A DNA stretch of 58,114 nt from Candidatus Coatesbacteria bacterium (GTDB lineage: Bacteria > RBG-13-66-14): contig WJLX01000179.1 of NCBI GenBank assembly GCA_014728225.1, positions 1-58,114 of the forward strand, read 5' to 3'. Under the pieces are notes generated by a model that did not search any database, was not told the DNA's origin, and worked only from the letters and a program-made list of their open reading frames with translations. Below, in pieces: positions 1 through 58,114 of the stretch. Made by a program: the position numbers and the translations under genes. Within the stretch, counting starts at the first letter, position 1, and every line of letters begins with the position of its first letter.

Positions 1-2
1 CC

Positions 3-125
3 GACCACGGCGGTTTCAAGCACAACTTCAGGCTGTTTATCAGGGAGATGGAGTTCAGATTCAACCATCGCGACGACGAAAACGCGCTAAACTACCTCAG
101 GAGCATACTTCACGCTTGTTCATAA
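3..125 (+). pseudogene. C-terminal tail of an IS1595-family (ISXO2-like) transposase
   Basis: The first 41 codons of the window read in frame to a TAA at 123-125. They encode a peptide with the order HGGFK-N-RLFIRE-EFRFNHR-DENAL. The FNHR block is typical of the end of the DDE catalytic domain of IS1595-family transposases. Whether the gene is intact cannot be seen, because the rest lies outside the window. Two decayed relatives lie at about 11.8-12.3 kb and 23.6-24.0 kb on the minus strand. All three share the DNA just after the coding end (TGATAATCCC or TGGTAATCCC), which probably marks the element terminus. The family call rests on motif recognition only. Confidence 0.55.
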
Positions 126-649
126 TTAGGTGATAATCCCTAGTTTAATTGCATAGTGACGGGATCATCTGACGACGAGGGCTCTGCAAACACCACTAAG
201 ATATTCATAGACAAGGTGGATGGTGAGGAGGCCAGGTTGCGTAAAGGGTGCTAACGATCCGGGGCTGTTCGCTCCACCACCGGGCACGGTTAGTCCCATC
301 AGGGCGGGTCTACTGCTGTTACCGTTCAACACCGACCATCACCGGGAAAGCACCGGCGAAACCGCTGCCGGTGAAGAACTCTCTACCTTGCAAGAGATTT
401 GAAACAACGGTTTCCACTACCACGAATGGTCCGGTAGCGTGTGGGTTGCCATATGATACTGGACTTGCTTCACTTTTCTGCGGCCGTCGGCGGCGCAGTG
501 GGGGTTTAGTTGCTCTCACAGCAGCGCGATCCTGCGGCAAAGAAAGTGGAATGGGGCGGAGGGAAGCTGCCGTAAAGTGCGCAGGCCGGCGGGGGTTTTC
601 ACGCTGTCGGGAGCGCCGGCGGATAACGTAAAGCCGCACTGATAATCAA
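126..649. other. Gene-free stretch after the transposase tail
   Basis: About 520 bases. The first 30 bases are shared with the ends of the two other IS relics. The rest has short open frames on both strands with no recognisable domain and no good ribosome-binding site. It may be decayed mobile DNA. Confidence 0.4.
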
Positions 650-669
650 ACGAGGCCCGGGGGCCTCGT
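650..669 (-). terminator. Hairpin terminator downstream of ribD
   Basis: A perfect 9-bp inverted repeat (ACGAGGCCC / GGGCCTCGT) with a 2-base loop lies 28 bases after the ribD stop. On the minus strand it is followed by TTGATTAT, a weak T-rich tail. Confidence 0.6.
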
Positions 670-697
670 CTGGATGTCGGATTAGGCCGGACCGTCG

Positions 698-1858
698 TCA
701 ACGCTTGAGGTTCAGGGCGTCGATCGGAGCGCCGTTGTCCTCGACCCTGCCGCTGATCATCAGGTCACGGCCGCTCTGTTCGTAGGTCACGTCGGTCAGG
801 TAGTGGGCCTCGGAGAGCTGGACGACGCCGCGGCCGCCGACGGGGCTGGGGGCCTCGGCACCGCCGATGATGACCGGGGCGACGAAGCAGACCACGCGGT
901 CGACCAGACCGGCTTCGAAGAGACTGGCGGCCAATCCGCCGCCGCCCTCGATCAAGACGTTCATGATCTCCAGCTCGGCCAGGCGGTACATCAACCGGGT
1001 GACGTCGACCTTGACGGCGCTGCCGTCGATGATCTCGACCCGGGCGCCGGCGCTCTCCAGGGCCTTGACCCGGGAGGGACTGGCCTTGGAGGCCACGGCG
1101 ACGATGGTGCGCGGATCCGTGGTGATCGTCCGGCAGCGGTTGGGCACCCGACCCTTGGAGTCGACGATGACCTTCTGGGGGTGACGGATGTCCGGGGTCT
1201 CGATGCGGACGTTGAGCTGCGGGTCGTCGGCCAGGACGGTGCCGATACCGACCATGATGGCGTCGGTCTGGTTGCGCAGCTCATGGACCCGGCGGCGGGA
1301 TTCATCGCAGGTGATCCACTTGCTCTCCCCGGAGGCCGTGGCGATCTTGCCGTCCAGGCTCATGGCCATCTTGACGGTGACGTAGGGCAGCTCGTGGATG
1401 ATGTACTTGAGGTAGGGGGCGTTGAGCTCGCGGGCCTCGGCCTCCAGGACGCCCTCGACGACCTCGATCCCGGCGTCGCGCAGGCGCTGGATCCCGCCGC
1501 AGTCGACCAGGGGGTTGGGGTCGGGATGGGCGATGACCACCCGGCGGATACCGGCGGGGATGATGCTGTCCACGCAGGCCGGGGTGCGGCCCTGATGGCA
1601 GCAGGGCTCGAGGTTGGTGTAGAGGGTGGCGCCGCGACAGAGCTCGCCGGCCTCCTCGAGGGCGATGATTTCGGCGTGGGGCCGTCCAGCCCTGGTGTGG
1701 CAGCCCTGGCCGACGATCCGGTCGTCATCGGTGACGACCAGGGCGCCGACGAGGGGGTTGGGCGAGGTGCGTCCCAAAGCCTGGCGCGCCAGCTCCAGCA
1801 CCTGGCGCATGAACTGCTGATCCTTGAGCTGTTGTGATGGTGCTTTTTCCTGACTCAT
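698..1858 (-). CDS. ribD: Bifunctional riboflavin biosynthesis protein RibD (deaminase/reductase)
   Basis: RibD carries out two successive steps of riboflavin synthesis in the cytosol: deamination of the diaminopyrimidine ring and NADPH-dependent reduction of the ribosyl side chain. The 386-residue protein has an N-terminal CMP/dCMP-deaminase-type zinc domain (H61 in HAE, then PCC and TPAC supplying C86 and C95). A C-terminal reductase domain begins near PYVTVKMAMSLDGK and contains the G-G-TVLADDP segment. The ATG at 1858 is preferred. The frame stays open upstream to 1966, but that extension crosses the terminator hairpin of the neighbouring gene and resembles no RibD N-terminus. No other rib genes are adjacent, and I see no FMN riboswitch. 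Confidence 0.93.
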   Translation of the reverse strand: MSQEKAPSQQLKDQQFMRQVLELARQALGRTSPNPLVGALVVTDDDRIVGQGCHTRAGRPHAEIIALEEAGELCRGATLYTNLEPCCHQGRTPACVDSIIPAGIRRVVIAHPDPNPLVDCGGIQRLRDAGIEVVEGVLEAEARELNAPYLKYIIHELPYVTVKMAMSLDGKIATASGESKWITCDESRRRVHELRNQTDAIMVGIGTVLADDPQLNVRIETPDIRHPQKVIVDSKGRVPNRCRTITTDPRTIVAVASKASPSRVKALESAGARVEIIDGSAVKVDVTRLMYRLAELEIMNVLIEGGGGLAASLFEAGLVDRVVCFVAPVIIGGAEAPSPVGGRGVVQLSEAHYLTDVTYEQSGRDLMISGRVEDNGAPIDALNLKR

Positions 1859-1942
1859 CTTTACCGACTGTGTTGTACAGACTGGTTCGGGGTGGAAAAG
1901 GGGACAGAGTATAGCTGTCCGCGGCGGGGGCGTCAAGGAAAA

Positions 1943-1964
1943 GGGGAGCGGCCGGCCGCTCCCC
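1943..1964 (-). terminator. Intrinsic terminator after the outer-membrane protein gene
   Basis: A perfect 22-base palindrome (GGGGAGCGGCC / GGCCGCTCCCC) is followed on the minus strand by TTTTCC. It lies 24 bases after the stop of the gene at 1988-3160 and separates that gene from ribD. Confidence 0.75.
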
Positions 1965-1987
1965 ATGTTCGCTCAGTCGGGGAGACC

Positions 1988-3160
1988 TCACCAGCTGTCG
2001 GCGCCGTTGAGGGTGAAGATCACCCGGTAGAACTCCTCCTCGAGGTCGTTGGCTTCCAGGTCGCCGCGGCGGGAGTACTGGAAGCTGACATCGAGGGCCG
2101 ATTCGTCTTCGTCGCCCATGAACATCCCCAGGCCGACGGTGGCGCCGTATTCGGTCAGCGCCTGGCCGCTGGGGGCGTCGTAGAGCTGTTCGTAGAAGCC
2201 GCCCAGCCGCAGGGGCAGGCGGGCGAGGAAGGGGGCGTTGATGCGCCGGACGGGGACGAATTCGGCGCCCAGGCCGATGTGGAAGGCATCTTCATAGCCC
2301 AGCTCCACTTCGCCGACCTTGAAGCCGCTCCACAGCTCGTAGCGGAAATCGGCGACGAGGCTCCAGTGATCGTCGGGCGTCCAGCCGAGGCCGGCGCCGA
2401 AATTGAGCGGATAGTTGAACTCGGTGTCGGTGGCCTCGACTTCGCCGAAGCTGCTCTCGGTGACGCGGGTGACGTCGCCGAGGAGGGGGAACTCGCAGTA
2501 GGCGGCGGTGTTGAGGTCGCCGAAGCGCAGGTTGACCCCGGCGGCGACGGCCAGGCCGCGGACCTCGCTGCGCAGCACGTCCGTGGTGCTGCCGTAGTCG
2601 CCGTAGTCTTCGTCGTCGTAATCGGCGGTCCAGGTCTCCTCGGGATCGCCGATCAGGCCGCTGACCCGCAGGCCCAGGCCCAGGTTATCGGCGGCGTGCC
2701 AGCCGAGGGCCAGGCTGGCGGCGTTGACGGAGCCGCTGCCCTCGACCGTTGTCCAGCCGACCTGCTGACCGCCGTCGGTCAGCGGGGTGGCGTACTCGAA
2801 GCGCCAGCTCTGGCGCTCGCGCCAGCCCAGGGCCGCGTTAAAGCTGTCGGAGAGGGCGAAGATGTACTGCAGGTTGGGTATCCCCGTGGTGGTGTAGTTG
2901 CTCTCCCCGGCCGAGACCCGGTAGGCGTTGAATTCACGCAGGGTGGTCATGGTGAAGGTGCTGTAGCCGTACCCGGCGAGATTGGCCGGGTTGAGCAAGC
3001 TGAGGTTGTAGTTGTCCCACAGGCCGAGGGCGGTATTGCCCAGGGCCCGGCCCCGGGCGTCGACGGGGGGTAGCGGTTCGCCGGGCCGTCCGAGGGCGAA
3101 CAGCGAGTAGGCCAGGCAAAGTCCGGGCAGCAGCAGCAAGATGATCAGGATCCGGCGCAT
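1988..3160 (-). CDS. PorV/OmpP1-like outer-membrane beta-barrel protein
   Basis: A 390-residue protein with a signal peptide (MRRILIILLLLPG...). Near the mature start is a G-ALGNTALGLWDN...LNPANLAG block, characteristic of the PorV/UPF0164/FadL-like outer-membrane protein group. The remainder is a series of alternating aromatic and charged strands such as YRVIFTLNGADSW at the C-terminus, as in beta-barrels. It is the second gene of a two-gene unit: the DNRLRE lipoprotein gene ends 15 bases upstream, and the strong hairpin at 1943-1964 closes the unit. No specific substrate can be named. Confidence 0.7.
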   Translation of the reverse strand: MRRILIILLLLPGLCLAYSLFALGRPGEPLPPVDARGRALGNTALGLWDNYNLSLLNPANLAGYGYSTFTMTTLREFNAYRVSAGESNYTTTGIPNLQYIFALSDSFNAALGWRERQSWRFEYATPLTDGGQQVGWTTVEGSGSVNAASLALGWHAADNLGLGLRVSGLIGDPEETWTADYDDEDYGDYGSTTDVLRSEVRGLAVAAGVNLRFGDLNTAAYCEFPLLGDVTRVTESSFGEVEATDTEFNYPLNFGAGLGWTPDDHWSLVADFRYELWSGFKVGEVELGYEDAFHIGLGAEFVPVRRINAPFLARLPLRLGGFYEQLYDAPSGQALTEYGATVGLGMFMGDEDESALDVSFQYSRRGDLEANDLEEEFYRVIFTLNGADSW

Positions 3161-3175
3161 GGTCTCCTCGGGGTA

Positions 3176-4489
3176 TTAGTCCAGCACGGTGTGCGTTCCA
3201 ACGGGGGCGGTGCTCCAGTATCCCGGCGGCAGGGTGTACTTGATCACTAAGCGGGGGCGGCGGTTCTCGTAGGGCGTCTGCGAGGTGGCGACGCGGATGC
3301 TCTGGGCGTAGTCCAGGGTGTGACCCAGGCGCAGCACCAGGCCGTGTTGTTCGTAGTCGCCGGCCAGCCAGTCCTGGACGATCGGAGCGATCTGGAAGTC
3401 GTAGTAGCCGCCGGGCGCGCCGGTGATATCCCGGCCGTAGATCCCCTCGTCGTCGTCGGCCAGTTCGGCGGCCCGCAGCTGTTCCTGGGTGTAGCCCTCG
3501 TCGACATCCTCCAGCAGGTGCTGGAGGTAGAGGGTCTGTTCGTAGGCTCGGTCGGGGAAGGAGCTGTAGAGTTCGAGGCGGGCCAGGTTGATCGTCGCCT
3601 CGTCGGGCAGCTCCTGGAGAGCGAAATCAAAGACCAGCCGCCGGCTGGAACCGTAGGCGATCCCCAGTTCCAGTTCGGGATCGGCGCCGTAGCTGTAGCC
3701 GGAGCCGCCGTCGGCGGTGTTGCGGGCGATGTGGACGTCCTGCTCGGCCTGGATGCGCGCTTCGCGCTTCTCACCGTCCGAGCTCTCGTAGACGACCAGC
3801 AGGTAGGGGCGGTTGTCCGAGGCCTGGAGATCGTCGGAGTAGAACTCCTTGACGCAGCTCGCCCCGGCTTCGTCGGCGGCCTTGAGCAGCAGGCCGTGGT
3901 AGGCGTCGGGATCGGCGAGCCAATCCAGCACGAGCTGGGTGACCTCGAAGCGCCGGGTCTCGGCGTCGCCGGTTTCCAGCTCTTCGAGGACGAAGCTGGA
4001 GTAGGTCGGGCCGAAATCGCCGCCCTGGCTGTCCCAGCGGTGATCCGCGCTGCGATAGAGCCAGTCGGCCTCCTCATCCACCCAGTCGGCGCCGAGGGCG
4101 TGGACGTCGACGCGCAGCTCGCCGCGGTTGATCGGGCGCCAGTTGGCGACGCTGTAACCCCGGGTGTAGTAGTATTGAACGTAGGCCCGTTCCAGGTTGT
4201 CGGCATCGACCTCGCCGGGCAGGTCGTCCAGGTCGAACTCGATCAGACTGCGGACGATGGTGTCGTCGACGCGGCCGACGGCCAGTTTGATCGAGCCGTC
4301 GGTGTTGCTGTAGCCGTAATAGCCGGTGTCGACCCAGTCGACGTCGGGCTCGATGATCAGGGTATAGACCTCCTGCTCGCGATCGTCGAGTTCCGATCCC
4401 AGAGGATTCGAGGTCGTCGGCTCACAGGCGACGCCCGCCAGGAGGACCAGCAGGGCGATAATCAGCGATCGGGGCGGTGTTATGGTCAT
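3176..4489 (-). CDS. DNRLRE-domain surface lipoprotein
   Basis: A 437-residue protein with a hydrophobic N-terminus ending in LAGVAC, a plausible though imperfect lipobox. The body holds two DNRLRE-type units, roughly residues 40-230 and 245-430. Each starts with a strand-rich segment (SIKLAVGR..., LELGIAYGS...) and ends with a QLVLDWLADP or PIVQDWLAGD motif followed by G-LLLK or G-LVLR and RPYLLVVYE or RPRLVIKYT. DNRLRE domains are beta-sandwich modules of extracellular proteins, often wall- or surface-associated. It is the first gene of a pair with the barrel protein downstream. Another DNRLRE gene begins at 57620. Confidence 0.75.
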   Translation of the reverse strand: MTITPPRSLIIALLVLLAGVACEPTTSNPLGSELDDREQEVYTLIIEPDVDWVDTGYYGYSNTDGSIKLAVGRVDDTIVRSLIEFDLDDLPGEVDADNLERAYVQYYYTRGYSVANWRPINRGELRVDVHALGADWVDEEADWLYRSADHRWDSQGGDFGPTYSSFVLEELETGDAETRRFEVTQLVLDWLADPDAYHGLLLKAADEAGASCVKEFYSDDLQASDNRPYLLVVYESSDGEKREARIQAEQDVHIARNTADGGSGYSYGADPELELGIAYGSSRRLVFDFALQELPDEATINLARLELYSSFPDRAYEQTLYLQHLLEDVDEGYTQEQLRAAELADDDEGIYGRDITGAPGGYYDFQIAPIVQDWLAGDYEQHGLVLRLGHTLDYAQSIRVATSQTPYENRRPRLVIKYTLPPGYWSTAPVGTHTVLD

Positions 4490-4686
4490 TGGCGGGTCAC
4501 TCGCTTGGGGTCTTGAGCGGTCGCGGCTGTTGCCGGACCGTTCGGGTCGGTTTTGCCAACCGGCGGGTCGGCGGGGCTGGTCCAGTCGCCGCGGAGAGCG
4601 GGAACGGTTGTCTTTGCGGTTGCTCGGTCAGGTTTCCCGAGGCCGCGTTTGTCGTACCTTGTAGCGCTCCCAGTTCCCCGGGTTGG

Positions 4687-6366
4687 CTAGAGGGTCGTCA
4701 GGGTGTTGGACAGGCCGAGGGCTTCGTTGCGGTGTTCGTCGGCGAGTTCCAGGAAGCGTTCGGCCTCGGCGGTTTCGGTGCCGGCGGCGGCCCGTCGGCT
4801 GTAGAGCCGGGCCAGGGTGAAGTGGGTGCGTCCGGCCAGCGGGGTGGACAGGCCCAGGGAGAGGGCGCGCTGGTAGTGGTCGACGGCGGCGACCAGGTCG
4901 TCCCTGCTCTCGCTGAGGCGGCCGCTGAGCAGTTCGAGTTCGGGATCGTCGGGCTGTCGCTGCAGCAGGTTGTCGAGGAGTACCTGGGCGCGCTGGTGGT
5001 TGTGGGCGGAGATGTAGAAATCGAGCAGGCTTTTCTGGGCGCCGACATCGCCGGGGTCCTTGGCGACGGCGGTTTCGGCGTTGGCGATAGCGGCCTGCAG
5101 TTCCCCCCGGCGGGCGTGAAGCTGGGCCAGCCCCTGGTAGCCGCGGGGATCATCGGGGGCCTGGTTGGTCAACTCTTCGTAGACCCGCCGCGCCTGCTCG
5201 TCGTCCCCGAGGGACTGCTGGCACCGGGCCAGCTGATAGAGGGCCCGAGTGTCGCCGGGGCGGGCGGCGAGGATTTGCTCGAAGGAGTCGGCGGCGGCGG
5301 CGTAGTCACCGGCGGTCAGTTGGCGATGGCCGCGCCAGTGGAGGAGCTCCAGGGGGGCGTCCTCGTACCAGGAACCGCTCGGGGCATGTTGGGCGCTGAG
5401 TTCAAGCTGCTCGGCGGCGCCGTCGACATCGCCGACGCTGAAGAGGATGTCGGCGGCGTGGAAGTGGGCGCGCGAGGGCAGGGGATCGTCGTTGACGGCT
5501 CGGGTGATGATCGCCACGGCGAGTTCGGCGCCGGGCTCGAGGTCGGTGGTGGCCGTCAGCGGTTCGGTGTCTTCGTCGTAGAGCTCCTGGACGACGAAGC
5601 CGGTCGACGGTTCCAGGGTCAGGGCGATACGGGCGGCGGCGTAGTAGCAGCTGGGGGAGTCGTCGGCGGTTTTGAGGACGCGTTCCAGCTCTTCGTAGGC
5701 CAATTCGTTGTTGCCTTCCGCCAGTGAGAGCCAGGCGAGTCGGGGGTGAAGACGGTAGGCGTCGTGGGGACAGGCCTCAAGTCCGTTGGTCAGAATTCTA
5801 CGGGCCTCGTCGAGTTCTTCGAGGCGGATATGGGCGTCGGCCAGGCGGATGTAGGCGGCGCTGAGGGTCGGATCGATGGAGACGGCCTTGGAGAACTCCT
5901 CGACGGCGTTGGCGAACTGGCCGGAGGCGTTGTAGATCACCCCGGTGCCGTAGGCGTTCCAGCCGCGGTCGAGGCCGTTGGCGGCGGCCTGTTCGAGCTG
6001 TTCCTGGGCGCGGTGGAAGTCCAGGTGGTGGGCGTAGTAGAGAGCCAGCTGGAAGCTATAGAAGGGGTCGCCGGGGTGGGCGTCCCGGGCGGCGATGAAA
6101 CGGTCGCGGGCGGCGCGCAGCTGGTGGGTGCCGTCGAGGGCGTCCAGGCGGCCGACGGCGGCTTCCAGATTCGTCGGATCGCCCTCCAGGGCCCGCTCGT
6201 ATTCCAGCAGGGCCTCTTCGAGGAAGCCCTCGTCGAGCAGGACGTTGGCCGTGCGCAGGTTGGCCGCCGGGTTGCGGCCGAAGTCCACCGACAACAGCAC
6301 GATCACCGCGGCCACGGCCACGGCGATCAGGATGTAGGTCAGGTAGCGGCGTTTGCGCTCGGTCAT
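4687..6366 (-). CDS. Membrane-anchored TPR repeat protein
   Basis: A 559-residue protein. Residues 7-27 form one hydrophobic segment ([20 protein letters not shown]), so it is probably anchored with the rest in the periplasm. From about residue 35 onward it is built of tetratricopeptide repeats, visible as recurring A-x-x-x-Y-x-x-A-L-x-x-D-P units such as [15 protein letters not shown] and [16 protein letters not shown]. The ATG at 6366 overlaps the TGA of the ABC ATPase gene by four bases, so translation is coupled. It occupies the place where a FtsX/MacB-type permease would usually sit. A scaffold or assembly role with the transporter is possible but is inference. Confidence 0.75.
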
Positions 6367-7100
6367 GGTTGCAGGGTAGTTTCAGCGGCGATCTTCCGCC
6401 GGGTGCCGACCTCCTCGTCGCGGACTATCCGGCCGTCGAGGAGGTGGATGATCCGCTCGCCGGCATCGGCGACCGTTGGATCGTGGGTGACGACGATGAT
6501 CGTTTGGCCGTCGTCGTGCAGTTGCTTGAAGAGCTGTAGAATCTCTACGCCGGTTTTGGAGTCCAGGTTTCCCGTCGGTTCGTCGGCCAGCAGGATCGAG
6601 GGCTCGGTGACCAGGGCGCGGGCGATGGCCACGCGTTGGCGCTGGCCGCCGGAGAGCTCGTTGGGCCGGTGGCCGATGCGGTCGCCCAGGTCGACCTTCT
6701 CCAGGGCGCGGCGGGCCCGGCGGCGGCGTTTGTCGCGCTCCAGACGCGAATAGATCAGCGGCAGCTCGACGTTGTCCAGGGCCGTAGAACGGGGCAGCAG
6801 GTTGAAAGTCTGGAAGACGAAGCCGATCCGGCGGTTGCGGATGGCCGCCAGCTCGTCGTCCTCCAGCTCGGAGACCAGCTCGCCCTCCAGGTGGTAGTCG
6901 CCCGCCGTCGGTGTGTCCAGGCAGCCGATCAGGTTCATCAGGGTGCTCTTGCCCGAGCCCGAGGGACCCATGATCGTCAGGTACTCGGCGCGCTCGATGT
7001 CGAGGTCGACGCCGTCGAGAGCCCGGACCTCGACCTCGCCCATGCGATAGATCTTGGTCAGCTCACGCAGCTTGATCAGCGGGCCGTGCTCGGCGCTCAC
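6363..7100 (-). CDS. ABC transporter ATP-binding protein, MacB/LolD type
   Basis: A 245-residue ATPase with Walker A GPSGSGKS, signature LSGGQRQR, Walker [12 protein letters not shown] and an H-loop in VVTHD. Together with the N-terminal [15 protein letters not shown] region this marks the LolD/MacB/FtsE branch. GTG at 7100 is the best start: GGGGAGG lies at the right distance upstream, and the adaptor gene stops two bases before it. The frame stays open far upstream, but that stretch runs opposite the adaptor gene and is not protein-like. It forms an operon with a membrane-fusion protein upstream and a TPR protein downstream. No permease is encoded in the cluster, so its membrane partner is unknown. 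Confidence 0.88.
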
Positions 7101-7102
7101 GC

Positions 7103-8359
7103 TCAGTCCTCCCCGCCGGCGTCGTCGGCCTGCTGGCGCTCGATCTCGTCGCCGTGGGCCAGGGTGCGCAGCTCCTTGTAGGGGCCGCTGATTATGCTCT
7201 CGTTGTCTTCCAGCCCCGCCAGGACCTCGATGTGGGTCTGGTCGCTGATGCCCGTTTCGATGGGCCGGAAGGCGGCGCTGTCGTTGTCGTTGACGAAGAC
7301 GCCCTCGATCTCGTCTTGTCCGGCGGGATCGAATTCCTCGCCCAGCCAGTCGGCGACGGTCTCGGCGTCGCGGATGACCACGGCGCTGATCGGGATGGTC
7401 AGGGCGTCCTCGACCGTCGCCGTGGTGATCTCGACGGTGGCGCTCATCCCCGGGTAGAGGTTGGGCGGCACCTCGTCCTCGATGACGACCTTGATCTCGA
7501 AGTTGACGACCTCTTCGCTGGTGCCGGCCAGGGTTGTGCTGGCCGAGTTGGCGATCTCGATGACCACGCCGGCGAAGACGCGGTCGTTGAAGGCGTCGAC
7601 GTAGATCTCGGCCGGCTGGCCGACCTCGAGGTCGACGACGTCGGTCTCGTCGATGTCGGCCTCGACGAGCATGCCCTCCAGGCTGGCCACGGTGGCCAGG
7701 GGGGTGCCGCCGATGCTGGTGGTGCCGGGAACGGCCATTTCGCCCTCTTCGACGTTGAGGGCCACCACCACGCCGTCGATCGAGGAGATGTAGCGGGTTT
7801 TCTCGACGCCGTCGCGGGCGGCGCGCACCTGGGCCGAGGCGGAGTAGATCTGGCTGTTGGCGGCATCCAAGGCCGCCCGCTGGGTGCGCAGTTGCGTCTG
7901 GGCCAGGGTCCACTCCTGGGCGCTGATCAGGCCGTCCTCGTAGAGCTGGCGCTGGCGTTCATACTCCTCTTCGGCCTGTTCGAGGGCCGCCGCGGCCTGC
8001 TCCTTGGAGGCCACGGCGCCGGAGTAGGCGGCCCGGGCCTGGGAGAGCAGGCTCTCCGACTGGTCGGGGTCGATCTCGACGATCAGGTCTCCCTTGGAGA
8101 CCCGCTGGCCCTCCTTGACCGGAATGCGCGTGATCTGCCCCGTGGTCAGGGCGGTCAGCTCGACCTCGATCGAGGGTCGGACGTGGCCTGGCCCGCTGAC
8201 CACGCTGGAGAGCTTCCGGGGCTGGACCGTCTCGACGGTCACCCGGGGCTTTTCCTCGCCGGCGGCGAAGATGTTGATCAGCAGGATCGCCGCGCCGGCG
8301 GCGAGGATGATCAGGATGATGCGCCGGCGGCGCTTGCGTTTATCTTTCTTCTCTGCCAA
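7103..8359 (-). CDS. Periplasmic adaptor (membrane-fusion) protein, MacA/HlyD type
   Basis: A 418-residue protein with a short basic N-terminus and one transmembrane segment ([18 protein letters not shown]). A biotinyl-lipoyl-like half ([24 protein letters not shown]) comes next, then an Ala/Glu/Gln-rich coiled-coil hairpin around residues 105-185. The second lipoyl half ([22 protein letters not shown]) and beta-barrel domains complete the fold. This is the standard RND/MacA adaptor layout linking an inner-membrane pump to an outer-membrane channel. It lies 22 bases after folD and 2 bases before the ABC ATPase gene, in one operon. Confidence 0.9.
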
Positions 8360-8381
8360 GTCGGCCCTCGTTTAGGCTGGG

Positions 8382-9215
8382 TTACTGTTGGAGCTCCGCG
8401 GCCGCGACGGCGTTGGCCAGCATCAGTTCCGTGGTCAGCGGCCCCACGCCGCCGGGTACCGGGGTGAACCACCCGGCGGTCTCGGCTGCAGCGGGATGGA
8501 CGTCGCCCAGCTCGTGACTGGCGTCGGCGTCCCAGTTGTAACCGGCGTCCAGCACCACGGCGCCGGGCTTGATGAACTCCGGGGTCACCAGGTGGGCCCG
8601 ACCGACGGCCACGGCGAGGACGTCGGCCTCGGCGGCCCGGGCGGCCAGGTCGACGGTGCGGCTGTGGCAGACGGTGACGGTCAGATGCTCGGCCAGCAGG
8701 AGCTGGAACAGGGGCTTGCCCACCGTCGGGCTGCGGCCGATGATCACGGCCCGTTTGCTCTTCAACGGCACACCGCTGCGTTGGAGCAGCAGGTGCATCG
8801 CCCGGGCCGTGGCCGGAACGAAGCGTGGGCGTCCCAGGGCCAGCAGGCCCACATTGGCCGGCTGGACGCCGTCGACGTCCTTGAGCGGATCGATCAACTC
8901 GTCGACGGCGGCGGGGTCGAGCTGCCGGGGCAGGGGCCGCATCACCAGTACGCCGTGAGCGGCCTCCTCGACCTCGGCCAGCAGGGCGTTGAAGTCGTGC
9001 CGGGCGATGTCGTCGGGGTAGCGGTGGCGCTGGACCTCGAGGCCCAGCTTGTCGCCCCTGCGGCGCAGCACCTTGGCGTAGGCGGCCGAGGGTCGGTCGC
9101 CCTCGGCGACCAGGATTCCCAGGCGCGGGGGGATGCTCAGGGCTTCGACGCGGGCCGTAGTTTCTTTACGGATTTCCGTCGCGGCTAGTTTCCCGTCCAG
9201 CAGCTGCGCCGGCAT
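8382..9215 (-). CDS. folD: FolD-like methylenetetrahydrofolate dehydrogenase with an altered cyclohydrolase site
   Basis: FolD interconverts methylene-, methenyl- and formyl-tetrahydrofolate. The 277-residue protein keeps the NAD(P)-binding GRSPTVGKP, the PGGVGPLT signature and the KDVDG motif (D115). In the family the active-site motif is Y-x-x-x-K followed later by VQLPLP. Here the tyrosine is Y46 but the lysine position is L50, and the glutamine position is M92 (VMRPLP). The lysine is the residue established as essential for cyclohydrolase activity. The sequence therefore suggests a dehydrogenase that may lack the second activity. It is the first gene of the folD-adaptor-ABC-TPR run. Confidence 0.85.
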   Translation of the reverse strand: MPAQLLDGKLAATEIRKETTARVEALSIPPRLGILVAEGDRPSAAYAKVLRRRGDKLGLEVQRHRYPDDIARHDFNALLAEVEEAAHGVLVMRPLPRQLDPAAVDELIDPLKDVDGVQPANVGLLALGRPRFVPATARAMHLLLQRSGVPLKSKRAVIIGRSPTVGKPLFQLLLAEHLTVTVCHSRTVDLAARAAEADVLAVAVGRAHLVTPEFIKPGAVVLDAGYNWDADASHELGDVHPAAAETAGWFTPVPGGVGPLTTELMLANAVAAAELQQ

Positions 9216-9326
9216 CTTTCTCCTCTCCGTCGGTGGAGGTTTTCCAGTGAATGCAGTTTAGCGCCTGGCCCGATAAAGGTCAAGGCGTCGGGCCGTGGCG
9301 ACCGGGTGGGCGGGGTGCTTGCGTTA

Positions 9327-9351
9327 GCGGCGGACCGCTCGGGTCCGCCGC
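9327..9351 (-). terminator. Hairpin downstream of pgk
   Basis: A 10-bp perfect stem (GCGGCGGACC / GGTCCGCCGC) with a 5-base loop lies 35 bases after the pgk stop. There is no T-run. A very similar hairpin (GGCGGACC...GGTCCGCC) is at 42888-42905, downstream of another minus-strand gene. Confidence 0.5.
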
Positions 9352-9385
9352 GGAATGCTCAACGCCGTCGCGCGGCGCTCGAGGA

Positions 9386-10585
9386 TCAAGCCTTGTCCGT
9401 CAGGGCGCGCAAGCCGGGCAGGACCTTGCCCTGGACGAACTCGAGGGCGGCGCCGCCGGCTGTGGAGACGAAGGAGTAGTTGTCATAGTTCAAGCCCGGG
9501 GTCTGGCGGATGGCGGCGGCGGAGTCCCCCCCGCCGATGACGGTCAGGGCGCCCTTGTCCTTGAGCTTGGCCACCTCGCGGGCGATGAAGCGGGTGCCGG
9601 CGGCGAAGCGCTCGTCCTCGAAGTAGCCCAGGGGGCCGTTCCAGAACAGGGTCTTGGCCCGGGCGATCTCGGCGGCGAAGAGGGGTTTGGTTTTTTCGCC
9701 GATGTCGACGGATTCCTTGTCGGCGGGGATGCGGTCGACGAGCTGAGCCTCGTACTCGGGGCCGATCTGGTCGACGACGTAGTTGTCGACGGCCAGGATG
9801 ATCTTGTCCGGGTTATCCTCGAGCATGTCGTGGGCGATGTTGGTGTAGTCGGGTTCGTAGATGCTCCGGCCGATGGGTCGGCCGGCGGCGGCCATGAAGG
9901 TGTAGCTCAGTCCGCCGCCGATGAGCAGCTTGTCGACCTTGTCGAGGAAGGTTTCCAGGACGCCGAGTTTGGTGGAGACCTTGGCGCCGCCGAGGATACC
10001 GACGTAGGGCCGCTCCACGTCTCCCTTGAGCCGACCCATGTATTCGATTTCCTTCTTGACCTGGTAGCCGTAGGCGGCGGGCAGGTAGCGGGCCACGCCG
10101 ACGACGCTGGCATGGACGCGGTGGCAGACCGGGAAGGCGTCGTTGATGAACAGGTCGGCCAGCGAGGCCAGCCGCATGGCGAAGTGGGGGTCGTTGGCCT
10201 TCTCGCGCTTGTCGTAACGCAGGTTCTCCAGCAGCATGACCTGCCCGGCCTCGAGGTTGTCGGCCAGGGCGAAGGCCTCGTCATTGATGATGTAGTCGGG
10301 GTCCTCGGCGGGCATGATCACCGGTCGGCCGAGGAGCTCCCCGAGCCTGGCGGCCACGGGTCGCAGGCTCAGCGACGGGACGTGCTCGGCCGCGGGGCGG
10401 CCGCGGTGGGAACAGAGGATCAGCGCCGCGCCCTGCTCGAGACAGTACTCGAGGGTCGGCAGGGCGGCCTCGATGCGGGTATCGTCGGTCACGTTGCCCG
10501 CGGCGTCGCCGGGGACGTTGAGGTCCAGACGGATCAGCACCCGCTTGTTCTGTAATTCCAACTCCTCGAGGAACAGTTTATCCAC
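9386..10585 (-). CDS. pgk: Phosphoglycerate kinase
   Basis: The glycolytic and gluconeogenic enzyme that transfers phosphate between 1,3-bisphosphoglycerate and ADP. The 399-residue length is standard. Visible motifs are RLDLNVP (usually R-x-DFNVP), SHRGRP, NDAFPVCHRVHAS, GGAKVSTKLGVLE, the nucleotide-binding LFWNGPLGYFE and GGGDSAAA near the C-terminus. GTG at 10585 is chosen because GGGAGG lies five bases upstream. It is divergently transcribed from the NUDIX gene, and the 88-base gap must hold both promoters. Confidence 0.95.
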   Translation of the reverse strand: MDKLFLEELELQNKRVLIRLDLNVPGDAAGNVTDDTRIEAALPTLEYCLEQGAALILCSHRGRPAAEHVPSLSLRPVAARLGELLGRPVIMPAEDPDYIINDEAFALADNLEAGQVMLLENLRYDKREKANDPHFAMRLASLADLFINDAFPVCHRVHASVVGVARYLPAAYGYQVKKEIEYMGRLKGDVERPYVGILGGAKVSTKLGVLETFLDKVDKLLIGGGLSYTFMAAAGRPIGRSIYEPDYTNIAHDMLEDNPDKIILAVDNYVVDQIGPEYEAQLVDRIPADKESVDIGEKTKPLFAAEIARAKTLFWNGPLGYFEDERFAAGTRFIAREVAKLKDKGALTVIGGGDSAAAIRQTPGLNYDNYSFVSTAGGAALEFVQGKVLPGLRALTDKA

Positions 10586-10673
10586 AGTAGCCTCCCACCG
10601 ACGTTGGTTTGTTGTCTAGGGTGATTGTAACCCAAGGGACGGGCAAGGCGCCAGGTCTGCCCGATGTGATACC

Positions 10674-11273
10674 ATGGTGCTGACCTTAAGCAGAGGATGG
10701 GCCTTGAAGGATGATCCACGGATCGAAGCCGAGGTGCTGGAGCGGGAGCCCGTCTTCAGCGGCAGGTACCTGAAACTGGCTCGCTGGCGCCTGCGCCTGC
10801 CCGACGGCCGACAAACCCACCATGAGATCGTCGAAGCCCCCGACGCCGTGGCCGTGCTGCCCCTGGGGGAGGATGGGATCGTCCACGCCCTGGAGCACCA
10901 CCGTCCCGCCGTTGAGCGGACGCTGGTCGAGCTGCCGGCCGGTCTCGTCGATCCCGGTGAGGAGCCCGCCGCCAGCGCCCGGCGCGAGTTGCTCGAGGAG
11001 CTGGGTTGCACCTGCGGGCGGCTGGAGTTCCTGCTCGAGTACGCCCACGCCGTCGGCTACTCCAGCGGCCTGACCCGGCTGTACCTGGCCCGGGGGTTGA
11101 GCTGGCCGCCGGATCCGCCCCTGGACGCCGACGAGTTCGTCCGACCCGTCGAGTTTCCCCTCGAGACGCTGTTGGAGGGGATCATCGCCGGACGGTTCAT
11201 CGATACCAAGCTGATCATCGGCGCCTTGTACCTGGCGCGGCGCTACGGCCTGCCGCCGCGCTTTGACGCCTAA
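10674..11273 (+). CDS. NUDIX hydrolase, ADP-ribose pyrophosphatase-like
   Basis: A protein of up to 199 residues with a complete Nudix box, GLVDPGEEPAASARRELLEELG in pattern G-x5-E-x7-REL-x-EE-x-G. ELPAGLVDPGE just before it and the later YSSG-TRLYLA are usual in ADP-ribose or nucleoside-diphosphate-sugar pyrophosphatases. It is cytosolic and probably hydrolyses a nucleoside diphosphate linked to another group. The start is uncertain: ATG 10674 has no clear ribosome-binding site, while TTG 10704 follows GAGGATGG. Confidence 0.85.
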   Translation: MVLTLSRGWALKDDPRIEAEVLEREPVFSGRYLKLARWRLRLPDGRQTHHEIVEAPDAVAVLPLGEDGIVHALEHHRPAVERTLVELPAGLVDPGEEPAASARRELLEELGCTCGRLEFLLEYAHAVGYSSGLTRLYLARGLSWPPDPPLDADEFVRPVEFPLETLLEGIIAGRFIDTKLIIGALYLARRYGLPPRFDA

Positions 11274-11756
11274 GCCGCCCGGCCAAGCTCCGGCGGTGTG
11301 ACGGTTGTTGCGGGCCGCGGCCGCCGGGAGGCGAGCGCGAAGCGACAGGGCGCGGCACAACCCCGCCGCGCGCCGTTCCCGGGGGTGTTGCTCGGCTGGC
11401 GTAAAACACCTTGCCGGTCCCGCTCGCTGAGGGTGAGCAGTTCAGGCCGTTCGTGAAGACGACTGGTGGAGAACCTGGCGAGGAGCGGTTGTAGCGGCTG
11501 GCTTGGCCGGCTGGCTTGGCCTGTTGGTGGAAGAGCGATCCCCACCGGCTGTCATGCCGGGGCCTAGCCACAGGATGCCCCAGAGGTGGACGACAGCCCC
11601 GAGGGTGGCTCAAACAGCCGCGAGCCGCCGGTGCCGGCATCGCTGAGTTGCAGCGCCTCGGGTACCGCCAAAGCTTTGACGAGATTCGAACCTGTCCCGC
11701 CCGTTACCAGCGGTCTGCATCATTGTCGGTCATCGATACAAAGGGGGTGCATTACC
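11274..11756. other. Gene-free stretch downstream of the NUDIX gene
   Basis: About 480 bases of high-G+C sequence without a credible gene. It contains a GGTTCGAATC box on the minus strand near 11683-11692, resembling a tRNA T-loop, but no complete cloverleaf could be built. It borders the second IS1595 relic and is probably decayed mobile DNA. Confidence 0.4.
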
Positions 11757-12330
11757 TTAGGGATTATCAGCGACATCTAACCAAGCGCGACGTATACACC
11801 CGAGGTGCTTTAGCGCGTTTTCGGCGTCTCGATGGTTGAAGCTGAACGACCTTTCACGGATACAGAGTCCGAAGCTCTGCTCGGCTGTTTGCCGTCGCCG
11901 GCCATCGATTGGGGTCTTGTCGTCATTGAGGCGCCTATGGTGAAAGCCGATGATTTGCAGTTTCTTATAGACCCGCCGGCCGTCGGCGTAGCGGTGTAGC
12001 TGGTCGGGTCGAGCGCGGCCCGGCGAGCGGCGGCGCGGACGGTCGGGACGCCGAGGCGGAACAGACGGGCTGTCTCGCCGCATTTTTCCGGCGGCGCGTT
12101 ACGACGTTCCCGGGGACGCTGCTTGAACAGCTTGCCGCGACCCTCGCTTTTTTGACGTCCCTCGGCGCGGCGGTAGTTGCATCTGGGACACTTGACGTGC
12201 CGCTCCCGCGACCCGCTCTTCCCCGCCACATTGCCCCCTTCGATCGGTGGCGGGACAGCAAACTCGTTCACGCCGCTGGAAGAACCCAACTGCAACAGCT
12301 GATGTTCAACTCGTGTGATGCTCCCTTGCC
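11757..12330 (-). pseudogene. Decayed IS1595-family transposase relic
   Basis: On the minus strand one frame gives a zinc-ribbon-like start (RHVKCPRCNYRRAEG), then a helical segment (ARLFRLGVPTVRAAARRAA). After a frame change it gives LHRYADGRRVYKKLQIIGFHHRRLND and SFNHRDAENALKHL, matching the C-terminal part of IS1595-type DDE transposases. The central catalytic region is missing and the frame is broken, so it is a dead fragment. It ends in TGATAATCCC, as does the copy at the window start. The region 12180-12330 is also shared with the third relic near 23.9-24.06 kb. Confidence 0.6.
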
Positions 12331-12371
12331 TTAAGTGCTCTATTGAGATTGACTTCGCGGTTGGTTCGACG

Positions 12372-12399
12372 ACGGGGAGGACCAGCAGGTCCTCCCCGT
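12372..12399 (-). terminator. Intrinsic-type hairpin after the TraF-like gene
   Basis: A perfect 12-bp stem (ACGGGGAGGACC / GGTCCTCCCCGT) with an AGCA loop lies 31 bases after the stop of the gene at 12430-13770. It has no T-run. Confidence 0.6.
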
Positions 12400-12429
12400 T
12401 CACGTATCGTGGATCGGCGACGCGCCGAA

Positions 12430-13770
12430 CTAGAAGGTGAAGCCGACGGCGGCGGCGCTGGAGAAGTAGGTATCCAGCTCGCCGGAGAAGTCGACCACGC
12501 CGAGGCCGACGGTGAAGTCGAAGCGGACGCCCAGGAGCTTGATGCCGCCGCCCAGGGTGTAGAGGGGTGTTTGCAGTTCATCGGCCAGGTTGTAGAGCAG
12601 GCCGGCGCCGGCCCAGGCGACTTCGCCGAAGCGCATCCGTACGCCGGCGGCCAGGTCTTGCTGGGGACTGAAGGCGCCCTCGATTTCCTGCAGATCGACG
12701 TCGGTGCTGACGGTCAGCATATCGGGGATGATGTCGACGGCCAGGCCGAGGCGCCAGGTGGGTTGAAGGCGCAGCGGGGCGTTGGCGACGGCCTCGTCCC
12801 ACTCGATCGTCGAGGGGATGACGTCGCGGCCCAGGATGCCGAAGCGGCAGTAGCGGCTGAGCTGGGCGTGGACACCGAGGTCGGCGCTGAAGGAGTTGCC
12901 CAGCACGGGGCGGACCGACAGCAGGCGTTCGGTTATCCACAGGGGGCCCGTGGTGGCCATGCCGGCGTCGTGGCTGTCGAAGGTTTCCCGGTAGGCCTGA
13001 TGCAGTTGGTATTTTAGGTTGACCCCGGCGGAGACGGCCCAGTCGCCCGCCCGATTGCGGTAGACGTAATCGGCGTAGGTGAGGACGAACTCCTGGCGGG
13101 CGTCGTTGGCCAGCCGGGTCAGGGTGCGGTTGTCGTCCAGGCCGACGCCGTTGCCCGTCGTGTCGCCGATGAAGCCGGTGGGGTCGGGGTAGGTGGGCCA
13201 GAGAGTGGTCAACTGCTCGGCGTCGAGGAGCTCCTGTTGATAGAACAGGGCCACCAGGTAGGGATCGTCGAGAAGGTAACCGGGGATCAGGCGGCCGGTG
13301 TCGGGGTCGGTCTCGAAGGTTACCTGGCCGTCGCCCGTGGAGAGCCAGCTGACGGCCAGGGGGCCGAGCATCACCCCGGCGCCGTAGCTGAGGTAGCCGG
13401 AGACACCGGCCTCGCCGTCGCTGTAGCGGACGAGGTAGTCATGGGCGTCCTCGACGGCCTCGACGAGGGGCAGGAGGTCTTCCTCGTCGTAGAACTCGCT
13501 GGGGATGCTGTCGTAGATGTCCTGGCGGTTGGCGAGGAAGCCGTCGACGGCCTCGGTCAGGCGGTCGTCGGAGACCAGGCCGAATTGCGGCACGCAGGCG
13601 AAGTAGTCCTCGGCGGCGGCCATGGCGCCGGGATTGTAGTAGACGCTGGCTTCGTCCTCGCACACCGCCACGTAGGCGCCGCCCAGGGCCATGGCCCGGG
13701 GGCCGAAGAAGGACAGGGCCAGCGCCGGCGTCGCGGCCAGCAGCACCATCATCGACAAGCGTTTGCGCAT
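12430..13770 (-). CDS. TraF/PorV-like outer-membrane beta-barrel protein (paralogue 1)
   Basis: A 446-residue protein with a signal peptide (MRKRLSMMVLLAATPALA) followed by SFFGPRAMALGGAYVAVCEDEASVYYNPGAMA. This GPRxMxLGGAxVA...NPAA block defines the family often annotated as conjugal transfer protein TraF, related to OmpP1/PorV barrels. The C-terminus ends in VGFTF with a terminal aromatic residue, as in outer-membrane proteins. It is paralogous to the gene at 14190-15539, sharing GxLWITERLL/GPNWLFENIL and FGILGRDVIPSTIEWD/FGIMGRNIIPLEIEWD. No conjugation genes are nearby, so the TraF name should not be read as function. Confidence 0.75.
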   Translation of the reverse strand: MRKRLSMMVLLAATPALALSFFGPRAMALGGAYVAVCEDEASVYYNPGAMAAAEDYFACVPQFGLVSDDRLTEAVDGFLANRQDIYDSIPSEFYDEEDLLPLVEAVEDAHDYLVRYSDGEAGVSGYLSYGAGVMLGPLAVSWLSTGDGQVTFETDPDTGRLIPGYLLDDPYLVALFYQQELLDAEQLTTLWPTYPDPTGFIGDTTGNGVGLDDNRTLTRLANDARQEFVLTYADYVYRNRAGDWAVSAGVNLKYQLHQAYRETFDSHDAGMATTGPLWITERLLSVRPVLGNSFSADLGVHAQLSRYCRFGILGRDVIPSTIEWDEAVANAPLRLQPTWRLGLAVDIIPDMLTVSTDVDLQEIEGAFSPQQDLAAGVRMRFGEVAWAGAGLLYNLADELQTPLYTLGGGIKLLGVRFDFTVGLGVVDFSGELDTYFSSAAAVGFTF

Positions 13771-13894
13771 TGGTAACCTCCCCCGCCGGCGGGTCGTTGA
13801 CGTTTTCGATTCATATCATAATCCGGCCGACGGGCGTTGTAAAGGGTCGGGTGGGGCAGGCCGGTCGTCCACGTGGCTGAAATGCCCGAGCGGC

Positions 13895-14092
13895 GGCGCG
13901 ACCTGTTGAAAAACAACCGCCGTCGCTCCGGGAGATACGGGGGGACGGCGCCGGAACCGGCACGGTTTTTGCATCTCGGCGACCGTTAGCGCGATCTTAA
14001 CGTTTCGCCTCCGCAAAAACCGTGCCGGTTCCGGCGCGACCGGGTCGGCTTGTGCTGGAGGTGCCGCGGCGCTGTTTTTCAAAGGTCGCGCC
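13895..14092. repeat. Nested palindromic intergenic repeat, copy R1
   Basis: The inner perfect 25-bp arms at 13948-13972 and 14013-14037 contain the family core CCGGCACGGTTTTTGC and its complement, with a 40-base spacer beginning ATCTCGGC and ending CGCCTCC. A second, nearly perfect outer inverted repeat (GGCGCGACCT...TTGAAAAACA) lies at 13895-13915 and 14073-14092. It sits between two minus-strand genes, beyond the separate terminator of the upstream one. Confidence 0.9.
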
Positions 14093-14143
14093 GTGGCCGG
14101 TTGCGTTCTTGCTCAAGCGGGGTTCAACGGCGTTGATATTGAA

Positions 14144-14169
14144 GAACCGGTCCCCGGGGGGACCGGTTC
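14144..14169 (-). terminator. Terminator after TraF-like paralogue 2
   Basis: A 12-bp perfect stem (GAACCGGTCCCC / GGGGACCGGTTC) with a 2-base loop lies 20 bases after the stop of 14190-15539. On the minus strand it is followed by TTCAATAT. Confidence 0.65.
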
Positions 14170-14189
14170 GTCATCGTGTTCGGCGGGCT

Positions 14190-15539
14190 CTAGAGGGCGA
14201 AGCCCAGAGCGACGGAGCCGCCGAGGTGGGAGTTGTGGTCGCCCGAGGAGAAGGTGTTGGTCATTACGCCGAGGTCGAAGTGGAAGATCTCGCCGATGTG
14301 GATGCCGAAGCCGAAGCAGCCGAGGAAGTTGGCGTCGGCCTGCTCTTCGATGAGGGAGTTGTAGTTGGTGTTGATACCGGCGCGCAGGTCGAAGATATCG
14401 GCTAAGGACCACTCGACGCCGAAGGACAGGTCCCGGACCTTGTCGACGGGGATCTGGATGGTCTCGCCGGTCAGGGGGTCGTAGGTGCGGATGGTGTACT
14501 CGACTTCGAGGGCGTCGATATCCAGGGCCAGGTTAAGGCCTTCGATGGGTTCGAAGGCCACGCCGATACGGACCTGGGGATCGAGGGGTGTGCTGGGGTC
14601 GCCGTTGTCCCACTCGATTTCGAGGGGGATGATGTTACGGCCCATGATGCCGAAGTGGAAGAAGTCGCCGACGAAACCCTGGACACCGAGGTCCATCGAG
14701 AAGCTGGTGCCGGTGGATGAGGGGCCGACGTTGAGGATGTTCTCGAAGAGCCAGTTTGGTCCCGTGGTCAGGGCGTCTTCGAGCTGGAAGGGGATCTGGT
14801 GGTTGTAGCGCTGGGCGTAGATGAACTTGGCGCTGGCGCCGATGGCGATGTAGTTGTCGCGTTTGAGGTCGAAGCTGTGGGCGTAGGTGGCGGCGAAGTC
14901 GTGCTGGGCGAAGCCGGTGGAGTTGATGACGGACATGTTGTCATCTTCGAGGCCGATGCCGTCGCCCTCGATGGTGCGCCAGCCCTGGGCGGCCAGGGTG
15001 TTGAACTCGGCGGTCGTAAGCAGTCCGCCGCCGTAGAGGGCGACGATCTCTTCGAAGGAGTCGAGGTAGGTGGTCGAGATCAGGCGGGCGGTGTAGGTGT
15101 CGACCCAGGGTCCGATCTCGAGCTTGGTCATGTCTACCCAACTGACGGCGACGGGGCCGATCTGGGTGGCGAAGCCGGCGTGCATGTTACCGATGACGCC
15201 GACGCCGGGTTCGTTGAAATCCTCGAGGGCTCCCTGGAAGTCGATGATGAAGTTCTGGATCTGGGCCGGATCCATCGGCAGCTCGTCGGCGCTCTCGTAA
15301 TAGTCGCGGAAATTGTTCATTTGCTCGGTGATACCGTCTTTGACGCCGAAGCCCCAGGTGGGATCGGCACCGAAGATCAGGTCGCGGCGCCCGAAGGCCG
15401 CCGGGTTCCAGTAGGCGGCGGTGCCGTCGTCGACCAGGGCGACCATGGCGCCGCCGAGGCCCATCGAACGCGGACCGTAGATCTCGGTGGCGCCGACGAC
15501 GGCGCAGAGGATGAGTATCGCCGTAACGATTCGCTTCAT
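14190..15539 (-). CDS. TraF/PorV-like outer-membrane beta-barrel protein (paralogue 2)
   Basis: A 449-residue protein with a signal peptide (MKRIVTAILILCAVVGA) and the family block YGPRSMGLGGAMVALVDDGTAAYWNPAAF. It is rich in alternating hydrophobic strands and ends GGSVALGFAL. It is clearly a tandem paralogue of 12430-13770, but the two are separated by a terminator and a 198-base nested palindrome, so they are probably separate transcripts. Function beyond outer-membrane location is not evident. Confidence 0.75.
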   Translation of the reverse strand: MKRIVTAILILCAVVGATEIYGPRSMGLGGAMVALVDDGTAAYWNPAAFGRRDLIFGADPTWGFGVKDGITEQMNNFRDYYESADELPMDPAQIQNFIIDFQGALEDFNEPGVGVIGNMHAGFATQIGPVAVSWVDMTKLEIGPWVDTYTARLISTTYLDSFEEIVALYGGGLLTTAEFNTLAAQGWRTIEGDGIGLEDDNMSVINSTGFAQHDFAATYAHSFDLKRDNYIAIGASAKFIYAQRYNHQIPFQLEDALTTGPNWLFENILNVGPSSTGTSFSMDLGVQGFVGDFFHFGIMGRNIIPLEIEWDNGDPSTPLDPQVRIGVAFEPIEGLNLALDIDALEVEYTIRTYDPLTGETIQIPVDKVRDLSFGVEWSLADIFDLRAGINTNYNSLIEEQADANFLGCFGFGIHIGEIFHFDLGVMTNTFSSGDHNSHLGGSVALGFAL

Positions 15540-15658
15540 GGTTGCTCCTTTGGCGGGCGGGACGTTGGTTCGGTCTTGTTTGGACCTGAGATCCAGTTCA
15601 CCTACCCAGCATAGCTGAAAAGATGCTCGGTTAGCAAGCTGCGGCGGTAGCAGGGGGA

Positions 15659-17446
<1,788 letters not shown>

Positions 17447-17503
17447 CGTTGCCGCCGTTGGTTCGATTGCCGTCGTCCTGACGGCTGTCGTTGACGAAGT
17501 GTT

Positions 17504-17527
17504 AAAAAAACCGCGGACGAGCCGCGG
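17504..17527 (-). terminator. Intrinsic terminator between ptsH and ptsI
   Basis: On the minus strand a 6-bp CCGCGG stem with a short loop is followed by seven T residues (17504-17510), directly after the ptsH stop. It should reduce read-through into ptsI, giving more HPr than enzyme I. Confidence 0.75.
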
Positions 17528-17551
17528 GTTGCGCTGGGTTGGTCCGGCCCG

Positions 17552-17848
17552 CTAGGCTTGATTCTTGGAGGCGCTCTTTTCCAGAAAATGCTTCTCGGCC
17601 AGCAGTTGCAGGCTGCGCAGGGCCCGCTCGGCGTCCCGTCCCTCGGCGCGGACCATCAACGCCGTTCCCGGACCGGCGCCCAGAGCCATGACGCCCATCA
17701 CGCTCTTGGCGTTGACTTCGCCAGATTTGCCGTCGTTGCGAGAAACGTAGATGTCGGCTTCGAATTTCTGGGCCACCCGAACGAACAGGGCGGCGGGACG
17801 GGCGTGGAGCCCCAGTTTGTTGTTGACGATGATCTCGAGCTGGGGCAT
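17552..17848 (-). CDS. ptsH: HPr phosphocarrier protein
   Basis: A 98-residue HPr. The phosphorylated histidine is H15 in LGLHARPAA, and the conserved regulatory serine region AKSVMGVMALG is present with the serine at S49. The ATG at 17848 gives the normal HPr N-terminus (MPQLEIIV); the open frame upstream to 17995 runs through the promoter. Transcription probably starts from the promoter at 17966-17995. No HPr kinase is visible in the window. Confidence 0.93.
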   Translation of the reverse strand: MPQLEIIVNNKLGLHARPAALFVRVAQKFEADIYVSRNDGKSGEVNAKSVMGVMALGAGPGTALMVRAEGRDAERALRSLQLLAEKHFLEKSASKNQA

Positions 17849-17965
17849 TTGGCTAGACCGCTCCGCGAATGATGGTCGTGGTTGACGCTTCGGTCGTTGT
17901 CGTGCTCCGTCCGGCGGAGGGCGAATTTGCCCGAATCCACCGTCCACCGTATCGCCAGCCGCCGC

Positions 17966-17995
17966 ATTATAACACCCCGGTCGAGAGTCGGTCAA
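17966..17995 (-). promoter_or_regulatory. Sigma70-type promoter for ptsH
   Basis: On the minus strand TTGACC (17995-17990), an 18-base spacer and a perfect TATAAT (17971-17966) lie 118 bases upstream of the ptsH start. Confidence 0.7.
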
Positions 17996-18086
17996 TTACT
18001 CCCGTGGCTCCCCTCCGCGGCCGCCCGAAAAGCCTTGACCCCTACGATGTTTTTGACTATATTGGATCGTGAGTGAGGAGTAAAGT

Positions 18087-18226
18087 CTGTAATTGAAATT
18101 GAAATTGAAATTGAAAATGATATTGTAATTGCAATACTCATTGGAGTTGAAAGTTGAACAGTATTCGTTTGTTTCGGTTCGTTTGTTTCGGTTCGTTTAA
18201 CCTGTTGATTGAACTGTCTTTATAAT
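18087..18226. repeat. AT-rich short-repeat tract and candidate -10 box
   Basis: A run of about four tandem TTGAAA hexamers is followed by two direct copies of GTTTGTTTCGGTTC. The tract is far richer in A+T than its surroundings. A TATAAT at 18221-18226 could be the -10 of the lamin-tail gene, though no good -35 is seen. The whole 17996-18374 gap holds no gene. Confidence 0.6.
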
Positions 18227-18374
18227 CGGCTGCCGCAGGCGGCGTCGTCTCCGGCATCGATCGCCCGCGGCTGGATCAGCCAAAACTGGAAGCCTCAATC
18301 TGCCTCGCGACCGCTGTTTACCGCCGATTATCATCGACTACTATACTACTATCGACTATCGCTGATGAGCGCCG

Positions 18375-19049
18375 ATGCCAAAGCCTAATCCAGCTCCCCG
18401 GTCCCGTCCGGCCGTTTTGCTCGGCCTGATCCTGTTGCTGTGTTGTGCCGGCGCAGCCGGAGCCCTGGACGACATCGCCGACTATGTCGTCGTCTCCGAG
18501 ATCCTGCTGGCGCCCTACGAGGGGCAGGCCCCCTTCATCGAACTTTACAACCCCACCGACGACGATGTCGACCTCGACGGTTACTTCATCAAATCCTCGA
18601 ACGGCGGCCCCGTGCTCTATCTCGAGGACGATATCCCGGCCTACGGCTTCTATCTCATCGCCCTGGCCGACGCCGACTGGCCCACCAACTGGACCGTCCC
18701 CGACCTGGTGTTTCCCGAGCTGGAGATCGACACCCTCAGCGGCGGGATTATCCTCTACGACACCGGCGAACTCGTCGACACCGTCGGCTGGGGCGCGCCG
18801 ATCACCGATTACTACGAGGGTACACCCTGCAACACACCCAATACCGGCAGCTCTCTCGAACGTAAAAGCGGCAGCTACCACGACGAGGAGCGCGGCAACG
18901 GCCTCGATACCCAGAACAACCTCTTCGACTTCCACCTCCGCGGTGAACCCGAGCCCCAAAACAGCGACAGCCCCATCGAACAGCCGCCCTCTTCGGCCGA
19001 CAACCAGTCCTGGAGCTACATCAAGAGCCTCTTCGGCGAAGAGGAGTAG
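18375..19049 (+). CDS. Secreted lamin-tail-domain (LTD) protein
   Basis: A 224-residue protein with a signal peptide (residues about 12-31, AVLLGLILLLCCAGAAGA) and one lamin-tail domain. The domain shows VVVSEILLAPYEGQAPFIELYNPTDDDVDLDGYFI..., later GGIILYDTGELVDTVGWG and the typical GSSLERKSG. LTD domains are Ig-like beta-sandwich modules found in extracellular bacterial proteins. The C-terminal 40 residues look disordered and no sorting domain is visible. The gene is convergent with the CNNM/CBS genes. Confidence 0.8.
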   Translation: MPKPNPAPRSRPAVLLGLILLLCCAGAAGALDDIADYVVVSEILLAPYEGQAPFIELYNPTDDDVDLDGYFIKSSNGGPVLYLEDDIPAYGFYLIALADADWPTNWTVPDLVFPELEIDTLSGGIILYDTGELVDTVGWGAPITDYYEGTPCNTPNTGSSLERKSGSYHDEERGNGLDTQNNLFDFHLRGEPEPQNSDSPIEQPPSSADNQSWSYIKSLFGEEE

Positions 19050-19126
19050 ACTCCGACCCAGCCGAACGCCTTGCGACCAAGGGCCCAAGGGCCTCTTTTT
19101 TTCACCCCGGATTGCTCCGATGCCCG

Positions 19127-19320
19127 CCCCCGCCGCCGCAGACCTTTACCGGACCGCTCCTCGACAACCCCCGCCGCCGGAACCGGCACGGTTTTTGCAT
19201 CTCGGCAACCGTTACGAACGAGGATAACGGTCCGCCTCCGCAAAAACCGTGCCGGTTCCGGCGGCGGACCGTAGTGTACAACGCGGCGGGGTTGTCAAGG
19301 GTCTGCGGCGGCGGGGGCGG
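19127..19320. repeat. Nested palindromic intergenic repeat, copy R2
   Basis: Inner perfect 28-bp arms at 19171-19198 and 19240-19267 carry the CCGGCACGGTTTTTGC core. The spacer again begins ATCTCGGC and ends CGCCTCC, in the same orientation as R1. Outside them lie GACAACCCC/GGGGTTGTC and, at 19127-19147 and 19301-19320, CCGCCCCCGCCGCCGCAGAC and its complement. It lies between convergent genes. Confidence 0.9.
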
Positions 19321-19334
19321 ACAAGGGCTTTACG

Positions 19335-20579
19335 TCAGTCTTCCTCGAGTCGGCTGAGGGAGACGCTGAGGATTCGTCGAGGATCGGCCTCGACGACGCG
19401 CAGGCGCCAGCCCTCGACGGTCAATTCGGCTCCTCGTTCGGGGATCCGCTCCAGCCGGTCGATGATCAGCCCGGCCAGGGTGGCGTAGTCGCCGCTCGGC
19501 AGGCTGACCTCGTAGCGTTCGGTGAGTTCGACGAGGGTCGTTTCGGCGGGTAGGACGATCTCCTGGGTGGCCTCGAGGGGTGCGCCGCCGTTCTCGTCGT
19601 CGCCGGGGATGACATCGAGGATGGCACCCAGCAGGTGATCGAGGGTGACGACGCCCAGGGTGGAGCCGAACTCGTCGACGACGACGGCCAGGTTGGCGCC
19701 GGCGTGCTGCAGCTCGTCGAGCATCCCCTCGAGGGATTTGCTCTCGGGAACGAAGAGGGGTCGGCGAGCCAGTTCGCCCAGGCGGCTTCCCAGGGGGGCG
19801 CGGAGCAGTTCGCCGACGGGCAGGACGCCGACGATGCGATCGACGCGTTCCTCGTAGACGATCAGGAAGGGTGTTTCCCCGGCGCTGGCCTCGGCGTAGG
19901 CCTGGTCGACTCCCGCTGAGGCTGGGATGGCCCGTAACTCGCGCAGGGGGGTCATCACCTCGCGGACCTCGCGTTCGGAAAAGTGGAAAGCTGCGCCGGC
20001 CATCCGCGCCGTCGGGGTTTCGATGGCGCTGCGGCGTTCTCCCTGGCGCAGCAGGACGCGCAATTCCTCCCGGGAGATACGCCAGGCCGAGCGGGGGTCG
20101 AGTTTCTTGATCCGGAAGAGCAGGCGGGAGAGACCGCCGGCGACCAGGGAAATTGGGATGAACAGCCATTTGAAGATGCGTAGCAGGGGGATAATCGTCT
20201 TGGTCAAGCGGTTGGCGTAGGTCCGGGCCACGGCCTTGGGCAGCAGCTCGCCGAAGACGAACAGCAGTGGGGTCAGACCCAGGCTGGCGATGACGGTGGT
20301 CGCGTTGATCAACTGGTCGGGCAGGTACTGCACCAATAGCGCCGTAGCCACCGTTGAGGCGCCGACGTTGCAGATGTTGTTACCGACAAGGATGGTGGTG
20401 ATCAGTAATTGGGGATCGCGCAGCTCCTTGAGGGCTCGGCGGGCCCGCCGGTCGCCCTTTTCGGCGTCGACGAGGAAGGTGAGCCGGTTGGCGCTGATGA
20501 TGGCCGTCTCCATCCCCGAGAAGAAGGAGGAGCCGGCGAGGGCCAATACCAGCAAGACCAGACCCAGGGTCAGGCTCAT
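19335..20579 (-). CDS. CNNM/CorC-family membrane protein with CBS pair (paralogue 2)
   Basis: A 414-residue protein. An N-terminal CNNM (DUF21) membrane domain with three to four hydrophobic segments includes SSFFSGMETAIISANR and GNNICNVGAST; then comes a CBS pair (FLIVYEERVDRIVGVLP; LAVVVDEFGSTLGVVTLDHLLGAILDVIPGD). A C-terminal CorC_HlyC domain follows (SGDYATLAGLIIDRLERIPERG). Family members are linked to magnesium or cobalt transport, and the HlyC name is historical. The ATG overlaps the stop of the upstream paralogue by four bases. Confidence 0.88.
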   Translation of the reverse strand: MSLTLGLVLLVLALAGSSFFSGMETAIISANRLTFLVDAEKGDRRARRALKELRDPQLLITTILVGNNICNVGASTVATALLVQYLPDQLINATTVIASLGLTPLLFVFGELLPKAVARTYANRLTKTIIPLLRIFKWLFIPISLVAGGLSRLLFRIKKLDPRSAWRISREELRVLLRQGERRSAIETPTARMAGAAFHFSEREVREVMTPLRELRAIPASAGVDQAYAEASAGETPFLIVYEERVDRIVGVLPVGELLRAPLGSRLGELARRPLFVPESKSLEGMLDELQHAGANLAVVVDEFGSTLGVVTLDHLLGAILDVIPGDDENGGAPLEATQEIVLPAETTLVELTERYEVSLPSGDYATLAGLIIDRLERIPERGAELTVEGWRLRVVEADPRRILSVSLSRLEED

Positions 20580-21820
20580 CCGCTCCCACCTCCCTCCTCT
20601 TGACGCTGGGCGACGATCCTGTCGATGTGGGTCGGTTCGGCCTCGGTGATGTAGTAGGTGAAGCCGTCGGTGCAGATCCGCTCACCGGCCGCGGGAATCC
20701 GTCCGAGCAGGCCGGTCAGGTGACCGCCCAGGGAGCTGTAGTAATCATCGGTCACCTCGATACCGGTGATGCGGCTGAAGTCGTCCAGACCCAGGGATCC
20801 CCGGCAGATCCAGCGACCGGGTTCGGCTTGGCGGATCCTGCTCTCCCGGGCCGGTGTCGATTCGTAGAGCTCGTCGTAGACGTCCTGCAGGGTTACCAGG
20901 CCGACGAGAACGCCGTATTCGTCGTTGACCAGACAGAGGTGGCTGCCGCTGCGACGTAAATGTCGCAGCAGGGTCAGGGCGGAGGCCTGTTCGGGAATGA
21001 AGGTGATCGGCCGCAGCAGGGGACGCAGGTCATCCGGAGGTCCCGATAGGACGGCGTGACCCACGTCCTGTGCACGCACTACGCCGATCCAGTTGTCCGG
21101 TTCTGCCTCCCAGACCGGCAGCCGGGCGAACTGTTTGCGGCGGAAGACGTCGAGGGCCGCTGCGGGCTTGTTCTCCACGTCGATGGAGACGATCTCGGTA
21201 ACCGGTGTCAGAATCTGGCGCACCTGCTTGTGCTCCAGGGTGAAGATTTGTCCCAGGAGCATGCTCTCGAACTCATCGACTTCACCGTGCTGCCGGGCCA
21301 GCTCGAGGGCCGTGCGCAGCTCGGCCAGGGTCAGCTCCTCATCGTCGGTGGTTCGGGCGACCAGGCGCCGGGTGAAGCCTTCGGTCATGCGGGTCAGCGG
21401 TCGTCGAATCGGGGTGAAGAGCCAGCGGAAGAAGCCCAGCAGGCGGGAGCCGAGGCTGGCGAAATCGACGGGGTGGTAGGAGGCCAGGCTCTTGGGGGTC
21501 ACCTCGCCCAGGATCAGCAGGACGAAGGTCATTCCCAGCGTGGCGTATTCCAGCCCACCGGTTTCGAACAACCGCAGGGTAAGCATGGTCGCCAGTGAGG
21601 CGGCGGCGACGTTGACCAGAATGTTGCCCAGCAGCAGGGTGGCCAGCAGGTCGGCGGGGCGGCGGATCAGCTTGGCCACCCGGCGGCGGGCTGCCTTGTC
21701 GCTCTGGGCCAGGGTCTCGATTCGGCTCTCGGCCAGGGAGAAGTAGGCCGTCTCCGAGCCGGAAAAGAAGGCGGAGAAGGTCAGTAGTAAGGCCAGAAGG
21801 CTGAGTTCGATGATCAACAC
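20576..21820 (-). CDS. CNNM/CorC-family membrane protein with CBS pair (paralogue 1)
   Basis: A 414-residue protein of the same layout as its downstream neighbour: CNNM domain with SAFFSGSETAYFSL, GNILVNVAAASLATML and LILGEVTPKSLAS, then the CBS pair (FARLPVWEAEPDNWIGVVR; LCLVNDEYGVLVGLVTLQDVYDELYE). The C-terminal transporter-associated domain contains DDYYSSLGGHLTGLLGRIPAAGE. The start is GTG 21820. Two such proteins in tandem and translationally coupled may form a heterodimer, since CNNM proteins act as dimers; the heterodimer is inference. Confidence 0.88.
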   Translation of the reverse strand: MLIIELSLLALLLTFSAFFSGSETAYFSLAESRIETLAQSDKAARRRVAKLIRRPADLLATLLLGNILVNVAAASLATMLTLRLFETGGLEYATLGMTFVLLILGEVTPKSLASYHPVDFASLGSRLLGFFRWLFTPIRRPLTRMTEGFTRRLVARTTDDEELTLAELRTALELARQHGEVDEFESMLLGQIFTLEHKQVRQILTPVTEIVSIDVENKPAAALDVFRRKQFARLPVWEAEPDNWIGVVRAQDVGHAVLSGPPDDLRPLLRPITFIPEQASALTLLRHLRRSGSHLCLVNDEYGVLVGLVTLQDVYDELYESTPARESRIRQAEPGRWICRGSLGLDDFSRITGIEVTDDYYSSLGGHLTGLLGRIPAAGERICTDGFTYYITEAEPTHIDRIVAQRQEEGGGSG

Positions 21821-21956
21821 GGGTCGATCCGCGTCCGCTCTGCCGTTGTAGTTGGTTGATTGGACCGGTGCTGCCGGTGTTCGACTATGCGTGGTCCGTC
21901 GTCGATACGACGGGCGGGCCGGTTGTTAGGCCGACCCGAACCGTCGGCTGGATTTC

Positions 21957-22274
21957 TCAGGCGGAATTGGCGGCGATCCAGGCGTCGCGCTGGTCCGGGT
22001 CGCCCCAGACGGCGGACCCCATCCGCCGCTCGAGGGCCAGCCCTTCCTCGCTCAGCTCCCTGGGCGTGGGCAGGCCCGGATGGGCGGCGATGAAGCCGCC
22101 CAGCTCGCTATTGATGCCGGCGGTCTGGGGCAGGTAGTCCAGGGAAAACCACACCCGCTTGAGCAGCCGGCGGCCGACGTGGAGTCCGCGCGCCAGTTCC
22201 CTGATGCTGAAGCCCCGGGCCAGCAGGGCCGCGAGGTACAACCGGCATTGCCGGCTGGAGTCCATCGAGGTCAT
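21957..22274 (-). CDS. Small HTH-like protein of an unrecognised family (copy A)
   Basis: A 105-residue protein that I do not recognise. Near the N-terminus is CRLYLAALLARGFSIRELARGLHVGRRLLKRVWF, which reads like a helix-turn-helix of the resolvase/sigma-region type. The C-terminus is G-ALERRMGSAVWGDPDQRDAW. Both ends are shared with the two following minus-strand genes (22479-22808 and 22977-23303), so the three are tandem paralogues. It is the most divergent in its middle part. A small DNA-binding regulator is plausible but not shown. Confidence 0.6.
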   Translation of the reverse strand: MTSMDSSRQCRLYLAALLARGFSIRELARGLHVGRRLLKRVWFSLDYLPQTAGINSELGGFIAAHPGLPTPRELSEEGLALERRMGSAVWGDPDQRDAWIAANSA

Positions 22275-22478
22275 CGTCGTATTTCCAGACGTTGGCGTCG
22301 TTTTACCGGCGCGTAGGGTATGGCTGCGACCGTCAACCTCGTTATCTTACACCGGTTCCGCAAGACTGACAAGGGCGGTGGTGTCCGGTATCTGCGTGCG
22401 TGACAAGGAAACGGCGATCGTTAGCGAATAACGAACGCCGTTCCCTAAGGGTGCAACTACCCGGTCAGCCCGGTGTGT

Positions 22479-22808
22479 TTAGGAATGCTCCTTGATCCAC
22501 TGCTCCCGGTTGCGGAAGGTCAGCCAGGTGTCCTCGGGCATCTCTTCGGCGATCCGTTTACCCTCTTCGAGGAGTTCGACATAGCGGGGCAGATCGTCGT
22601 TGCGCTCGGCCAGGGTGTTGAACTCCAGATTGAGTTCGTGGGCCGTGGGGTTGTAGGTGTTGGTTTGCCAGATTGTGCGGATCTTCGACAGCTTGAGATC
22701 GGACAACTTGGCGATCTTCCGGATAGTGTAACCGCGCCTGAGCAGGGCGGCGATGAAGTAGCGGCAGTTCTCCGAACTAGTGGACTTGTCCTCCCGGATC
22801 TCGGCCAC
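22479..22808 (-). CDS. Small HTH-like protein of the same family (copy B)
   Basis: A 109-residue protein with the family N-terminus NCRYFIAALLRRGYTIRKIAKLS...IRTIWQ and the C-terminal block LLEEGKRIAEEMPEDTWLTFRNREQWIKEHS. Sequence differences from copies A and C are spread over the whole length, so the duplications are old. The gap to copy A is 204 bases and to copy C 168 bases. Each copy probably has its own leader and the three need not form one operon. Confidence 0.65.
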   Translation of the reverse strand: MAEIREDKSTSSENCRYFIAALLRRGYTIRKIAKLSDLKLSKIRTIWQTNTYNPTAHELNLEFNTLAERNDDLPRYVELLEEGKRIAEEMPEDTWLTFRNREQWIKEHS

Positions 22809-22976
22809 GGTGGTCCTCCTTATATCGACTCGAACAAGCCGTCGGTTTGCGGTGAGGTCGTCGGCAGCTTCGCCTCAATGTTAGGAAACCGGCCGGTGGT
22901 TTGCAAGTCGGGTCTGCTCGTCAGCCCGGCGACATCGATCGACTGGCCGATGATGGAGGTTCCGGTTGGTGCTCAT

Positions 22977-23303
22977 TCACTCGGCTTGCTGTTTGAGCCA
23001 CTCTTCGCGTTGGGTTGGATCGGCCCAGACGGCTTCGCCCATTTTCTGTTGCAGGTGCTGACCGTCGTGGATGAGTTTGCGGATCTTGGGCAGGAAGTGG
23101 TTGTGGCGGACGAGGGAATCGAGGTCCAGGTAGAGCCGTTCGCCGAGTTCGTGGTAGCCGTTGGAGAGCCAGACGTTGCGGATCAGTTCCACGTCGTCGC
23201 GGCAGCCCTCGGCTATCTCGTCCAGGGTGTAGCCCTGACGGATGAGTTCGGCCAGGAGGTAGCGGCAATCCTCGGCCAGGGTTGGTCCGACGGGTCGTGC
23301 CAT
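22977..23303 (-). CDS. Small HTH-like protein of the same family (copy C)
   Basis: A 108-residue protein: DCRYLLAELIRQGYTLDEIAEGCRDDVELIRNVW, then a tyrosine- and leucine-rich middle, then LIHDGQHLQQKMGEAVWADPTQREEW. It has the clearest form of both family blocks. A purine-rich GGAAAGGA precedes the ATG at 23303. It is bordered upstream by the third IS1595 relic, so the family may belong to an accessory island. Confidence 0.65.
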   Translation of the reverse strand: MARPVGPTLAEDCRYLLAELIRQGYTLDEIAEGCRDDVELIRNVWLSNGYHELGERLYLDLDSLVRHNHFLPKIRKLIHDGQHLQQKMGEAVWADPTQREEWLKQQAE

Positions 23304-23589
23304 GGCGGAATCCTTTCCTTGGGGGCATGGTTTTTTGGCTGAGTTCGGCGGTTGTCGGCGGGGCCGGGGGTTGAGCGAGAGATGATAATATCTTCTACTT
23401 CCAATACTAGAATAGTTTATCCGTTGTAGTTTGGCAAGCCAATTTGTGTATCAGGCGGTCGAGGGTCTGGTTTGGTGGGGTCGTTGCGGTTTATCCGGCC
23501 TTCAGGATGGGGGCGGGGGTTTGTCGTATGGGGGCCGGGGATTCCGGGCGGGGGCGTCCCTTTTCTTGATGGGATTACCACCCGATTAT

Positions 23590-24060
23590 CAACAAGCGCG
23601 CAGTCCACTCCTGAGAATGTATAGACGTTTTCGGCGTCTCGAGGGTTGAAGCGCAATGACCTTTCACGGATAACGAGCCTGCAGTTACGCTTGAAGCCGC
23701 CGTGGTAGGCTTTAAGGCTGTTGGCGCCGCCCCGGAAGTGCTCGAGGCCGTTGATATGTGTCCGTCATCAGCGAAATCCTGTTGGTTGTCGGTGCGCCTG
23801 TGGTGGATGCCGTTGAGCGACGGTTTCTTATGGGCCCGCCGGCCGTCGGCGTATCGGTGTAGCTGGTCGGGTCGAGCGCGGCCCGGCGAGCGACGGCGCG
23901 GCGGTAGTGTTAGCGCTAGCTGCATCTCGGACGGTCGGTGTGCCGCTCCCCCGACCCGCTCTTCCCCGCCACATTGTTCCCCTCGTCGGTGGCGGGATGA
24001 CAGACCCGTTCACGCCGCTGTAAGATCCCAACTGCAATAGCTGATGTTCGTCTTCTGTGA
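23590..24060 (-). pseudogene. Decayed IS1595-family transposase relic (third copy)
   Basis: The minus strand encodes, in broken frames, LHRYADGRRAHKK, then THINGLEHFRGGANSLKAYHGGFKRN and RLVIRERSLRFNPRDAEN. The THINGLE/HGGFK/RFN-R order is the typical C-terminal end of IS1595-type transposases. The zinc-ribbon part is more eroded than in the copy near 12 kb, and a large internal deletion is present. DNA identity with that copy extends over the LHRYADGRR segment and the N-terminal flank. Confidence 0.62.
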
Positions 24061-24128
24061 TGATCCCTTTTCTTCATTGAGCGGCTCCGTCGCGGGCCTG
24101 TCGGGCGAAGATGCCGCGGGCCGGCGTA

Positions 24129-24137
24129 TGCTACAAT
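24129..24137 (+). promoter_or_regulatory. Extended -10 promoter element
   Basis: TGCTACAAT, an extended -10 motif, lies 109 bases upstream of the gene at 24246. No clear -35 box is seen. Confidence 0.4.
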
Positions 24138-24245
24138 GGTTTTGGTTCGTGTCGCCTGTCGTTGCGCTCCTGCGATCCAGCGGCTCGTTGAGCTGGAGGC
24201 GGGGTGTCATGTTCGATTGTGCAGGATTACCAGGGAAGGTCGGTG

Positions 24246-24740
24246 ATGCGTCGTCTGTTGTTCTTCGTCTTGCTCGCCGTGACCGCGGCGAGCGCCATGA
24301 ACCCCGCGAGCTGGTTGTTCGATGAACCCCACTTTACCTGGGGCGGCAAGCTGGGTTACCAGGACGCCTTCAGCGTCGGCGACGAGGACTATCCCGGCGC
24401 CTTCACCGGCGGGTTACGCTTCGCCGGGGTGCTGTTCCCGATGGCGGATTTGGCTCTGTGTCTGGATTACGCCGCCCCCGGCGGTCGCTCCCTGGCCCCC
24501 CTGTATCTGCAGACCCGGCTGCGGTTGCCCTGGCGTCTGACGCCGTATCTGAGCCTGGGCGGCGGGATGATCCTCGACGGGGGCGGCGAGCGGGCCATCG
24601 ACTGGTTGGTGAACTACGGCGGCGGCTTGGAGTTCGGATTCGGCGGCTTGCTGGGTGTTTACGTCGACGCGCTCTGGCAGCGCAACGATGACTTGGATTA
24701 CGTCGTTTTCAGTCTTGGTTTCTTCAGCCCCTTCTGGTGA
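24246..24740 (+). CDS. Small secreted beta-barrel-like protein
   Basis: A 164-residue protein with a signal peptide (MRRLLFFVLLAVTAASA). The mature part is short alternating strands rich in Gly and aromatic residues, such as TWGGKLGYQDAF, TPYLSLGGGMIL and NYGGGLEFGFGGLLGVYVDALW, ending in FSLGFFSPFW with a terminal aromatic residue. This suggests a small eight-stranded outer-membrane barrel. No family is recognised. GGAAGG precedes the ATG. Its TGA overlaps the alternative GTG start of tmk, so it may lead this operon. Confidence 0.6.
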   Translation: MRRLLFFVLLAVTAASAMNPASWLFDEPHFTWGGKLGYQDAFSVGDEDYPGAFTGGLRFAGVLFPMADLALCLDYAAPGGRSLAPLYLQTRLRLPWRLTPYLSLGGGMILDGGGERAIDWLVNYGGGLEFGFGGLLGVYVDALWQRNDDLDYVVFSLGFFSPFW

Positions 24741-24751
24741 TCGAGCAGGCC

Positions 24752-25405
24752 ATGTCCAGGGAAGAGCCAGCCCCGCGGGGGCTGTTGATCAGCTTCGAGG
24801 GCGTCGACGGCGCCGGCAAGAGCAGCCACGTCGAGGGGCTGGCGGCCGAGCTGCGCGGCGCCGGACGCGACGTCGTCACCCTGCGCGAGCCCGGCGGCAC
24901 GCCCCTCGGCGAGCGGGTGCGCGAGCTGCTCCTCGACGCCGAACTCGAGCGCAGCCCCCGGGCCGAGCTGTTGCTGTTCCAGGTGGCCCGGGCCGAGCTG
25001 GTGGCCGAGCGTATCCGCCCGGCCCTGGAGGCGGGCGCCGTGGTCTTGATCGATCGCTTCAGCGATTCCACCCGCGCCTACCAGGGTTGGGGTTTGGAGC
25101 TGGAGCGCGGGCTTGTCGAGGACGCGCTGCGGCTGGCCACGGGCGGGCTGGAGCCCGATCTGGTGATCCTGCTGGACCTGGAACCGGCGCGGGGCCTGCG
25201 GCGGGTCAACTCCGCCGGCAAGCGCCACGACGCCATCGAGAGTCGGCGGCGGGATTTCCTCGAGCGGGTGCGGCGGGGCTATCTGGAGCTGGCCCGGCGG
25301 GAGCCGGAGCGCTGGCTGATCGTCGACGCCGCTCGTCCGCCCGCCGCCGTCGCCGCCGCCGTCAGCGGGCGGGTCCGGCGACTGCTCGACGGGGAGGATC
25401 GATGA
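24752..25405 (+). CDS. tmk: Thymidylate kinase
   Basis: Phosphorylates dTMP to dTDP in the cytosol. The P-loop is FEGVDGAGKSSH, followed by REPGGTPLGE and DRFSDSTRAYQGWG, all standard Tmk motifs. The ATG at 24752 is preferred (GAGCAGG upstream), giving 217 residues. A GTG at 24737, overlapping the previous stop, would add five residues. The TGA overlaps the holB ATG by four bases. The order tmk-holB-PSP1 is a conserved bacterial gene order. Confidence 0.93.
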   Translation: MSREEPAPRGLLISFEGVDGAGKSSHVEGLAAELRGAGRDVVTLREPGGTPLGERVRELLLDAELERSPRAELLLFQVARAELVAERIRPALEAGAVVLIDRFSDSTRAYQGWGLELERGLVEDALRLATGGLEPDLVILLDLEPARGLRRVNSAGKRHDAIESRRRDFLERVRRGYLELARREPERWLIVDAARPPAAVAAAVSGRVRRLLDGEDR

Positions 25406-26325
25406 GCACCTTCCGCACCAGCGTCCGCGGCCAGGAGACCGCCGCCGCCCTGCTGGGCCGCGCCGTCGCGGCGGGACGGCTGGGTCACGCCTACCTCCTT
25501 CACGGTCCCGCCGGGGTGGGCAAGGCCGCCCTGGCGCGGGATTTCGCCCGGGCCCTGGCCTGCGCCGATGGTACGGGCTGCGGCGACTGCGGACCCTGCC
25601 GGCGCTTCGATTCGGGCAACTACGCCGATTATCGCGCCCTGGACTCGACGGAGGCCGTCCTCAAGATCGAAGAGGTGCGTGAGCTGATCCTCTATCTGTC
25701 GCGCAAGCCCGTCGAGGGGCGGCGGCGGACCGTCCTCGTCCCGCGGGCCGAGCGGTTGACCGTCGAGGCCCAGAACGCCCTGCTCAAGACCCTGGAGGCC
25801 CCGCCGGCGGCGGCGGTGTTGTTGCTGACGACGGATTCGACGGAGGCCCTGCTGGAGACCATCGTCAGCCGCTGCCAGTTGATCGGCTGCCGGGCCCTGC
25901 CCCGGGAGCTGATCGCCGAGCTGCTGATCGCCGAGGGGGTGGAGGATGAGCGGGCGCGGCTGTTGGCCGGTCGGGCCGACGGCTCCCTGGCCCGGGCCCG
26001 TTCCCTGGCCGCCGACGACGAGCTCCTCGGTCTGGTCGACGGGTTGTGGGCTTCAGTGCGCCGGGGCGAGCTGGTCAAGCTGACGGCGGCCTGCGCCGAG
26101 CTGCCCGACCGGGCGCGCAGCCGCGAGCTGTTCGATGAGCTGGCCCGGCGGGCCGCCGAGGATCACGCCGCGGCCCGCGCGGAGGGCTCCGCCTGCGCCG
26201 CCTGGTTCGCCGCCGCCGGTCGTGAGCTGGAGCGCACCGCGCGCCTGATCGCCGCCAACGTCAACACCCGCCTGGCCGCCGAAACCGCGCTGAGCGCCCT
26301 GGCCCTGAGCGCTCCCCGAGGCTGA
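25402..26325 (+). CDS. holB: DNA polymerase III delta-prime subunit-like AAA+ protein
   Basis: A 307-residue clamp-loader-type protein. It has RGQETAAALLGRAVAAGRLGHAYLLHGPAGVGKAALA with a P-loop ending GKA rather than GKT, a four-cysteine zinc module (ACADGTGCGDCGPC), then VEAQNALLKTLEAPP and an SRCQ sensor-1-like motif. The altered P-loop is compatible with a subunit that does not hydrolyse ATP, as known for E. coli delta-prime. It is translationally coupled to tmk. Confidence 0.88.
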   Translation: MSTFRTSVRGQETAAALLGRAVAAGRLGHAYLLHGPAGVGKAALARDFARALACADGTGCGDCGPCRRFDSGNYADYRALDSTEAVLKIEEVRELILYLSRKPVEGRRRTVLVPRAERLTVEAQNALLKTLEAPPAAAVLLLTTDSTEALLETIVSRCQLIGCRALPRELIAELLIAEGVEDERARLLAGRADGSLARARSLAADDELLGLVDGLWASVRRGELVKLTAACAELPDRARSRELFDELARRAAEDHAAARAEGSACAAWFAAAGRELERTARLIAANVNTRLAAETALSALALSAPRG

Positions 26326-26403
26326 TGCCCCGGTTGCCGCAGTTTGGTGAAACTAATTACCACTTTTTTCAGTGTATTAAGGGTACAACTTGCCGGGTGA
26401 TCG

Positions 26404-27222
26404 ATGCCTGACACCGACTGCCAGCCCCGTTATCTGGAGTTCCGCCTGCGCGAGGAGCACCTGCGCCTGGTGGGCTGCTGCCTCGACGCCGAGGTCCAGG
26501 TCGGCGACGGCTATCGGGTCGTTTTCAACGCCCGGGAGCGCTTCTGCGAGGTCAGCCGGGTCGACTTCCCCATCGACGAGAAAAGCCGCTTCCACCTGCC
26601 CTGCCGGGTGGTGGGACGCATCCGTGGCGACGACTACTGCCGGATGGCCCACGCCGCCCACCTCGAGCGCCGCGCCCGCCGGCTGTTCGCCGAGCTCGTC
26701 GGCCGGCTGCCCCTCAAGCTGGTCGACGTCTCCGCCGAGGTCGACGGCGAGTTGGTGACCTTCTTCTTCACTACGCCGCAGAAGGTCGATTACCGGCGCC
26801 TGGTGGCCATGCTGGCCCGACGCCTGGGTACGCGGATCGAGATGCGCCAGATCGGTGTGCGCGACGAGGCCCGCCGTCTGGGAGGCTTCGCCACCTGCGG
26901 GCGCGAGCTGTGCTGCGCCACCTGGCTGAGCGGGTTCGATCCGGTGACCATCAAGATGGCCAAGCAGCAGGACCTGGTCCTCAATCCCAGCCGCATCTCC
27001 GGCCTCTGCGGCCGGTTGATGTGCTGTCTGGCCTACGAGCACGAGTTCTACGTCGAGTTCAAGCGACGGCTGCCGCGGATGGGCAGCCGGGTGAGTCTGA
27101 CGGACGGCCGTCAGGGCCGCCTGATACGCGCCGAGCCCCTCAAGGCCAGCGTCGTCGTCAAGCTCGACTCCGGCGACAGTGTCGAGGTCGAAGAGGAGCA
27201 ACTGGTGAAAGGCGACAAGTGA
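26404..27222 (+). CDS. PSP1/RicT (YaaT)-family protein
   Basis: A 272-residue protein with a central PSP1 domain (FFFTTPQKVDYRRLVAMLARRLGTRIEMRQIGVRDEARRLGG) and the two cysteine clusters CGRELCCATWL and GLCGRLMCCLAYE. RicT in Bacillus works with other Ric proteins in iron-sulfur-containing complexes that affect RNA maturation; here the partners are not visible. It follows tmk and holB, the usual location for this family. Its TGA overlaps the GTG of the next gene. Confidence 0.85.
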   Translation: MPDTDCQPRYLEFRLREEHLRLVGCCLDAEVQVGDGYRVVFNARERFCEVSRVDFPIDEKSRFHLPCRVVGRIRGDDYCRMAHAAHLERRARRLFAELVGRLPLKLVDVSAEVDGELVTFFFTTPQKVDYRRLVAMLARRLGTRIEMRQIGVRDEARRLGGFATCGRELCCATWLSGFDPVTIKMAKQQDLVLNPSRISGLCGRLMCCLAYEHEFYVEFKRRLPRMGSRVSLTDGRQGRLIRAEPLKASVVVKLDSGDSVEVEEEQLVKGDK

Positions 27223-27608
27223 GATTCCTAGCTACCATGCTGCTGCTGGCGGCGCTCGTTGCGGGTTCTACGGGCTGCGCCGCCCGCGCCGACGCCGCCG
27301 ACTACCGGGCCTTCGCCGCCGAGGCCGCCCGGCGGGGCCTGTGGCGCGAGGCCGAGCTGCGCTGGCAACAGGCCCTCGAGCTGCAGCCCGGCGACGCCGA
27401 GTTGCTCAACAATCTGGCCGTGGCCGCCGAGGCCCTCGGTAACTACAACGAGGCACGCCGCCTCTACCGCCGGGCCCTGGACCTCGAACCCGGCAACGAG
27501 ACCATCCGCGACAACCTGCTGGCTTTCAGCGACGCCCACCCCGGCCTGCTCGACGACGGGGAAGACGAACCGGCCGGCGACGCCGGAGGGGAGACCAATG
27601 GCGACTAG
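27219..27608 (+). CDS. Small TPR lipoprotein
   Basis: A 129-residue protein. The GTG at 27219 overlaps the preceding TGA and gives a lipoprotein signal ending GSTGC (cysteine about residue 20). Two TPR-like units follow (WREAELRWQQALELQPGDAELLNNLAVAAEALG and YNEARRLYRRALDLEPGN), then an acidic tail. Likely an outer-membrane or periplasmic lipoprotein. Its end overlaps the start of the next lipoprotein gene by 11 bases. Confidence 0.75.
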   Translation: MRFLATMLLLAALVAGSTGCAARADAADYRAFAAEAARRGLWREAELRWQQALELQPGDAELLNNLAVAAEALGNYNEARRLYRRALDLEPGNETIRDNLLAFSDAHPGLLDDGEDEPAGDAGGETNGD

Positions 27609-28308
27609 ACGCCTCAGCTACCTGCTGTGTGCCCTCGCGCTGCTCCTCGGCTGCTACGCCTCGGGCACCCGGGTGATGCTGCGCCGCCGCGCCGAGAGCG
27701 AGGTCAACCCCGAGCGCTACGGCCGCCTGGTCCTGCTGGACCTCGACTATCGGGGCGAACTCGAGTTGGGTGAGATCACCGCCCGGCGGCTGCGCGAAGC
27801 CCTCGGCGAGATCGGCGACTTCGAGATCCTGCCCGAGAACCGCCTCCAACGGGCCCTCGAGGAAATCGGCGACTTCGACCCCCTCGACGTCGACCAGCTT
27901 ATCCGCCTGGGCGAGCTGACCGGCGCCGAGCTCGTCGTCACCGGCGAGGTGACCTTCAGCCGCTACGGCAGCCTGGATTACTCGGAACGCCTCGCCGAAA
28001 GCTACGACGTCACCGAGGACGACAGCCCCTCGATGCTCTTCGGTCGCTCCGAGGAGGCCACCCAGCGCCAGAACGAGGAAACCTACGTCCTCTCGGTCAC
28101 CCTGCGCGGCTACGACGCCGCCACCGGCGACCAGGTCTGGAAGAAGACCGGCGACGTCCAGACCACCCGGGAGCTGCGCAGCCGCACACCGCCAGGACGC
28201 TCCGAGTTGATGTCCATCTACACCAACCTGGTCAACGAGCTGGTCCGCGAGGTGCGGGACGGTCTGCAGACACACCTGGTCGAAGAGTTCCGCTACATCA
28301 TCCCCTGA
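27598..28308 (+). CDS. CsgG-like lipoprotein
   Basis: A 236-residue protein with a lipoprotein-type signal (LCALALLLGC). The middle (ITARRLREALGEIGDFEILPENRLQRALEE...GELTGAELVVTGEVTFSRYG, then VSLRGYDAATGDQVW-like strands) resembles the N-terminal domain of CsgG/TolB-type proteins that bind at the outer membrane. GGAGGGGAG precedes the ATG at 27598. It closes the run that begins at 24246. Family assignment is by pattern and only moderately certain. Confidence 0.6.
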   Translation: MATRRLSYLLCALALLLGCYASGTRVMLRRRAESEVNPERYGRLVLLDLDYRGELELGEITARRLREALGEIGDFEILPENRLQRALEEIGDFDPLDVDQLIRLGELTGAELVVTGEVTFSRYGSLDYSERLAESYDVTEDDSPSMLFGRSEEATQRQNEETYVLSVTLRGYDAATGDQVWKKTGDVQTTRELRSRTPPGRSELMSIYTNLVNELVREVRDGLQTHLVEEFRYIIP

Positions 28309-28389
28309 GAACCACTCACCTAAGCCCGACCCCGGGCGAGACCCTTTTCCTTACCGCTTGCACCGTTGCGTAAGGCTCGAAAACGTCTA

Positions 28390-28481
28390 GGCGGCTGAAC
28401 CGGCACGGTTTTTGCGGAGGCGCAACCGCTCTTCCGCTTCGACGGGCGCCGAGATGCAAAAACCGTGCCGGTTCAGCCGCC
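28390..28481. repeat. Palindromic intergenic repeat, copy R3
   Basis: Perfect 26-bp arms at 28390-28415 and 28456-28481 with core CCGGCACGGTTTTTGC. The spacer is inverted relative to R1 and R2 (it starts GGAGGCG and ends CGCCGAGAT), so the element is inserted in the opposite orientation. It lies between two plus-strand genes, only about 100 bases before the next start codon. Confidence 0.9.
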
Positions 28482-28584
28482 GGACCCCGCCCTTCTTCAG
28501 CAGTCTCCAGTGAAGGGTCTCGCCCGTCGTACCGCCCCGCCGCCGTCGACCGGGAAACCGCACGGCGGACCCCGCGAGGAAACC

Positions 28585-31434
28585 GTGAAACGATCCCGAA
28601 CCAGCGTATTTCTCGTCCTGCTGCTGTGCCTGGGCGCCGCCGCCCAGTACGGCGCCTTCGGCATCAACAAGGTGCGCGATGTCGAGATGGACTGGCAGAT
28701 CCTGTCCACCGAGCACTTCGACGTCTACTACTACGGCGAGGGGGCCGAGGTCGTCGGCGGTGTGGCCGAGATGGCCGAGTCGGCCTGGAAGAAGCTCAAG
28801 AACGATCTGGGCAACGAGCCCACCCATCGCATCCCCTTCATCCTCTATAACTCCCAGCGCGACTTTCGCCAGACCAACATCACCCTGAGCTTCCTGCCCC
28901 AGGGCGTCGGTGGTTTCTCGGAGCCGGTGCGCAACCGGATCGTCATCCCCTTCGAGGGCTCCCAGCCGTTGATGTACGAGGTCATCGTTCACGAGCTGAC
29001 CCACGTTTTCAACTTCTACAGCTTCTATCGCGATCTGGCCGGCGAGCTGCTGACCTCGGAGATCGGTACGCCGGACTTCTGGTTCATGGAGGGCCTGGCC
29101 TCCCACGAGGCCCGTCAGTGGGACACCGACGCCCGGATGGTGTTGCGCGACGCCGTGCTCTCCGACAACATCGTGCCGTTGAAGCAGTTCGCCGTCGGTT
29201 CCTACATCCCCGGCTACCTGCTCTACCTGGCTTACAAGGAGGGTCACAGCGCCGTCGACTTTTTCGTCGAGCGCTACGGCGGGGACGCCCTGCCCGAGCT
29301 GATCCGGGCCGTGGCCGCCGATCCCGCCCGCGATGTCTCGCAGGCCCTCGAGCAGGTCATCGACAAGGACCTCGACGAGTTCACCGACGAGTGGATCATC
29401 CACCTCAAGCGACGCTATTGGGTCGACCTCGTCGAGGGGCGTCGCCCCGAGGATTTCAGCACCCGCATCACCGACGCCGGGGACGAGTACAAGAGCTACC
29501 TCGGGCCGCGCTTCTCCCCCTCCGGCGACCTGGTGGCCGTGGTCTCCAACCTCGACCGCGGAGCCCACGTCTACCTGATCGACTCCCACGAGGGCAGGGT
29601 CTTCGACCGGCTGACCCGTTCCGGCGACTTCGACTACCTCTCCACGGAGGGGCGCACCCTGGCCTTCTCCCCCGATGGTGACAGCCTGGCCCTGGTGGCC
29701 ACCGAGGACGTCTGGCAGGGTATCTACCTCGTCGACGTCGTCAGCGGCGACATCTACCGTGAGTTCGGCGGGCTGGAGCTCGACGACATCAGCGGGCTCT
29801 GCTACTCCGCCGACGGTCGCCACCTCTACCTGACCGCCCAGCTACGCGGCTACGTCGACCTCTTCCGCCTGGACACCGCCGGCGGTGAGCTGACCCGGCT
29901 GACCGAGAGCCCCTACCTCGAGGCCCACCCCGTCGCCTCACCCGACGGCGAACGCCTGGCCTTCACCCTCGAGGAAGAAGACGGCACCCACCTGGCCGAG
30001 ATGGAGCTCGATTCCGGCGAGATCACCGTGCTGACCGCCGGGCCCAACGAGGACCGCTATCCCGACTACTACCCCGACGGCGAGCGTCTGGCCTTCAGCT
30101 CCGACCGCGTCGGCCCCTCGAACATCTTTTGTTACGACCGCCGTGACGGCGCGATCACCCAACTGACCGACTCCCTGCGCGACATCTTCAACCCCGACGT
30201 CTCCGCCGACGGTGGGAAGCTGGTCTTCAACGCCTACAAGGAGATGACCTTCCAGGTCCACGTGATGGACCTCGACCGCTCCGTCGACGAGGTTTACGAC
30301 ACCGCCCTGGACGAGCTGACCCTCGAGAGCGAAGGGCCGCCGATCCGCAGCGGCTATGAGGTCGGCGACCTGACCAAGATCGGCTCCATCCAGCCCTGGG
30401 AGTACGACCTGAAGCTGGAGGGCGGTAGCGCCCAGGCCGAGTACACCACCGGCGGGGCCTTCCGCGCCGTGGGCTACGTCACCGGCTCCGACACCCTCGG
30501 CGACCACCGCCTGTTCGTCAAGTTCGGTCTGACCGACGTCGCGACCATCGAGGATCTCGATCTCGACGCCGCCTACTACTGGCTCAAGTACCGCCCGACC
30601 TACGGCGTGCGCGGCTTCACCTGGAAGGAGTACTACCTCTTCGCCGACGGCTACTTCTGGGAGCGCCTATCCGGCGGCCAACTGACCGTCAGCTATCCCC
30701 TGTCACAGAGCTGGCGCGTCGACGCCAACCTCACCGGCTACGAGCAGGGCCGCAAGTACTACTACTTCGACGGCTCGACCTACGAGGACTACATGAGCGT
30801 CATCGGTCCCGGGGTCAACCTCGTCTACGACGACACCGAGTGGTACTATTACTTCCCCATCAAGGGACTGCGCCTCAACCTCGGCTACCAGCGACCCCTG
30901 GCCCTGCTGGGCTCCGACTGGGAGTACAACCGCCTGACCCTCGACCTGCGCGCCTACCTGTTGCTGTTCCAGACCTCCGGCTTCGCCTGGCGCCTCTACA
31001 GCAGCTTCAACTTCGGCGGCGAGCCCTTCGACCCCGTCGAATATCTCGGCGGCGCCCTCGACCTGCGCGGCTACGGCTACACCGAGTTCGTCGGCAACAA
31101 CGTCGCCTTCACCAACCTCGAGTTCCGCCTGCCCGTCATCGACCGCATCGACTTCGGCTTCCTTCCCGGTTTCATCCTGGGCAACTTCCGCGGCGTGGCC
31201 TTCTTCGACGCTGGACTGGCCTGGGACAATGTCGACGGCGAGCTCGACTTCTCCAAGCTCGAGCTGTGGACCGAGGATCCCGAGTTCCACTTCGTCGACC
31301 TCAAGGCCTCGATGGGGCTGGGGTTGCGCTGGGCCTCCCTGGGGCTGCCGCTGCGCTTCGACTGGGCCTGGCCCTGGAACGGCCGCGACTTCGAGGACGC
31401 CGAATTCCACTTCTCGATCTATTGGGAGTTTTGA
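28585..31434 (+). CDS. Secreted metalloprotease-like, TolB-propeller and outer-membrane-barrel fusion protein
   Basis: A 949-residue protein starting at GTG 28585 (GAGGAA upstream) with a signal peptide. Residues about 30-290 form a peptidase-MA-like domain with an HELTH zinc motif and EGLASHEAR supplying a likely third ligand. Residues about 300-600 are PD40/TolB beta-propeller blades (FSPDGDSLALVAT, ASPDGERLAFTLEEEDG, YYPDGERLAFSSDR). Residues about 620-949 are strand-rich with LGGALDLRGYGYTEFVGNNVAFTNLEFRLP and end SIYWEF, as in BamA/surface-antigen barrels. The combination suggests an outer-membrane-anchored protease or sensor; its substrate is unknown. Confidence 0.8.
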   Translation: MKRSRTSVFLVLLLCLGAAAQYGAFGINKVRDVEMDWQILSTEHFDVYYYGEGAEVVGGVAEMAESAWKKLKNDLGNEPTHRIPFILYNSQRDFRQTNITLSFLPQGVGGFSEPVRNRIVIPFEGSQPLMYEVIVHELTHVFNFYSFYRDLAGELLTSEIGTPDFWFMEGLASHEARQWDTDARMVLRDAVLSDNIVPLKQFAVGSYIPGYLLYLAYKEGHSAVDFFVERYGGDALPELIRAVAADPARDVSQALEQVIDKDLDEFTDEWIIHLKRRYWVDLVEGRRPEDFSTRITDAGDEYKSYLGPRFSPSGDLVAVVSNLDRGAHVYLIDSHEGRVFDRLTRSGDFDYLSTEGRTLAFSPDGDSLALVATEDVWQGIYLVDVVSGDIYREFGGLELDDISGLCYSADGRHLYLTAQLRGYVDLFRLDTAGGELTRLTESPYLEAHPVASPDGERLAFTLEEEDGTHLAEMELDSGEITVLTAGPNEDRYPDYYPDGERLAFSSDRVGPSNIFCYDRRDGAITQLTDSLRDIFNPDVSADGGKLVFNAYKEMTFQVHVMDLDRSVDEVYDTALDELTLESEGPPIRSGYEVGDLTKIGSIQPWEYDLKLEGGSAQAEYTTGGAFRAVGYVTGSDTLGDHRLFVKFGLTDVATIEDLDLDAAYYWLKYRPTYGVRGFTWKEYYLFADGYFWERLSGGQLTVSYPLSQSWRVDANLTGYEQGRKYYYFDGSTYEDYMSVIGPGVNLVYDDTEWYYYFPIKGLRLNLGYQRPLALLGSDWEYNRLTLDLRAYLLLFQTSGFAWRLYSSFNFGGEPFDPVEYLGGALDLRGYGYTEFVGNNVAFTNLEFRLPVIDRIDFGFLPGFILGNFRGVAFFDAGLAWDNVDGELDFSKLELWTEDPEFHFVDLKASMGLGLRWASLGLPLRFDWAWPWNGRDFEDAEFHFSIYWEF

Positions 31435-31476
31435 TGTCAGGGGGATTTCGTATAGTCAAATAAGGAGGTGGTTTAG

Positions 31477-32284
31477 ATGTTTGAGTTTGATGAGGTAAAT
31501 GATTGGACTCTCATCAAGCACGATATCATAAAGGAATATGCTCATGCATATACAACTATATTAAACAAAAAGGGTTTTAAGAAATATTATATTGATGCAT
31601 TTGCTGGCGCTGGAATGCATAAGAAGCGTTGTGACGGTGAATTTGTAAATGGTAGTCCTCTAAATGCATTAGATATTATTCCTTCCTTTAATCGCTTCTT
31701 GTTTATAGATTTAGATGGTGATAAGATAAGTCATCTTAAAATATAAATTGGAAGTAGAAACGATGTTGTATTTAAAGAGGGGGATTGTAATTGTCATTTA
31801 AGAGAAATCTTTCCAAAAATAAGCTATAATGCTAAACAGCGTGCTCTTTGCATATTAGACTCATATGGATTGCATATAAAGTGGGATGTAATAAAATTAG
31901 CAGGAAAACAAAAATCAATAGAATTATTTATCCATTTTCCCGTCATGGATATACAAAGAAATGCATTATGGGCGAATCCGGATCGTTTACCTGAGGATAA
32001 AATTGAAAGAATGAATAGAGCCTGGGGTGATTCATCGTGGCTCGATGTTTCATATGATAATTCACAGCTAACATTTAATGGGGAAAAGCATAAAGTGAAA
32101 AAGAAGACCGAGGCGATATTAAATGAGTTTCGTAATAGATTAATAAATATTGCTGATTATTTTTGTACCAAAGCCGAAGCCAATGAAAACAAAACGTGGT
32201 TCAATTATTTACTATTTATACTTTGCTTCGCAGGTTAATATCGCAGGTAAAATTGTAAAAGACATCTTTCGTAAACCAAGATAG
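31477..32284 (+). pseudogene. tcmP: Broken three-Cys-motif partner gene (TcmP-like)
   Basis: A strikingly AT-rich gene. After a perfect AAGGAGGTG ribosome-binding site and ATG it reads WTLIKHDIIKEYAHAYTTIL...YYIDAFAGAG, typical of TcmP, the partner of Gp37/Gp68 proteins. An in-frame TAA at 31744-31746 interrupts it, and the same frame then continues with FKEGDCNCHL...ALCILDSYGLHIKWD. One extra T at about 32208-32210 shifts the frame. Removing it restores YYLYFASQVNIAGKIVKDIFR to a TAG at 32282-32284, three bases before the next gene. With both lesions repaired the protein would be about 268 residues. So the gene carries a nonsense codon and a +1 frameshift. Confidence 0.82.
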
Positions 32285-32286
32285 AT

Positions 32287-33033
32287 ATGGCCATTAATAC
32301 TCCCATCGAGTGGACCTCCTCCACCTGGAACCCGGTCACCGGCTGCACGAGGATCAGCCGGGGCTGCGATCACTGCTACGCCGAGCGCCTGGCCAAGCGT
32401 CTGCGGGCCATGGGCCAGGCCAAGTATCGCAACGGCTTCGCGGTGACCCTCCACGAAGACGAACTCGAACGACCCTTTGCCTGGAAGAAACCCCACCTGA
32501 TCTTCACCTGCTCCATGGGCGACCTGTTCCACGAACAGGTTCCTTTCGAGTTTATCGAGCGGGTTTTCGACGTCATGGCCCGGACGGAGCGCCACGTCTA
32601 CCAGGTGCTGACCAAGCGCGCCGCGCGGCTGGCGGAGCTGGCGCCAGGGCTCGATTGGCCGGACAATATCTGGATGGGGGTCACCGTTGAGGCGGCGGAT
32701 TATCTGCAGCGAGTTGCCCACCTGAGGCGGGTTCCGGCGCGAGTGCGCTTTCTCAGCCTGGAGCCCCTGCTGGGTCCGGTGGACGAATTGAACCTGGAGG
32801 GCATCGACTGGGTCATCGTCGGCGGCGAGTCGGGGCCGGGGGCCCGCGTGTTGCGCAAGGAATGGGTCTACCAGGTGCGGGAGAAGTGCGCAGCCGCCGG
32901 GGCGGCCTTCTTCTTCAAGCAGTGGGGCGGGACAAACAAGAAAAAGTCCGGCCGCCTGCTCGACGGTCGGACCTACAGCGCCATGCCGGAAACCTTACGG
33001 AAACACTCGCCGCAGTTGCTGCTCGCCCCCTAG
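32287..33033 (+). CDS. Phage Gp37/Gp68-family (DUF5131) three-Cys-motif protein
   Basis: A 248-residue protein starting MAINTPIEWTSSTWNPVTGC. The three-cysteine motif C-x7-C-x2-C (GCTRISRGCDHCYAERLAKR) resembles a radical-SAM cluster site. Other family blocks are SMGDLFHEQVP, VLTKRAARL, NIWMGVTVE, LSLEPLLGP, VIVGGESGPGAR and FFFKQWGG. Length and motifs look intact. The usual TcmP partner lies directly upstream but is broken. This gene has host-like high G+C while the partner is AT-rich. The molecular function of the pair is not established to my knowledge. Confidence 0.88.
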   Translation: MAINTPIEWTSSTWNPVTGCTRISRGCDHCYAERLAKRLRAMGQAKYRNGFAVTLHEDELERPFAWKKPHLIFTCSMGDLFHEQVPFEFIERVFDVMARTERHVYQVLTKRAARLAELAPGLDWPDNIWMGVTVEAADYLQRVAHLRRVPARVRFLSLEPLLGPVDELNLEGIDWVIVGGESGPGARVLRKEWVYQVREKCAAAGAAFFFKQWGGTNKKKSGRLLDGRTYSAMPETLRKHSPQLLLAP

Positions 33034-33800
33034 CTCCACTCCGTGCTGACCACGCAGGCGTCCGGGCCGTCGGGCGTCTTTTTCAGTGCGCTCAGGTAAC
33101 GACCCGCGCCGAGGTCGGCGGTGAAGACCCGCAGCTCCTCGTCCAGCAGGGCCTCGGCCAGGTAGTTGACCGTCAACCCGCGCAGTTCGTGATCCCGATG
33201 CCGGTCGCCGGGGAAGGAGTCCAGCACCCAGTCCAGATAGCGCGAGCTGGTCAGATGGCCGTTCAAGTCCAGATCGTGGTAGCGCACGCGGAAGCTGGCG
33301 GTGGGTTCGCCCGCGGCGGGGGGCTCGAGCTTCTCCGGCGGGCCGAGGAGGTCGGCGTATTCGGCGACGACGACGTGCTCGGCGTAGGACTCGGTGCGGC
33401 GGGGCCGTCGTCGGGCGGCGTCGATGGCGAACCACAGTGAACTCGCCCGAGCCAGTTCGCCACCCTTGCGATCGGTCAGGAAAAAATCGCGGTGGAAGTA
33501 GAGCTTCTCGCGGGCGGGGACGCTGGTGTAGACGCGGAGGGTCTCGCGCCAGCGCGGCCGGCGGACGAGGCGCATAGTGAAGCGGCTGAGCACCCAGGCC
33601 AGCCCCTGGCGGGTGAAGTCGCGCGTTCCCATCCGCAGGTGCTCGGCGTGGCCCCAGGCGGTCTCCTGCATCAGCCGGCAGAGGTGGGGCGCCGGCGCCC
33701 GGCGGCGGGCGTCGGTCTCCCAGGAGTTGATCCGGTAGTCGTCGACCCAGACCTCGTGGGCCGCGGCCAGGGCGGCGGGCTTGTCAGCGCTCAGTCCCAC
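33030..33800 (-). CDS. Acyl-ACP thioesterase (FatA/FatB-type double hot-dog)
   Basis: A 256-residue protein with two hot-dog halves. The first contains YRINSWETDARRRAPAPHLCRLMQETAWGHAE, the second FRVRYHDLDLNGHLTSSRYLDWVLDSF, with the N-x-H pair characteristic of acyl-ACP thioesterases. The later position often occupied by cysteine reads YLAEALLD here; the glutamate is retained. It would release free fatty acids from acyl carrier protein. The GTG at 33800 lies inside the end of tadA (17-base overlap). Its stop overlaps the convergent Gp37/Gp68 stop by four bases. Confidence 0.85.
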   Translation of the reverse strand: MGLSADKPAALAAAHEVWVDDYRINSWETDARRRAPAPHLCRLMQETAWGHAEHLRMGTRDFTRQGLAWVLSRFTMRLVRRPRWRETLRVYTSVPAREKLYFHRDFFLTDRKGGELARASSLWFAIDAARRRPRRTESYAEHVVVAEYADLLGPPEKLEPPAAGEPTASFRVRYHDLDLNGHLTSSRYLDWVLDSFPGDRHRDHELRGLTVNYLAEALLDEELRVFTADLGAGRYLSALKKTPDGPDACVVSTEWS

Positions 33801-34251
33801 GCAAGCTCCGGAAGAAAGTTTTCAACAGCTCCTCGGCGGCTTCGGCGAGGATGCCGCCGGTGATCTCCAGGCGGTGATTGAGCCCCTCGACGCCGCCCAG
33901 CTCGACGACGGAGCCCAGGGCGCCGAACTTGGGCGAGGCCGCCCCGTAGACCAGACGGTCGATCCGCGCCAGATAGCAGGCCCCCAGGCACATCGCGCAG
34001 GGCTCGAGGGTGACGTAGAGGGTGCAGCCGGAGAGGCGCCGCCGCCCCAACTCCCGCGCCGCGGCGCGCAGGGCCTCGAGCTCGGCGTGGGCCGTGGCGT
34101 CGTCCAGTTCCTCGATGCGGTTGCGCCCTCGGGCGATCAGGACGCCGTCGCAAACCACCACGGCGCCGACGGGGGCCTCGTCGGCCGCCGCCGCCGCCCG
34201 GGCCTCCCCGAGGGCCTGCTCCATCCACCGCCTGTCGACGGACTGTTCCAC
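33784..34251 (-). CDS. tadA: tRNA adenosine(34) deaminase
   Basis: Converts the wobble adenosine of tRNA-Arg to inosine. The zinc site is complete: HAELEAL with the catalytic glutamate, and LEPCAMCLGA with the two cysteines. EAPVGAVVV and GGILAEAAEELLKTFF are family-typical. The GTG at 34251 gives 155 residues with the usual N-terminal helix. ATG 34224 is possible, and an upstream TTG 34287 is unlikely. It is followed by, and overlaps, the thioesterase gene. Confidence 0.92.
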   Translation of the reverse strand: MEQSVDRRWMEQALGEARAAAAADEAPVGAVVVCDGVLIARGRNRIEELDDATAHAELEALRAAARELGRRRLSGCTLYVTLEPCAMCLGACYLARIDRLVYGAASPKFGALGSVVELGGVEGLNHRLEITGGILAEAAEELLKTFFRSLRGTER

Positions 34252-34304
34252 GGCGGCGAGTTTAGCCCAGCGGGGGTCCGGTATCAAGCCCCGGGGATCG
34301 TCGA

Positions 34305-34382
34305 GGACCGGCGCGGTTCTTGCGCCGGGTCGAGCCGGTCGATAGCCGGGTCGACTCGGCCTGCAATGAACCGTGACGGTCC
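34305..34382. repeat. Palindromic intergenic repeat, copy R5 (diverged)
   Basis: Arms at 34305-34323 (GGACCGGCGCGGTTCTTGC) and 34363-34382 (GCAATGAACCGTGACGGTCC) are imperfect complements carrying the CGGTTNTTGC core. An inner GC-rich stem (CGAGCCGG...) fills the spacer. It lies between the divergent tadA and GNAT genes. Confidence 0.75.
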
Positions 34383-34429
34383 GCCGGGGCGCGCCCGGCC
34401 GTCGAATTCCGGGTGTTGGAAAAATGTTC

Positions 34430-34458
34430 TTGACACCCCGCCCGGAGGCGTCTATATT
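34430..34458 (+). promoter_or_regulatory. Sigma70-type promoter for the GNAT leader
   Basis: A perfect TTGACA (34430-34435), a 17-base spacer and TATATT (34453-34458). Start of transcription near 34465 would give a leader of about 370 bases before the GNAT gene. Confidence 0.8.
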
Positions 34459-34464
34459 ACTACC

Positions 34465-34763
34465 AGTTACACGCGGGTAGAACCGACCGCCATTATTCTA
34501 CACTGGAACGCCGGGTTATTTGCAGTCCCGGCAGCCGAACGAGGTGCGAGTGAATCGTTATCGCGACAGCCACGGAGGCGTGATGAGCGCTACGGCCCGC
34601 CGGCCGTACGTCGACGCCTGCGCCGGTGTCTGGGTGCGTCTTAATGCGCCCCTCGGCGGTGACTTCATCACCCTCACTGTACCTCGACGGCGAAGTGGAC
34701 CCTAGAATATAGGGCATCAAAATACCAAGCCGCCGTCGAGGGAAACCTCGGCGGCGGTTTTTT
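34465..34763 (+). ncRNA. Leader RNA with competing terminator and antiterminator (candidate riboswitch/attenuator)
   Basis: The leader ends in a strong terminator: 12-bp stem 34730-34741 with 34746-34757, a GAAA loop and six T residues (34758-34763). The 5' arm of that stem (CGCCGTCGAGG, 34731-34741) is also a perfect 11-base complement of CCTCGACGGCG at 34682-34692, so the two pairings exclude each other. Smaller hairpins lie upstream: CCGGG...CCCGG, GGGTGC...GCGCCC, GGTGA...TCACC and CCCTA...TAGGG. A short open frame (34520-34705) has no good ribosome-binding site. I recognise no known riboswitch class. A TGGACC near 34695 recalls a T-box, but its other elements are missing. Confidence 0.6.
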
Positions 34764-34838
34764 ACGCGCCCCAACGGCGGCTCGACGGACCGCCCGCGCT
34801 GGACAATCATCATTATTCGTTTGTTAACGGGAGTGACC

Positions 34839-35804
34839 ATGCTGATCAGGCACTATCGACCCGCGGACCTGGCCGCCCGCACCCGGTTGATCAACCGCTG
34901 TCGACCGCTGTACCCCACCAGTTCGGCGGTGCTGGCCCACTGGGACAACCGGCAACCCGCCGCCGGCTATCGCTATTTCGTCGTCGGTGAGCACGACGGC
35001 GCCCTCGTCGCCGAGGCCGATCTCAATTCCTGTGATTGGAGCGTCAAGGGCGGGGTCTACCAGCTGGACCTGCTGGTCGATCCGTCCCGGCGCCGCCGGG
35101 GTTACGGACGCCGGCTGTGGCAGCAGGTGCTGCGCCAGCTCGAGCGCCTCGACTGGAGCGAGCTGCTCGTCGACGCCTCGGCGGACTGCAAGCCCGCCGT
35201 GGCTTGGATCAAGCTTCTGGGCTTCGAGCTCTGCGACACCGAGCTGCCCTCGCGGCTGGAGCTCCGCCGCTACCGGCGACCCGCCGATTACGACGCGGCC
35301 CTCGAGCGCTTCACCGGTCAGGGCTTCGAGCTGCGGAGCTACGGGGAGATCCGCGATGACGATAAAGAGGAGAAGCTCTGGCGGTTGACCGAGGACGTCA
35401 CCGCCGACATGCCGGGCAGCCTGGAGTACCAGCGGCGCAGCCTGGAGAGCTGGCGGCGGGTGATGGACAGCCCGGCCAGGGATATCGACACCACGCTGAT
35501 CGCCCTCGACGCCGCCGAGTTCATCGGTTTGACCAGCCTGGCCCGTTACGCCGGACCCCATGCGGCGGCGGAGATCGACTGCACCGGCACCCGGGCCGAC
35601 TACCGCGGTCGCGGCGTGGCCACGGCGCTGAAGTACGCCAGCGTCGACCGGGCCCGCGAACACGGCGTCCCGGCGATCTACACCTTCAACGCCGACGGCA
35701 ACGAGGCCGTGCTGAGCATCAACCGCAAGCTCGGCTTCCAGCCCCAGCCGCCCTGGCTGTGCTTCAGCCTGAAGAACGATACCGCCGACGATTACGGCAT
35801 CTGA
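34839..35804 (+). CDS. Double-domain GNAT acetyltransferase
   Basis: A 321-residue protein with two GNAT folds. The first (about 1-150) has LDLLVDPSRRRRGYGRRLWQQVL, the acetyl-CoA-binding motif A, and the second (about 155-321) has TRADYRGRGVATALKYASVD and N-x-AVLSINRKLGFQ. The ATG at 34839 is preceded by GGGAG. The substrate is unknown. Double GNATs include self-protection enzymes for peptide or nucleotide antibiotics, which is suggestive beside the ABC exporter and micro-ORFs downstream but proves nothing. Confidence 0.88.
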   Translation: MLIRHYRPADLAARTRLINRCRPLYPTSSAVLAHWDNRQPAAGYRYFVVGEHDGALVAEADLNSCDWSVKGGVYQLDLLVDPSRRRRGYGRRLWQQVLRQLERLDWSELLVDASADCKPAVAWIKLLGFELCDTELPSRLELRRYRRPADYDAALERFTGQGFELRSYGEIRDDDKEEKLWRLTEDVTADMPGSLEYQRRSLESWRRVMDSPARDIDTTLIALDAAEFIGLTSLARYAGPHAAAEIDCTGTRADYRGRGVATALKYASVDRAREHGVPAIYTFNADGNEAVLSINRKLGFQPQPPWLCFSLKNDTADDYGI

Positions 35805-35831
35805 GAATACACCGACCGTTAAGGAGGGAAG

Positions 35832-35966
35832 ATGGAACGGATCATCCGCACGGAGCGGCGCGGGGAGCGTCTGCGCCTGATCAACCGCCCCCGCGTTCGC
35901 GCGGCGGCCGTCTGGACCCGGCGCCGCAGGCACCAATCCACCCTTCCCCGACCGGATCACGCCTGA
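35832..35966 (+). CDS. Arg-rich micro-ORF 1 (44 residues)
   Basis: A perfect AAGGAGGG precedes an ATG at 35832, with the stop at 35964-35966. The product is very basic (MERIIRTERRGERLRL...RTRRRRH) with no recognisable domain. It lies between the GNAT gene (27 bases before) and the ABC ATPase (68 bases after). It could be a leader peptide or a small export substrate. The ribosome-binding site is the main evidence for translation. Confidence 0.45.
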   Translation: MERIIRTERRGERLRLINRPRVRAAAVWTRRRRHQSTLPRPDHA

Positions 35967-36034
35967 GACGGGCGCCGGCCGGGGAGCGCGACCAAGACGA
36001 CAACGGAGGCCGTCCTCCGCTTTAAGGAGCAACC

Positions 36035-36850
36035 ATGGTTACCACGAACGAATACGCCGTGCGCTGCACCGGCCTGGCCAAGCAGTTCAAGAGAGCCTTC
36101 GCCCGCAAGAAGAAGAACGGCGGAAAACGCGTCGTCCTCGCCCTGGACGGCATCGATTTCACGGTCCGCCGGGGGGAGATCTTCGGCATCATCGGCCCCA
36201 ACGGCTCCGGCAAGAGCACCCTGGTGCGCTGCCTGTCGACCCTGCTGTTCCCCGACAGCGGACGGATGGAGGTCTTCGGCCTCGACGTCATCGACGAGGC
36301 CCCCCGGGTCAAGCGGCTGATCAATCGGGTCAGTGTAGACGCGGCCTTCTTCAAGAAGCTGTCGCCCTACGAGAACCTGATCTACGCCGCCCGGCTCTAC
36401 GGCGGCCGCCGAACCGACGTCAAGGAGGAGGCGCAGCGCATCCTCGACGGCCTCGACTTCCCGAAGGACAAATTCAGGGAACCGATGCAGGAACTCTCCC
36501 GGGGCCAGCAGCAGAAGGTGGCCATCGCCCGGGCGCTATTGACCTCGCCGGTGCTGCTGCTCCTCGACGAGCCCACCACGGGGCTGGACCCCAAAAGCAA
36601 GCTCCAGGTGCAGGCCTTCGTCCGCCGGCTGCGACGGGACCATGACGCCACGGTCCTGTTGACCAGCCACGACATGGACGAGGTCGAGCGGATCTGCGAC
36701 CGTCTGGCCATCATGGACGACGGCCGGATCCTGGAGACGGGCACCGCCGCCGAGCTGCGCGAGCGTCATCGCGACAACGGCAGTCTGCCCACCCTGGAGC
36801 AGGTCTTCCTCAAGGTCGCCGGTCACGGTTGGCGGCCCGAGGAGGAATAA
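36035..36850 (+). CDS. ABC-2 type exporter ATP-binding protein
   Basis: A 271-residue ATPase with Walker A GPNGSGKST, signature ELSRGQQQK (variant of LSGGQ), Walker B LLLLDEPTTGLD and H-loop LTSHDMDE. The C-terminus LEQVFLKVAG is typical of the NatA/DrrA/CcmA branch that works with a separate ABC-2 permease. An unusual insertion (FARKKKNGGKR) sits before the first strand. AAGGAG precedes the ATG. The permease gene follows 86 bases later. Confidence 0.92.
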   Translation: MVTTNEYAVRCTGLAKQFKRAFARKKKNGGKRVVLALDGIDFTVRRGEIFGIIGPNGSGKSTLVRCLSTLLFPDSGRMEVFGLDVIDEAPRVKRLINRVSVDAAFFKKLSPYENLIYAARLYGGRRTDVKEEAQRILDGLDFPKDKFREPMQELSRGQQQKVAIARALLTSPVLLLLDEPTTGLDPKSKLQVQAFVRRLRRDHDATVLLTSHDMDEVERICDRLAIMDDGRILETGTAAELRERHRDNGSLPTLEQVFLKVAGHGWRPEEE

Positions 36851-36936
36851 CCGACCCGCAACTGACGGGGACGGCTTGTCCGTTCGCGGCTCCGTCCCCG
36901 TTGCAGCCCTTTTTGACCTCCGAAGGGAGGCCCGAG

Positions 36937-37785
36937 ATGTCCGAGAAGCAACCGACAACCGTCAAGAAAGCCCGCCCCCGCCTGCTGAATAGTTTCGCCC
37001 GGGAGGCCAAGGCTTCCTACGCCTTCGTCGAACGCAACTTCAACCTCGTCAAACGTTACATCAACTGGGAGATCGTCTTCCTGGCCTACACCATCGTCAA
37101 CACCCTGACCATCGGCCTGATCGCCGTCGGTCAGCCCGGCGCGGACCGGGTGCTCTACCTCGTGGTGGGGGCGCTGCTCTGGAGTTACCTGTCGGTACTC
37201 TTCGAGGTGGTCAGCGAGGACGTGGCCTGGGAGCGCTGGGAAGGGACCATCGAGTACACCTTCATGGCCCCGGTGACCCGGCTGACCCGCCTCGGCGGCA
37301 CCTGCTTCTTCGCCGCGGTCTACGGCCTGCTGCGCACGGCCATCGTGCTGGGCGTGGTGGTGCTGTTCTTCGACCTCTCCCTGGCCGGAGCCAATATCGG
37401 CGCCTTCATGATCGTGCTGGCCTCGTCCAGCTTCGCCTTCATGGGGTTGGGCATCATCGCCGCCGTGCTGCCGCTGATCAGCCCGGAGAAGGGCGCCCAG
37501 GCGACGCACATCATCCAGGCGCTGATCCTGCTGGTCTCCGGCGTCTACTACGAGATCGACGTCCTGCCGGCCTGGCTGCGGCCGCTGTCCTACGTCAGCC
37601 CGGCGACCTACACCCTGCGGGCCAGCCGCGCCGCCCTGCTCGACGGCGCCGGGCTGGAAAGCCTGTGGGGCGACATCCTGATCCTGCTGGGCATGGGGGT
37701 GGCGCTGATACCGCTGGGCCTGTGGATCTTCGGCCTGGCCGAGCGCCACGCCAAGCGCACCGGCAAGCTCAAACGCAGCGGCTGA
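36937..37785 (+). CDS. ABC-2 type exporter permease
   Basis: A 282-residue membrane protein with about six hydrophobic segments, including EIVFLAYTIVNTLTIGLIAV, VLYLVVGALLWSYLSVLF, TAIVLGVVVLFF and ILILLGMGVALIPLGLWIF. The block IQALILLVSGVYYEIDVLPAWLRPLSYVSPATYTLRASR is characteristic of ABC-2 permeases. The ATG at 36937 follows GGGAGG; the frame opens earlier but that stretch is the spacer after the ATPase gene. The exported substrate is unknown. Confidence 0.9.
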   Translation: MSEKQPTTVKKARPRLLNSFAREAKASYAFVERNFNLVKRYINWEIVFLAYTIVNTLTIGLIAVGQPGADRVLYLVVGALLWSYLSVLFEVVSEDVAWERWEGTIEYTFMAPVTRLTRLGGTCFFAAVYGLLRTAIVLGVVVLFFDLSLAGANIGAFMIVLASSSFAFMGLGIIAAVLPLISPEKGAQATHIIQALILLVSGVYYEIDVLPAWLRPLSYVSPATYTLRASRAALLDGAGLESLWGDILILLGMGVALIPLGLWIFGLAERHAKRTGKLKRSG

Positions 37786-37801
37786 AGAAAAACCGCTGGA
37801 A

Positions 37802-37830
37802 CTGAAACCGGCGCCAATTTCTTGTATCTT
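37802..37830 (+). promoter_or_regulatory. Candidate promoter for the micro-ORF transcript
   Basis: CTGAAA (37802-37807), a 17-base spacer and TATCTT (37825-37830) lie 55 bases before micro-ORF 2. With the hairpin at 38238-38265 this would delimit a transcript of about 430 bases holding micro-ORFs 2-4. Confidence 0.4.
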
Positions 37831-37885
37831 ATAGAGACACAGGGGGAGATGAAGGCCCCCGACAACCGCGGAAAGGAGGGCAACC

Positions 37886-37957
37886 ATGAAGCTCACCAAG
37901 TTCAAGCAGCGCCGGAGCGTGCGCACCGTCGGCCTCTACGGCTTACGTACGCCATAA
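37886..37957 (+). CDS. Micro-ORF 2 (23 residues) ending LYGLRTP
   Basis: AAAGGAGGG lies six bases before the ATG. The basic peptide MKLTKFKQRRSVRTVGLYGLRTP ends in a TAA at 37955-37957. Its last seven codons plus stop recur in micro-ORF 3 with only synonymous changes. No family is recognised. It may be a precursor of a small secreted or modified peptide for the adjacent ABC exporter. Confidence 0.5.
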   Translation: MKLTKFKQRRSVRTVGLYGLRTP

Positions 37958-37973
37958 CGGATCGTGCGCGGCG

Positions 37974-38048
37974 GTGACGCTGAAAACGGCGATTGCCGTC
38001 GACGCGATCCGGCGGAGGCACTGCCTCTACGGCTTACGCACGCCGTAG
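37974..38048 (+). CDS. Micro-ORF 3 (24 residues) ending LYGLRTP
   Basis: GTG 37974 opens a frame, MTLKTAIAVDAIRRRHC then LYGLRTP, ending in TAG. The last eight codons (38025-38048) differ from those of micro-ORF 2 at three bases: CGT/CGC, CCA/CCG and TAA/TAG. All are silent. The ribosome-binding site is weak. The DNA also contains a CTACGGC/GCCGTAG inverted repeat that is not conserved in micro-ORF 2. Confidence 0.4.
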   Translation: MTLKTAIAVDAIRRRHCLYGLRTP

Positions 38049-38100
38049 CGGGTCGCCCACAATAAACCTGAACCACCAACTCCACTCCAAGGAGATAAGC

Positions 38101-38205
38101 ATGTATCCCTTCGACGATTTGAGTCTCGCCCGCCAGCAGGACCTCGAAGCCCTGTTCAGCAACCTGAGCAGCATCGACGGCGGCGACGAGAAGGAAAACC
38201 TCTAG
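38101..38205 (+). CDS. Micro-ORF 4 (34 residues) with a double-glycine-like motif
   Basis: AAGGAG lies seven bases before the ATG. The acidic peptide begins MYPFDDLSLARQQ and contains LEALFSNLSSIDGG followed by DEKENL. The LSSIDGG part resembles the double-glycine cleavage site of bacteriocin-type leaders, with isoleucine at -4 and leucine at -7. The neighbouring ABC exporter has no C39 peptidase domain and the presumed core would be only six residues, so this reading is tentative. Confidence 0.5.
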   Translation: MYPFDDLSLARQQDLEALFSNLSSIDGGDEKENL

Positions 38206-38237
38206 TCCGCCTCAAGAAGCGAACGTAAACACGGAAA

Positions 38238-38265
38238 ACCGGCGGGGTTTCGCGACCCCGCCGGT
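38238..38265 (+). terminator. Hairpin after the micro-ORFs
   Basis: A perfect 11-bp stem (ACCGGCGGGGT / ACCCCGCCGGT) with a TTCGCG loop. On the minus strand it is followed by TTTTCC, so it may act in both directions. Confidence 0.6.
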
Positions 38266-38382
38266 CGTACTATGGCTCTGCCGGATTGTCGTAGGGGCGG
38301 CCGTCCGCAGCCGCCCGCTGCTTTACCCAGCCGACGGGGTGCCCGAGCCCCCGACCGGCGGGGCGGGACGGGGCTTCGCCCA

Positions 38383-38452
38383 GGGCCGGCGCGGTTGTTG
38401 CGCCGGGTTCTCCCGCCGGGGAGAACCCGGCCTGCAAGAACCGTGACGGCCC
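38383..38452. repeat. Palindromic intergenic repeat, copy R6 (diverged)
   Basis: Arms at 38383-38401 (GGGCCGGCGCGGTTGTTGC) and 38434-38452 (GCAAGAACCGTGACGGCCC) surround an inner stem CCGGGTTCTC...GAGAACCCGG. It lies between the convergent micro-ORF transcript and the activator gene. Confidence 0.75.
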
Positions 38453-38476
38453 GGGGGTGGGCGCTGCGCCTTACGG

Positions 38477-39289
38477 TTATCCGTCAGCGGTTGCCCGACG
38501 CTCCCGGCAGAGCAGCGCGGCGCCCAGGGCGCCGACGAACTGCGGCTCGCTCAGCACGACGGGGCGGACGCCCAGCGCCGCGCCCAGGGCCTCGACCACG
38601 GCGGGGTTGAGCGCCACGCCGCCGGAGAGGGCGACGCTCTCCCGCAGCCCGACCTTGCGGGCCATCCCCGAAACGCGCTCGGCGACGGCCTCGACCAGGC
38701 CGCGGGCGATTGCGGCGCGCGGGGCGCCCCGGGCCAGCAGACCGATGACCTCGCTCTCGGCGAAGACGGTGCACATGCTATTGATGCGGCTGGCTCTTTC
38801 CGCCTTCAGGGCCAGGTTGGAGAAGCGCTCGAGGTCCGTTTCCAGGGCTCGGGCCATCACCTCGAGGAAGCGCCCGGTGCCGGCGGCGCAACGATCGTTC
38901 ATCACGAAGCGCAGCACGGAACCTTCGGCACCCACGGCGACGGCCTTGGTGTCCTGGCCGCCGATGTCGATCAGGGTCAGCTCGGCCCGTCGCAGGGCGA
39001 AGGCCCCCCGGGCGTGGCAGGTGATCTCGGTGATCCGCTCGCCGGCGAAGCCGACGAGTTCGCGCCCGTAGCCCGTGGCGGCGACGGACGCCCCGTCGGG
39101 GTCGTCGAGGCCGGCCGCGGCCAGCGCCTGACGGGCCGCCCGCTCCCCGGAAACCCCCGTCGGGATCACGCCCCGGCCGAGGACGGCTCCGGCGGCGTCC
39201 ACCACGACGGCCTTGGTCGCCGTCGATCCCACGTCGACGCCGGCGAAGGCGCGGGGGGACCGGGCGGTCCCCCCGTCGTCACCGCTCAC
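38477..39289 (-). CDS. ATP-dependent activator of a 2-hydroxyacyl-CoA dehydratase/double-cubane reductase
   Basis: A 270-residue BadF/BadG/HgdC-type ASKHA ATPase. It shows AGVDVGSTATKAVVVD (phosphate 1), TGYGRELV, LIDIGGQDTKA, the two cluster-binding cysteines in NDRCAAGTGRFLE and SMCTVFAESE, and ALSGGVALNPAV. Such proteins are [4Fe-4S] homodimers that inject a low-potential electron into their partner using ATP. GTG 39289 overlaps the TGA of the upstream reductase gene, which is its evident partner. Confidence 0.9.
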   Translation of the reverse strand: MSGDDGGTARSPRAFAGVDVGSTATKAVVVDAAGAVLGRGVIPTGVSGERAARQALAAAGLDDPDGASVAATGYGRELVGFAGERITEITCHARGAFALRRAELTLIDIGGQDTKAVAVGAEGSVLRFVMNDRCAAGTGRFLEVMARALETDLERFSNLALKAERASRINSMCTVFAESEVIGLLARGAPRAAIARGLVEAVAERVSGMARKVGLRESVALSGGVALNPAVVEALGAALGVRPVVLSEPQFVGALGAALLCRERRATADG

Positions 39290-40557
39290 AGCGACTCCAC
39301 GAAGGCGTCGATGCGCGTCTTGAGCTGCTCGACGTCGCCCATGCTGTAGTCGCTCTCCAGGGAGAGCAGGGGGATGCCCTCCCGCTCCAGCCGGTCGCGG
39401 ACCAGCTTATCCTCGACCAGGTAGGGGGTGCAGAAGGAGAGGGTGTAGTTGATCACCCCCCGGGCGCCCGAGGCCCCGGCCAGCTCGACGATGTCGTCCA
39501 GGCGCTCGGTGTTGGGGGTGAAGCAGGCGCAGTGGATGTTGAAGTAGCGCCGGGCGAGCGCCTCGAGCATGCCGTCCAGATCGGCGGCGTCCTCGTCGAC
39601 CAGCTCGCTGTAGTATCGGCTGCCGACGCAGCTCTCCTCAGCCACGATGACCCGTTGCGGTCCCTCGACGACGTGGTGCAGCTTCCAGTTGGGGATGGCG
39701 TAGGGGGTGCCCGAGGTCATCAACGGCACGGCGTCGGCGGCGAAGGGGCTCTCGCCCCGGCCGACGCGGGCCTCGACCTCGTCGGCCAGCTTGGTCACCG
39801 AGGCGGTGAAGCGCGCGGGATCGTCGTAGAAGGCGATCTGGTTGATCAGCAGGGCGTCCTTGCCGCTGATGGGCACGGGGCGTCGCCAGCGCAGCTTATT
39901 GAGCCGCTGCAAGGCGCGGCGCTTGTTGTTGTGCAGCTCGATGGCCGCCCGCAGTTTTTCCGCGGTCAGCTTGTTGCCGGTCAGCTCCTCGAGGTAGTCG
40001 ACGAAGGCGGACAGTTCGGCCCGCCAGAGCTTGAAGGTCTCGTCGTTCTTGCGGTGGGGGATCTCCAGCACCCGCACCGGGTGTTTCTCGCCCAGGACCT
40101 CGTAGGCCTTGGTTTTACCATCGCAAGTTGTTTCACCGATGATGACGTCGGTGGCCTCGAAGTAGGGGCAGATCATCCCGGCCTTGAAGCCGTAGAAGCT
40201 CTTGATCAGCGGGCAGAGATTGCGCGGCAGATCGACCTCGGCGTCGGGAATGGAGAAGTCCGTTCCGGCGCAGAGTCCGACGCCGATGGCCTCGAGGGCG
40301 GTCAGCAGCTCGTCGGGGACATAGAGACAGAAGGTGCCGACGACCTTGCCGCCGGCGGCCTTGTGCTCGAGCAGCTCCTTGATCCGCAGGCCGTGGATTT
40401 CGCTGATGACGAAATCGAAGTAGTCCATGGCCGCGGGGCGCTGGTCCTGCTGGAGGTAGACGGCGGGATAGAACTCGTTGAGGATCCCGAGCAGCCGGTC
40501 GTGCTTGTCGAGATCCAGGCCGAGCTTCCGCCACATGGGGTGGTGGTCTTCGGGCAT
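39286..40557 (-). CDS. Double-cubane-cluster-containing anaerobic reductase (HgdB/YjiM family)
   Basis: A 423-residue protein of the 2-hydroxyacyl-CoA dehydratase subunit D family. Cysteine motifs include GTFCLYVPDELL, LCAGTDFSIPDAE, RNLCPLIKSFYGFK, MICPYFEATDVIIGETTCDGKTK, EESCVGSRYY and SFCTPY. The CP-x-ATD...GETTCDGK block fits the YjiM-like group whose characterised member carries a double-cubane [8Fe-9S] cluster and reduces small molecules. Its physiological substrate is unknown, and it implies anaerobic metabolism. An 11-bp hairpin covers its ribosome-binding site. Confidence 0.85.
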   Translation of the reverse strand: MPEDHHPMWRKLGLDLDKHDRLLGILNEFYPAVYLQQDQRPAAMDYFDFVISEIHGLRIKELLEHKAAGGKVVGTFCLYVPDELLTALEAIGVGLCAGTDFSIPDAEVDLPRNLCPLIKSFYGFKAGMICPYFEATDVIIGETTCDGKTKAYEVLGEKHPVRVLEIPHRKNDETFKLWRAELSAFVDYLEELTGNKLTAEKLRAAIELHNNKRRALQRLNKLRWRRPVPISGKDALLINQIAFYDDPARFTASVTKLADEVEARVGRGESPFAADAVPLMTSGTPYAIPNWKLHHVVEGPQRVIVAEESCVGSRYYSELVDEDAADLDGMLEALARRYFNIHCACFTPNTERLDDIVELAGASGARGVINYTLSFCTPYLVEDKLVRDRLEREGIPLLSLESDYSMGDVEQLKTRIDAFVESL

Positions 40558-40563
40558 CGAAAC

Positions 40564-40603
40564 AACCTCCTCGGTACGGGTGGGGACGGTGGCCGAGGAG
40601 GTT
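40564..40603 (-). promoter_or_regulatory. Hairpin sequestering the reductase ribosome-binding site
   Basis: On the minus strand AACCTCCTCGG (40603-40593) is the perfect complement of CCGAGGAGGTT (40574-40564). The latter contains the AGGAGG eight bases before the ATG at 40557. The 11-bp stem would hide the Shine-Dalgarno sequence and makes the 230-base leader a candidate translational switch. Confidence 0.65.
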
Positions 40604-40789
40604 GACGACGGGAGGCCGGGTGGTTCACCCGGGAACCCGGACGACGTACCCCGTCGGCCCGGCGAAACTTGCGCGGGCGGCCCGCTCCGAGCCGCCGACG
40701 GCGCACGTTCAGGTGCGCCGCGTCGCGACCTGGGCTCAGGTGCGGTGGTACATCGTCACTCCCGGGTTGGGTTGGTACGAGGCTCGACT

Positions 40790-40818
40790 AGTTTATTATC
40801 CCTTTGCAATACTGTCAA
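40790..40818 (-). promoter_or_regulatory. Sigma70-type promoter for the reductase-activator operon
   Basis: On the minus strand a perfect TTGACA (40818-40813), a 17-base spacer and TAAACT (40795-40790). The transcript would have a leader of about 228 bases that is rich in GC hairpins. Nothing else is seen in the 40558-40926 gap. Confidence 0.65.
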
Positions 40819-40926
40819 CGGCGATGGGAAAACCGCAGCCTCTACTAATCCGCCGGGATGAACTCGGGCCGTTGTTCCGTCGTGGGGACCGGACGACCGG
40901 GCGGCCCGTGTCGCCTCGATATGACA

Positions 40927-40949
40927 ACGGCGGAGAGTATCTCCGCCGT
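40927..40949 (-). terminator. Hairpin after the ABC-F gene
   Basis: A perfect 10-bp stem (ACGGCGGAGA / TCTCCGCCGT) with a 3-base loop lies 35 bases after the ABC-F stop. No T-run. Confidence 0.55.
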
Positions 40950-40984
40950 GCAGGGTGTTGCCGCGGTTTCGGTCCGGGGGCCGC

Positions 40985-42601
40985 TCAGCCCGTCGCCCGG
41001 CGGCCCGAGCCCGGAGCGTAGTAGTCCTCCAGCTCGGCGATGCCGATCAGTTCCTGCTCCGGCAGCACCAGCACCCGCTCGACGCCGATGTGGCGCAGGA
41101 AGTAGCGGTCGTGGGAGACGACGAGGGCGGCGCCGTCGTACTCGATCAGGGCGCGCTCCATCGACTCCCGGGCCCAGAAGTCGAGGTGGTTGGTCGGTTC
41201 GTCGAGGAGCAGCAGGTTGCGATCCAGGCAGACGAGCTGGGCCAGGGTCAAGCGGGTCTTCTCGCCCTGGCTGAGCACGCCGACGGGCTTCTCCACGTCC
41301 TCGGCGCCGAAGTCGAAGCGGGCCAGATGGGAGCGGGCGGCGGTCAGCCGCAGCCCGGTGACCTCTTGCAGCTCCTCGAGGACGCCGGCCTCGGGGTCCA
41401 GGGTGTCGTGCTCCTGGGCCAGGTAGCCCAGCCGGACGTTGAGCCCCAGCTCGACGTAGCCCTTGCGGGGCTGGAGGGCGCCGGTGGCCAGGCGCAACAG
41501 GGTGGTCTTGCCCGAGCCGTTGGGGCCGACGACGGCCAGGCGCTCCCCGCGGCGCAGCTCGAGGTCCAGTTTGCGCAGGATCATCCGCGGCCCGTAGCCC
41601 GCCGTCACTCCGGCGTAACGCAGCGTCCACTCCCCGGGGCGGGTGGAGCGGCGGAAGCCGAAATCCGGTCCCCGGCGCTCGGCCAGGACGCTGACGGGCT
41701 CGAGGCGGGCCAGCTTGCGTTCGCGGTCGTGAGCCTGGGTGGAGCGGTTGCCGGCTTTGTACCGGCGGACGTAGGCCTCGAGCTTGGCCCGCTCCTCGGC
41801 CCGGGCGGCGGCCTGTTTGAGCTGCAGCTCACGGCGGCGGCGGCGCTGCTCGACGTAGGCCGAGTAGTTGCCGCGGAACAGGTGGGCGGAGGCGCTCTCG
41901 GGTTCGATCTCCAGCACGCGGTTCGCCAAACGGTCGATAAAGGCCCGATCATGGCTGACGATGATCAGCGCGGCCTCGCTGCGCCAGAGGTAACGCTCCA
42001 GCCAGGTCACCGCCGGCAGGTCGAGGTGATTGGTCGGCTCGTCGAGGATGAGGAGTGTCGGCTCGCCCAGCAGCAGCCGAGCCAGGGCGAGTTTCGTCTT
42101 CTGGCCGCCGGAGAGGGTGCTCAGGGGTCGGCCGTGCTTGACTTTGCCCAGGCCCAGGCCGGAGAGCACCCGGCGGACCCGGTGCTCGAGCTCGTAGCCA
42201 CCTCGTTTGTCGAAGCGCTCGGTCAGCCGTTCGAGGCGGCGCAGCAGTTTGGCGGTGTAGCTGCGATCACCGGCGTAGCGGCCCAGCTCCCTGTGCAGCT
42301 TCTCGATCTTGCGCCCCAGCTCCTCGAGCCGGGCGAAATCACGCGAGACGTAGGCGCCGACGGTGACGTGGGACGGTTCCCGCAGCACCTGGGGCAGGTA
42401 GCCGAGGACTTCGTTTTTGGAAAGTTCGACGGCGCCCTCGTCGGGTTCGCGGTCGCCGACGAGCATCTCCAGCAGGGTGGTCTTGCCGCAGCCGTTGGGG
42501 CCGACGACGGCCAGGCGTTCGCCGGCGGGCAGGTCGAAGGACACCCCGGTGTAGAGCGGGGTGTTGCCGACGTAGGCGGCGAGGTCGACGGCGCGTAGCA
42601 T
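40985..42601 (-). CDS. ABC-F family ATPase (translation-associated)
   Basis: A 538-residue soluble protein with two ABC domains and no membrane segments. Domain 1 has GPNGCGKTT, LSGGQKTK and LLILDEPTNHLD; domain 2 has GPNGSGKTT, LSQGEKTR and LLLLDEPTNHLD. A basic linker of about 80 residues (YVEQRRRRRELQLKQAAARAEERAK...) lies between them. ABC-F proteins act on the ribosome and include EttA-like factors and antibiotic-resistance proteins; which subgroup this is cannot be decided. The ATG at 42601 follows GGAAG. The upstream open frame runs through palindrome R7 and is rejected. Confidence 0.92.
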   Translation of the reverse strand: MLRAVDLAAYVGNTPLYTGVSFDLPAGERLAVVGPNGCGKTTLLEMLVGDREPDEGAVELSKNEVLGYLPQVLREPSHVTVGAYVSRDFARLEELGRKIEKLHRELGRYAGDRSYTAKLLRRLERLTERFDKRGGYELEHRVRRVLSGLGLGKVKHGRPLSTLSGGQKTKLALARLLLGEPTLLILDEPTNHLDLPAVTWLERYLWRSEAALIIVSHDRAFIDRLANRVLEIEPESASAHLFRGNYSAYVEQRRRRRELQLKQAAARAEERAKLEAYVRRYKAGNRSTQAHDRERKLARLEPVSVLAERRGPDFGFRRSTRPGEWTLRYAGVTAGYGPRMILRKLDLELRRGERLAVVGPNGSGKTTLLRLATGALQPRKGYVELGLNVRLGYLAQEHDTLDPEAGVLEELQEVTGLRLTAARSHLARFDFGAEDVEKPVGVLSQGEKTRLTLAQLVCLDRNLLLLDEPTNHLDFWARESMERALIEYDGAALVVSHDRYFLRHIGVERVLVLPEQELIGIAELEDYYAPGSGRRATG

Positions 42602-42683
42602 GGCGCTTCCAAGGAAAGTGTTTGCGGAGGGCGATGATACAGCAGCGGGACTCCCGGGGGCAAGGGTCGGGGTGTTCGGCGCC

Positions 42684-42762
42684 GGGCCGTCACGGTTCGT
42701 TGCAGGCCGAGCCGAGTCGGTCTCGCGACCGGCTCGGCTCGGCGCAAGAACCTTGCCGGCCC
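42684..42762. repeat. Palindromic intergenic repeat, copy R7 (diverged)
   Basis: Arms at 42684-42703 (GGGCCGTCACGGTTCGTTGC) and 42744-42762 (GCAAGAACCTTGCCGGCCC) with an inner stem built of GAGCCGAG-type repeats. It lies between two minus-strand genes, just upstream of the ABC-F start. Confidence 0.72.
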
Positions 42763-42887
42763 TCATTCGTCGCGCATTTGCGGCGCTCGGGCCTGCCGGG
42801 CGAGCGGCTCGCCGGGGCGTTGAAGCGGTGGGGCTCCAGGCCCCCCTGCGTCAAGGGTACTGTCTACAGCGGTCCACGTAGGGCGGA

Positions 42888-42938
42888 CCCGTTGCGGTCC
42901 GCCGTGGAATTGACGGGCCGACCCAGGGGTCGACCCGT
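42888..42938 (-). terminator. Two hairpins after the large secreted protein gene
   Basis: 42913-42938 is a 12-bp stem with one mismatch (ACGGGCCGACCC / GGGTCGACCCGT), and 42888-42905 is GGCGGACC...GGTCCGCC. Both lie 30-80 bases beyond the stop of the gene at 42970-46530. Confidence 0.5.
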
Positions 42939-42969
42939 TCAGATATGTGTCGCTGCTACAGCATTCCGC

Positions 42970-45900
42970 TCAGCGTTCGACGACCAGGCGGCGGGTCAGG
43001 CGGGCGTCGTCGCAACTGAGGCGGTAGAGGTAGACGCCGGGGGCGACGGCGTTGGTGTCCCAGGCCGCGGCGTGACGTCCAGCGGTCTGCTCGCCGGAGT
43101 GCAGGGTGGCCACGCGGCGGCCGGCGATATCGTAGACGGCCAGTTCGACGTTGCCGGAGTGGGGCAGCTCGTACTCGATGCGCACCAGACCGGCGGCGGG
43201 GTTGGGGTAGCTCTGGGCCAGGGTGAAGCGGTCGGCGACGTATTCGCCGTCCAGGTACTCGGCGGTGCCGACGTGGACGTTAAAGGGCAGCCCGCTGGAG
43301 GTCAGGGCCTCGTCGATGGTCAGGCGGGACTGGGCCAGCAGGTCGATGACGCGGCCGTCGGGCAGTTCGAGCAGGGCGCCGAAGCCGGCGGGCCAGCCGT
43401 TCTCGATGTCCCAGCTCAGCTCGGCGGGACCGGCGGCCTGTAGGTGGAAGCTGTAGCTCGACCCGTCGTCGAAGGGGCGGCGCAGGTCGGTGGCGTAGCG
43501 CCCGCGGTGGCTGGGCCAGTCGTCGTGTTCGAACCACAGCAGGGGCCGCTCGCCGAGGTTGGGCGGCTCGTGGCGTTCGAGGGCGTCGTGATAGTCGCCG
43601 GCGGCGGGGTCGACGCCGAGAAGGTGCCGACGGTCGGCGGCCGCGCCGTCGCTCAGGGAGAAGGCGATGCGCCAGCGGCGGGGATCGCCCCAGCCGTCGC
43701 CGTGGTCGGCCCGGGAGCTGACCAGGGGCGGGGATGCGTCGCCGTTACCGGGGACGCTCAGCGTCGGGGTCAGCGAGCGGGTCAGGTCGGGCAGAGCGCC
43801 GCCGCTGGGTCGCGAACCGGGCGTGAGCGGCGCGGAGCCGTCGCCTCCGCCGGTGCCGCCGGGATCACTGGCGATGGCGGGGACGTAGAGGATGTCCTCG
43901 CCGTCGGACCAGACCCAGTAGCCGACGCCGGTCAGCAGGTGGGAGTCCTCGTCGTAGTCGCTGCCGTTCCAGGTCAGCGGCGGCTCGACGGTGTTGGTGT
44001 CCTCGAGGTGGTAACAGTCCTCCCAGGCGACGAAGAAGCTGTAGGGGGCGCCGATCAGGTTCCAGCCGGCCTGGAGGGGGATCATGTGCGGGTCGGCGGG
44101 GTCGGGCTTCAGGCCGGTGCCGTCCTCGATGTCGAGGGAGTCGCAGCCGTCGCGGACGATCAGCCACAGTCCGTCGCCGGGCTTCAGGGCGAAGTTGTCG
44201 GCTCCGGGGTCGTACTCGAAGTACTGTTGGGCGGCGGCGTCCCAGCCGAAGACGCGCCAGTCGGCGGCGTCGTAGGGGCCGAAGTCGTCGGCGAATTGGC
44301 TCTGTGGGTCGTCGGCGTCGGTCGGGAACTCGAAGGGGTTGGACATCATCCGGTAGGCGGAGACGTCGTCACCGGCGGGAATGTCGACGTCGTCGGGAAC
44401 GAAGACGTCGCAGTGCACCCGGGCGTGGAGGTGGGTGCCGTCGGAGAAGTTCTCCGGGTACCAGGAGTGGCCGCCTTCGGGGCTGACGGCGTGGAAGCCG
44501 TAGGCGATGCCGTCGGTGCTCACCTGGGCGGCGGACAGGGTGTACCGCCAGCCGTCGACGTCCTCGGTCATGGCGAAGCTGCCGAAGTCCGTCGTCCCGC
44601 CGTAGGCCCAGTAGATCTCGCAACTGTCGACGTTCTCATCGGGCATGAAGGTGCAGGTGATCTCGTTGTCCTGCGCGTACTCCAGGGTCTCGATGAACTG
44701 GTGACCGGCGTCGAACTCGGGTCCCTGGGGTCCGAAGTTACCGGTGATGGTGATGGCGCCGTTGATCGGGTTGCTCGACAGGTCGTAGAACTTGCTGGGG
44801 GCGTTGGAGAAGTCGATGATGTCGCCGACCTCGACGGTGGGGGCGCCGCCGCCCGTCGAGAGGTAGACCAGCAGGGTGTCGTTGCCGACGTGGTTGTAGC
44901 CCCAAACGGCGCTCTGGATCTGGCCGTTGCCGTCGGTCCAAGTGTGGCCGCCCTCCAGGGGCAGGTAAGCGTCGATATTCGCGCCGTCGATGGCCGGCGG
45001 GCCGTCGATCTGCTCGCTGAAGACGATCTCGACCCAGTCGCCGTCCTGGATACCCTGGGTGTCGTCGTAGGCGAAGGCCTCGGCGCTGTCGGGGAAGGGG
45101 GTGTCGTCGGCGTCGACGGTCAGGAAATGCTTGAACAGTGACCAGGTTTGCTGATCGGCGTCGTCGGTGGCGATGACGTTCCACCAGTACTCGCCGTCGT
45201 GGAGGGCCTCGTCGACGGTGGGGATGTAGATCGTCGAGACGTCGGCGTCGAACTCATGCAACAGGGTCTCCATCGTCTCGTCGAGGGCCAGGCGCAGCGT
45301 GTAGTAAACATCGCCGCCCTCGAAGTCCATACTGCTCTCCCACTCGAAGGTCGGGGTGTCCGTGGTGACCGTGGCGCCGTCGACAGGGGAGGTCAGTTTG
45401 AAAAAATCGGGGGGGAAGTTGTCGCAGTAGATCAGCTCGATGGTGTCGTCGTAGGTTCCCTGGTTGTGGTAGTGGACGATGTAGGGATGGCCGGTGATGT
45501 CGAGGGCGAAGTCCAGCAGGTAGTTCTCGCCCTCGGCTCCGCCGAGGTGGGTGGTGTACCACCGGGCACCGTCGAAGCGGGCGTGGTAGAAGGCGGGGCC
45601 GCCGCCGTCGTCGGCGGTGAAGACCACCTGGGGCAGGTCCTGGACCGGACCCTGGTGGACGTCGAGGGCGATCGAGCCCAGGGGGAAGGTGTGGCTGCCG
45701 GCGGAATAGATCTCGTCGACCTGGAACCAGCTGCCCATCGAGTCCGCATCGGCGGAAAAGACCTCCAGGTTGTCGGTGCCTTCATTGTAGTAGGCGACGA
45801 AGAGCTGATTCTGACCGCCGTCGGCGTCGTACTGACGGTTGCAGAGCGAGCCCGGATTGACCATGGCGCCGCTGCCGCTGAAGTCGATTTCACTCTCGTA

Positions 45901-46530
45901 GACCAGGTCGCCGGTTTCGTTGACGTAGAAAACGTAGGTGAACCCATCGTATTGGTTGTGGACCGCCCGGGCCCAGTTCTCGGCGTCGTTGTAGCTGTCG
46001 ACCATGGTCAGGGTCGGGAAGCTGTAGGTGTCCTTGTCATAGACGGCGTAGGTGGGCTTCATCAACGAGGCCTCAAACACCTGGGTCGCCAGCGGGATGA
46101 TGTTGGGTAGATGATGCTCCTGGACGTGGAGGTTGACGCCGCTGCCGTTGGGGTCAATATAGTCGACCTGCCAGGAGGAGGTGTAGTAGAAGAAATTGAT
46201 CATGTAGCCGGAGGAGTTATAGGCGAAGACGACGGGTTGGGGCGCCGCGTTGTCGTCGAAGCCGAAGTCCACCCCGTAGTCGTAGACATCATTGGTCAGC
46301 ACCTGATTGGACCAGTTGTCCGGCGTGATCATCTCGTAGAGGAACAGCTGAGACGATGAGCTGTCGATAACAACCAGGTACAGCGTACCGTCGGGGGAGA
46401 AGTGGACCGCCGGACGCTCGGTGAAATGCCCGCCGTCGCGGTAGTCGATCTCCTCGGACAGCCAGCCCCCCGGGGCGATGGCGACCATCATCAACACGAT
46501 CAACAGGGTCAGCTTCATTGTCTGCCGCAC
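42970..46530 (-). CDS. Very large secreted protein with type IX-like C-terminal sorting domain
   Basis: A 1,186-residue protein. GTG 46530 follows GGAGG at the right distance and leads into a signal peptide (MKLTLLIVLMMVAIAPGGW). The N-terminal half is strand-rich and propeller-like with many Tyr and Asp. Near residue 400 is LTSPVDGATVTTDTPTFEWE, a fibronectin/Big-type segment. The C-terminal 85 residues (FTLAQSYPNPAAGLVRIEY...VYDIAGRRVATL...PGVYLYRL...RLVVER) match the Por/T9SS type A sorting or FlgD-like Ig domain. It is probably exported and attached to the surface. No catalytic motif is recognised. The Pro/Gly/Ser-rich stretch about 910-960 looks like a linker. Confidence 0.8.
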   Translation of the reverse strand: MRQTMKLTLLIVLMMVAIAPGGWLSEEIDYRDGGHFTERPAVHFSPDGTLYLVVIDSSSSQLFLYEMITPDNWSNQVLTNDVYDYGVDFGFDDNAAPQPVVFAYNSSGYMINFFYYTSSWQVDYIDPNGSGVNLHVQEHHLPNIIPLATQVFEASLMKPTYAVYDKDTYSFPTLTMVDSYNDAENWARAVHNQYDGFTYVFYVNETGDLVYESEIDFSGSGAMVNPGSLCNRQYDADGGQNQLFVAYYNEGTDNLEVFSADADSMGSWFQVDEIYSAGSHTFPLGSIALDVHQGPVQDLPQVVFTADDGGGPAFYHARFDGARWYTTHLGGAEGENYLLDFALDITGHPYIVHYHNQGTYDDTIELIYCDNFPPDFFKLTSPVDGATVTTDTPTFEWESSMDFEGGDVYYTLRLALDETMETLLHEFDADVSTIYIPTVDEALHDGEYWWNVIATDDADQQTWSLFKHFLTVDADDTPFPDSAEAFAYDDTQGIQDGDWVEIVFSEQIDGPPAIDGANIDAYLPLEGGHTWTDGNGQIQSAVWGYNHVGNDTLLVYLSTGGGAPTVEVGDIIDFSNAPSKFYDLSSNPINGAITITGNFGPQGPEFDAGHQFIETLEYAQDNEITCTFMPDENVDSCEIYWAYGGTTDFGSFAMTEDVDGWRYTLSAAQVSTDGIAYGFHAVSPEGGHSWYPENFSDGTHLHARVHCDVFVPDDVDIPAGDDVSAYRMMSNPFEFPTDADDPQSQFADDFGPYDAADWRVFGWDAAAQQYFEYDPGADNFALKPGDGLWLIVRDGCDSLDIEDGTGLKPDPADPHMIPLQAGWNLIGAPYSFFVAWEDCYHLEDTNTVEPPLTWNGSDYDEDSHLLTGVGYWVWSDGEDILYVPAIASDPGGTGGGDGSAPLTPGSRPSGGALPDLTRSLTPTLSVPGNGDASPPLVSSRADHGDGWGDPRRWRIAFSLSDGAAADRRHLLGVDPAAGDYHDALERHEPPNLGERPLLWFEHDDWPSHRGRYATDLRRPFDDGSSYSFHLQAAGPAELSWDIENGWPAGFGALLELPDGRVIDLLAQSRLTIDEALTSSGLPFNVHVGTAEYLDGEYVADRFTLAQSYPNPAAGLVRIEYELPHSGNVELAVYDIAGRRVATLHSGEQTAGRHAAAWDTNAVAPGVYLYRLSCDDARLTRRLVVER

Positions 46531-46651
46531 GGTGACCTCCAACCGGGAACCGACCGAAACCTGCCGGAATGATAAAACTGCATGGTTTATCCCCTCGAGT
46601 ATGCATTATAGCTCAAGACGGCGCCGCTTTCTGTGACCGCTGCAATAGCTA

Positions 46652-46677
46652 CGACCCCACGAGCGGCCGTGGGGTCG
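46652..46677 (-). terminator. Hairpin after hisS
   Basis: A perfect 10-bp stem (CGACCCCACG / CGTGGGGTCG) with a 6-base loop lies 37 bases beyond the hisS stop. No T-run. Confidence 0.5.
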
Positions 46678-46713
46678 ATCGACCAGCGGTCCCGGCGCTG
46701 TCCACGCTGCGCC

Positions 46714-48075
46714 TCAGCCCTTTGCGAGCTGTGCGGCCAGGAATTCGCTCAAGATCGCATCGTCGTCGGCCAGCTCGCGCTGTTCACCGTCGGCCAGGGT
46801 CTTGACCTGGACCAGCCCGCGGGCGGCCTCCTTGGGGCCGATCAGGGCCACCAGCGGGATGCTCAGGCGGTCGGCGTACTTGAACTGCTTGCCCAGCTTG
46901 GCCGCCTCCAGGTAGACCTCGACGTTGTAACCCAACCGCCGCAGCCGGGCGGCCAGTCCGAGGGATTCCCGGCGCGTCTCCCCGCCGAAGTAGGCCACCA
47001 GCACCTGGGTCCGGCTGGGGCGCTCGTCGAACATCTCCAGTTGCTCCATCGCCGTCAGGATACGATCGATGCCGATCGTCGTCCCCGTGGCGGGCAGGTC
47101 GCGCTTGGCGAAACGCCCCACCAGGCCGTCGTAGCGCCCGCCTCCGGTCAGCGAGCCGATGTGGGGTTTGCCCGGCAGGACGCTCTCGAAGATCGGGCCG
47201 GTGTAGTAGTCCAGCCCCCGGGCCAGCCAGGGGGTGAAGGCCCAGGCGTCGTCGGGAACGCTCAGGGCGGCCAGGCTGGAGAACAGCCGCTCCAGTTCTT
47301 CCAAGGCCGGACTCGTCGCTCCGTGGCGGCGCGCCGCCAGCCCTTCGAGGTTGGCGCGGGCCGCTTGCGGACCGGGAGCGTTGACCAGCTCGAAGGTCTT
47401 CAGCAGCTCCGCGGCGCGGGCCGGCGGGACCCCTTCCCTCTCGAACTCCGCCGCCACCCCTTCACGACCGACCTTGTCGTACTTGTCCAGGCAGCGGCAG
47501 ACCGCCTGCAGGTCCTTCCCGGGGTTCAGACCCGCCTGCGCCGTCAACTCGGCCAGCAGGCGGCGGTCGTTGACCAGGATGACGAAACGTCCCTCGCCCC
47601 CGCCGAAGCCCAAGCGCCCGAGGATGTCGGCGGTCAGGGCGATGATCTCGGCGTCGGCCAGGGCCTCGGCCACGCCGACGATGTCCACGTCGCACTGGAC
47701 GAACTCGCGGAAGCGCCCCTGACGCAACTGGGGACGGTCCGCCCGCCAAACCGGCTGGATCTGGTAGCGCTTGAAGGGCAGGACGATCTCGGTCGGATAC
47801 TGGGCCACCACCCGGGCCAGGGGGACCGTCAGATCGTAGTGCAGGGCCAGCTCACCGCCGCCCTTGTAGTCCAGGCGGTAGATCAGCTTGTCCGCCTCGC
47901 CGCCGGACTTGCCCGTCAGGACGTCCAGATACTCGAAGGCCGGCGTCTGCAGCGGGGCGAATCCGTAGCGGACGAAACTCTCCTTGATGATCGTCAGCAG
48001 GTCCTCCCGCGGGATCATCGCCTGGGGGAGGAAGTCGCGGGTGCCCTTGAAGGTGCGCGGAGTGATGCGTTCCAT
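46714..48075 (-). CDS. hisS: Histidyl-tRNA synthetase
   Basis: A class II synthetase of 453 residues. Motifs are FKGTRDFLPQAM at the start, LHYDLTVPLARVVA, the motif 2 region FKRYQIQPVWRADRPQLRQGRFREFVQCDVDI, the histidine-specific ARGLDYYTGPIFE and the motif 3 segment GTTIGIDRI. The anticodon-binding domain covers the last 90 residues. ATG 48075 is chosen; the frame continues upstream into palindrome R4. No T-box is seen upstream. Confidence 0.95.
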   Translation of the reverse strand: MERITPRTFKGTRDFLPQAMIPREDLLTIIKESFVRYGFAPLQTPAFEYLDVLTGKSGGEADKLIYRLDYKGGGELALHYDLTVPLARVVAQYPTEIVLPFKRYQIQPVWRADRPQLRQGRFREFVQCDVDIVGVAEALADAEIIALTADILGRLGFGGGEGRFVILVNDRRLLAELTAQAGLNPGKDLQAVCRCLDKYDKVGREGVAAEFEREGVPPARAAELLKTFELVNAPGPQAARANLEGLAARRHGATSPALEELERLFSSLAALSVPDDAWAFTPWLARGLDYYTGPIFESVLPGKPHIGSLTGGGRYDGLVGRFAKRDLPATGTTIGIDRILTAMEQLEMFDERPSRTQVLVAYFGGETRRESLGLAARLRRLGYNVEVYLEAAKLGKQFKYADRLSIPLVALIGPKEAARGLVQVKTLADGEQRELADDDAILSEFLAAQLAKG

Positions 48076-48129
48076 GGTTATGTCCGGAGTGGAGGGAAAA
48101 GGTCCCCTGAGCGTTGATCGCCGCCGCCG

Positions 48130-48300
48130 CCCGCACAAAAAAGCGGCCGTCGGGAAGGGACGCCCCCGACGCCGTCGGAACCGGCACGGTTTTTGCGGAG
48201 GCGGACGTTATCATAACTCCAACGGGCGCCGAGATGCAAAAACCGTGCCGGTTCCGACGGCGTCGGGTTGCCGACGTTGCGGGCCGCTTTTTTGTGCGGG
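48130..48300. repeat. Nested palindromic intergenic repeat, copy R4
   Basis: Inner perfect 32-bp arms at 48165-48196 and 48236-48267 hold the CCGGCACGGTTTTTGC core. A perfect 19-bp outer inverted repeat (CCCGCACAAAAAAGCGGCC and its complement) is at 48130-48148 and 48282-48300. The spacer has the R3 orientation. It lies between the divergent starts of hisS and the small membrane protein, so it cannot be a terminator of either gene. Confidence 0.92.
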
Positions 48301-48320
48301 TCGGGATGGTCGGTAACGAA

Positions 48321-48349
48321 TTGACCCTTTCGGCGACAGGGTATATACT
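48321..48349 (+). promoter_or_regulatory. Sigma70-type promoter
   Basis: TTGACC (48321-48326), a 17-base spacer and TATACT (48344-48349) lie 88 bases upstream of the gene at 48438 and immediately beyond palindrome R4. Confidence 0.7.
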
Positions 48350-48437
48350 GGGATTCTGAGTCTGTCAGCCGCGCATATTGGTTTGTGCGCGGGCGATATC
48401 AGCGGACCATCTCGAAGCTAACCCGAAGGGGGAATCC

Positions 48438-48800
48438 ATGACCGATCCGCGACAGCGCGGCGGCTGCCTGACCGCTTGGCTGGTGTTGATGATCCTGTCC
48501 GGTGCCTTCGTCTCGACGATGAACTTCTTTATCACCGACATCGGTTCGCAGTACAGTTCCGGCGGTGACGAGATCTGGGTCTTCGCCGTCTACGGCATCG
48601 CCGGTCTGGCCATGCTCGTCGGCGCGATCGTGCTGATGCTCTGGAAGCGTTGGGGTTTCTGGGCCATCTGCGCCGCCGCCTTGGTCAACCTGGGCTTGCA
48701 AATCTACCAGGGCTATCCCTACTATATGTGGATCTGGGCCCTCCTCAGCCCGTTGATCCTCTTCCTGTTGCTGCGCCAGCAGTGGGACGATTTCGCCTAG
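48438..48800 (+). CDS. Small three-span membrane protein, unknown function
   Basis: A 120-residue protein with hydrophobic segments at about 11-33 (LTAWLVLMILSGAFVSTM), 50-70 (FAVYGIAGLAMLVGAIVLMLW) and 73-112 (WAICAAALVNLGLQIY, then MWIWALLSPLILFLLL). GAAGGGGGAA precedes the ATG at 48438. No family is recognised with certainty. It has its own promoter and is not obviously in an operon. Confidence 0.7.
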   Translation: MTDPRQRGGCLTAWLVLMILSGAFVSTMNFFITDIGSQYSSGGDEIWVFAVYGIAGLAMLVGAIVLMLWKRWGFWAICAAALVNLGLQIYQGYPYYMWIWALLSPLILFLLLRQQWDDFA

Positions 48801-48917
48801 GTCTTTCTCCGGTTCGTTTTGGGGTTTCGGTGACGGATAGCGATCCGTCGACGGAGCCCCCTTTCGTTGGTTCGCTGGACGGTTTGCCGGAGTGTACGTC
48901 GAAACGCTCGGCGGCCT

Positions 48918-49994
48918 TCAGTCGCCCGCGCCGTTCAGACGCAACAGGGGCAGGAAGCTGTCCAGCAGTTGGGTCAGCTTTTTGAAGGCCCGCTGGCCGC
49001 CGTAGTTACGCAGCGCCAGGTACAGCTCGTGGTCGAGGCAGCTCGAGAGGTCTCCCCGTGAGGTGAGCTTCAGCCGGTAGACGGGGGCGTATTCGTCGCT
49101 GGTGTCGATTTCCAGGGGTTCGGCGGCCGGGTCGTTTTGCAGGACGGCCACCTGGCGGAAGCCGGGGGGTTCCCGGGAGACGACGCAGAAGACGGGGGGT
49201 ACCCAGCTTCGCTCCGGGGTCAGCAGGGTGTAGTCGACCTCCAGGGCTCCGTCGGGACCCAGGGTGTAGCCGTCGACTTCGATGGTGTAGTCGAGGCGTC
49301 GGACGCTTTCGCGGGGCAAATCGTCAAGGACGCTCCCGAGGAGGGGCTCCAGTTCATCGCGCAGGCGGTCGGCCTCGTAGACGCCGCCGATGCTGCGCAG
49401 CAGGGCGGTTTCGCACCAGGCTGCGGCGATGTCGCCTCGGCGGCGGAAGCCCCAGGCCCGGTAATGGCGGATGGTCCGCTCCAGCCCCTGGGGCAGGATG
49501 CCCAATTCTTCGAGTTGCAGTCCGGCGGGCAGCAGCACGCTGGGATGCTCGAGGAGGATGGGATCGCTGGACAGCCGTTCTTCGAGAGCCACGACCAGTT
49601 TGCGGCGTATACTCTCCAGGGTTTCGACCTCGGTCGGTGGGATCTTGTAGCGTGGCACCCGGGACCACTCGGGACGGCAGAACAGATTGACGGCCCGGGC
49701 GGTGTCGCCGTCACGCAGGGCCCGTGCCGCGGCGTTGAGGTCGCGCAGGGCCCGGGCCGTGCGCATCCCCTCGGCGACGGCGTCGGCAAGCTCGGGCTGC
49801 TCGACGGCGGTGTAGTGCTCCAGGGCCTCGTCGTAGCGACCGGTGGCCAGGGCCAGCTCCGCGGCGGCGAACTCCTTGACGGTCTCGTGGGTGGTGCAGG
49901 CCGTCGGCGCCAGCGTCGCCAGAACGGCGAAGAGCGCGGAGAGCGTGCGGACCGGCGCGGCCGGAGGCGGCGGGTTGTCGGCGGAGGGTCTCAT
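48918..49994 (-). CDS. Putative lipoprotein with TPR-like N-terminus
   Basis: A 358-residue protein with a hydrophobic segment ending LAPTAC, a possible lipobox about residue 33. It continues with helical TPR-like units (EFAAAELALATGRYDEALEHYTAVEQPELADAVAEGM) and a C-terminal strand-rich region. No known domain is recognised. It is divergent from the SppA fusion gene. Confidence 0.6.
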   Translation of the reverse strand: MRPSADNPPPPAAPVRTLSALFAVLATLAPTACTTHETVKEFAAAELALATGRYDEALEHYTAVEQPELADAVAEGMRTARALRDLNAAARALRDGDTARAVNLFCRPEWSRVPRYKIPPTEVETLESIRRKLVVALEERLSSDPILLEHPSVLLPAGLQLEELGILPQGLERTIRHYRAWGFRRRGDIAAAWCETALLRSIGGVYEADRLRDELEPLLGSVLDDLPRESVRRLDYTIEVDGYTLGPDGALEVDYTLLTPERSWVPPVFCVVSREPPGFRQVAVLQNDPAAEPLEIDTSDEYAPVYRLKLTSRGDLSSCLDHELYLALRNYGGQRAFKKLTQLLDSFLPLLRLNGAGD

Positions 49995-50157
49995 CGAGAC
50001 AAGTTTACCACATCGTTCCCGCGGACGGTGGAGGCGGCCCGGGTTTACCGTCGTCGACCCTTTTACAACACCCCCCGTTCGTGCAATAATGTTTCCATTC
50101 TTGGCCGTGGACCTCCGGCGGCCCCGGAGTACCCAGGTTCAGAGATAGGAGACCGTC

Positions 50158-52581
50158 ATGCAGCCAGGCAGAAGCTTCGTCCTGTTCGTTCTGCTCGTCC
50201 TCTCGGCCGCGGTCGTCGCGGCGGAGACCTTCGACGCCGCGACGACGGGCACCGCCGCCGGCGCGGCCGCGATCGACGACGCCCGTGCGCTGTGGGCCAA
50301 TCCGGCGGCCCTGGGACCGGCCCGGGGGCCCAATGGCTACTTCGCCCTCGCCGGGTTGGAGGACGCCTGGGAAGACTACGCCGGGGCGCTGCAGCTCGGG
50401 CCGCTGGCCCTGGGTTACCGGCGTCGTCCCGGCGTCTTCGAGGACGACTACTACGGTCGCTTCTCCCTGGGACTGGGCTTCGGCGACCGGCGCCTGAGTT
50501 TCGGTCTGGGTCTGGACTGGTTCACCGAGCACCTGGGCGCCCTGGACGATACCGCTTTCGATCTGCGCTGCGGCGTTCTCTGGCGGCCCTGGAGCTTCTT
50601 CTCCCTGGGCGGGGTGTTGGAGAACGCCCTGGGGGCGGAGGTCGGCACCAGCGAGCTGCACAACCGCCTGGGCGGCGCTGTCGCTCTGCGGCCCCTGGCG
50701 CCCTTCCTCCACTCTGCGCCGGACCTGCTGACCCTGGCCTTCGACGGCGGCTGGACCGCCGATCCCGAGGATCTCGTCGACGAGGCGGAGCAGTTCGACT
50801 GGCGGGCCGCCCTCGAGCTGCGGCCCCTGGACGGCCTGGCGCTGACGGTGAGCTACGACGACGCCGGCGGGCTGACCGTCGGGGCGGCCCTCGAGCTCAG
50901 CCACGCCGTGCTGGGTTACGGCGGCGCGCTGACCGAGGAGGGTGAGTTCACCCGTCACGGCGGCTGGACGGCTTTCAATCTCGACCGGCGCGAGCCCCTG
51001 GTCTGTCTGGCGCCGCCGGGGGTGCTGACGCTGACCGTCGCCGGAGCCCTCGACGACGTCGGCGCCGGCTTCAGCCTCCTGCCCGCGGGGACCGTCACCC
51101 CGCTGCGCCGCCTGCTGGGGGAGTTGGAACGCGCCCGGCGCGACGATGACGTCGACGCTGTGCTGTTGACCATCCACGGTTTGGGCGGCTTCTTCGGCGA
51201 GGTCACCGGCTCCATCCAGGAGCTGGGCGCCGAGATCGACCGCACCCGGGCCGCCGGACTGCCCGTCTACGCCGTGCTGGCCGGCGGCGGGGTCGATCCC
51301 GGCGCCCTCTATCTGGCCGCTTTCTGCGACCGGGTCTACCTGCCGCCTCTCTCCGACGTCGGCGGTCTGGGCATGGCGCTCAACATCAACCGCTACGGCG
51401 GCCTGGCCGAGAAGTACGGCGTCGACCTGGAGACGATTACGGCCGGGGATTACAAGTCCAGCTTCTGGCCCACCACCAAGGGGGCCTCCGAGGAGCAGGC
51501 CGCGGCGATCCAGTCCCTCCTCGACGACAACCACGCCCAGCTCTGCGAGCACCTGGCCGAGCGCCGCGGGCTCAGCGCAGCGGAGCTGGCCGAGTTGACC
51601 GACACCTGGCTGCTGCACGCCGACGAGGCCCTGGATTACGGCCTGGTCGACGAACTCGGCGAGTACCGCGACGCGCTGACGGCCGCGGCCCGCGCCGCCG
51701 GGGACGACGTCGACAACGCCGACGGGGTGCGCGTCGTCGGCCTGGCCGAGCGGACCTACTGGGAGGACGAGTGGAGCACCCGGCCCCGGATCGCCGTCAT
51801 CGGCGCCTATGGTGCGATCCACGAGGGCGATTCCACCCGGGACTTCCTGCGCGGCGGTCGGACGATGGGCGGTCGGACCGTCGCCGGCCAGCTCGACCGC
51901 GCCCGCCGGGACCCCCTCGTCGAGGCGATCGTGCTGCGGATCGATTCCGGCGGCGGTTCCGGCATCGCCAGCGACCAGATCTTCCGCGCCGTCAAGCGTT
52001 GCCTGGAGGACGGCAAGCCCGTCATCGCCTCGATGGCCGACATCGCCGCCTCGGGCGGCTACTGGATCGCCTGTCCCGCCGACTATATCCTGGCCGAGGC
52101 CGCCAGCGCCGTAGGTTCCATCGGCGTCGTCGGCATCCGGGCCAGTCTGGAGCGCCTGTTCGCCGAGGAGGGTATCGTCCGCGAAAGCTACACCGTCGGC
52201 GAGCACGCCGCTCTGGGCGACTACGGCAGCCGGTTGACAGACGAGGAGAAGGCGATGCTCGAAGAAGAGCTGGAGTACTTCTACGACATCTTCGTCGAGA
52301 AGGTGGCCGCCGAGCGCGAGTTGGAGCTCGACGAGGTCTACGAGCTGGCCGGAGGCCGGGTCTGGACCGGTCGCCAGGCCCTCGAAGGCGGGCTGATCGA
52401 CGAGCTGGGCGGCCTGCGCCGGGCCGTCGAGCTGGCCGCCGAGCGCGCCGACGTCCAGCACCCCGATCCCGACATCATCACCTACGGTGACTGGGGGCCC
52501 TTGTTCATGGAGCTGGTCAGCCGCGATCTCGTCGAACTCCTCGGCTACAGCGACCTGGCCGTGGTCGAGTTGGACCTGTGA
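50158..52581 (+). CDS. sppA: Outer-membrane-barrel/SppA signal-peptide-peptidase fusion
   Basis: An 807-residue protein. After a signal peptide, residues about 25-290 resemble the TraF/PorV barrels elsewhere in the window (AAAIDDARALWANPAALGPARG, GRFSLGLGFGDRRLSFGLGLDW). Residues about 295-800 are a double S49 protease domain: the lysine base is K433 in DYKSSFWPTTKGASEEQ and the serine nucleophile S632 in AASGGYWIA. DSGGGSG and SIGVVG fit the oligomer core. SppA normally degrades cleaved signal peptides at the inner membrane. Here the barrel would place the protease at the outer membrane or in the periplasm. Confidence 0.85.
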   Translation: MQPGRSFVLFVLLVLSAAVVAAETFDAATTGTAAGAAAIDDARALWANPAALGPARGPNGYFALAGLEDAWEDYAGALQLGPLALGYRRRPGVFEDDYYGRFSLGLGFGDRRLSFGLGLDWFTEHLGALDDTAFDLRCGVLWRPWSFFSLGGVLENALGAEVGTSELHNRLGGAVALRPLAPFLHSAPDLLTLAFDGGWTADPEDLVDEAEQFDWRAALELRPLDGLALTVSYDDAGGLTVGAALELSHAVLGYGGALTEEGEFTRHGGWTAFNLDRREPLVCLAPPGVLTLTVAGALDDVGAGFSLLPAGTVTPLRRLLGELERARRDDDVDAVLLTIHGLGGFFGEVTGSIQELGAEIDRTRAAGLPVYAVLAGGGVDPGALYLAAFCDRVYLPPLSDVGGLGMALNINRYGGLAEKYGVDLETITAGDYKSSFWPTTKGASEEQAAAIQSLLDDNHAQLCEHLAERRGLSAAELAELTDTWLLHADEALDYGLVDELGEYRDALTAAARAAGDDVDNADGVRVVGLAERTYWEDEWSTRPRIAVIGAYGAIHEGDSTRDFLRGGRTMGGRTVAGQLDRARRDPLVEAIVLRIDSGGGSGIASDQIFRAVKRCLEDGKPVIASMADIAASGGYWIACPADYILAEAASAVGSIGVVGIRASLERLFAEEGIVRESYTVGEHAALGDYGSRLTDEEKAMLEEELEYFYDIFVEKVAAERELELDEVYELAGGRVWTGRQALEGGLIDELGGLRRAVELAAERADVQHPDPDIITYGDWGPLFMELVSRDLVELLGYSDLAVVELDL

Positions 52582-52645
52582 ACCGCTGACGCAAATTGAC
52601 AACGTTCAGGCCCGTCAGCCGCTGGAAACCGAACCCCTTCTCGGC

Positions 52646-52651
52646 TATAAT
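52646..52651 (+). promoter_or_regulatory. Candidate -10 box for the FecR-domain gene
   Basis: A perfect TATAAT lies 91 bases upstream of the start at 52743. The best -35 candidate, TGGAAA at 52623-52628, is weak. Confidence 0.35.
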
Positions 52652-52742
52652 GAGCTAACTTAGGGTAGCCGTTCCGCCGTTGCCCATTGCGTTACCCAGC
52701 GGGTTGACCAGGGGGCGACGAAGCGCAAGAAGAGAGGTAGTT

Positions 52743-53522
52743 ATGCGCAGGTTCATCAGTCTAGCGGTCGCCGCCGTCGTTCTGGCGCTAACAGGCCTGC
52801 TCTACGCCGCCGACGAGGAAGACACCGAGGCCGTGGTCACCTACGTCGAGGGCGAGGTCGTCAAGAAGCCCGAGGTCCAGGAGACCTGGGACGTCGCCGA
52901 ACTCAACAGCGTCGTCAGCCGGGGCTACAAGGTCCGCACCTATCAGCTCAGCCGGGCCGAGCTGACCCTCAACACCGGCAGCGCCGTCCGCCTGGCGCCG
53001 CGCACCACCGTCGACGTGGTCAAGCTCTTCGAGGAGAGCCGCGAGGGCTACAACGAGACCCTGTTCAACGTCGAAGAGGGCGAGGTCTGGGCCAATATCG
53101 AGGAGCTGGGCTCCACGGAGAGCTTCTCCATCACCTCGGACATCATGGGCGCCGCCTGCCGCGGCACCACCTACCGCGTCTCGGTCACCGGCGACGGCAC
53201 CACCATGCTGCGCGTCTACGAGGGCGCCGTCGAGCTCTGGGACCCGATGAAGGCCATCACCGGCCCCGGCTTCTGGGAGACCGGCGCCGCCGAGGGTGAA
53301 GACGGGGACGGCAAGCACGAGGTCGTCGGACCCCACGAGGTCGCCGGACCCCACGAGGTCACCGAGGAGGAGTGGCGCCGCAACCTGATCACCTCGATGC
53401 AGGAGGTCATCATCGGCGCCGACGGCGAGGTGCTGCGCCAGGGCTCCTTCTCCCACTCCGATCCCGCCGAGCAGAGCGAGTGGGTCCGCTGGAACCACGA
53501 ACGCGACGCCGCCGACGAGTAG
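52743..53522 (+). CDS. Secreted FecR-domain protein
   Basis: A 259-residue protein. ATG 52743 follows AGAGAGG and a signal peptide follows it (FISLAVAAVVLALTGLLYAA). The FecR-type domain spans about residues 30-165: VVTYVEGEVVKKPEVQETW, YQLSRAELTLNTGSAVRLAPRTTVDVV, NVEEGEVWANIEE, GAACRGTTYRVSVTGDGTTMLRVYEGAVEL. A short internal repeat HEVVGPHEVAGPHEV is at about residues 196-210. No sigma factor or anti-sigma transmembrane arrangement is present, so it is probably a structural periplasmic or surface protein. Confidence 0.82.
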   Translation: MRRFISLAVAAVVLALTGLLYAADEEDTEAVVTYVEGEVVKKPEVQETWDVAELNSVVSRGYKVRTYQLSRAELTLNTGSAVRLAPRTTVDVVKLFEESREGYNETLFNVEEGEVWANIEELGSTESFSITSDIMGAACRGTTYRVSVTGDGTTMLRVYEGAVELWDPMKAITGPGFWETGAAEGEDGDGKHEVVGPHEVAGPHEVTEEEWRRNLITSMQEVIIGADGEVLRQGSFSHSDPAEQSEWVRWNHERDAADE

Positions 53523-53544
53523 TTTACCGTCCGCGATGAAGTGC

Positions 53545-53573
53545 GACAAACCCTCCCGCCGGGAGGGTTTGTC
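53545..53573 (+). terminator. Hairpin terminator after the FecR-domain gene
   Basis: A perfect 13-bp stem (GACAAACCCTCCC / GGGAGGGTTTGTC) with a 3-base loop lies 22 bases beyond the stop. Confidence 0.7.
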
Positions 53574-53598
53574 GTCTGTGCGGAAGGGTCGGTATCGA

Positions 53599-53671
53599 GG
53601 CGGCGGCGCGCGTTTTTGCCCGCGGTCTCCCGCCGGGGAGACCGCGGGGTTGCAAAAACCGTGCCGCCGCC
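53599..53671. repeat. Palindromic intergenic repeat, copy R8
   Basis: Arms at 53599-53619 and 53652-53671 carry GTTTTTGC/GCAAAAAC, flanked by GGCGGCGGC/GCCGCCGCC. The inner stem is CGCGGTCTCC...GGAGACCGCG. Its right arm overlaps the start of a longer direct repeat. Confidence 0.8.
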
Positions 53672-53970
53672 GGCGGGAGGCTCCGGAGCACCCGGCCGCC
53701 GCCGTCACGCTTCTTGCGTGCGCGCCGGACCGGGGGGTCCGGCGCGGCAACAAGCGCGCCGACGGCTGGGTCGTGGACGGGTAGCGGTGTTCCCGGCGCT
53801 TATGCCGGTAACGCCGTCGTGCGCGGGCGTGGGCGTCATGTCTTCATCATCTGCACCAACCCGCCCTACGGCCGCCGTCGTGCGCGGGCGGGGGCGTCAT
53901 GCCCCGTGCCGCCGCCGGCGGGAGGCTCCGGGGCACCCGGCCGCCGCCGTCACGCTTCTTGCGTGCGCGC
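53661..53970. repeat. Long direct repeats in a gene-free interval
   Basis: A unit of about 63 bases starting GTGCCGCCGCCGGCGGGAGG at 53661-53723 recurs with one base change at about 53908-53970. Between them a second pair (GCCGTCGTGCGCGGGCG..., about 28 bases) occurs at about 53813 and 53874. The interval 53574-53990 shows no credible gene. Confidence 0.75.
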
Positions 53971-53990
53971 CGTCAGGCCGCTTGGGGCGA

Positions 53991-54155
53991 CTACTGCGGC
54001 TCCTGCGGCAGGGCGATGATCACGCCGAGTAGACCGACGGCCAGGCCTATGATGGACAGGACGATGGGCTCGTTTATCGGTCGGGCGTCCAAGTAACCGA
54101 AGATGGCGAATCCCAAGCCGATAACCCCCAGGATGATGGCGAAGACCTTCTTCAT
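53991..54155 (-). CDS. Small two-span membrane protein
   Basis: A 54-residue protein starting MKKVFAIILGVIGLGFAIFGY, with a second hydrophobic segment (IVLSIIGLAVGLLGVIIAL). AAAGGAG lies six bases before the ATG at 54155; the longer open frame upstream is not needed. The spans, joined by DARPINEP, predict a hairpin in the inner membrane. No family is recognised. It is divergent from the sugar transferase. Confidence 0.65.
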   Translation of the reverse strand: MKKVFAIILGVIGLGFAIFGYLDARPINEPIVLSIIGLAVGLLGVIIALPQEPQ

Positions 54156-54244
54156 TATTCTCCTTTCGGTGAGCGTGAGGAAAAATTGTCGAACGACTGC
54201 GCGTTCATAGTCGTCCCCAGGCATGACAGCTCGGGTCATCCCGG

Positions 54245-54273
54245 TTGCCAAGGGGGCGGTTCGGTGTTAAACT
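54245..54273 (+). promoter_or_regulatory. Sigma70-type promoter for the sugar transferase
   Basis: TTGCCA (54245-54250), a 17-base spacer and TAAACT (54268-54273), 30 bases upstream of the TTG start. The -10 is the same as that of the reductase promoter at 40790-40795. Confidence 0.5.
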
Positions 54274-54303
54274 GGCCTATGTTAACATCTTAGCGGAGGC
54301 GAC

Positions 54304-55719
54304 TTGCTCCACCGACAGGACCGTCTCATCGCCGTCGTTCTGGTGGTCGGCGACCTGGCGTGCACCTTCGGCGCCCTGGCGCTGGCCTACGTGATGCGTT
54401 TCGTCTGGAAGCTGGCGCCCAATCTGCCGGACTGGACGCCGAGTTTCGCCGACTACCTGCCCTTCGCCCTGGCGATCATGGTCACCCTGGTGGCTGTCTT
54501 CGCCGCCAACGGTTTGTACTCCCGCCGCCGGGGACACTCGAACATCGAGGAGTTCCTGGCGGTGCTGCGCATCAGCTTCCTGGTCCTGGTGGTGGCCTAC
54601 GGGGTGACGATCTTCTGGCGGGTCAGCGCCCTGTCGCGCTGGCTGTTGGCCTTCTTCTGGGTGCTGGACGTCGTTTTCATCACCGTCTTCCGGCTGCTGG
54701 TGGACGCCGTGGCGCGGCGGGTCCGCCGGATGGGTGTGGACACGCGCAAAGCCCTGGTCATCGGGGCGGGCGGTCTGGCCGAACAGGTCGTCGAGCGGCT
54801 GCTCGATCATCCGGAGTACGGCTACGAGGTGACGGGCTACATCGCCGAGGAGGCGGTCGACGCGGGACGGCTGGAGAGCCTCGAGTACCTGGGCGGCTTC
54901 AACGAGTTAACCGCGGTGCTGGAGCGGAACCGGCCCGATGAGGTCTTCATCGCCCTCTCGCGCCACCACAACCACCGCCTGCTGGCCGTCCTCGATCTCT
55001 GCGAGCGTGAGGGGGTTAACGCCTCGATCGTGCCCGACTTCTTCGAGGTGCTGCTCAGCCGCTCGATCCAGCGGACCCAGCTCGAGGATATGGACGGCAT
55101 CCCGGTGGTGGGGCTGCGCGAGGTGCCGCTGCACTCGCTCTGGAACCGCTTCGTCAAGCGGGCTTTCGACTTCATCGTCTCGCTGCTGTTCATTCTCGTC
55201 TTCAGTTGGCTCTACGTCCTGGTAGCCGCCGGGGTGGCCCTGACCAGCAAGGGGCCGGCGATCTTCAAGCAGCGCCGCGTCGGCCGCGACCTGGAGGAGT
55301 TCACTCTCTACAAGTTCCGCACGATGTACGTGCAGAGCGAGAGCAGCTCGGATACGGTCTGGACGAAGAAGGACGACCCCCGGGTGACGCCCTTCGGCCG
55401 TTTCCTGCGTCGCACCAGCCTGGACGAGATCCCCCAGTTCTTCAACGTCCTCAAGGGGGATATGTCGATCGTCGGGCCCCGGCCGGAGCGGCCCCATTTC
55501 GTCGAGCAGTTCAAGGAGAGCGTGCCGCGTTTCCAGGTCCGCCACCAGGTCAAGGCGGGGATCACCGGCTGGGCACAGGTCAACGGCCGCTACGAGCTGA
55601 CCATCCCGCAGAAGGTGGAGTACGACATCTACTACATCGAGAACTGGTCCTTCTGGCTGGATCTGCGGATCATCTTCATGACCATCTTCCGGGTGATCGG
55701 CGGCCGGGACGCCTATTAG
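54304..55719 (+). CDS. Polyprenyl-phosphate sugar-1-phosphate transferase (WbaP/WcaJ-like)
   Basis: A 471-residue membrane protein that would start polysaccharide synthesis by placing a sugar-1-phosphate on undecaprenyl phosphate. It has four N-terminal spans, a CoA-binding-like middle domain ([19 protein letters not shown]) and a fifth segment. The catalytic C-terminal domain follows with [48 protein letters not shown] and [11 protein letters not shown]. The start is TTG 54304, five bases after GGAGG. The Wzi-like gene 11 bases downstream supports a capsule or exopolysaccharide role. Confidence 0.92.
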
Positions 55720-55729
55720 CGAGGTCATC

Positions 55730-57352
55730 GTGTTGAAACGACTACTGGTATTCTCGTTGATGATCGCCACCGGCGCCGGCGCCGCCCTGCCGGCGGCCAC
55801 GGTGCCCCTGGACCACTGGGCCTATGAGGTGGCCGATGAGCTCGTCATCCGCGGGCTGTGGACGGCGGAGCGCTTCGGCGAGCGTCCCTGGTCCCGGGCC
55901 GACTTCGCCGCCGGAGCGGGTTACCTGCTGGAGCAGTACGAGCGCGGCGAGGTGGGCCTGCATCCCGCCTCGCGGGGCTGGCTGGACCGGTTGGTCGAGG
56001 AGTTCGCCCCGGAGATCGAGCGCTGGCGGTCCGATCGGGGACCGGCTTCCCGGGCGGATTACGCCGCCCGCGATGAGCCGCCGGAGCCGGCCCTCGAGGT
56101 CGGCGCCCGGCTCGAGGCCTCCGCCGGTTACCGCTCCGCCGAACTGCAGTTGCCGGAGGACGGCGCCGAGGGTGAGGACGCGCCCGCGGAGCCGGAGTCC
56201 GGTCTGCGGGATCGCGAGCGCCTGGAGCTGTTGTTCGGTGGCGGTTACGGCGACGAGCTGGCCCTTTGGGGCAGGGCCGAGGCCGACACCGACGGCTTGG
56301 AGGACTCCGACTGGCGCGGGTTGGACTGGAAGGCGGGCATCTCGGCCCAGTTCGACTACGGTTTCCTGCGCTGGCGGCCGACGGAGTGGTTCCAGGCCTG
56401 GGCCGGGCGCGATCAGCTCCAGTGGGGTTACAGCATCGGCGGCTCGCTGCTGTTCTCGGGCACCGCTCCGGCCCCCGACGGCTTTGGTTACGGCTTGGAG
56501 TGGGGGCCGCTGCGCTTCAGCTACTTCCACTGCGCCCTGGACACCTGGCGCGAGGGGCCGGAGAGCGACTACACCTACTACAACCGCTTCCTGGTCGGTC
56601 ATCGGTTGAGTTGGCAGGCGGCGCCCTGGCTGGTCGTCGGTCTGGGCGAGGCCACCACCTACGGCGGTGAGGGTCGCGGCATCGACCTGGCCTACCTCAA
56701 CCAGCTGATGCTGCATTACGTCGAGCAGCTCGCCGGGCGGGTCCACAACGACAATCCCTTCTGGCAGCTCGATGTCGACGTGCTGCCCTTCCCCGGCGGT
56801 CGTTTCTGGGGCCAGTTGATGATCGACGACTACCAGTACGAGGACGATCCCGAGCCGCCGCACATCGGCTTCCTCGCCGGGGCGGCCTGGGCCGATCCGC
56901 TGAACCTGGCCGGACTGACCCTGTCGCTGGAGTACCTCAAGGTCTGGAACTGGGTCTACAACGTCAAGCCGGACTACGACAAGCTGCTCTACCTCGGCCA
57001 TCCCCTGGGCTTTCCCCGGGGCAACGACGCCGACCGCTGGAGCTTCCGCCTGAATTGGGACTTCGGCGCCGACTGGTCGACCCGCTTCGCCGTGACCCTG
57101 GACCGCAAGGGCGAGGGGCGCATCGAGGATGAGTGGGAAGCCAAGGGCTTCACCTCGGAGCCGTTCCCCTCCGGGGTGGTCGAGGAGCTGCAGACCTACG
57201 CCCTCTCCGGGGCCTGGCACCCCAACCGTAACCTCGAGGTGGGCCTGGAGTTGGCCCTGCGCCGGGCGACAAACTACGCCAACCTCGAGGGCGCCGAGCT
57301 GACCGACATCTACGCCGGGCTGTCGGCGAGCTATCTGCTCGACTGGCGCTAG
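55730..57352 (+). CDS. Capsule assembly Wzi-like outer-membrane protein
   Basis: A 540-residue protein with a signal peptide, then a short helical domain near VPLDHWAYEVADELVIRGLW like that of the Wzi/SLH group. A long beta-barrel follows: LELLFGGGYGDELALWGRAE, WAGRDQLQWGYSIGGSLLFS, YTYYNRFLVGHRLSWQ, ending SASYLLDWR. R-D-QLQWG...LFSG is a recurring Wzi pattern. Wzi anchors capsular polysaccharide at the cell surface. The GTG start at 55730 lies 11 bases after the sugar transferase stop, so the two are co-transcribed. Confidence 0.78.
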   Translation: MLKRLLVFSLMIATGAGAALPAATVPLDHWAYEVADELVIRGLWTAERFGERPWSRADFAAGAGYLLEQYERGEVGLHPASRGWLDRLVEEFAPEIERWRSDRGPASRADYAARDEPPEPALEVGARLEASAGYRSAELQLPEDGAEGEDAPAEPESGLRDRERLELLFGGGYGDELALWGRAEADTDGLEDSDWRGLDWKAGISAQFDYGFLRWRPTEWFQAWAGRDQLQWGYSIGGSLLFSGTAPAPDGFGYGLEWGPLRFSYFHCALDTWREGPESDYTYYNRFLVGHRLSWQAAPWLVVGLGEATTYGGEGRGIDLAYLNQLMLHYVEQLAGRVHNDNPFWQLDVDVLPFPGGRFWGQLMIDDYQYEDDPEPPHIGFLAGAAWADPLNLAGLTLSLEYLKVWNWVYNVKPDYDKLLYLGHPLGFPRGNDADRWSFRLNWDFGADWSTRFAVTLDRKGEGRIEDEWEAKGFTSEPFPSGVVEELQTYALSGAWHPNRNLEVGLELALRRATNYANLEGAELTDIYAGLSASYLLDWR

Positions 57353-57363
57353 GCCCTCCGCCG

Positions 57364-57430
57364 CGCCGGCACGGTTCTTGCTCGCCGCGTTCCCCCTGGC
57401 GGGGCAACGCGGGCAACAACCGCGCCGGCG
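57364..57430. repeat. Palindromic intergenic repeat, copy R9 (diverged)
   Basis: Arms at 57364-57381 (CGCCGGCACGGTTCTTGC) and 57413-57430 (GCAACAACCGCGCCGGCG) with an inner CGCGTT...AACGCG stem. It begins 12 bases after the Wzi-like stop and could also serve as its terminator. Confidence 0.78.
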
Positions 57431-57619
57431 CTCGTTTCTCCCGCGAGCCGCCGGCGGTACCAGCCCCCGCACCGCGCCTTTTTCGCAAGGGTCGGTACGG
57501 GGTTTATGGTGTTGACCGAGCCTCGGCTGGGCGCTCTCGTCGGGGTGTGTGTGATGAGGGGGCTTGACGCCCCGGATGCTTCGGATTATCTTAGCTGTGG
57601 GCGCAGCCGGGAGGTCAGA

Positions 57620-58114
57620 ATGCGTTACGTTTTGTTAGCGGTGGTGTTGCTGGCGGGGGTGTGTTTGGCGAGCTTCGAGGTCACCCTGCAGCCCGATGAC
57701 GACGAGGGGAATGATTCATCAACGGATGAATATTATCCGGATTCTAATTATGGAGATGAAACCTTTTTTATGGTTATGGGAGATAGTATGTACGCCTTCA
57801 TCGAGTTCCGCGAGCTGGACCATTACGTCGGCCGGGGCTACACGGTGCTCTCGGCGGAGCTGTGGCTGACGCTGTTCAATGACTGGAAAGACACAGCCTT
57901 GATTCAAACCCGACCGCTGTCTGAAGAAGAAATCTGGATCGCCCCGGTGGACGCCGCCTGGGAGGAGATGGAAATCACCTGGAACAACCAGCCGGGTATC
58001 TACGAGACGTACGCTGTTGAAAGAAGCTTTGAAGAGCCGGAATATGGAGAGGAATACTTTGTATCCTTTGATGTACAGGATATTGTCCAGGCATGGTTAA
58101 ATGAAGATATTCCA
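57620..58114 (+). CDS. DNRLRE-domain secreted protein, truncated by the window end
   Basis: The ATG at 57620 follows GGGAGG, and the frame is open for 165 codons to the last base. A signal peptide (MRYVLLAVVLLAGVCLA) is followed by LQPDDDEGND...DSNYGDETFFMVMGD, then AFIEFRELDHYVGRG, LSAELWLTLF and EMEITWNNQPGI, ending in DIVQAWLNEDIP. The FIEF-L...W-QP...DIVQAWL order is a DNRLRE module like that at 3176-4489. Base composition alternates: AT-rich patches at about 57712-57785 and 58020-58114 within a GC-rich gene. Confidence 0.78.
   Translation, partial: MRYVLLAVVLLAGVCLASFEVTLQPDDDEGNDSSTDEYYPDSNYGDETFFMVMGDSMYAFIEFRELDHYVGRGYTVLSAELWLTLFNDWKDTALIQTRPLSEEEIWIAPVDAAWEEMEITWNNQPGIYETYAVERSFEEPEYGEEYFVSFDVQDIVQAWLNEDIP

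Follow-up and report, generated by a model that had tools for sequence, protein, structure and literature searches.

In Bacillus subtilis, the ABC exporter BmrCD is induced by drugs acting on the 50S subunit, and bmrCD lie downstream of bmrB, a GTG-started 53-codon leader ORF with a terminator in its 3' part (PMC4191407). Reports on the VmlR and MsrD leaders and on the E. coli topAI-yjhQ upstream ORF describe ribosome inhibition leading to expression of the downstream genes (PMC9226507, PMC10314930, PMC12121999). Those on the SecM and RAPP arrest peptides describe regulation of Sec/YidC genes (PMC10951299, PMC10987492).

We analyzed an exporter locus in a 58,114-nt window (the whole stretch of DNA under study) from a Candidatus Coatesbacteria bacterium. 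The locus resembles bmrCD in its GTG-started leader ORF of ~50 codons, in the antiterminator and terminator in or after the 3' end of that ORF, in the two-gene ABC exporter downstream, and, as we propose, in ribosome-mediated attenuation (PMC4191407). It differs in that the exporter genes, of the ABC-2 (DrrAB-like) kind, are accompanied by one for a GNAT acetyltransferase, and in that the terminator follows the leader stop codon, whereas it lies inside bmrB; the antibiotic response known for bmrCD is hypothetical in the window. The VmlR, MsrD, and topAI-yjhQ systems differ from the window in belonging to other phyla and in controlling ABC-F factors or a toxin-antitoxin operon. As in DrrAB-type (daunorubicin-resistance) exporters, an ATPase and an ABC-2 permease are encoded together; the window pair falls well below the curated NCBIfam cut-offs for this type (TIGR01188 and TIGR01247; 223/312 and 46/223 bits).

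Two units between positions 34430 and 38265

The original prediction had placed all elements at 34430-38265 in a single candidate peptide system. Every element that it listed is present at or near the position given for it, and together they form two units rather than one (Table 1). The palindromes R5 and R6, which flank these elements, define no unit: they are members of a dispersed repeat with 23 genome matches at ≤3 mismatches, versus 3 for a reversed control pattern. Positions 34430-37785 carry, on the plus strand and in this order, the promoter, leader ORF, antiterminator/terminator, double GNAT, ABC-2 ATPase, and permease, and gene order and spacing suggest that leader and exporter genes belong to one transcription unit, with the leader first. 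Judged from sequence and modeled folds, this stretch is probably (at roughly 70%) an exporter operon under ribosome-mediated (leader-peptide) transcription attenuation. Positions 37798-38264 are a separate, independently conserved micro-ORF unit.

Table 1. Features of the exporter operon and of the adjacent micro-ORF unit (positions in the window)
Feature	Position	Strand	Basis or description
Promoter	34430..34458	+	TTGACA-N17-TATATT; 11/12 consensus positions, 17-nt spacer
Leader ORF	34550..34705	+	GTG start, SD GAGGTG, 51 codons, ending VPRRRSGP*
Antiterminator arm 1	34681..34693	+	within last leader-ORF codons; best complement of terminator 5' arm
Small hairpin inside antiterminator	34700..34714	+	across leader stop codon; folding
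Intrinsic terminator	34727..34763	+	arm 3 34727-34741, arm 4 34746-34759, U-run; -28 to -30 kcal/mol
Double-domain GNAT acetyltransferase	34839..35804	+	321 aa; Pfam Acetyltransf_1 + Acetyltransf_3
44-aa basic ORF with SD	35832..35966	+	not convincingly conserved
ABC-2 type ATPase (DrrA-like)	36035..36850	+	271 aa
ABC-2 type permease	36937..37785	+	282 aa; Pfam ABC2_membrane
Promoter-like block of micro-ORF unit	37798..37835	+	GGAACTGAAACCGG-N11-TGTATCTTATAGA
Micro-ORF m23	37886..37957	+	basic, 23 aa, ends GLYGLRTP; MKLTKFKQRRSVRTVGLYGLRTP
Possible GTG ORF	37974..38048	+	re-encodes LYGLRTP; 33-nt direct repeat
Micro-ORF m34	38101..38205	+	acidic, 34 aa; MYPFDDLSLARQQDLEALFSNLSSIDGGDEKENL
Closing hairpin (terminator) of micro-ORF unit	38239..38264	+	

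A leader with a short ORF precedes the ABC pair across Coatesbacteria

Of 14 Coatesbacteria genomes searched, 12 encode the ABC pair, and in each of these the leader precedes it; the remaining two, G001 and G005, encode only ATPases ~38% identical. Model R1, built on the family f1 leaders, gave one strong match per genome in the five f1 genomes and weak matches only elsewhere. Model R2, built on the other families, recovered their leaders and also, weakly and at the right places, those of L033 and L034. Three weak R2 matches, two outside the phylum and one elsewhere in G000, were inspected: one, next to a downstream gene of the acetolactate-synthase-like type, has the look of an amino-acid leader attenuator with no relation to the exporter leader, and the other two were not recognizable as this leader.

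Only 0.3 promoter-type sites like that of the window are expected in shuffles of the region, and a TTGAC(A/T)...TATATT-type promoter occupies the equivalent place in L031, L032, L034, and L035-L040. The leader ORF had been overlooked in the original prediction. A short ORF preceded by an SD sequence, and predicted to be translated, lies at the equivalent position between promoter and terminator in 12/12 leaders. These ORFs range from 18 to 51 codons and are divergent in sequence; in each leader, however, 53-64 nt separate the stop codon from the end of the U-run. The 51-codon ORF of the window is the conserved micro-ORF of the leader/GNAT/ABC operon.

The stretch of ~300 nt framed by promoter and terminator is complete in itself and could be read as a separate gene for a small RNA or small protein, with GNAT-ABC transcribed from another promoter. 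We consider this decidedly unlikely. The leader occurs once per genome, directly upstream of the ABC operon, and precedes the ABC genes even in families that lack the GNAT. In L031, L032, and L034 the GNAT begins only ~40-50 nt downstream of the terminator, leaving little room for a second promoter, and an RNA that stood alone would have no use for a conserved antiterminator.

Mutually exclusive folds at the end of the leader ORF

Folded with or without arm 4, the window leader adopts a terminator or an antiterminator that exclude each other. A complement as good as arm 1 was obtained in 1/500 and 2/300 shuffles. In four of the five f1 leaders, the sequence that best complements the terminator 5' arm is found 10-13 nt ahead of the leader stop codon and was matched by 1-5/500 shuffles, or by 2-16/300 with a shorter arm. 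Of the six core pairs of the antiterminator, two show compensatory changes, as do two pairs of the terminator, with a covariation score that 13/500 and 22/500 shuffles reached. A terminator is present at the corresponding place in all 12 leaders. The promoter/terminator scan found the promoter and, under its rules, missed the leader terminator, so the call of the latter rests on folding.

The remaining leaders are more varied. In L034, the arm 1/arm 3 helix contains a mismatch, and a better complement exists elsewhere; L035 and L041 gave no significant arm 1 in the complement-versus-shuffle test. In the L036-L040 group, the exact antiterminator is less certain because arm 3 is often best complemented by a second copy farther upstream. 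An exclusive antiterminator/terminator pair with one arm within reach of a ribosome at the ORF end is clear in the window and in four of five f1 leaders; the same architecture is less certain in L034, L035, and L041. Our analysis demonstrates how the leader is built, that this plan is conserved, and that both structures form in silico, and the earlier proposal of a terminator/antiterminator leader proved real, with counterparts in the leaders of relatives.

We infer that these folds are coupled to translation, and in which direction the switch works. Transcription would start behind the promoter, and a ribosome would translate the leader ORF. On reaching the stop codon it would cover arm 1, so that arms 3 and 4 form the terminator and GNAT-ABC stay off. 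Were the ribosome stalled earlier in the leader, for example by a ribosome-targeting antibiotic, or not loaded at all, arm 1 would be free to pair with arm 3; the resulting antiterminator would let the polymerase read into the GNAT and exporter genes, and the exporter, aided in family f1 by the acetyltransferase, would remove or modify a toxic compound. Most likely, then, leader and RNA switch turn the exporter on when protein synthesis falters. The predicted cargo is probably a drug or toxic metabolite; an antibiotic as the signal and a drug as the cargo are the least certain parts of the attenuation reading.

If this reading is correct, an uncultured phylum would have conserved ribosome-sensing attenuation of an exporter throughout, even as the leader peptide, the RNA arm sequence, and the presence of the GNAT changed. 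The Coatesbacteria leaders would form a natural series on what a leader peptide must keep, and would offer a testable hint of ribosome inhibitors met by these uncultured bacteria.

What the leader peptide conserves

The core WVxVPxARW is conserved at the protein level between families f3 and f5, and the leader peptides of L036-L038 show 10 synonymous changes versus 4.3 expected (P=0.007; BLOSUM 0/1000). Within family f1, protein-level conservation of the leader peptide was not above the null. An RNA-only switch (a riboswitch or protein-binding attenuator) with an incidental ORF would agree with this lack of peptide-level conservation in f1 and with the conserved RNA arms. It is nevertheless rather unlikely given an SD and short ORF in every leader, the near-fixed distance from stop codon to terminator, the protein-level conservation in part of f3/f5, and the free divergence of ORF lengths and sequences. 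In addition, no large conserved aptamer was seen, and an Rfam search of the leader gave no match at gathering thresholds and only sub-threshold chance matches at relaxed ones.

Within the attenuation reading, a special case is that the peptide does not gauge translation rate in general but is a dedicated arrest peptide sensing the exporter substrate or a specific drug. C-terminal cores are conserved near the arms, namely WVxVPxARW(R/K/G)(G/S)V in f3/f5 and RRR(S/R)GP in f1, and the R(A/S)GP-type ending recalls SecM. This R-x-G-P likeness to the arrest motifs of SecM and RAPP is a resemblance only; the genes downstream in the window are GNAT and ABC-2 genes, none of the Sec/YidC type regulated by those peptides, and attenuation would act by a terminator. 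Since the core differs between families and arm pairing accounts for part of its conservation, we regard a dedicated sensor as possible but doubtful.

GNAT and exporter genes

Within family f1, GNAT orthologues lie between leader and ABC genes, in two genomes as tandem duplicates, and this gene order is kept; the GNAT passes no resistance-family cut-off. Permease homologues adjoining the ATPase in relatives are 52-81% identical. A PDB sequence search returned no relative of the permease, and the genes next to the ABC pair in other families did not point to any cargo.

The micro-ORFs are not part of the exporter operon

Microcin C-type clusters combine small ORFs with a nearby exporter and an acetyltransferase. 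By analogy, the original prediction put forward, as a hypothesis, a peptide-antibiotic or bacteriocin-like system, in which micro-ORF precursors would be exported by the ABC pair with the GNAT conferring immunity. All elements are close together in the window, and two micro-ORFs, m23 and m34, are truly conserved as peptides. However, G001, of a second genus, carries this pair and the same promoter-like block on a contig without adjoining GNAT or ABC genes, and no match to the pair turned up in the four further genomes that have the GNAT-ABC operon. Between GNAT and ATPase, L031, L032, and L034 contain nothing corresponding to the 44-aa ORF; a 19-aa ORF in L033 shares only LINRP with it and runs over the last part of the GNAT frame. 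Unlike microcin C-type clusters, the window has no maturation-enzyme domain among the operon proteins or adjacent ORFs tested; the ABC pair has no Pfam peptidase domain and occurs elsewhere in the phylum without GNAT or micro-ORFs. We rejected the peptide-antibiotic cluster on linkage, and consider it very improbable. The original interpretation is partly supported: its attenuator leader is conserved, as is the GNAT-ABC linkage within the family, whereas the link of the micro-ORFs to the exporter, and with it the peptide system, fell away; conservation of micro-ORFs holds for m23 and m34 in G001 and not convincingly for the 44-aa ORF.

A degenerate-pattern search of 386 genomes for the micro-ORF pair found only G000, G001, and one chance match, and an m34 profile search of 117 genomes was convincing only in G000 and G001. 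The 33-nt direct repeat (37932-37964 and 38023-38055) is 88% identical, and the GTG ORF derived from it is absent in G001.

Substitution patterns show that m23 and m34 are under selection as peptides, which adds a small peptide family. The m23 homologue in G001 is MLKLNERKNHLRTLGLYGLRVPRQN, and its C-terminal 11 codons differ from those of the window by 5 synonymous and 2 nonsynonymous changes. The m34 homologue has 34 aa and aligns without gaps, with protein-level conservation above the substitution null (P=0.0026). A bolder proposal, possible but doubtful, is that the leaders constitute an undescribed, phylum-wide attenuator class whose nascent peptide (WVxVPxARW/RRRSGP) senses the exporter substrate while on the ribosome, and that the GLYGLRxP basic peptide and the 34-aa acidic peptide are a new pair acting together under their own promoter. 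Among the 14 genomes, the core of the promoter-like block has zero-mismatch matches only in the window and in G001 (contig C240), where the micro-ORF unit likewise ends in a terminator-like hairpin.

Gene order of the GNAT-ABC operon across the phylum

Every element claimed in the original prediction (leader, GNAT, ABC genes, micro-ORFs, and hairpins) was present in the window, contig C179 of a 2.96-Mb genome, and comparison was made with 13 further genomes of the same phylum. A promoter close to consensus is followed on the plus strand by GNAT, ATPase, and permease genes, and the acetyl-CoA-binding signature R-x-x-G-x-G/A can be read in the sequence of both GNAT domains (RRRRGYGRR; RGRGVA).

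Features of the operon and its surroundings in the window
Feature	Position	Strand	Remark
Palindrome R5	34310-34330
Promoter	34430-34458	+
Leader ORF	GTG 34550, stop 34703-34705	+	SD GAGGTG; 51 codons; unnamed in the original prediction
Arm 1	34681-34693	+	pairs with arm 3 (antiterminator)
Arm 3	34727-34741	+
Arm 4	34746-34759	+	pairs with arm 3 (terminator)
Double GNAT	34839-35804	+
44-aa ORF	35832-35966
ATPase	36035-36850	+
Permease	36937-37785	+
Micro-ORF unit	37798-38264
m23 (23 aa)	37886-37957
Direct repeat	37932-38055		33 nt; spacing 91 nt
m34 (34 aa)	38101-38205
Palindrome R6	38388-38408
TcmP, N-terminal part	31477-31746
TcmP, C-terminal part	31870-32238
DUF5131/radical-SAM mobile-pair-A-like gene	32287-33033

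The leader-GNAT-ATPase order was maintained in four genomes of the same family (G002, G003, G004, and G006). The GNAT is a tandem pair in G003 and G004, where the permease comes next after the ATPase; the contigs of G002 and G006 stop short of the permease. By-eye reading of translations indicated flanks partly common with the window, with Omp85-like and DUF5131-like genes in G003 and a tadA-like gene directly upstream in G006, as in the window. The ABC pair occurred in all seven genomes of the phylum's other families (G007 to G013; ATPase 49-53% and permease 52-64% identity), and none of the seven had a GNAT adjacent to it. Most simply, the GNAT would have been inserted between leader and ABC genes in the window's family. 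In G012 (L036 6929-9493), a single ABC ATPase precedes three permease paralogues in tandem, which share 52-56% identity with the window permease. A second double-GNAT paralogue in the window genome (G000:C104:2517-3473; L062, L096) has no attenuator leader.

A conserved leader with a predicted terminator/antiterminator switch

Leaders of the window's family were alignable with each other, and their covariance model gave one match per genome, at the GNAT-ABC operon. The layout belongs to the ABC genes, since the same arrangement (TTGAC(A/T)-TTATATA-type promoter, SD and short ORF, terminator) lies 5' of the ABC pair in GNAT-less families. Leader stop codon and U-run end were 53-64 nt apart in 12/12 leaders, with ORFs of 18-51 codons. 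A weak match to the other-family model in an unrelated genome (L127 1300-2000) resembles a leader-peptide attenuator (MRYALALSLGLALIVGPAGGRA) ahead of an acetolactate-synthase-like gene.

The terminator was present in the predicted fold of the full leader for four of five same-family sequences, and most leaders truncated before the last arm folded with arm 1, the final leader-ORF codons, paired to arm 3. Arm 1 was the best complement of arm 3 within the whole leader, 10-13 nt ahead of the stop codon, in 4/5 of these leaders (matched by 1-5/500 shuffles); the exception, L034, fails because of an A-C mismatch. Complementarity of arm 1 had no significance in L035 or the reduced leader L041. Antiterminator pairing was lost when the partner was slid. 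Compensatory changes occurred at 2/6 positions per helix, antiterminator and terminator, in the core arms of 10 leaders (seven distinct rows), with covariation scores equalled by 13/500 and 22/500 shuffles, counts that lean towards structure because the arms were extracted by hand, picked by eye from predicted folds. The attenuated leader and GNAT-ABC operon of the original prediction were borne out by the predicted switch folds and by the gene order kept in same-family relatives.

The leader ORF is likely translated, since its SD is universal and its stop position near-fixed, alongside protein-level scores above null in several f5 versus f3 leader pairs (10 pairs tested, uncorrected). One of these 10, L036-L038, had 10 synonymous changes versus 4.3 expected (P = 0.007, uncorrected; BLOSUM 0/1000). 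Codon-wise substitutions in the same-family leader ORFs (L031, L032, and L034) were as random as the null. At most, peptide sequence would be relevant in the C-terminal core only.

The leader geometry is that of ribosome-mediated attenuation, an already known kind of regulation, with termination as the predicted default under efficient translation. A ribosome sitting on the leader stop codon would mask arm 1, giving termination; one stalled farther upstream, or no initiation, would leave arm 1 free. Bacillus subtilis BmrBCD uses this mode of attenuation, also with termination by default, with chloramphenicol, erythromycin, and lincomycin as inducers (PMC4191407); we infer the window switch from sequence. 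Because BmrBCD works alike and is drug-induced, drug export appears the likeliest role of the operon, its cargo and inducer being suggested by analogy.

The micro-ORF unit is separate from the exporter

A counterpart of the micro-ORF unit was found in G001 (contig C240; L090/L093). The same promoter-like block recurs there (0 mismatches across the core used for searching), together with MLKLNERKNHLRTLGLYGLRVPRQN, MYSYDELSLVRQVELEGLLRELSRDDGREHNKPQ, and a hairpin resembling a terminator. This G001 unit has neither a GNAT nor an ABC gene next to it on its 8-kb contig, whose tested ORFs encode a zinc-ribbon protein, RNase Y, and a HAD hydrolase; a close relative of the ABC ATPase is absent from G001 (best, about 38% identity). 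The proposal of one peptide system joining micro-ORFs, GNAT, and exporter is not supported, and the m23/m34 pair is not linked to the exporter.

Between window and G001, m34 is 44% identical without gaps, its BLOSUM score exceeding the substitution null (P = 0.0026), and the GLYGLR end of m23 has five synonymous versus two nonsynonymous differences (P = 0.016; BLOSUM 0/5000). Judged by these substitutions, m23 and m34 are very probably genuine small proteins. The direct repeat duplicates the LYGLRTP-stop end of m23, and the copy could be a 24-aa GTG ORF.

The 44-aa ORF is an unproven candidate gene. L033 has a 19-aa ORF (2796-2929; MKNLKKKNRHRWLINRPPI) that overlaps the GNAT end and has LINRP in common with the window's 44-aa ORF, with three synonymous differences.

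Other features of the window

A gene for TcmP (three-Cys-motif partner protein, TIGR04474) is split, its N- and C-terminal parts matching in different pieces, and adjoins the DUF5131/radical-SAM gene; the split suggests either a disrupted gene or a frameshift from assembly within low-GC sequence. The bounding palindromes R5 and R6 are copies of a dispersed repeat with core GGCGCGGTTNTTGCGCCGGGT, which had 23 matches at ≤3 mismatches in the genome versus 3 for the reversed control.
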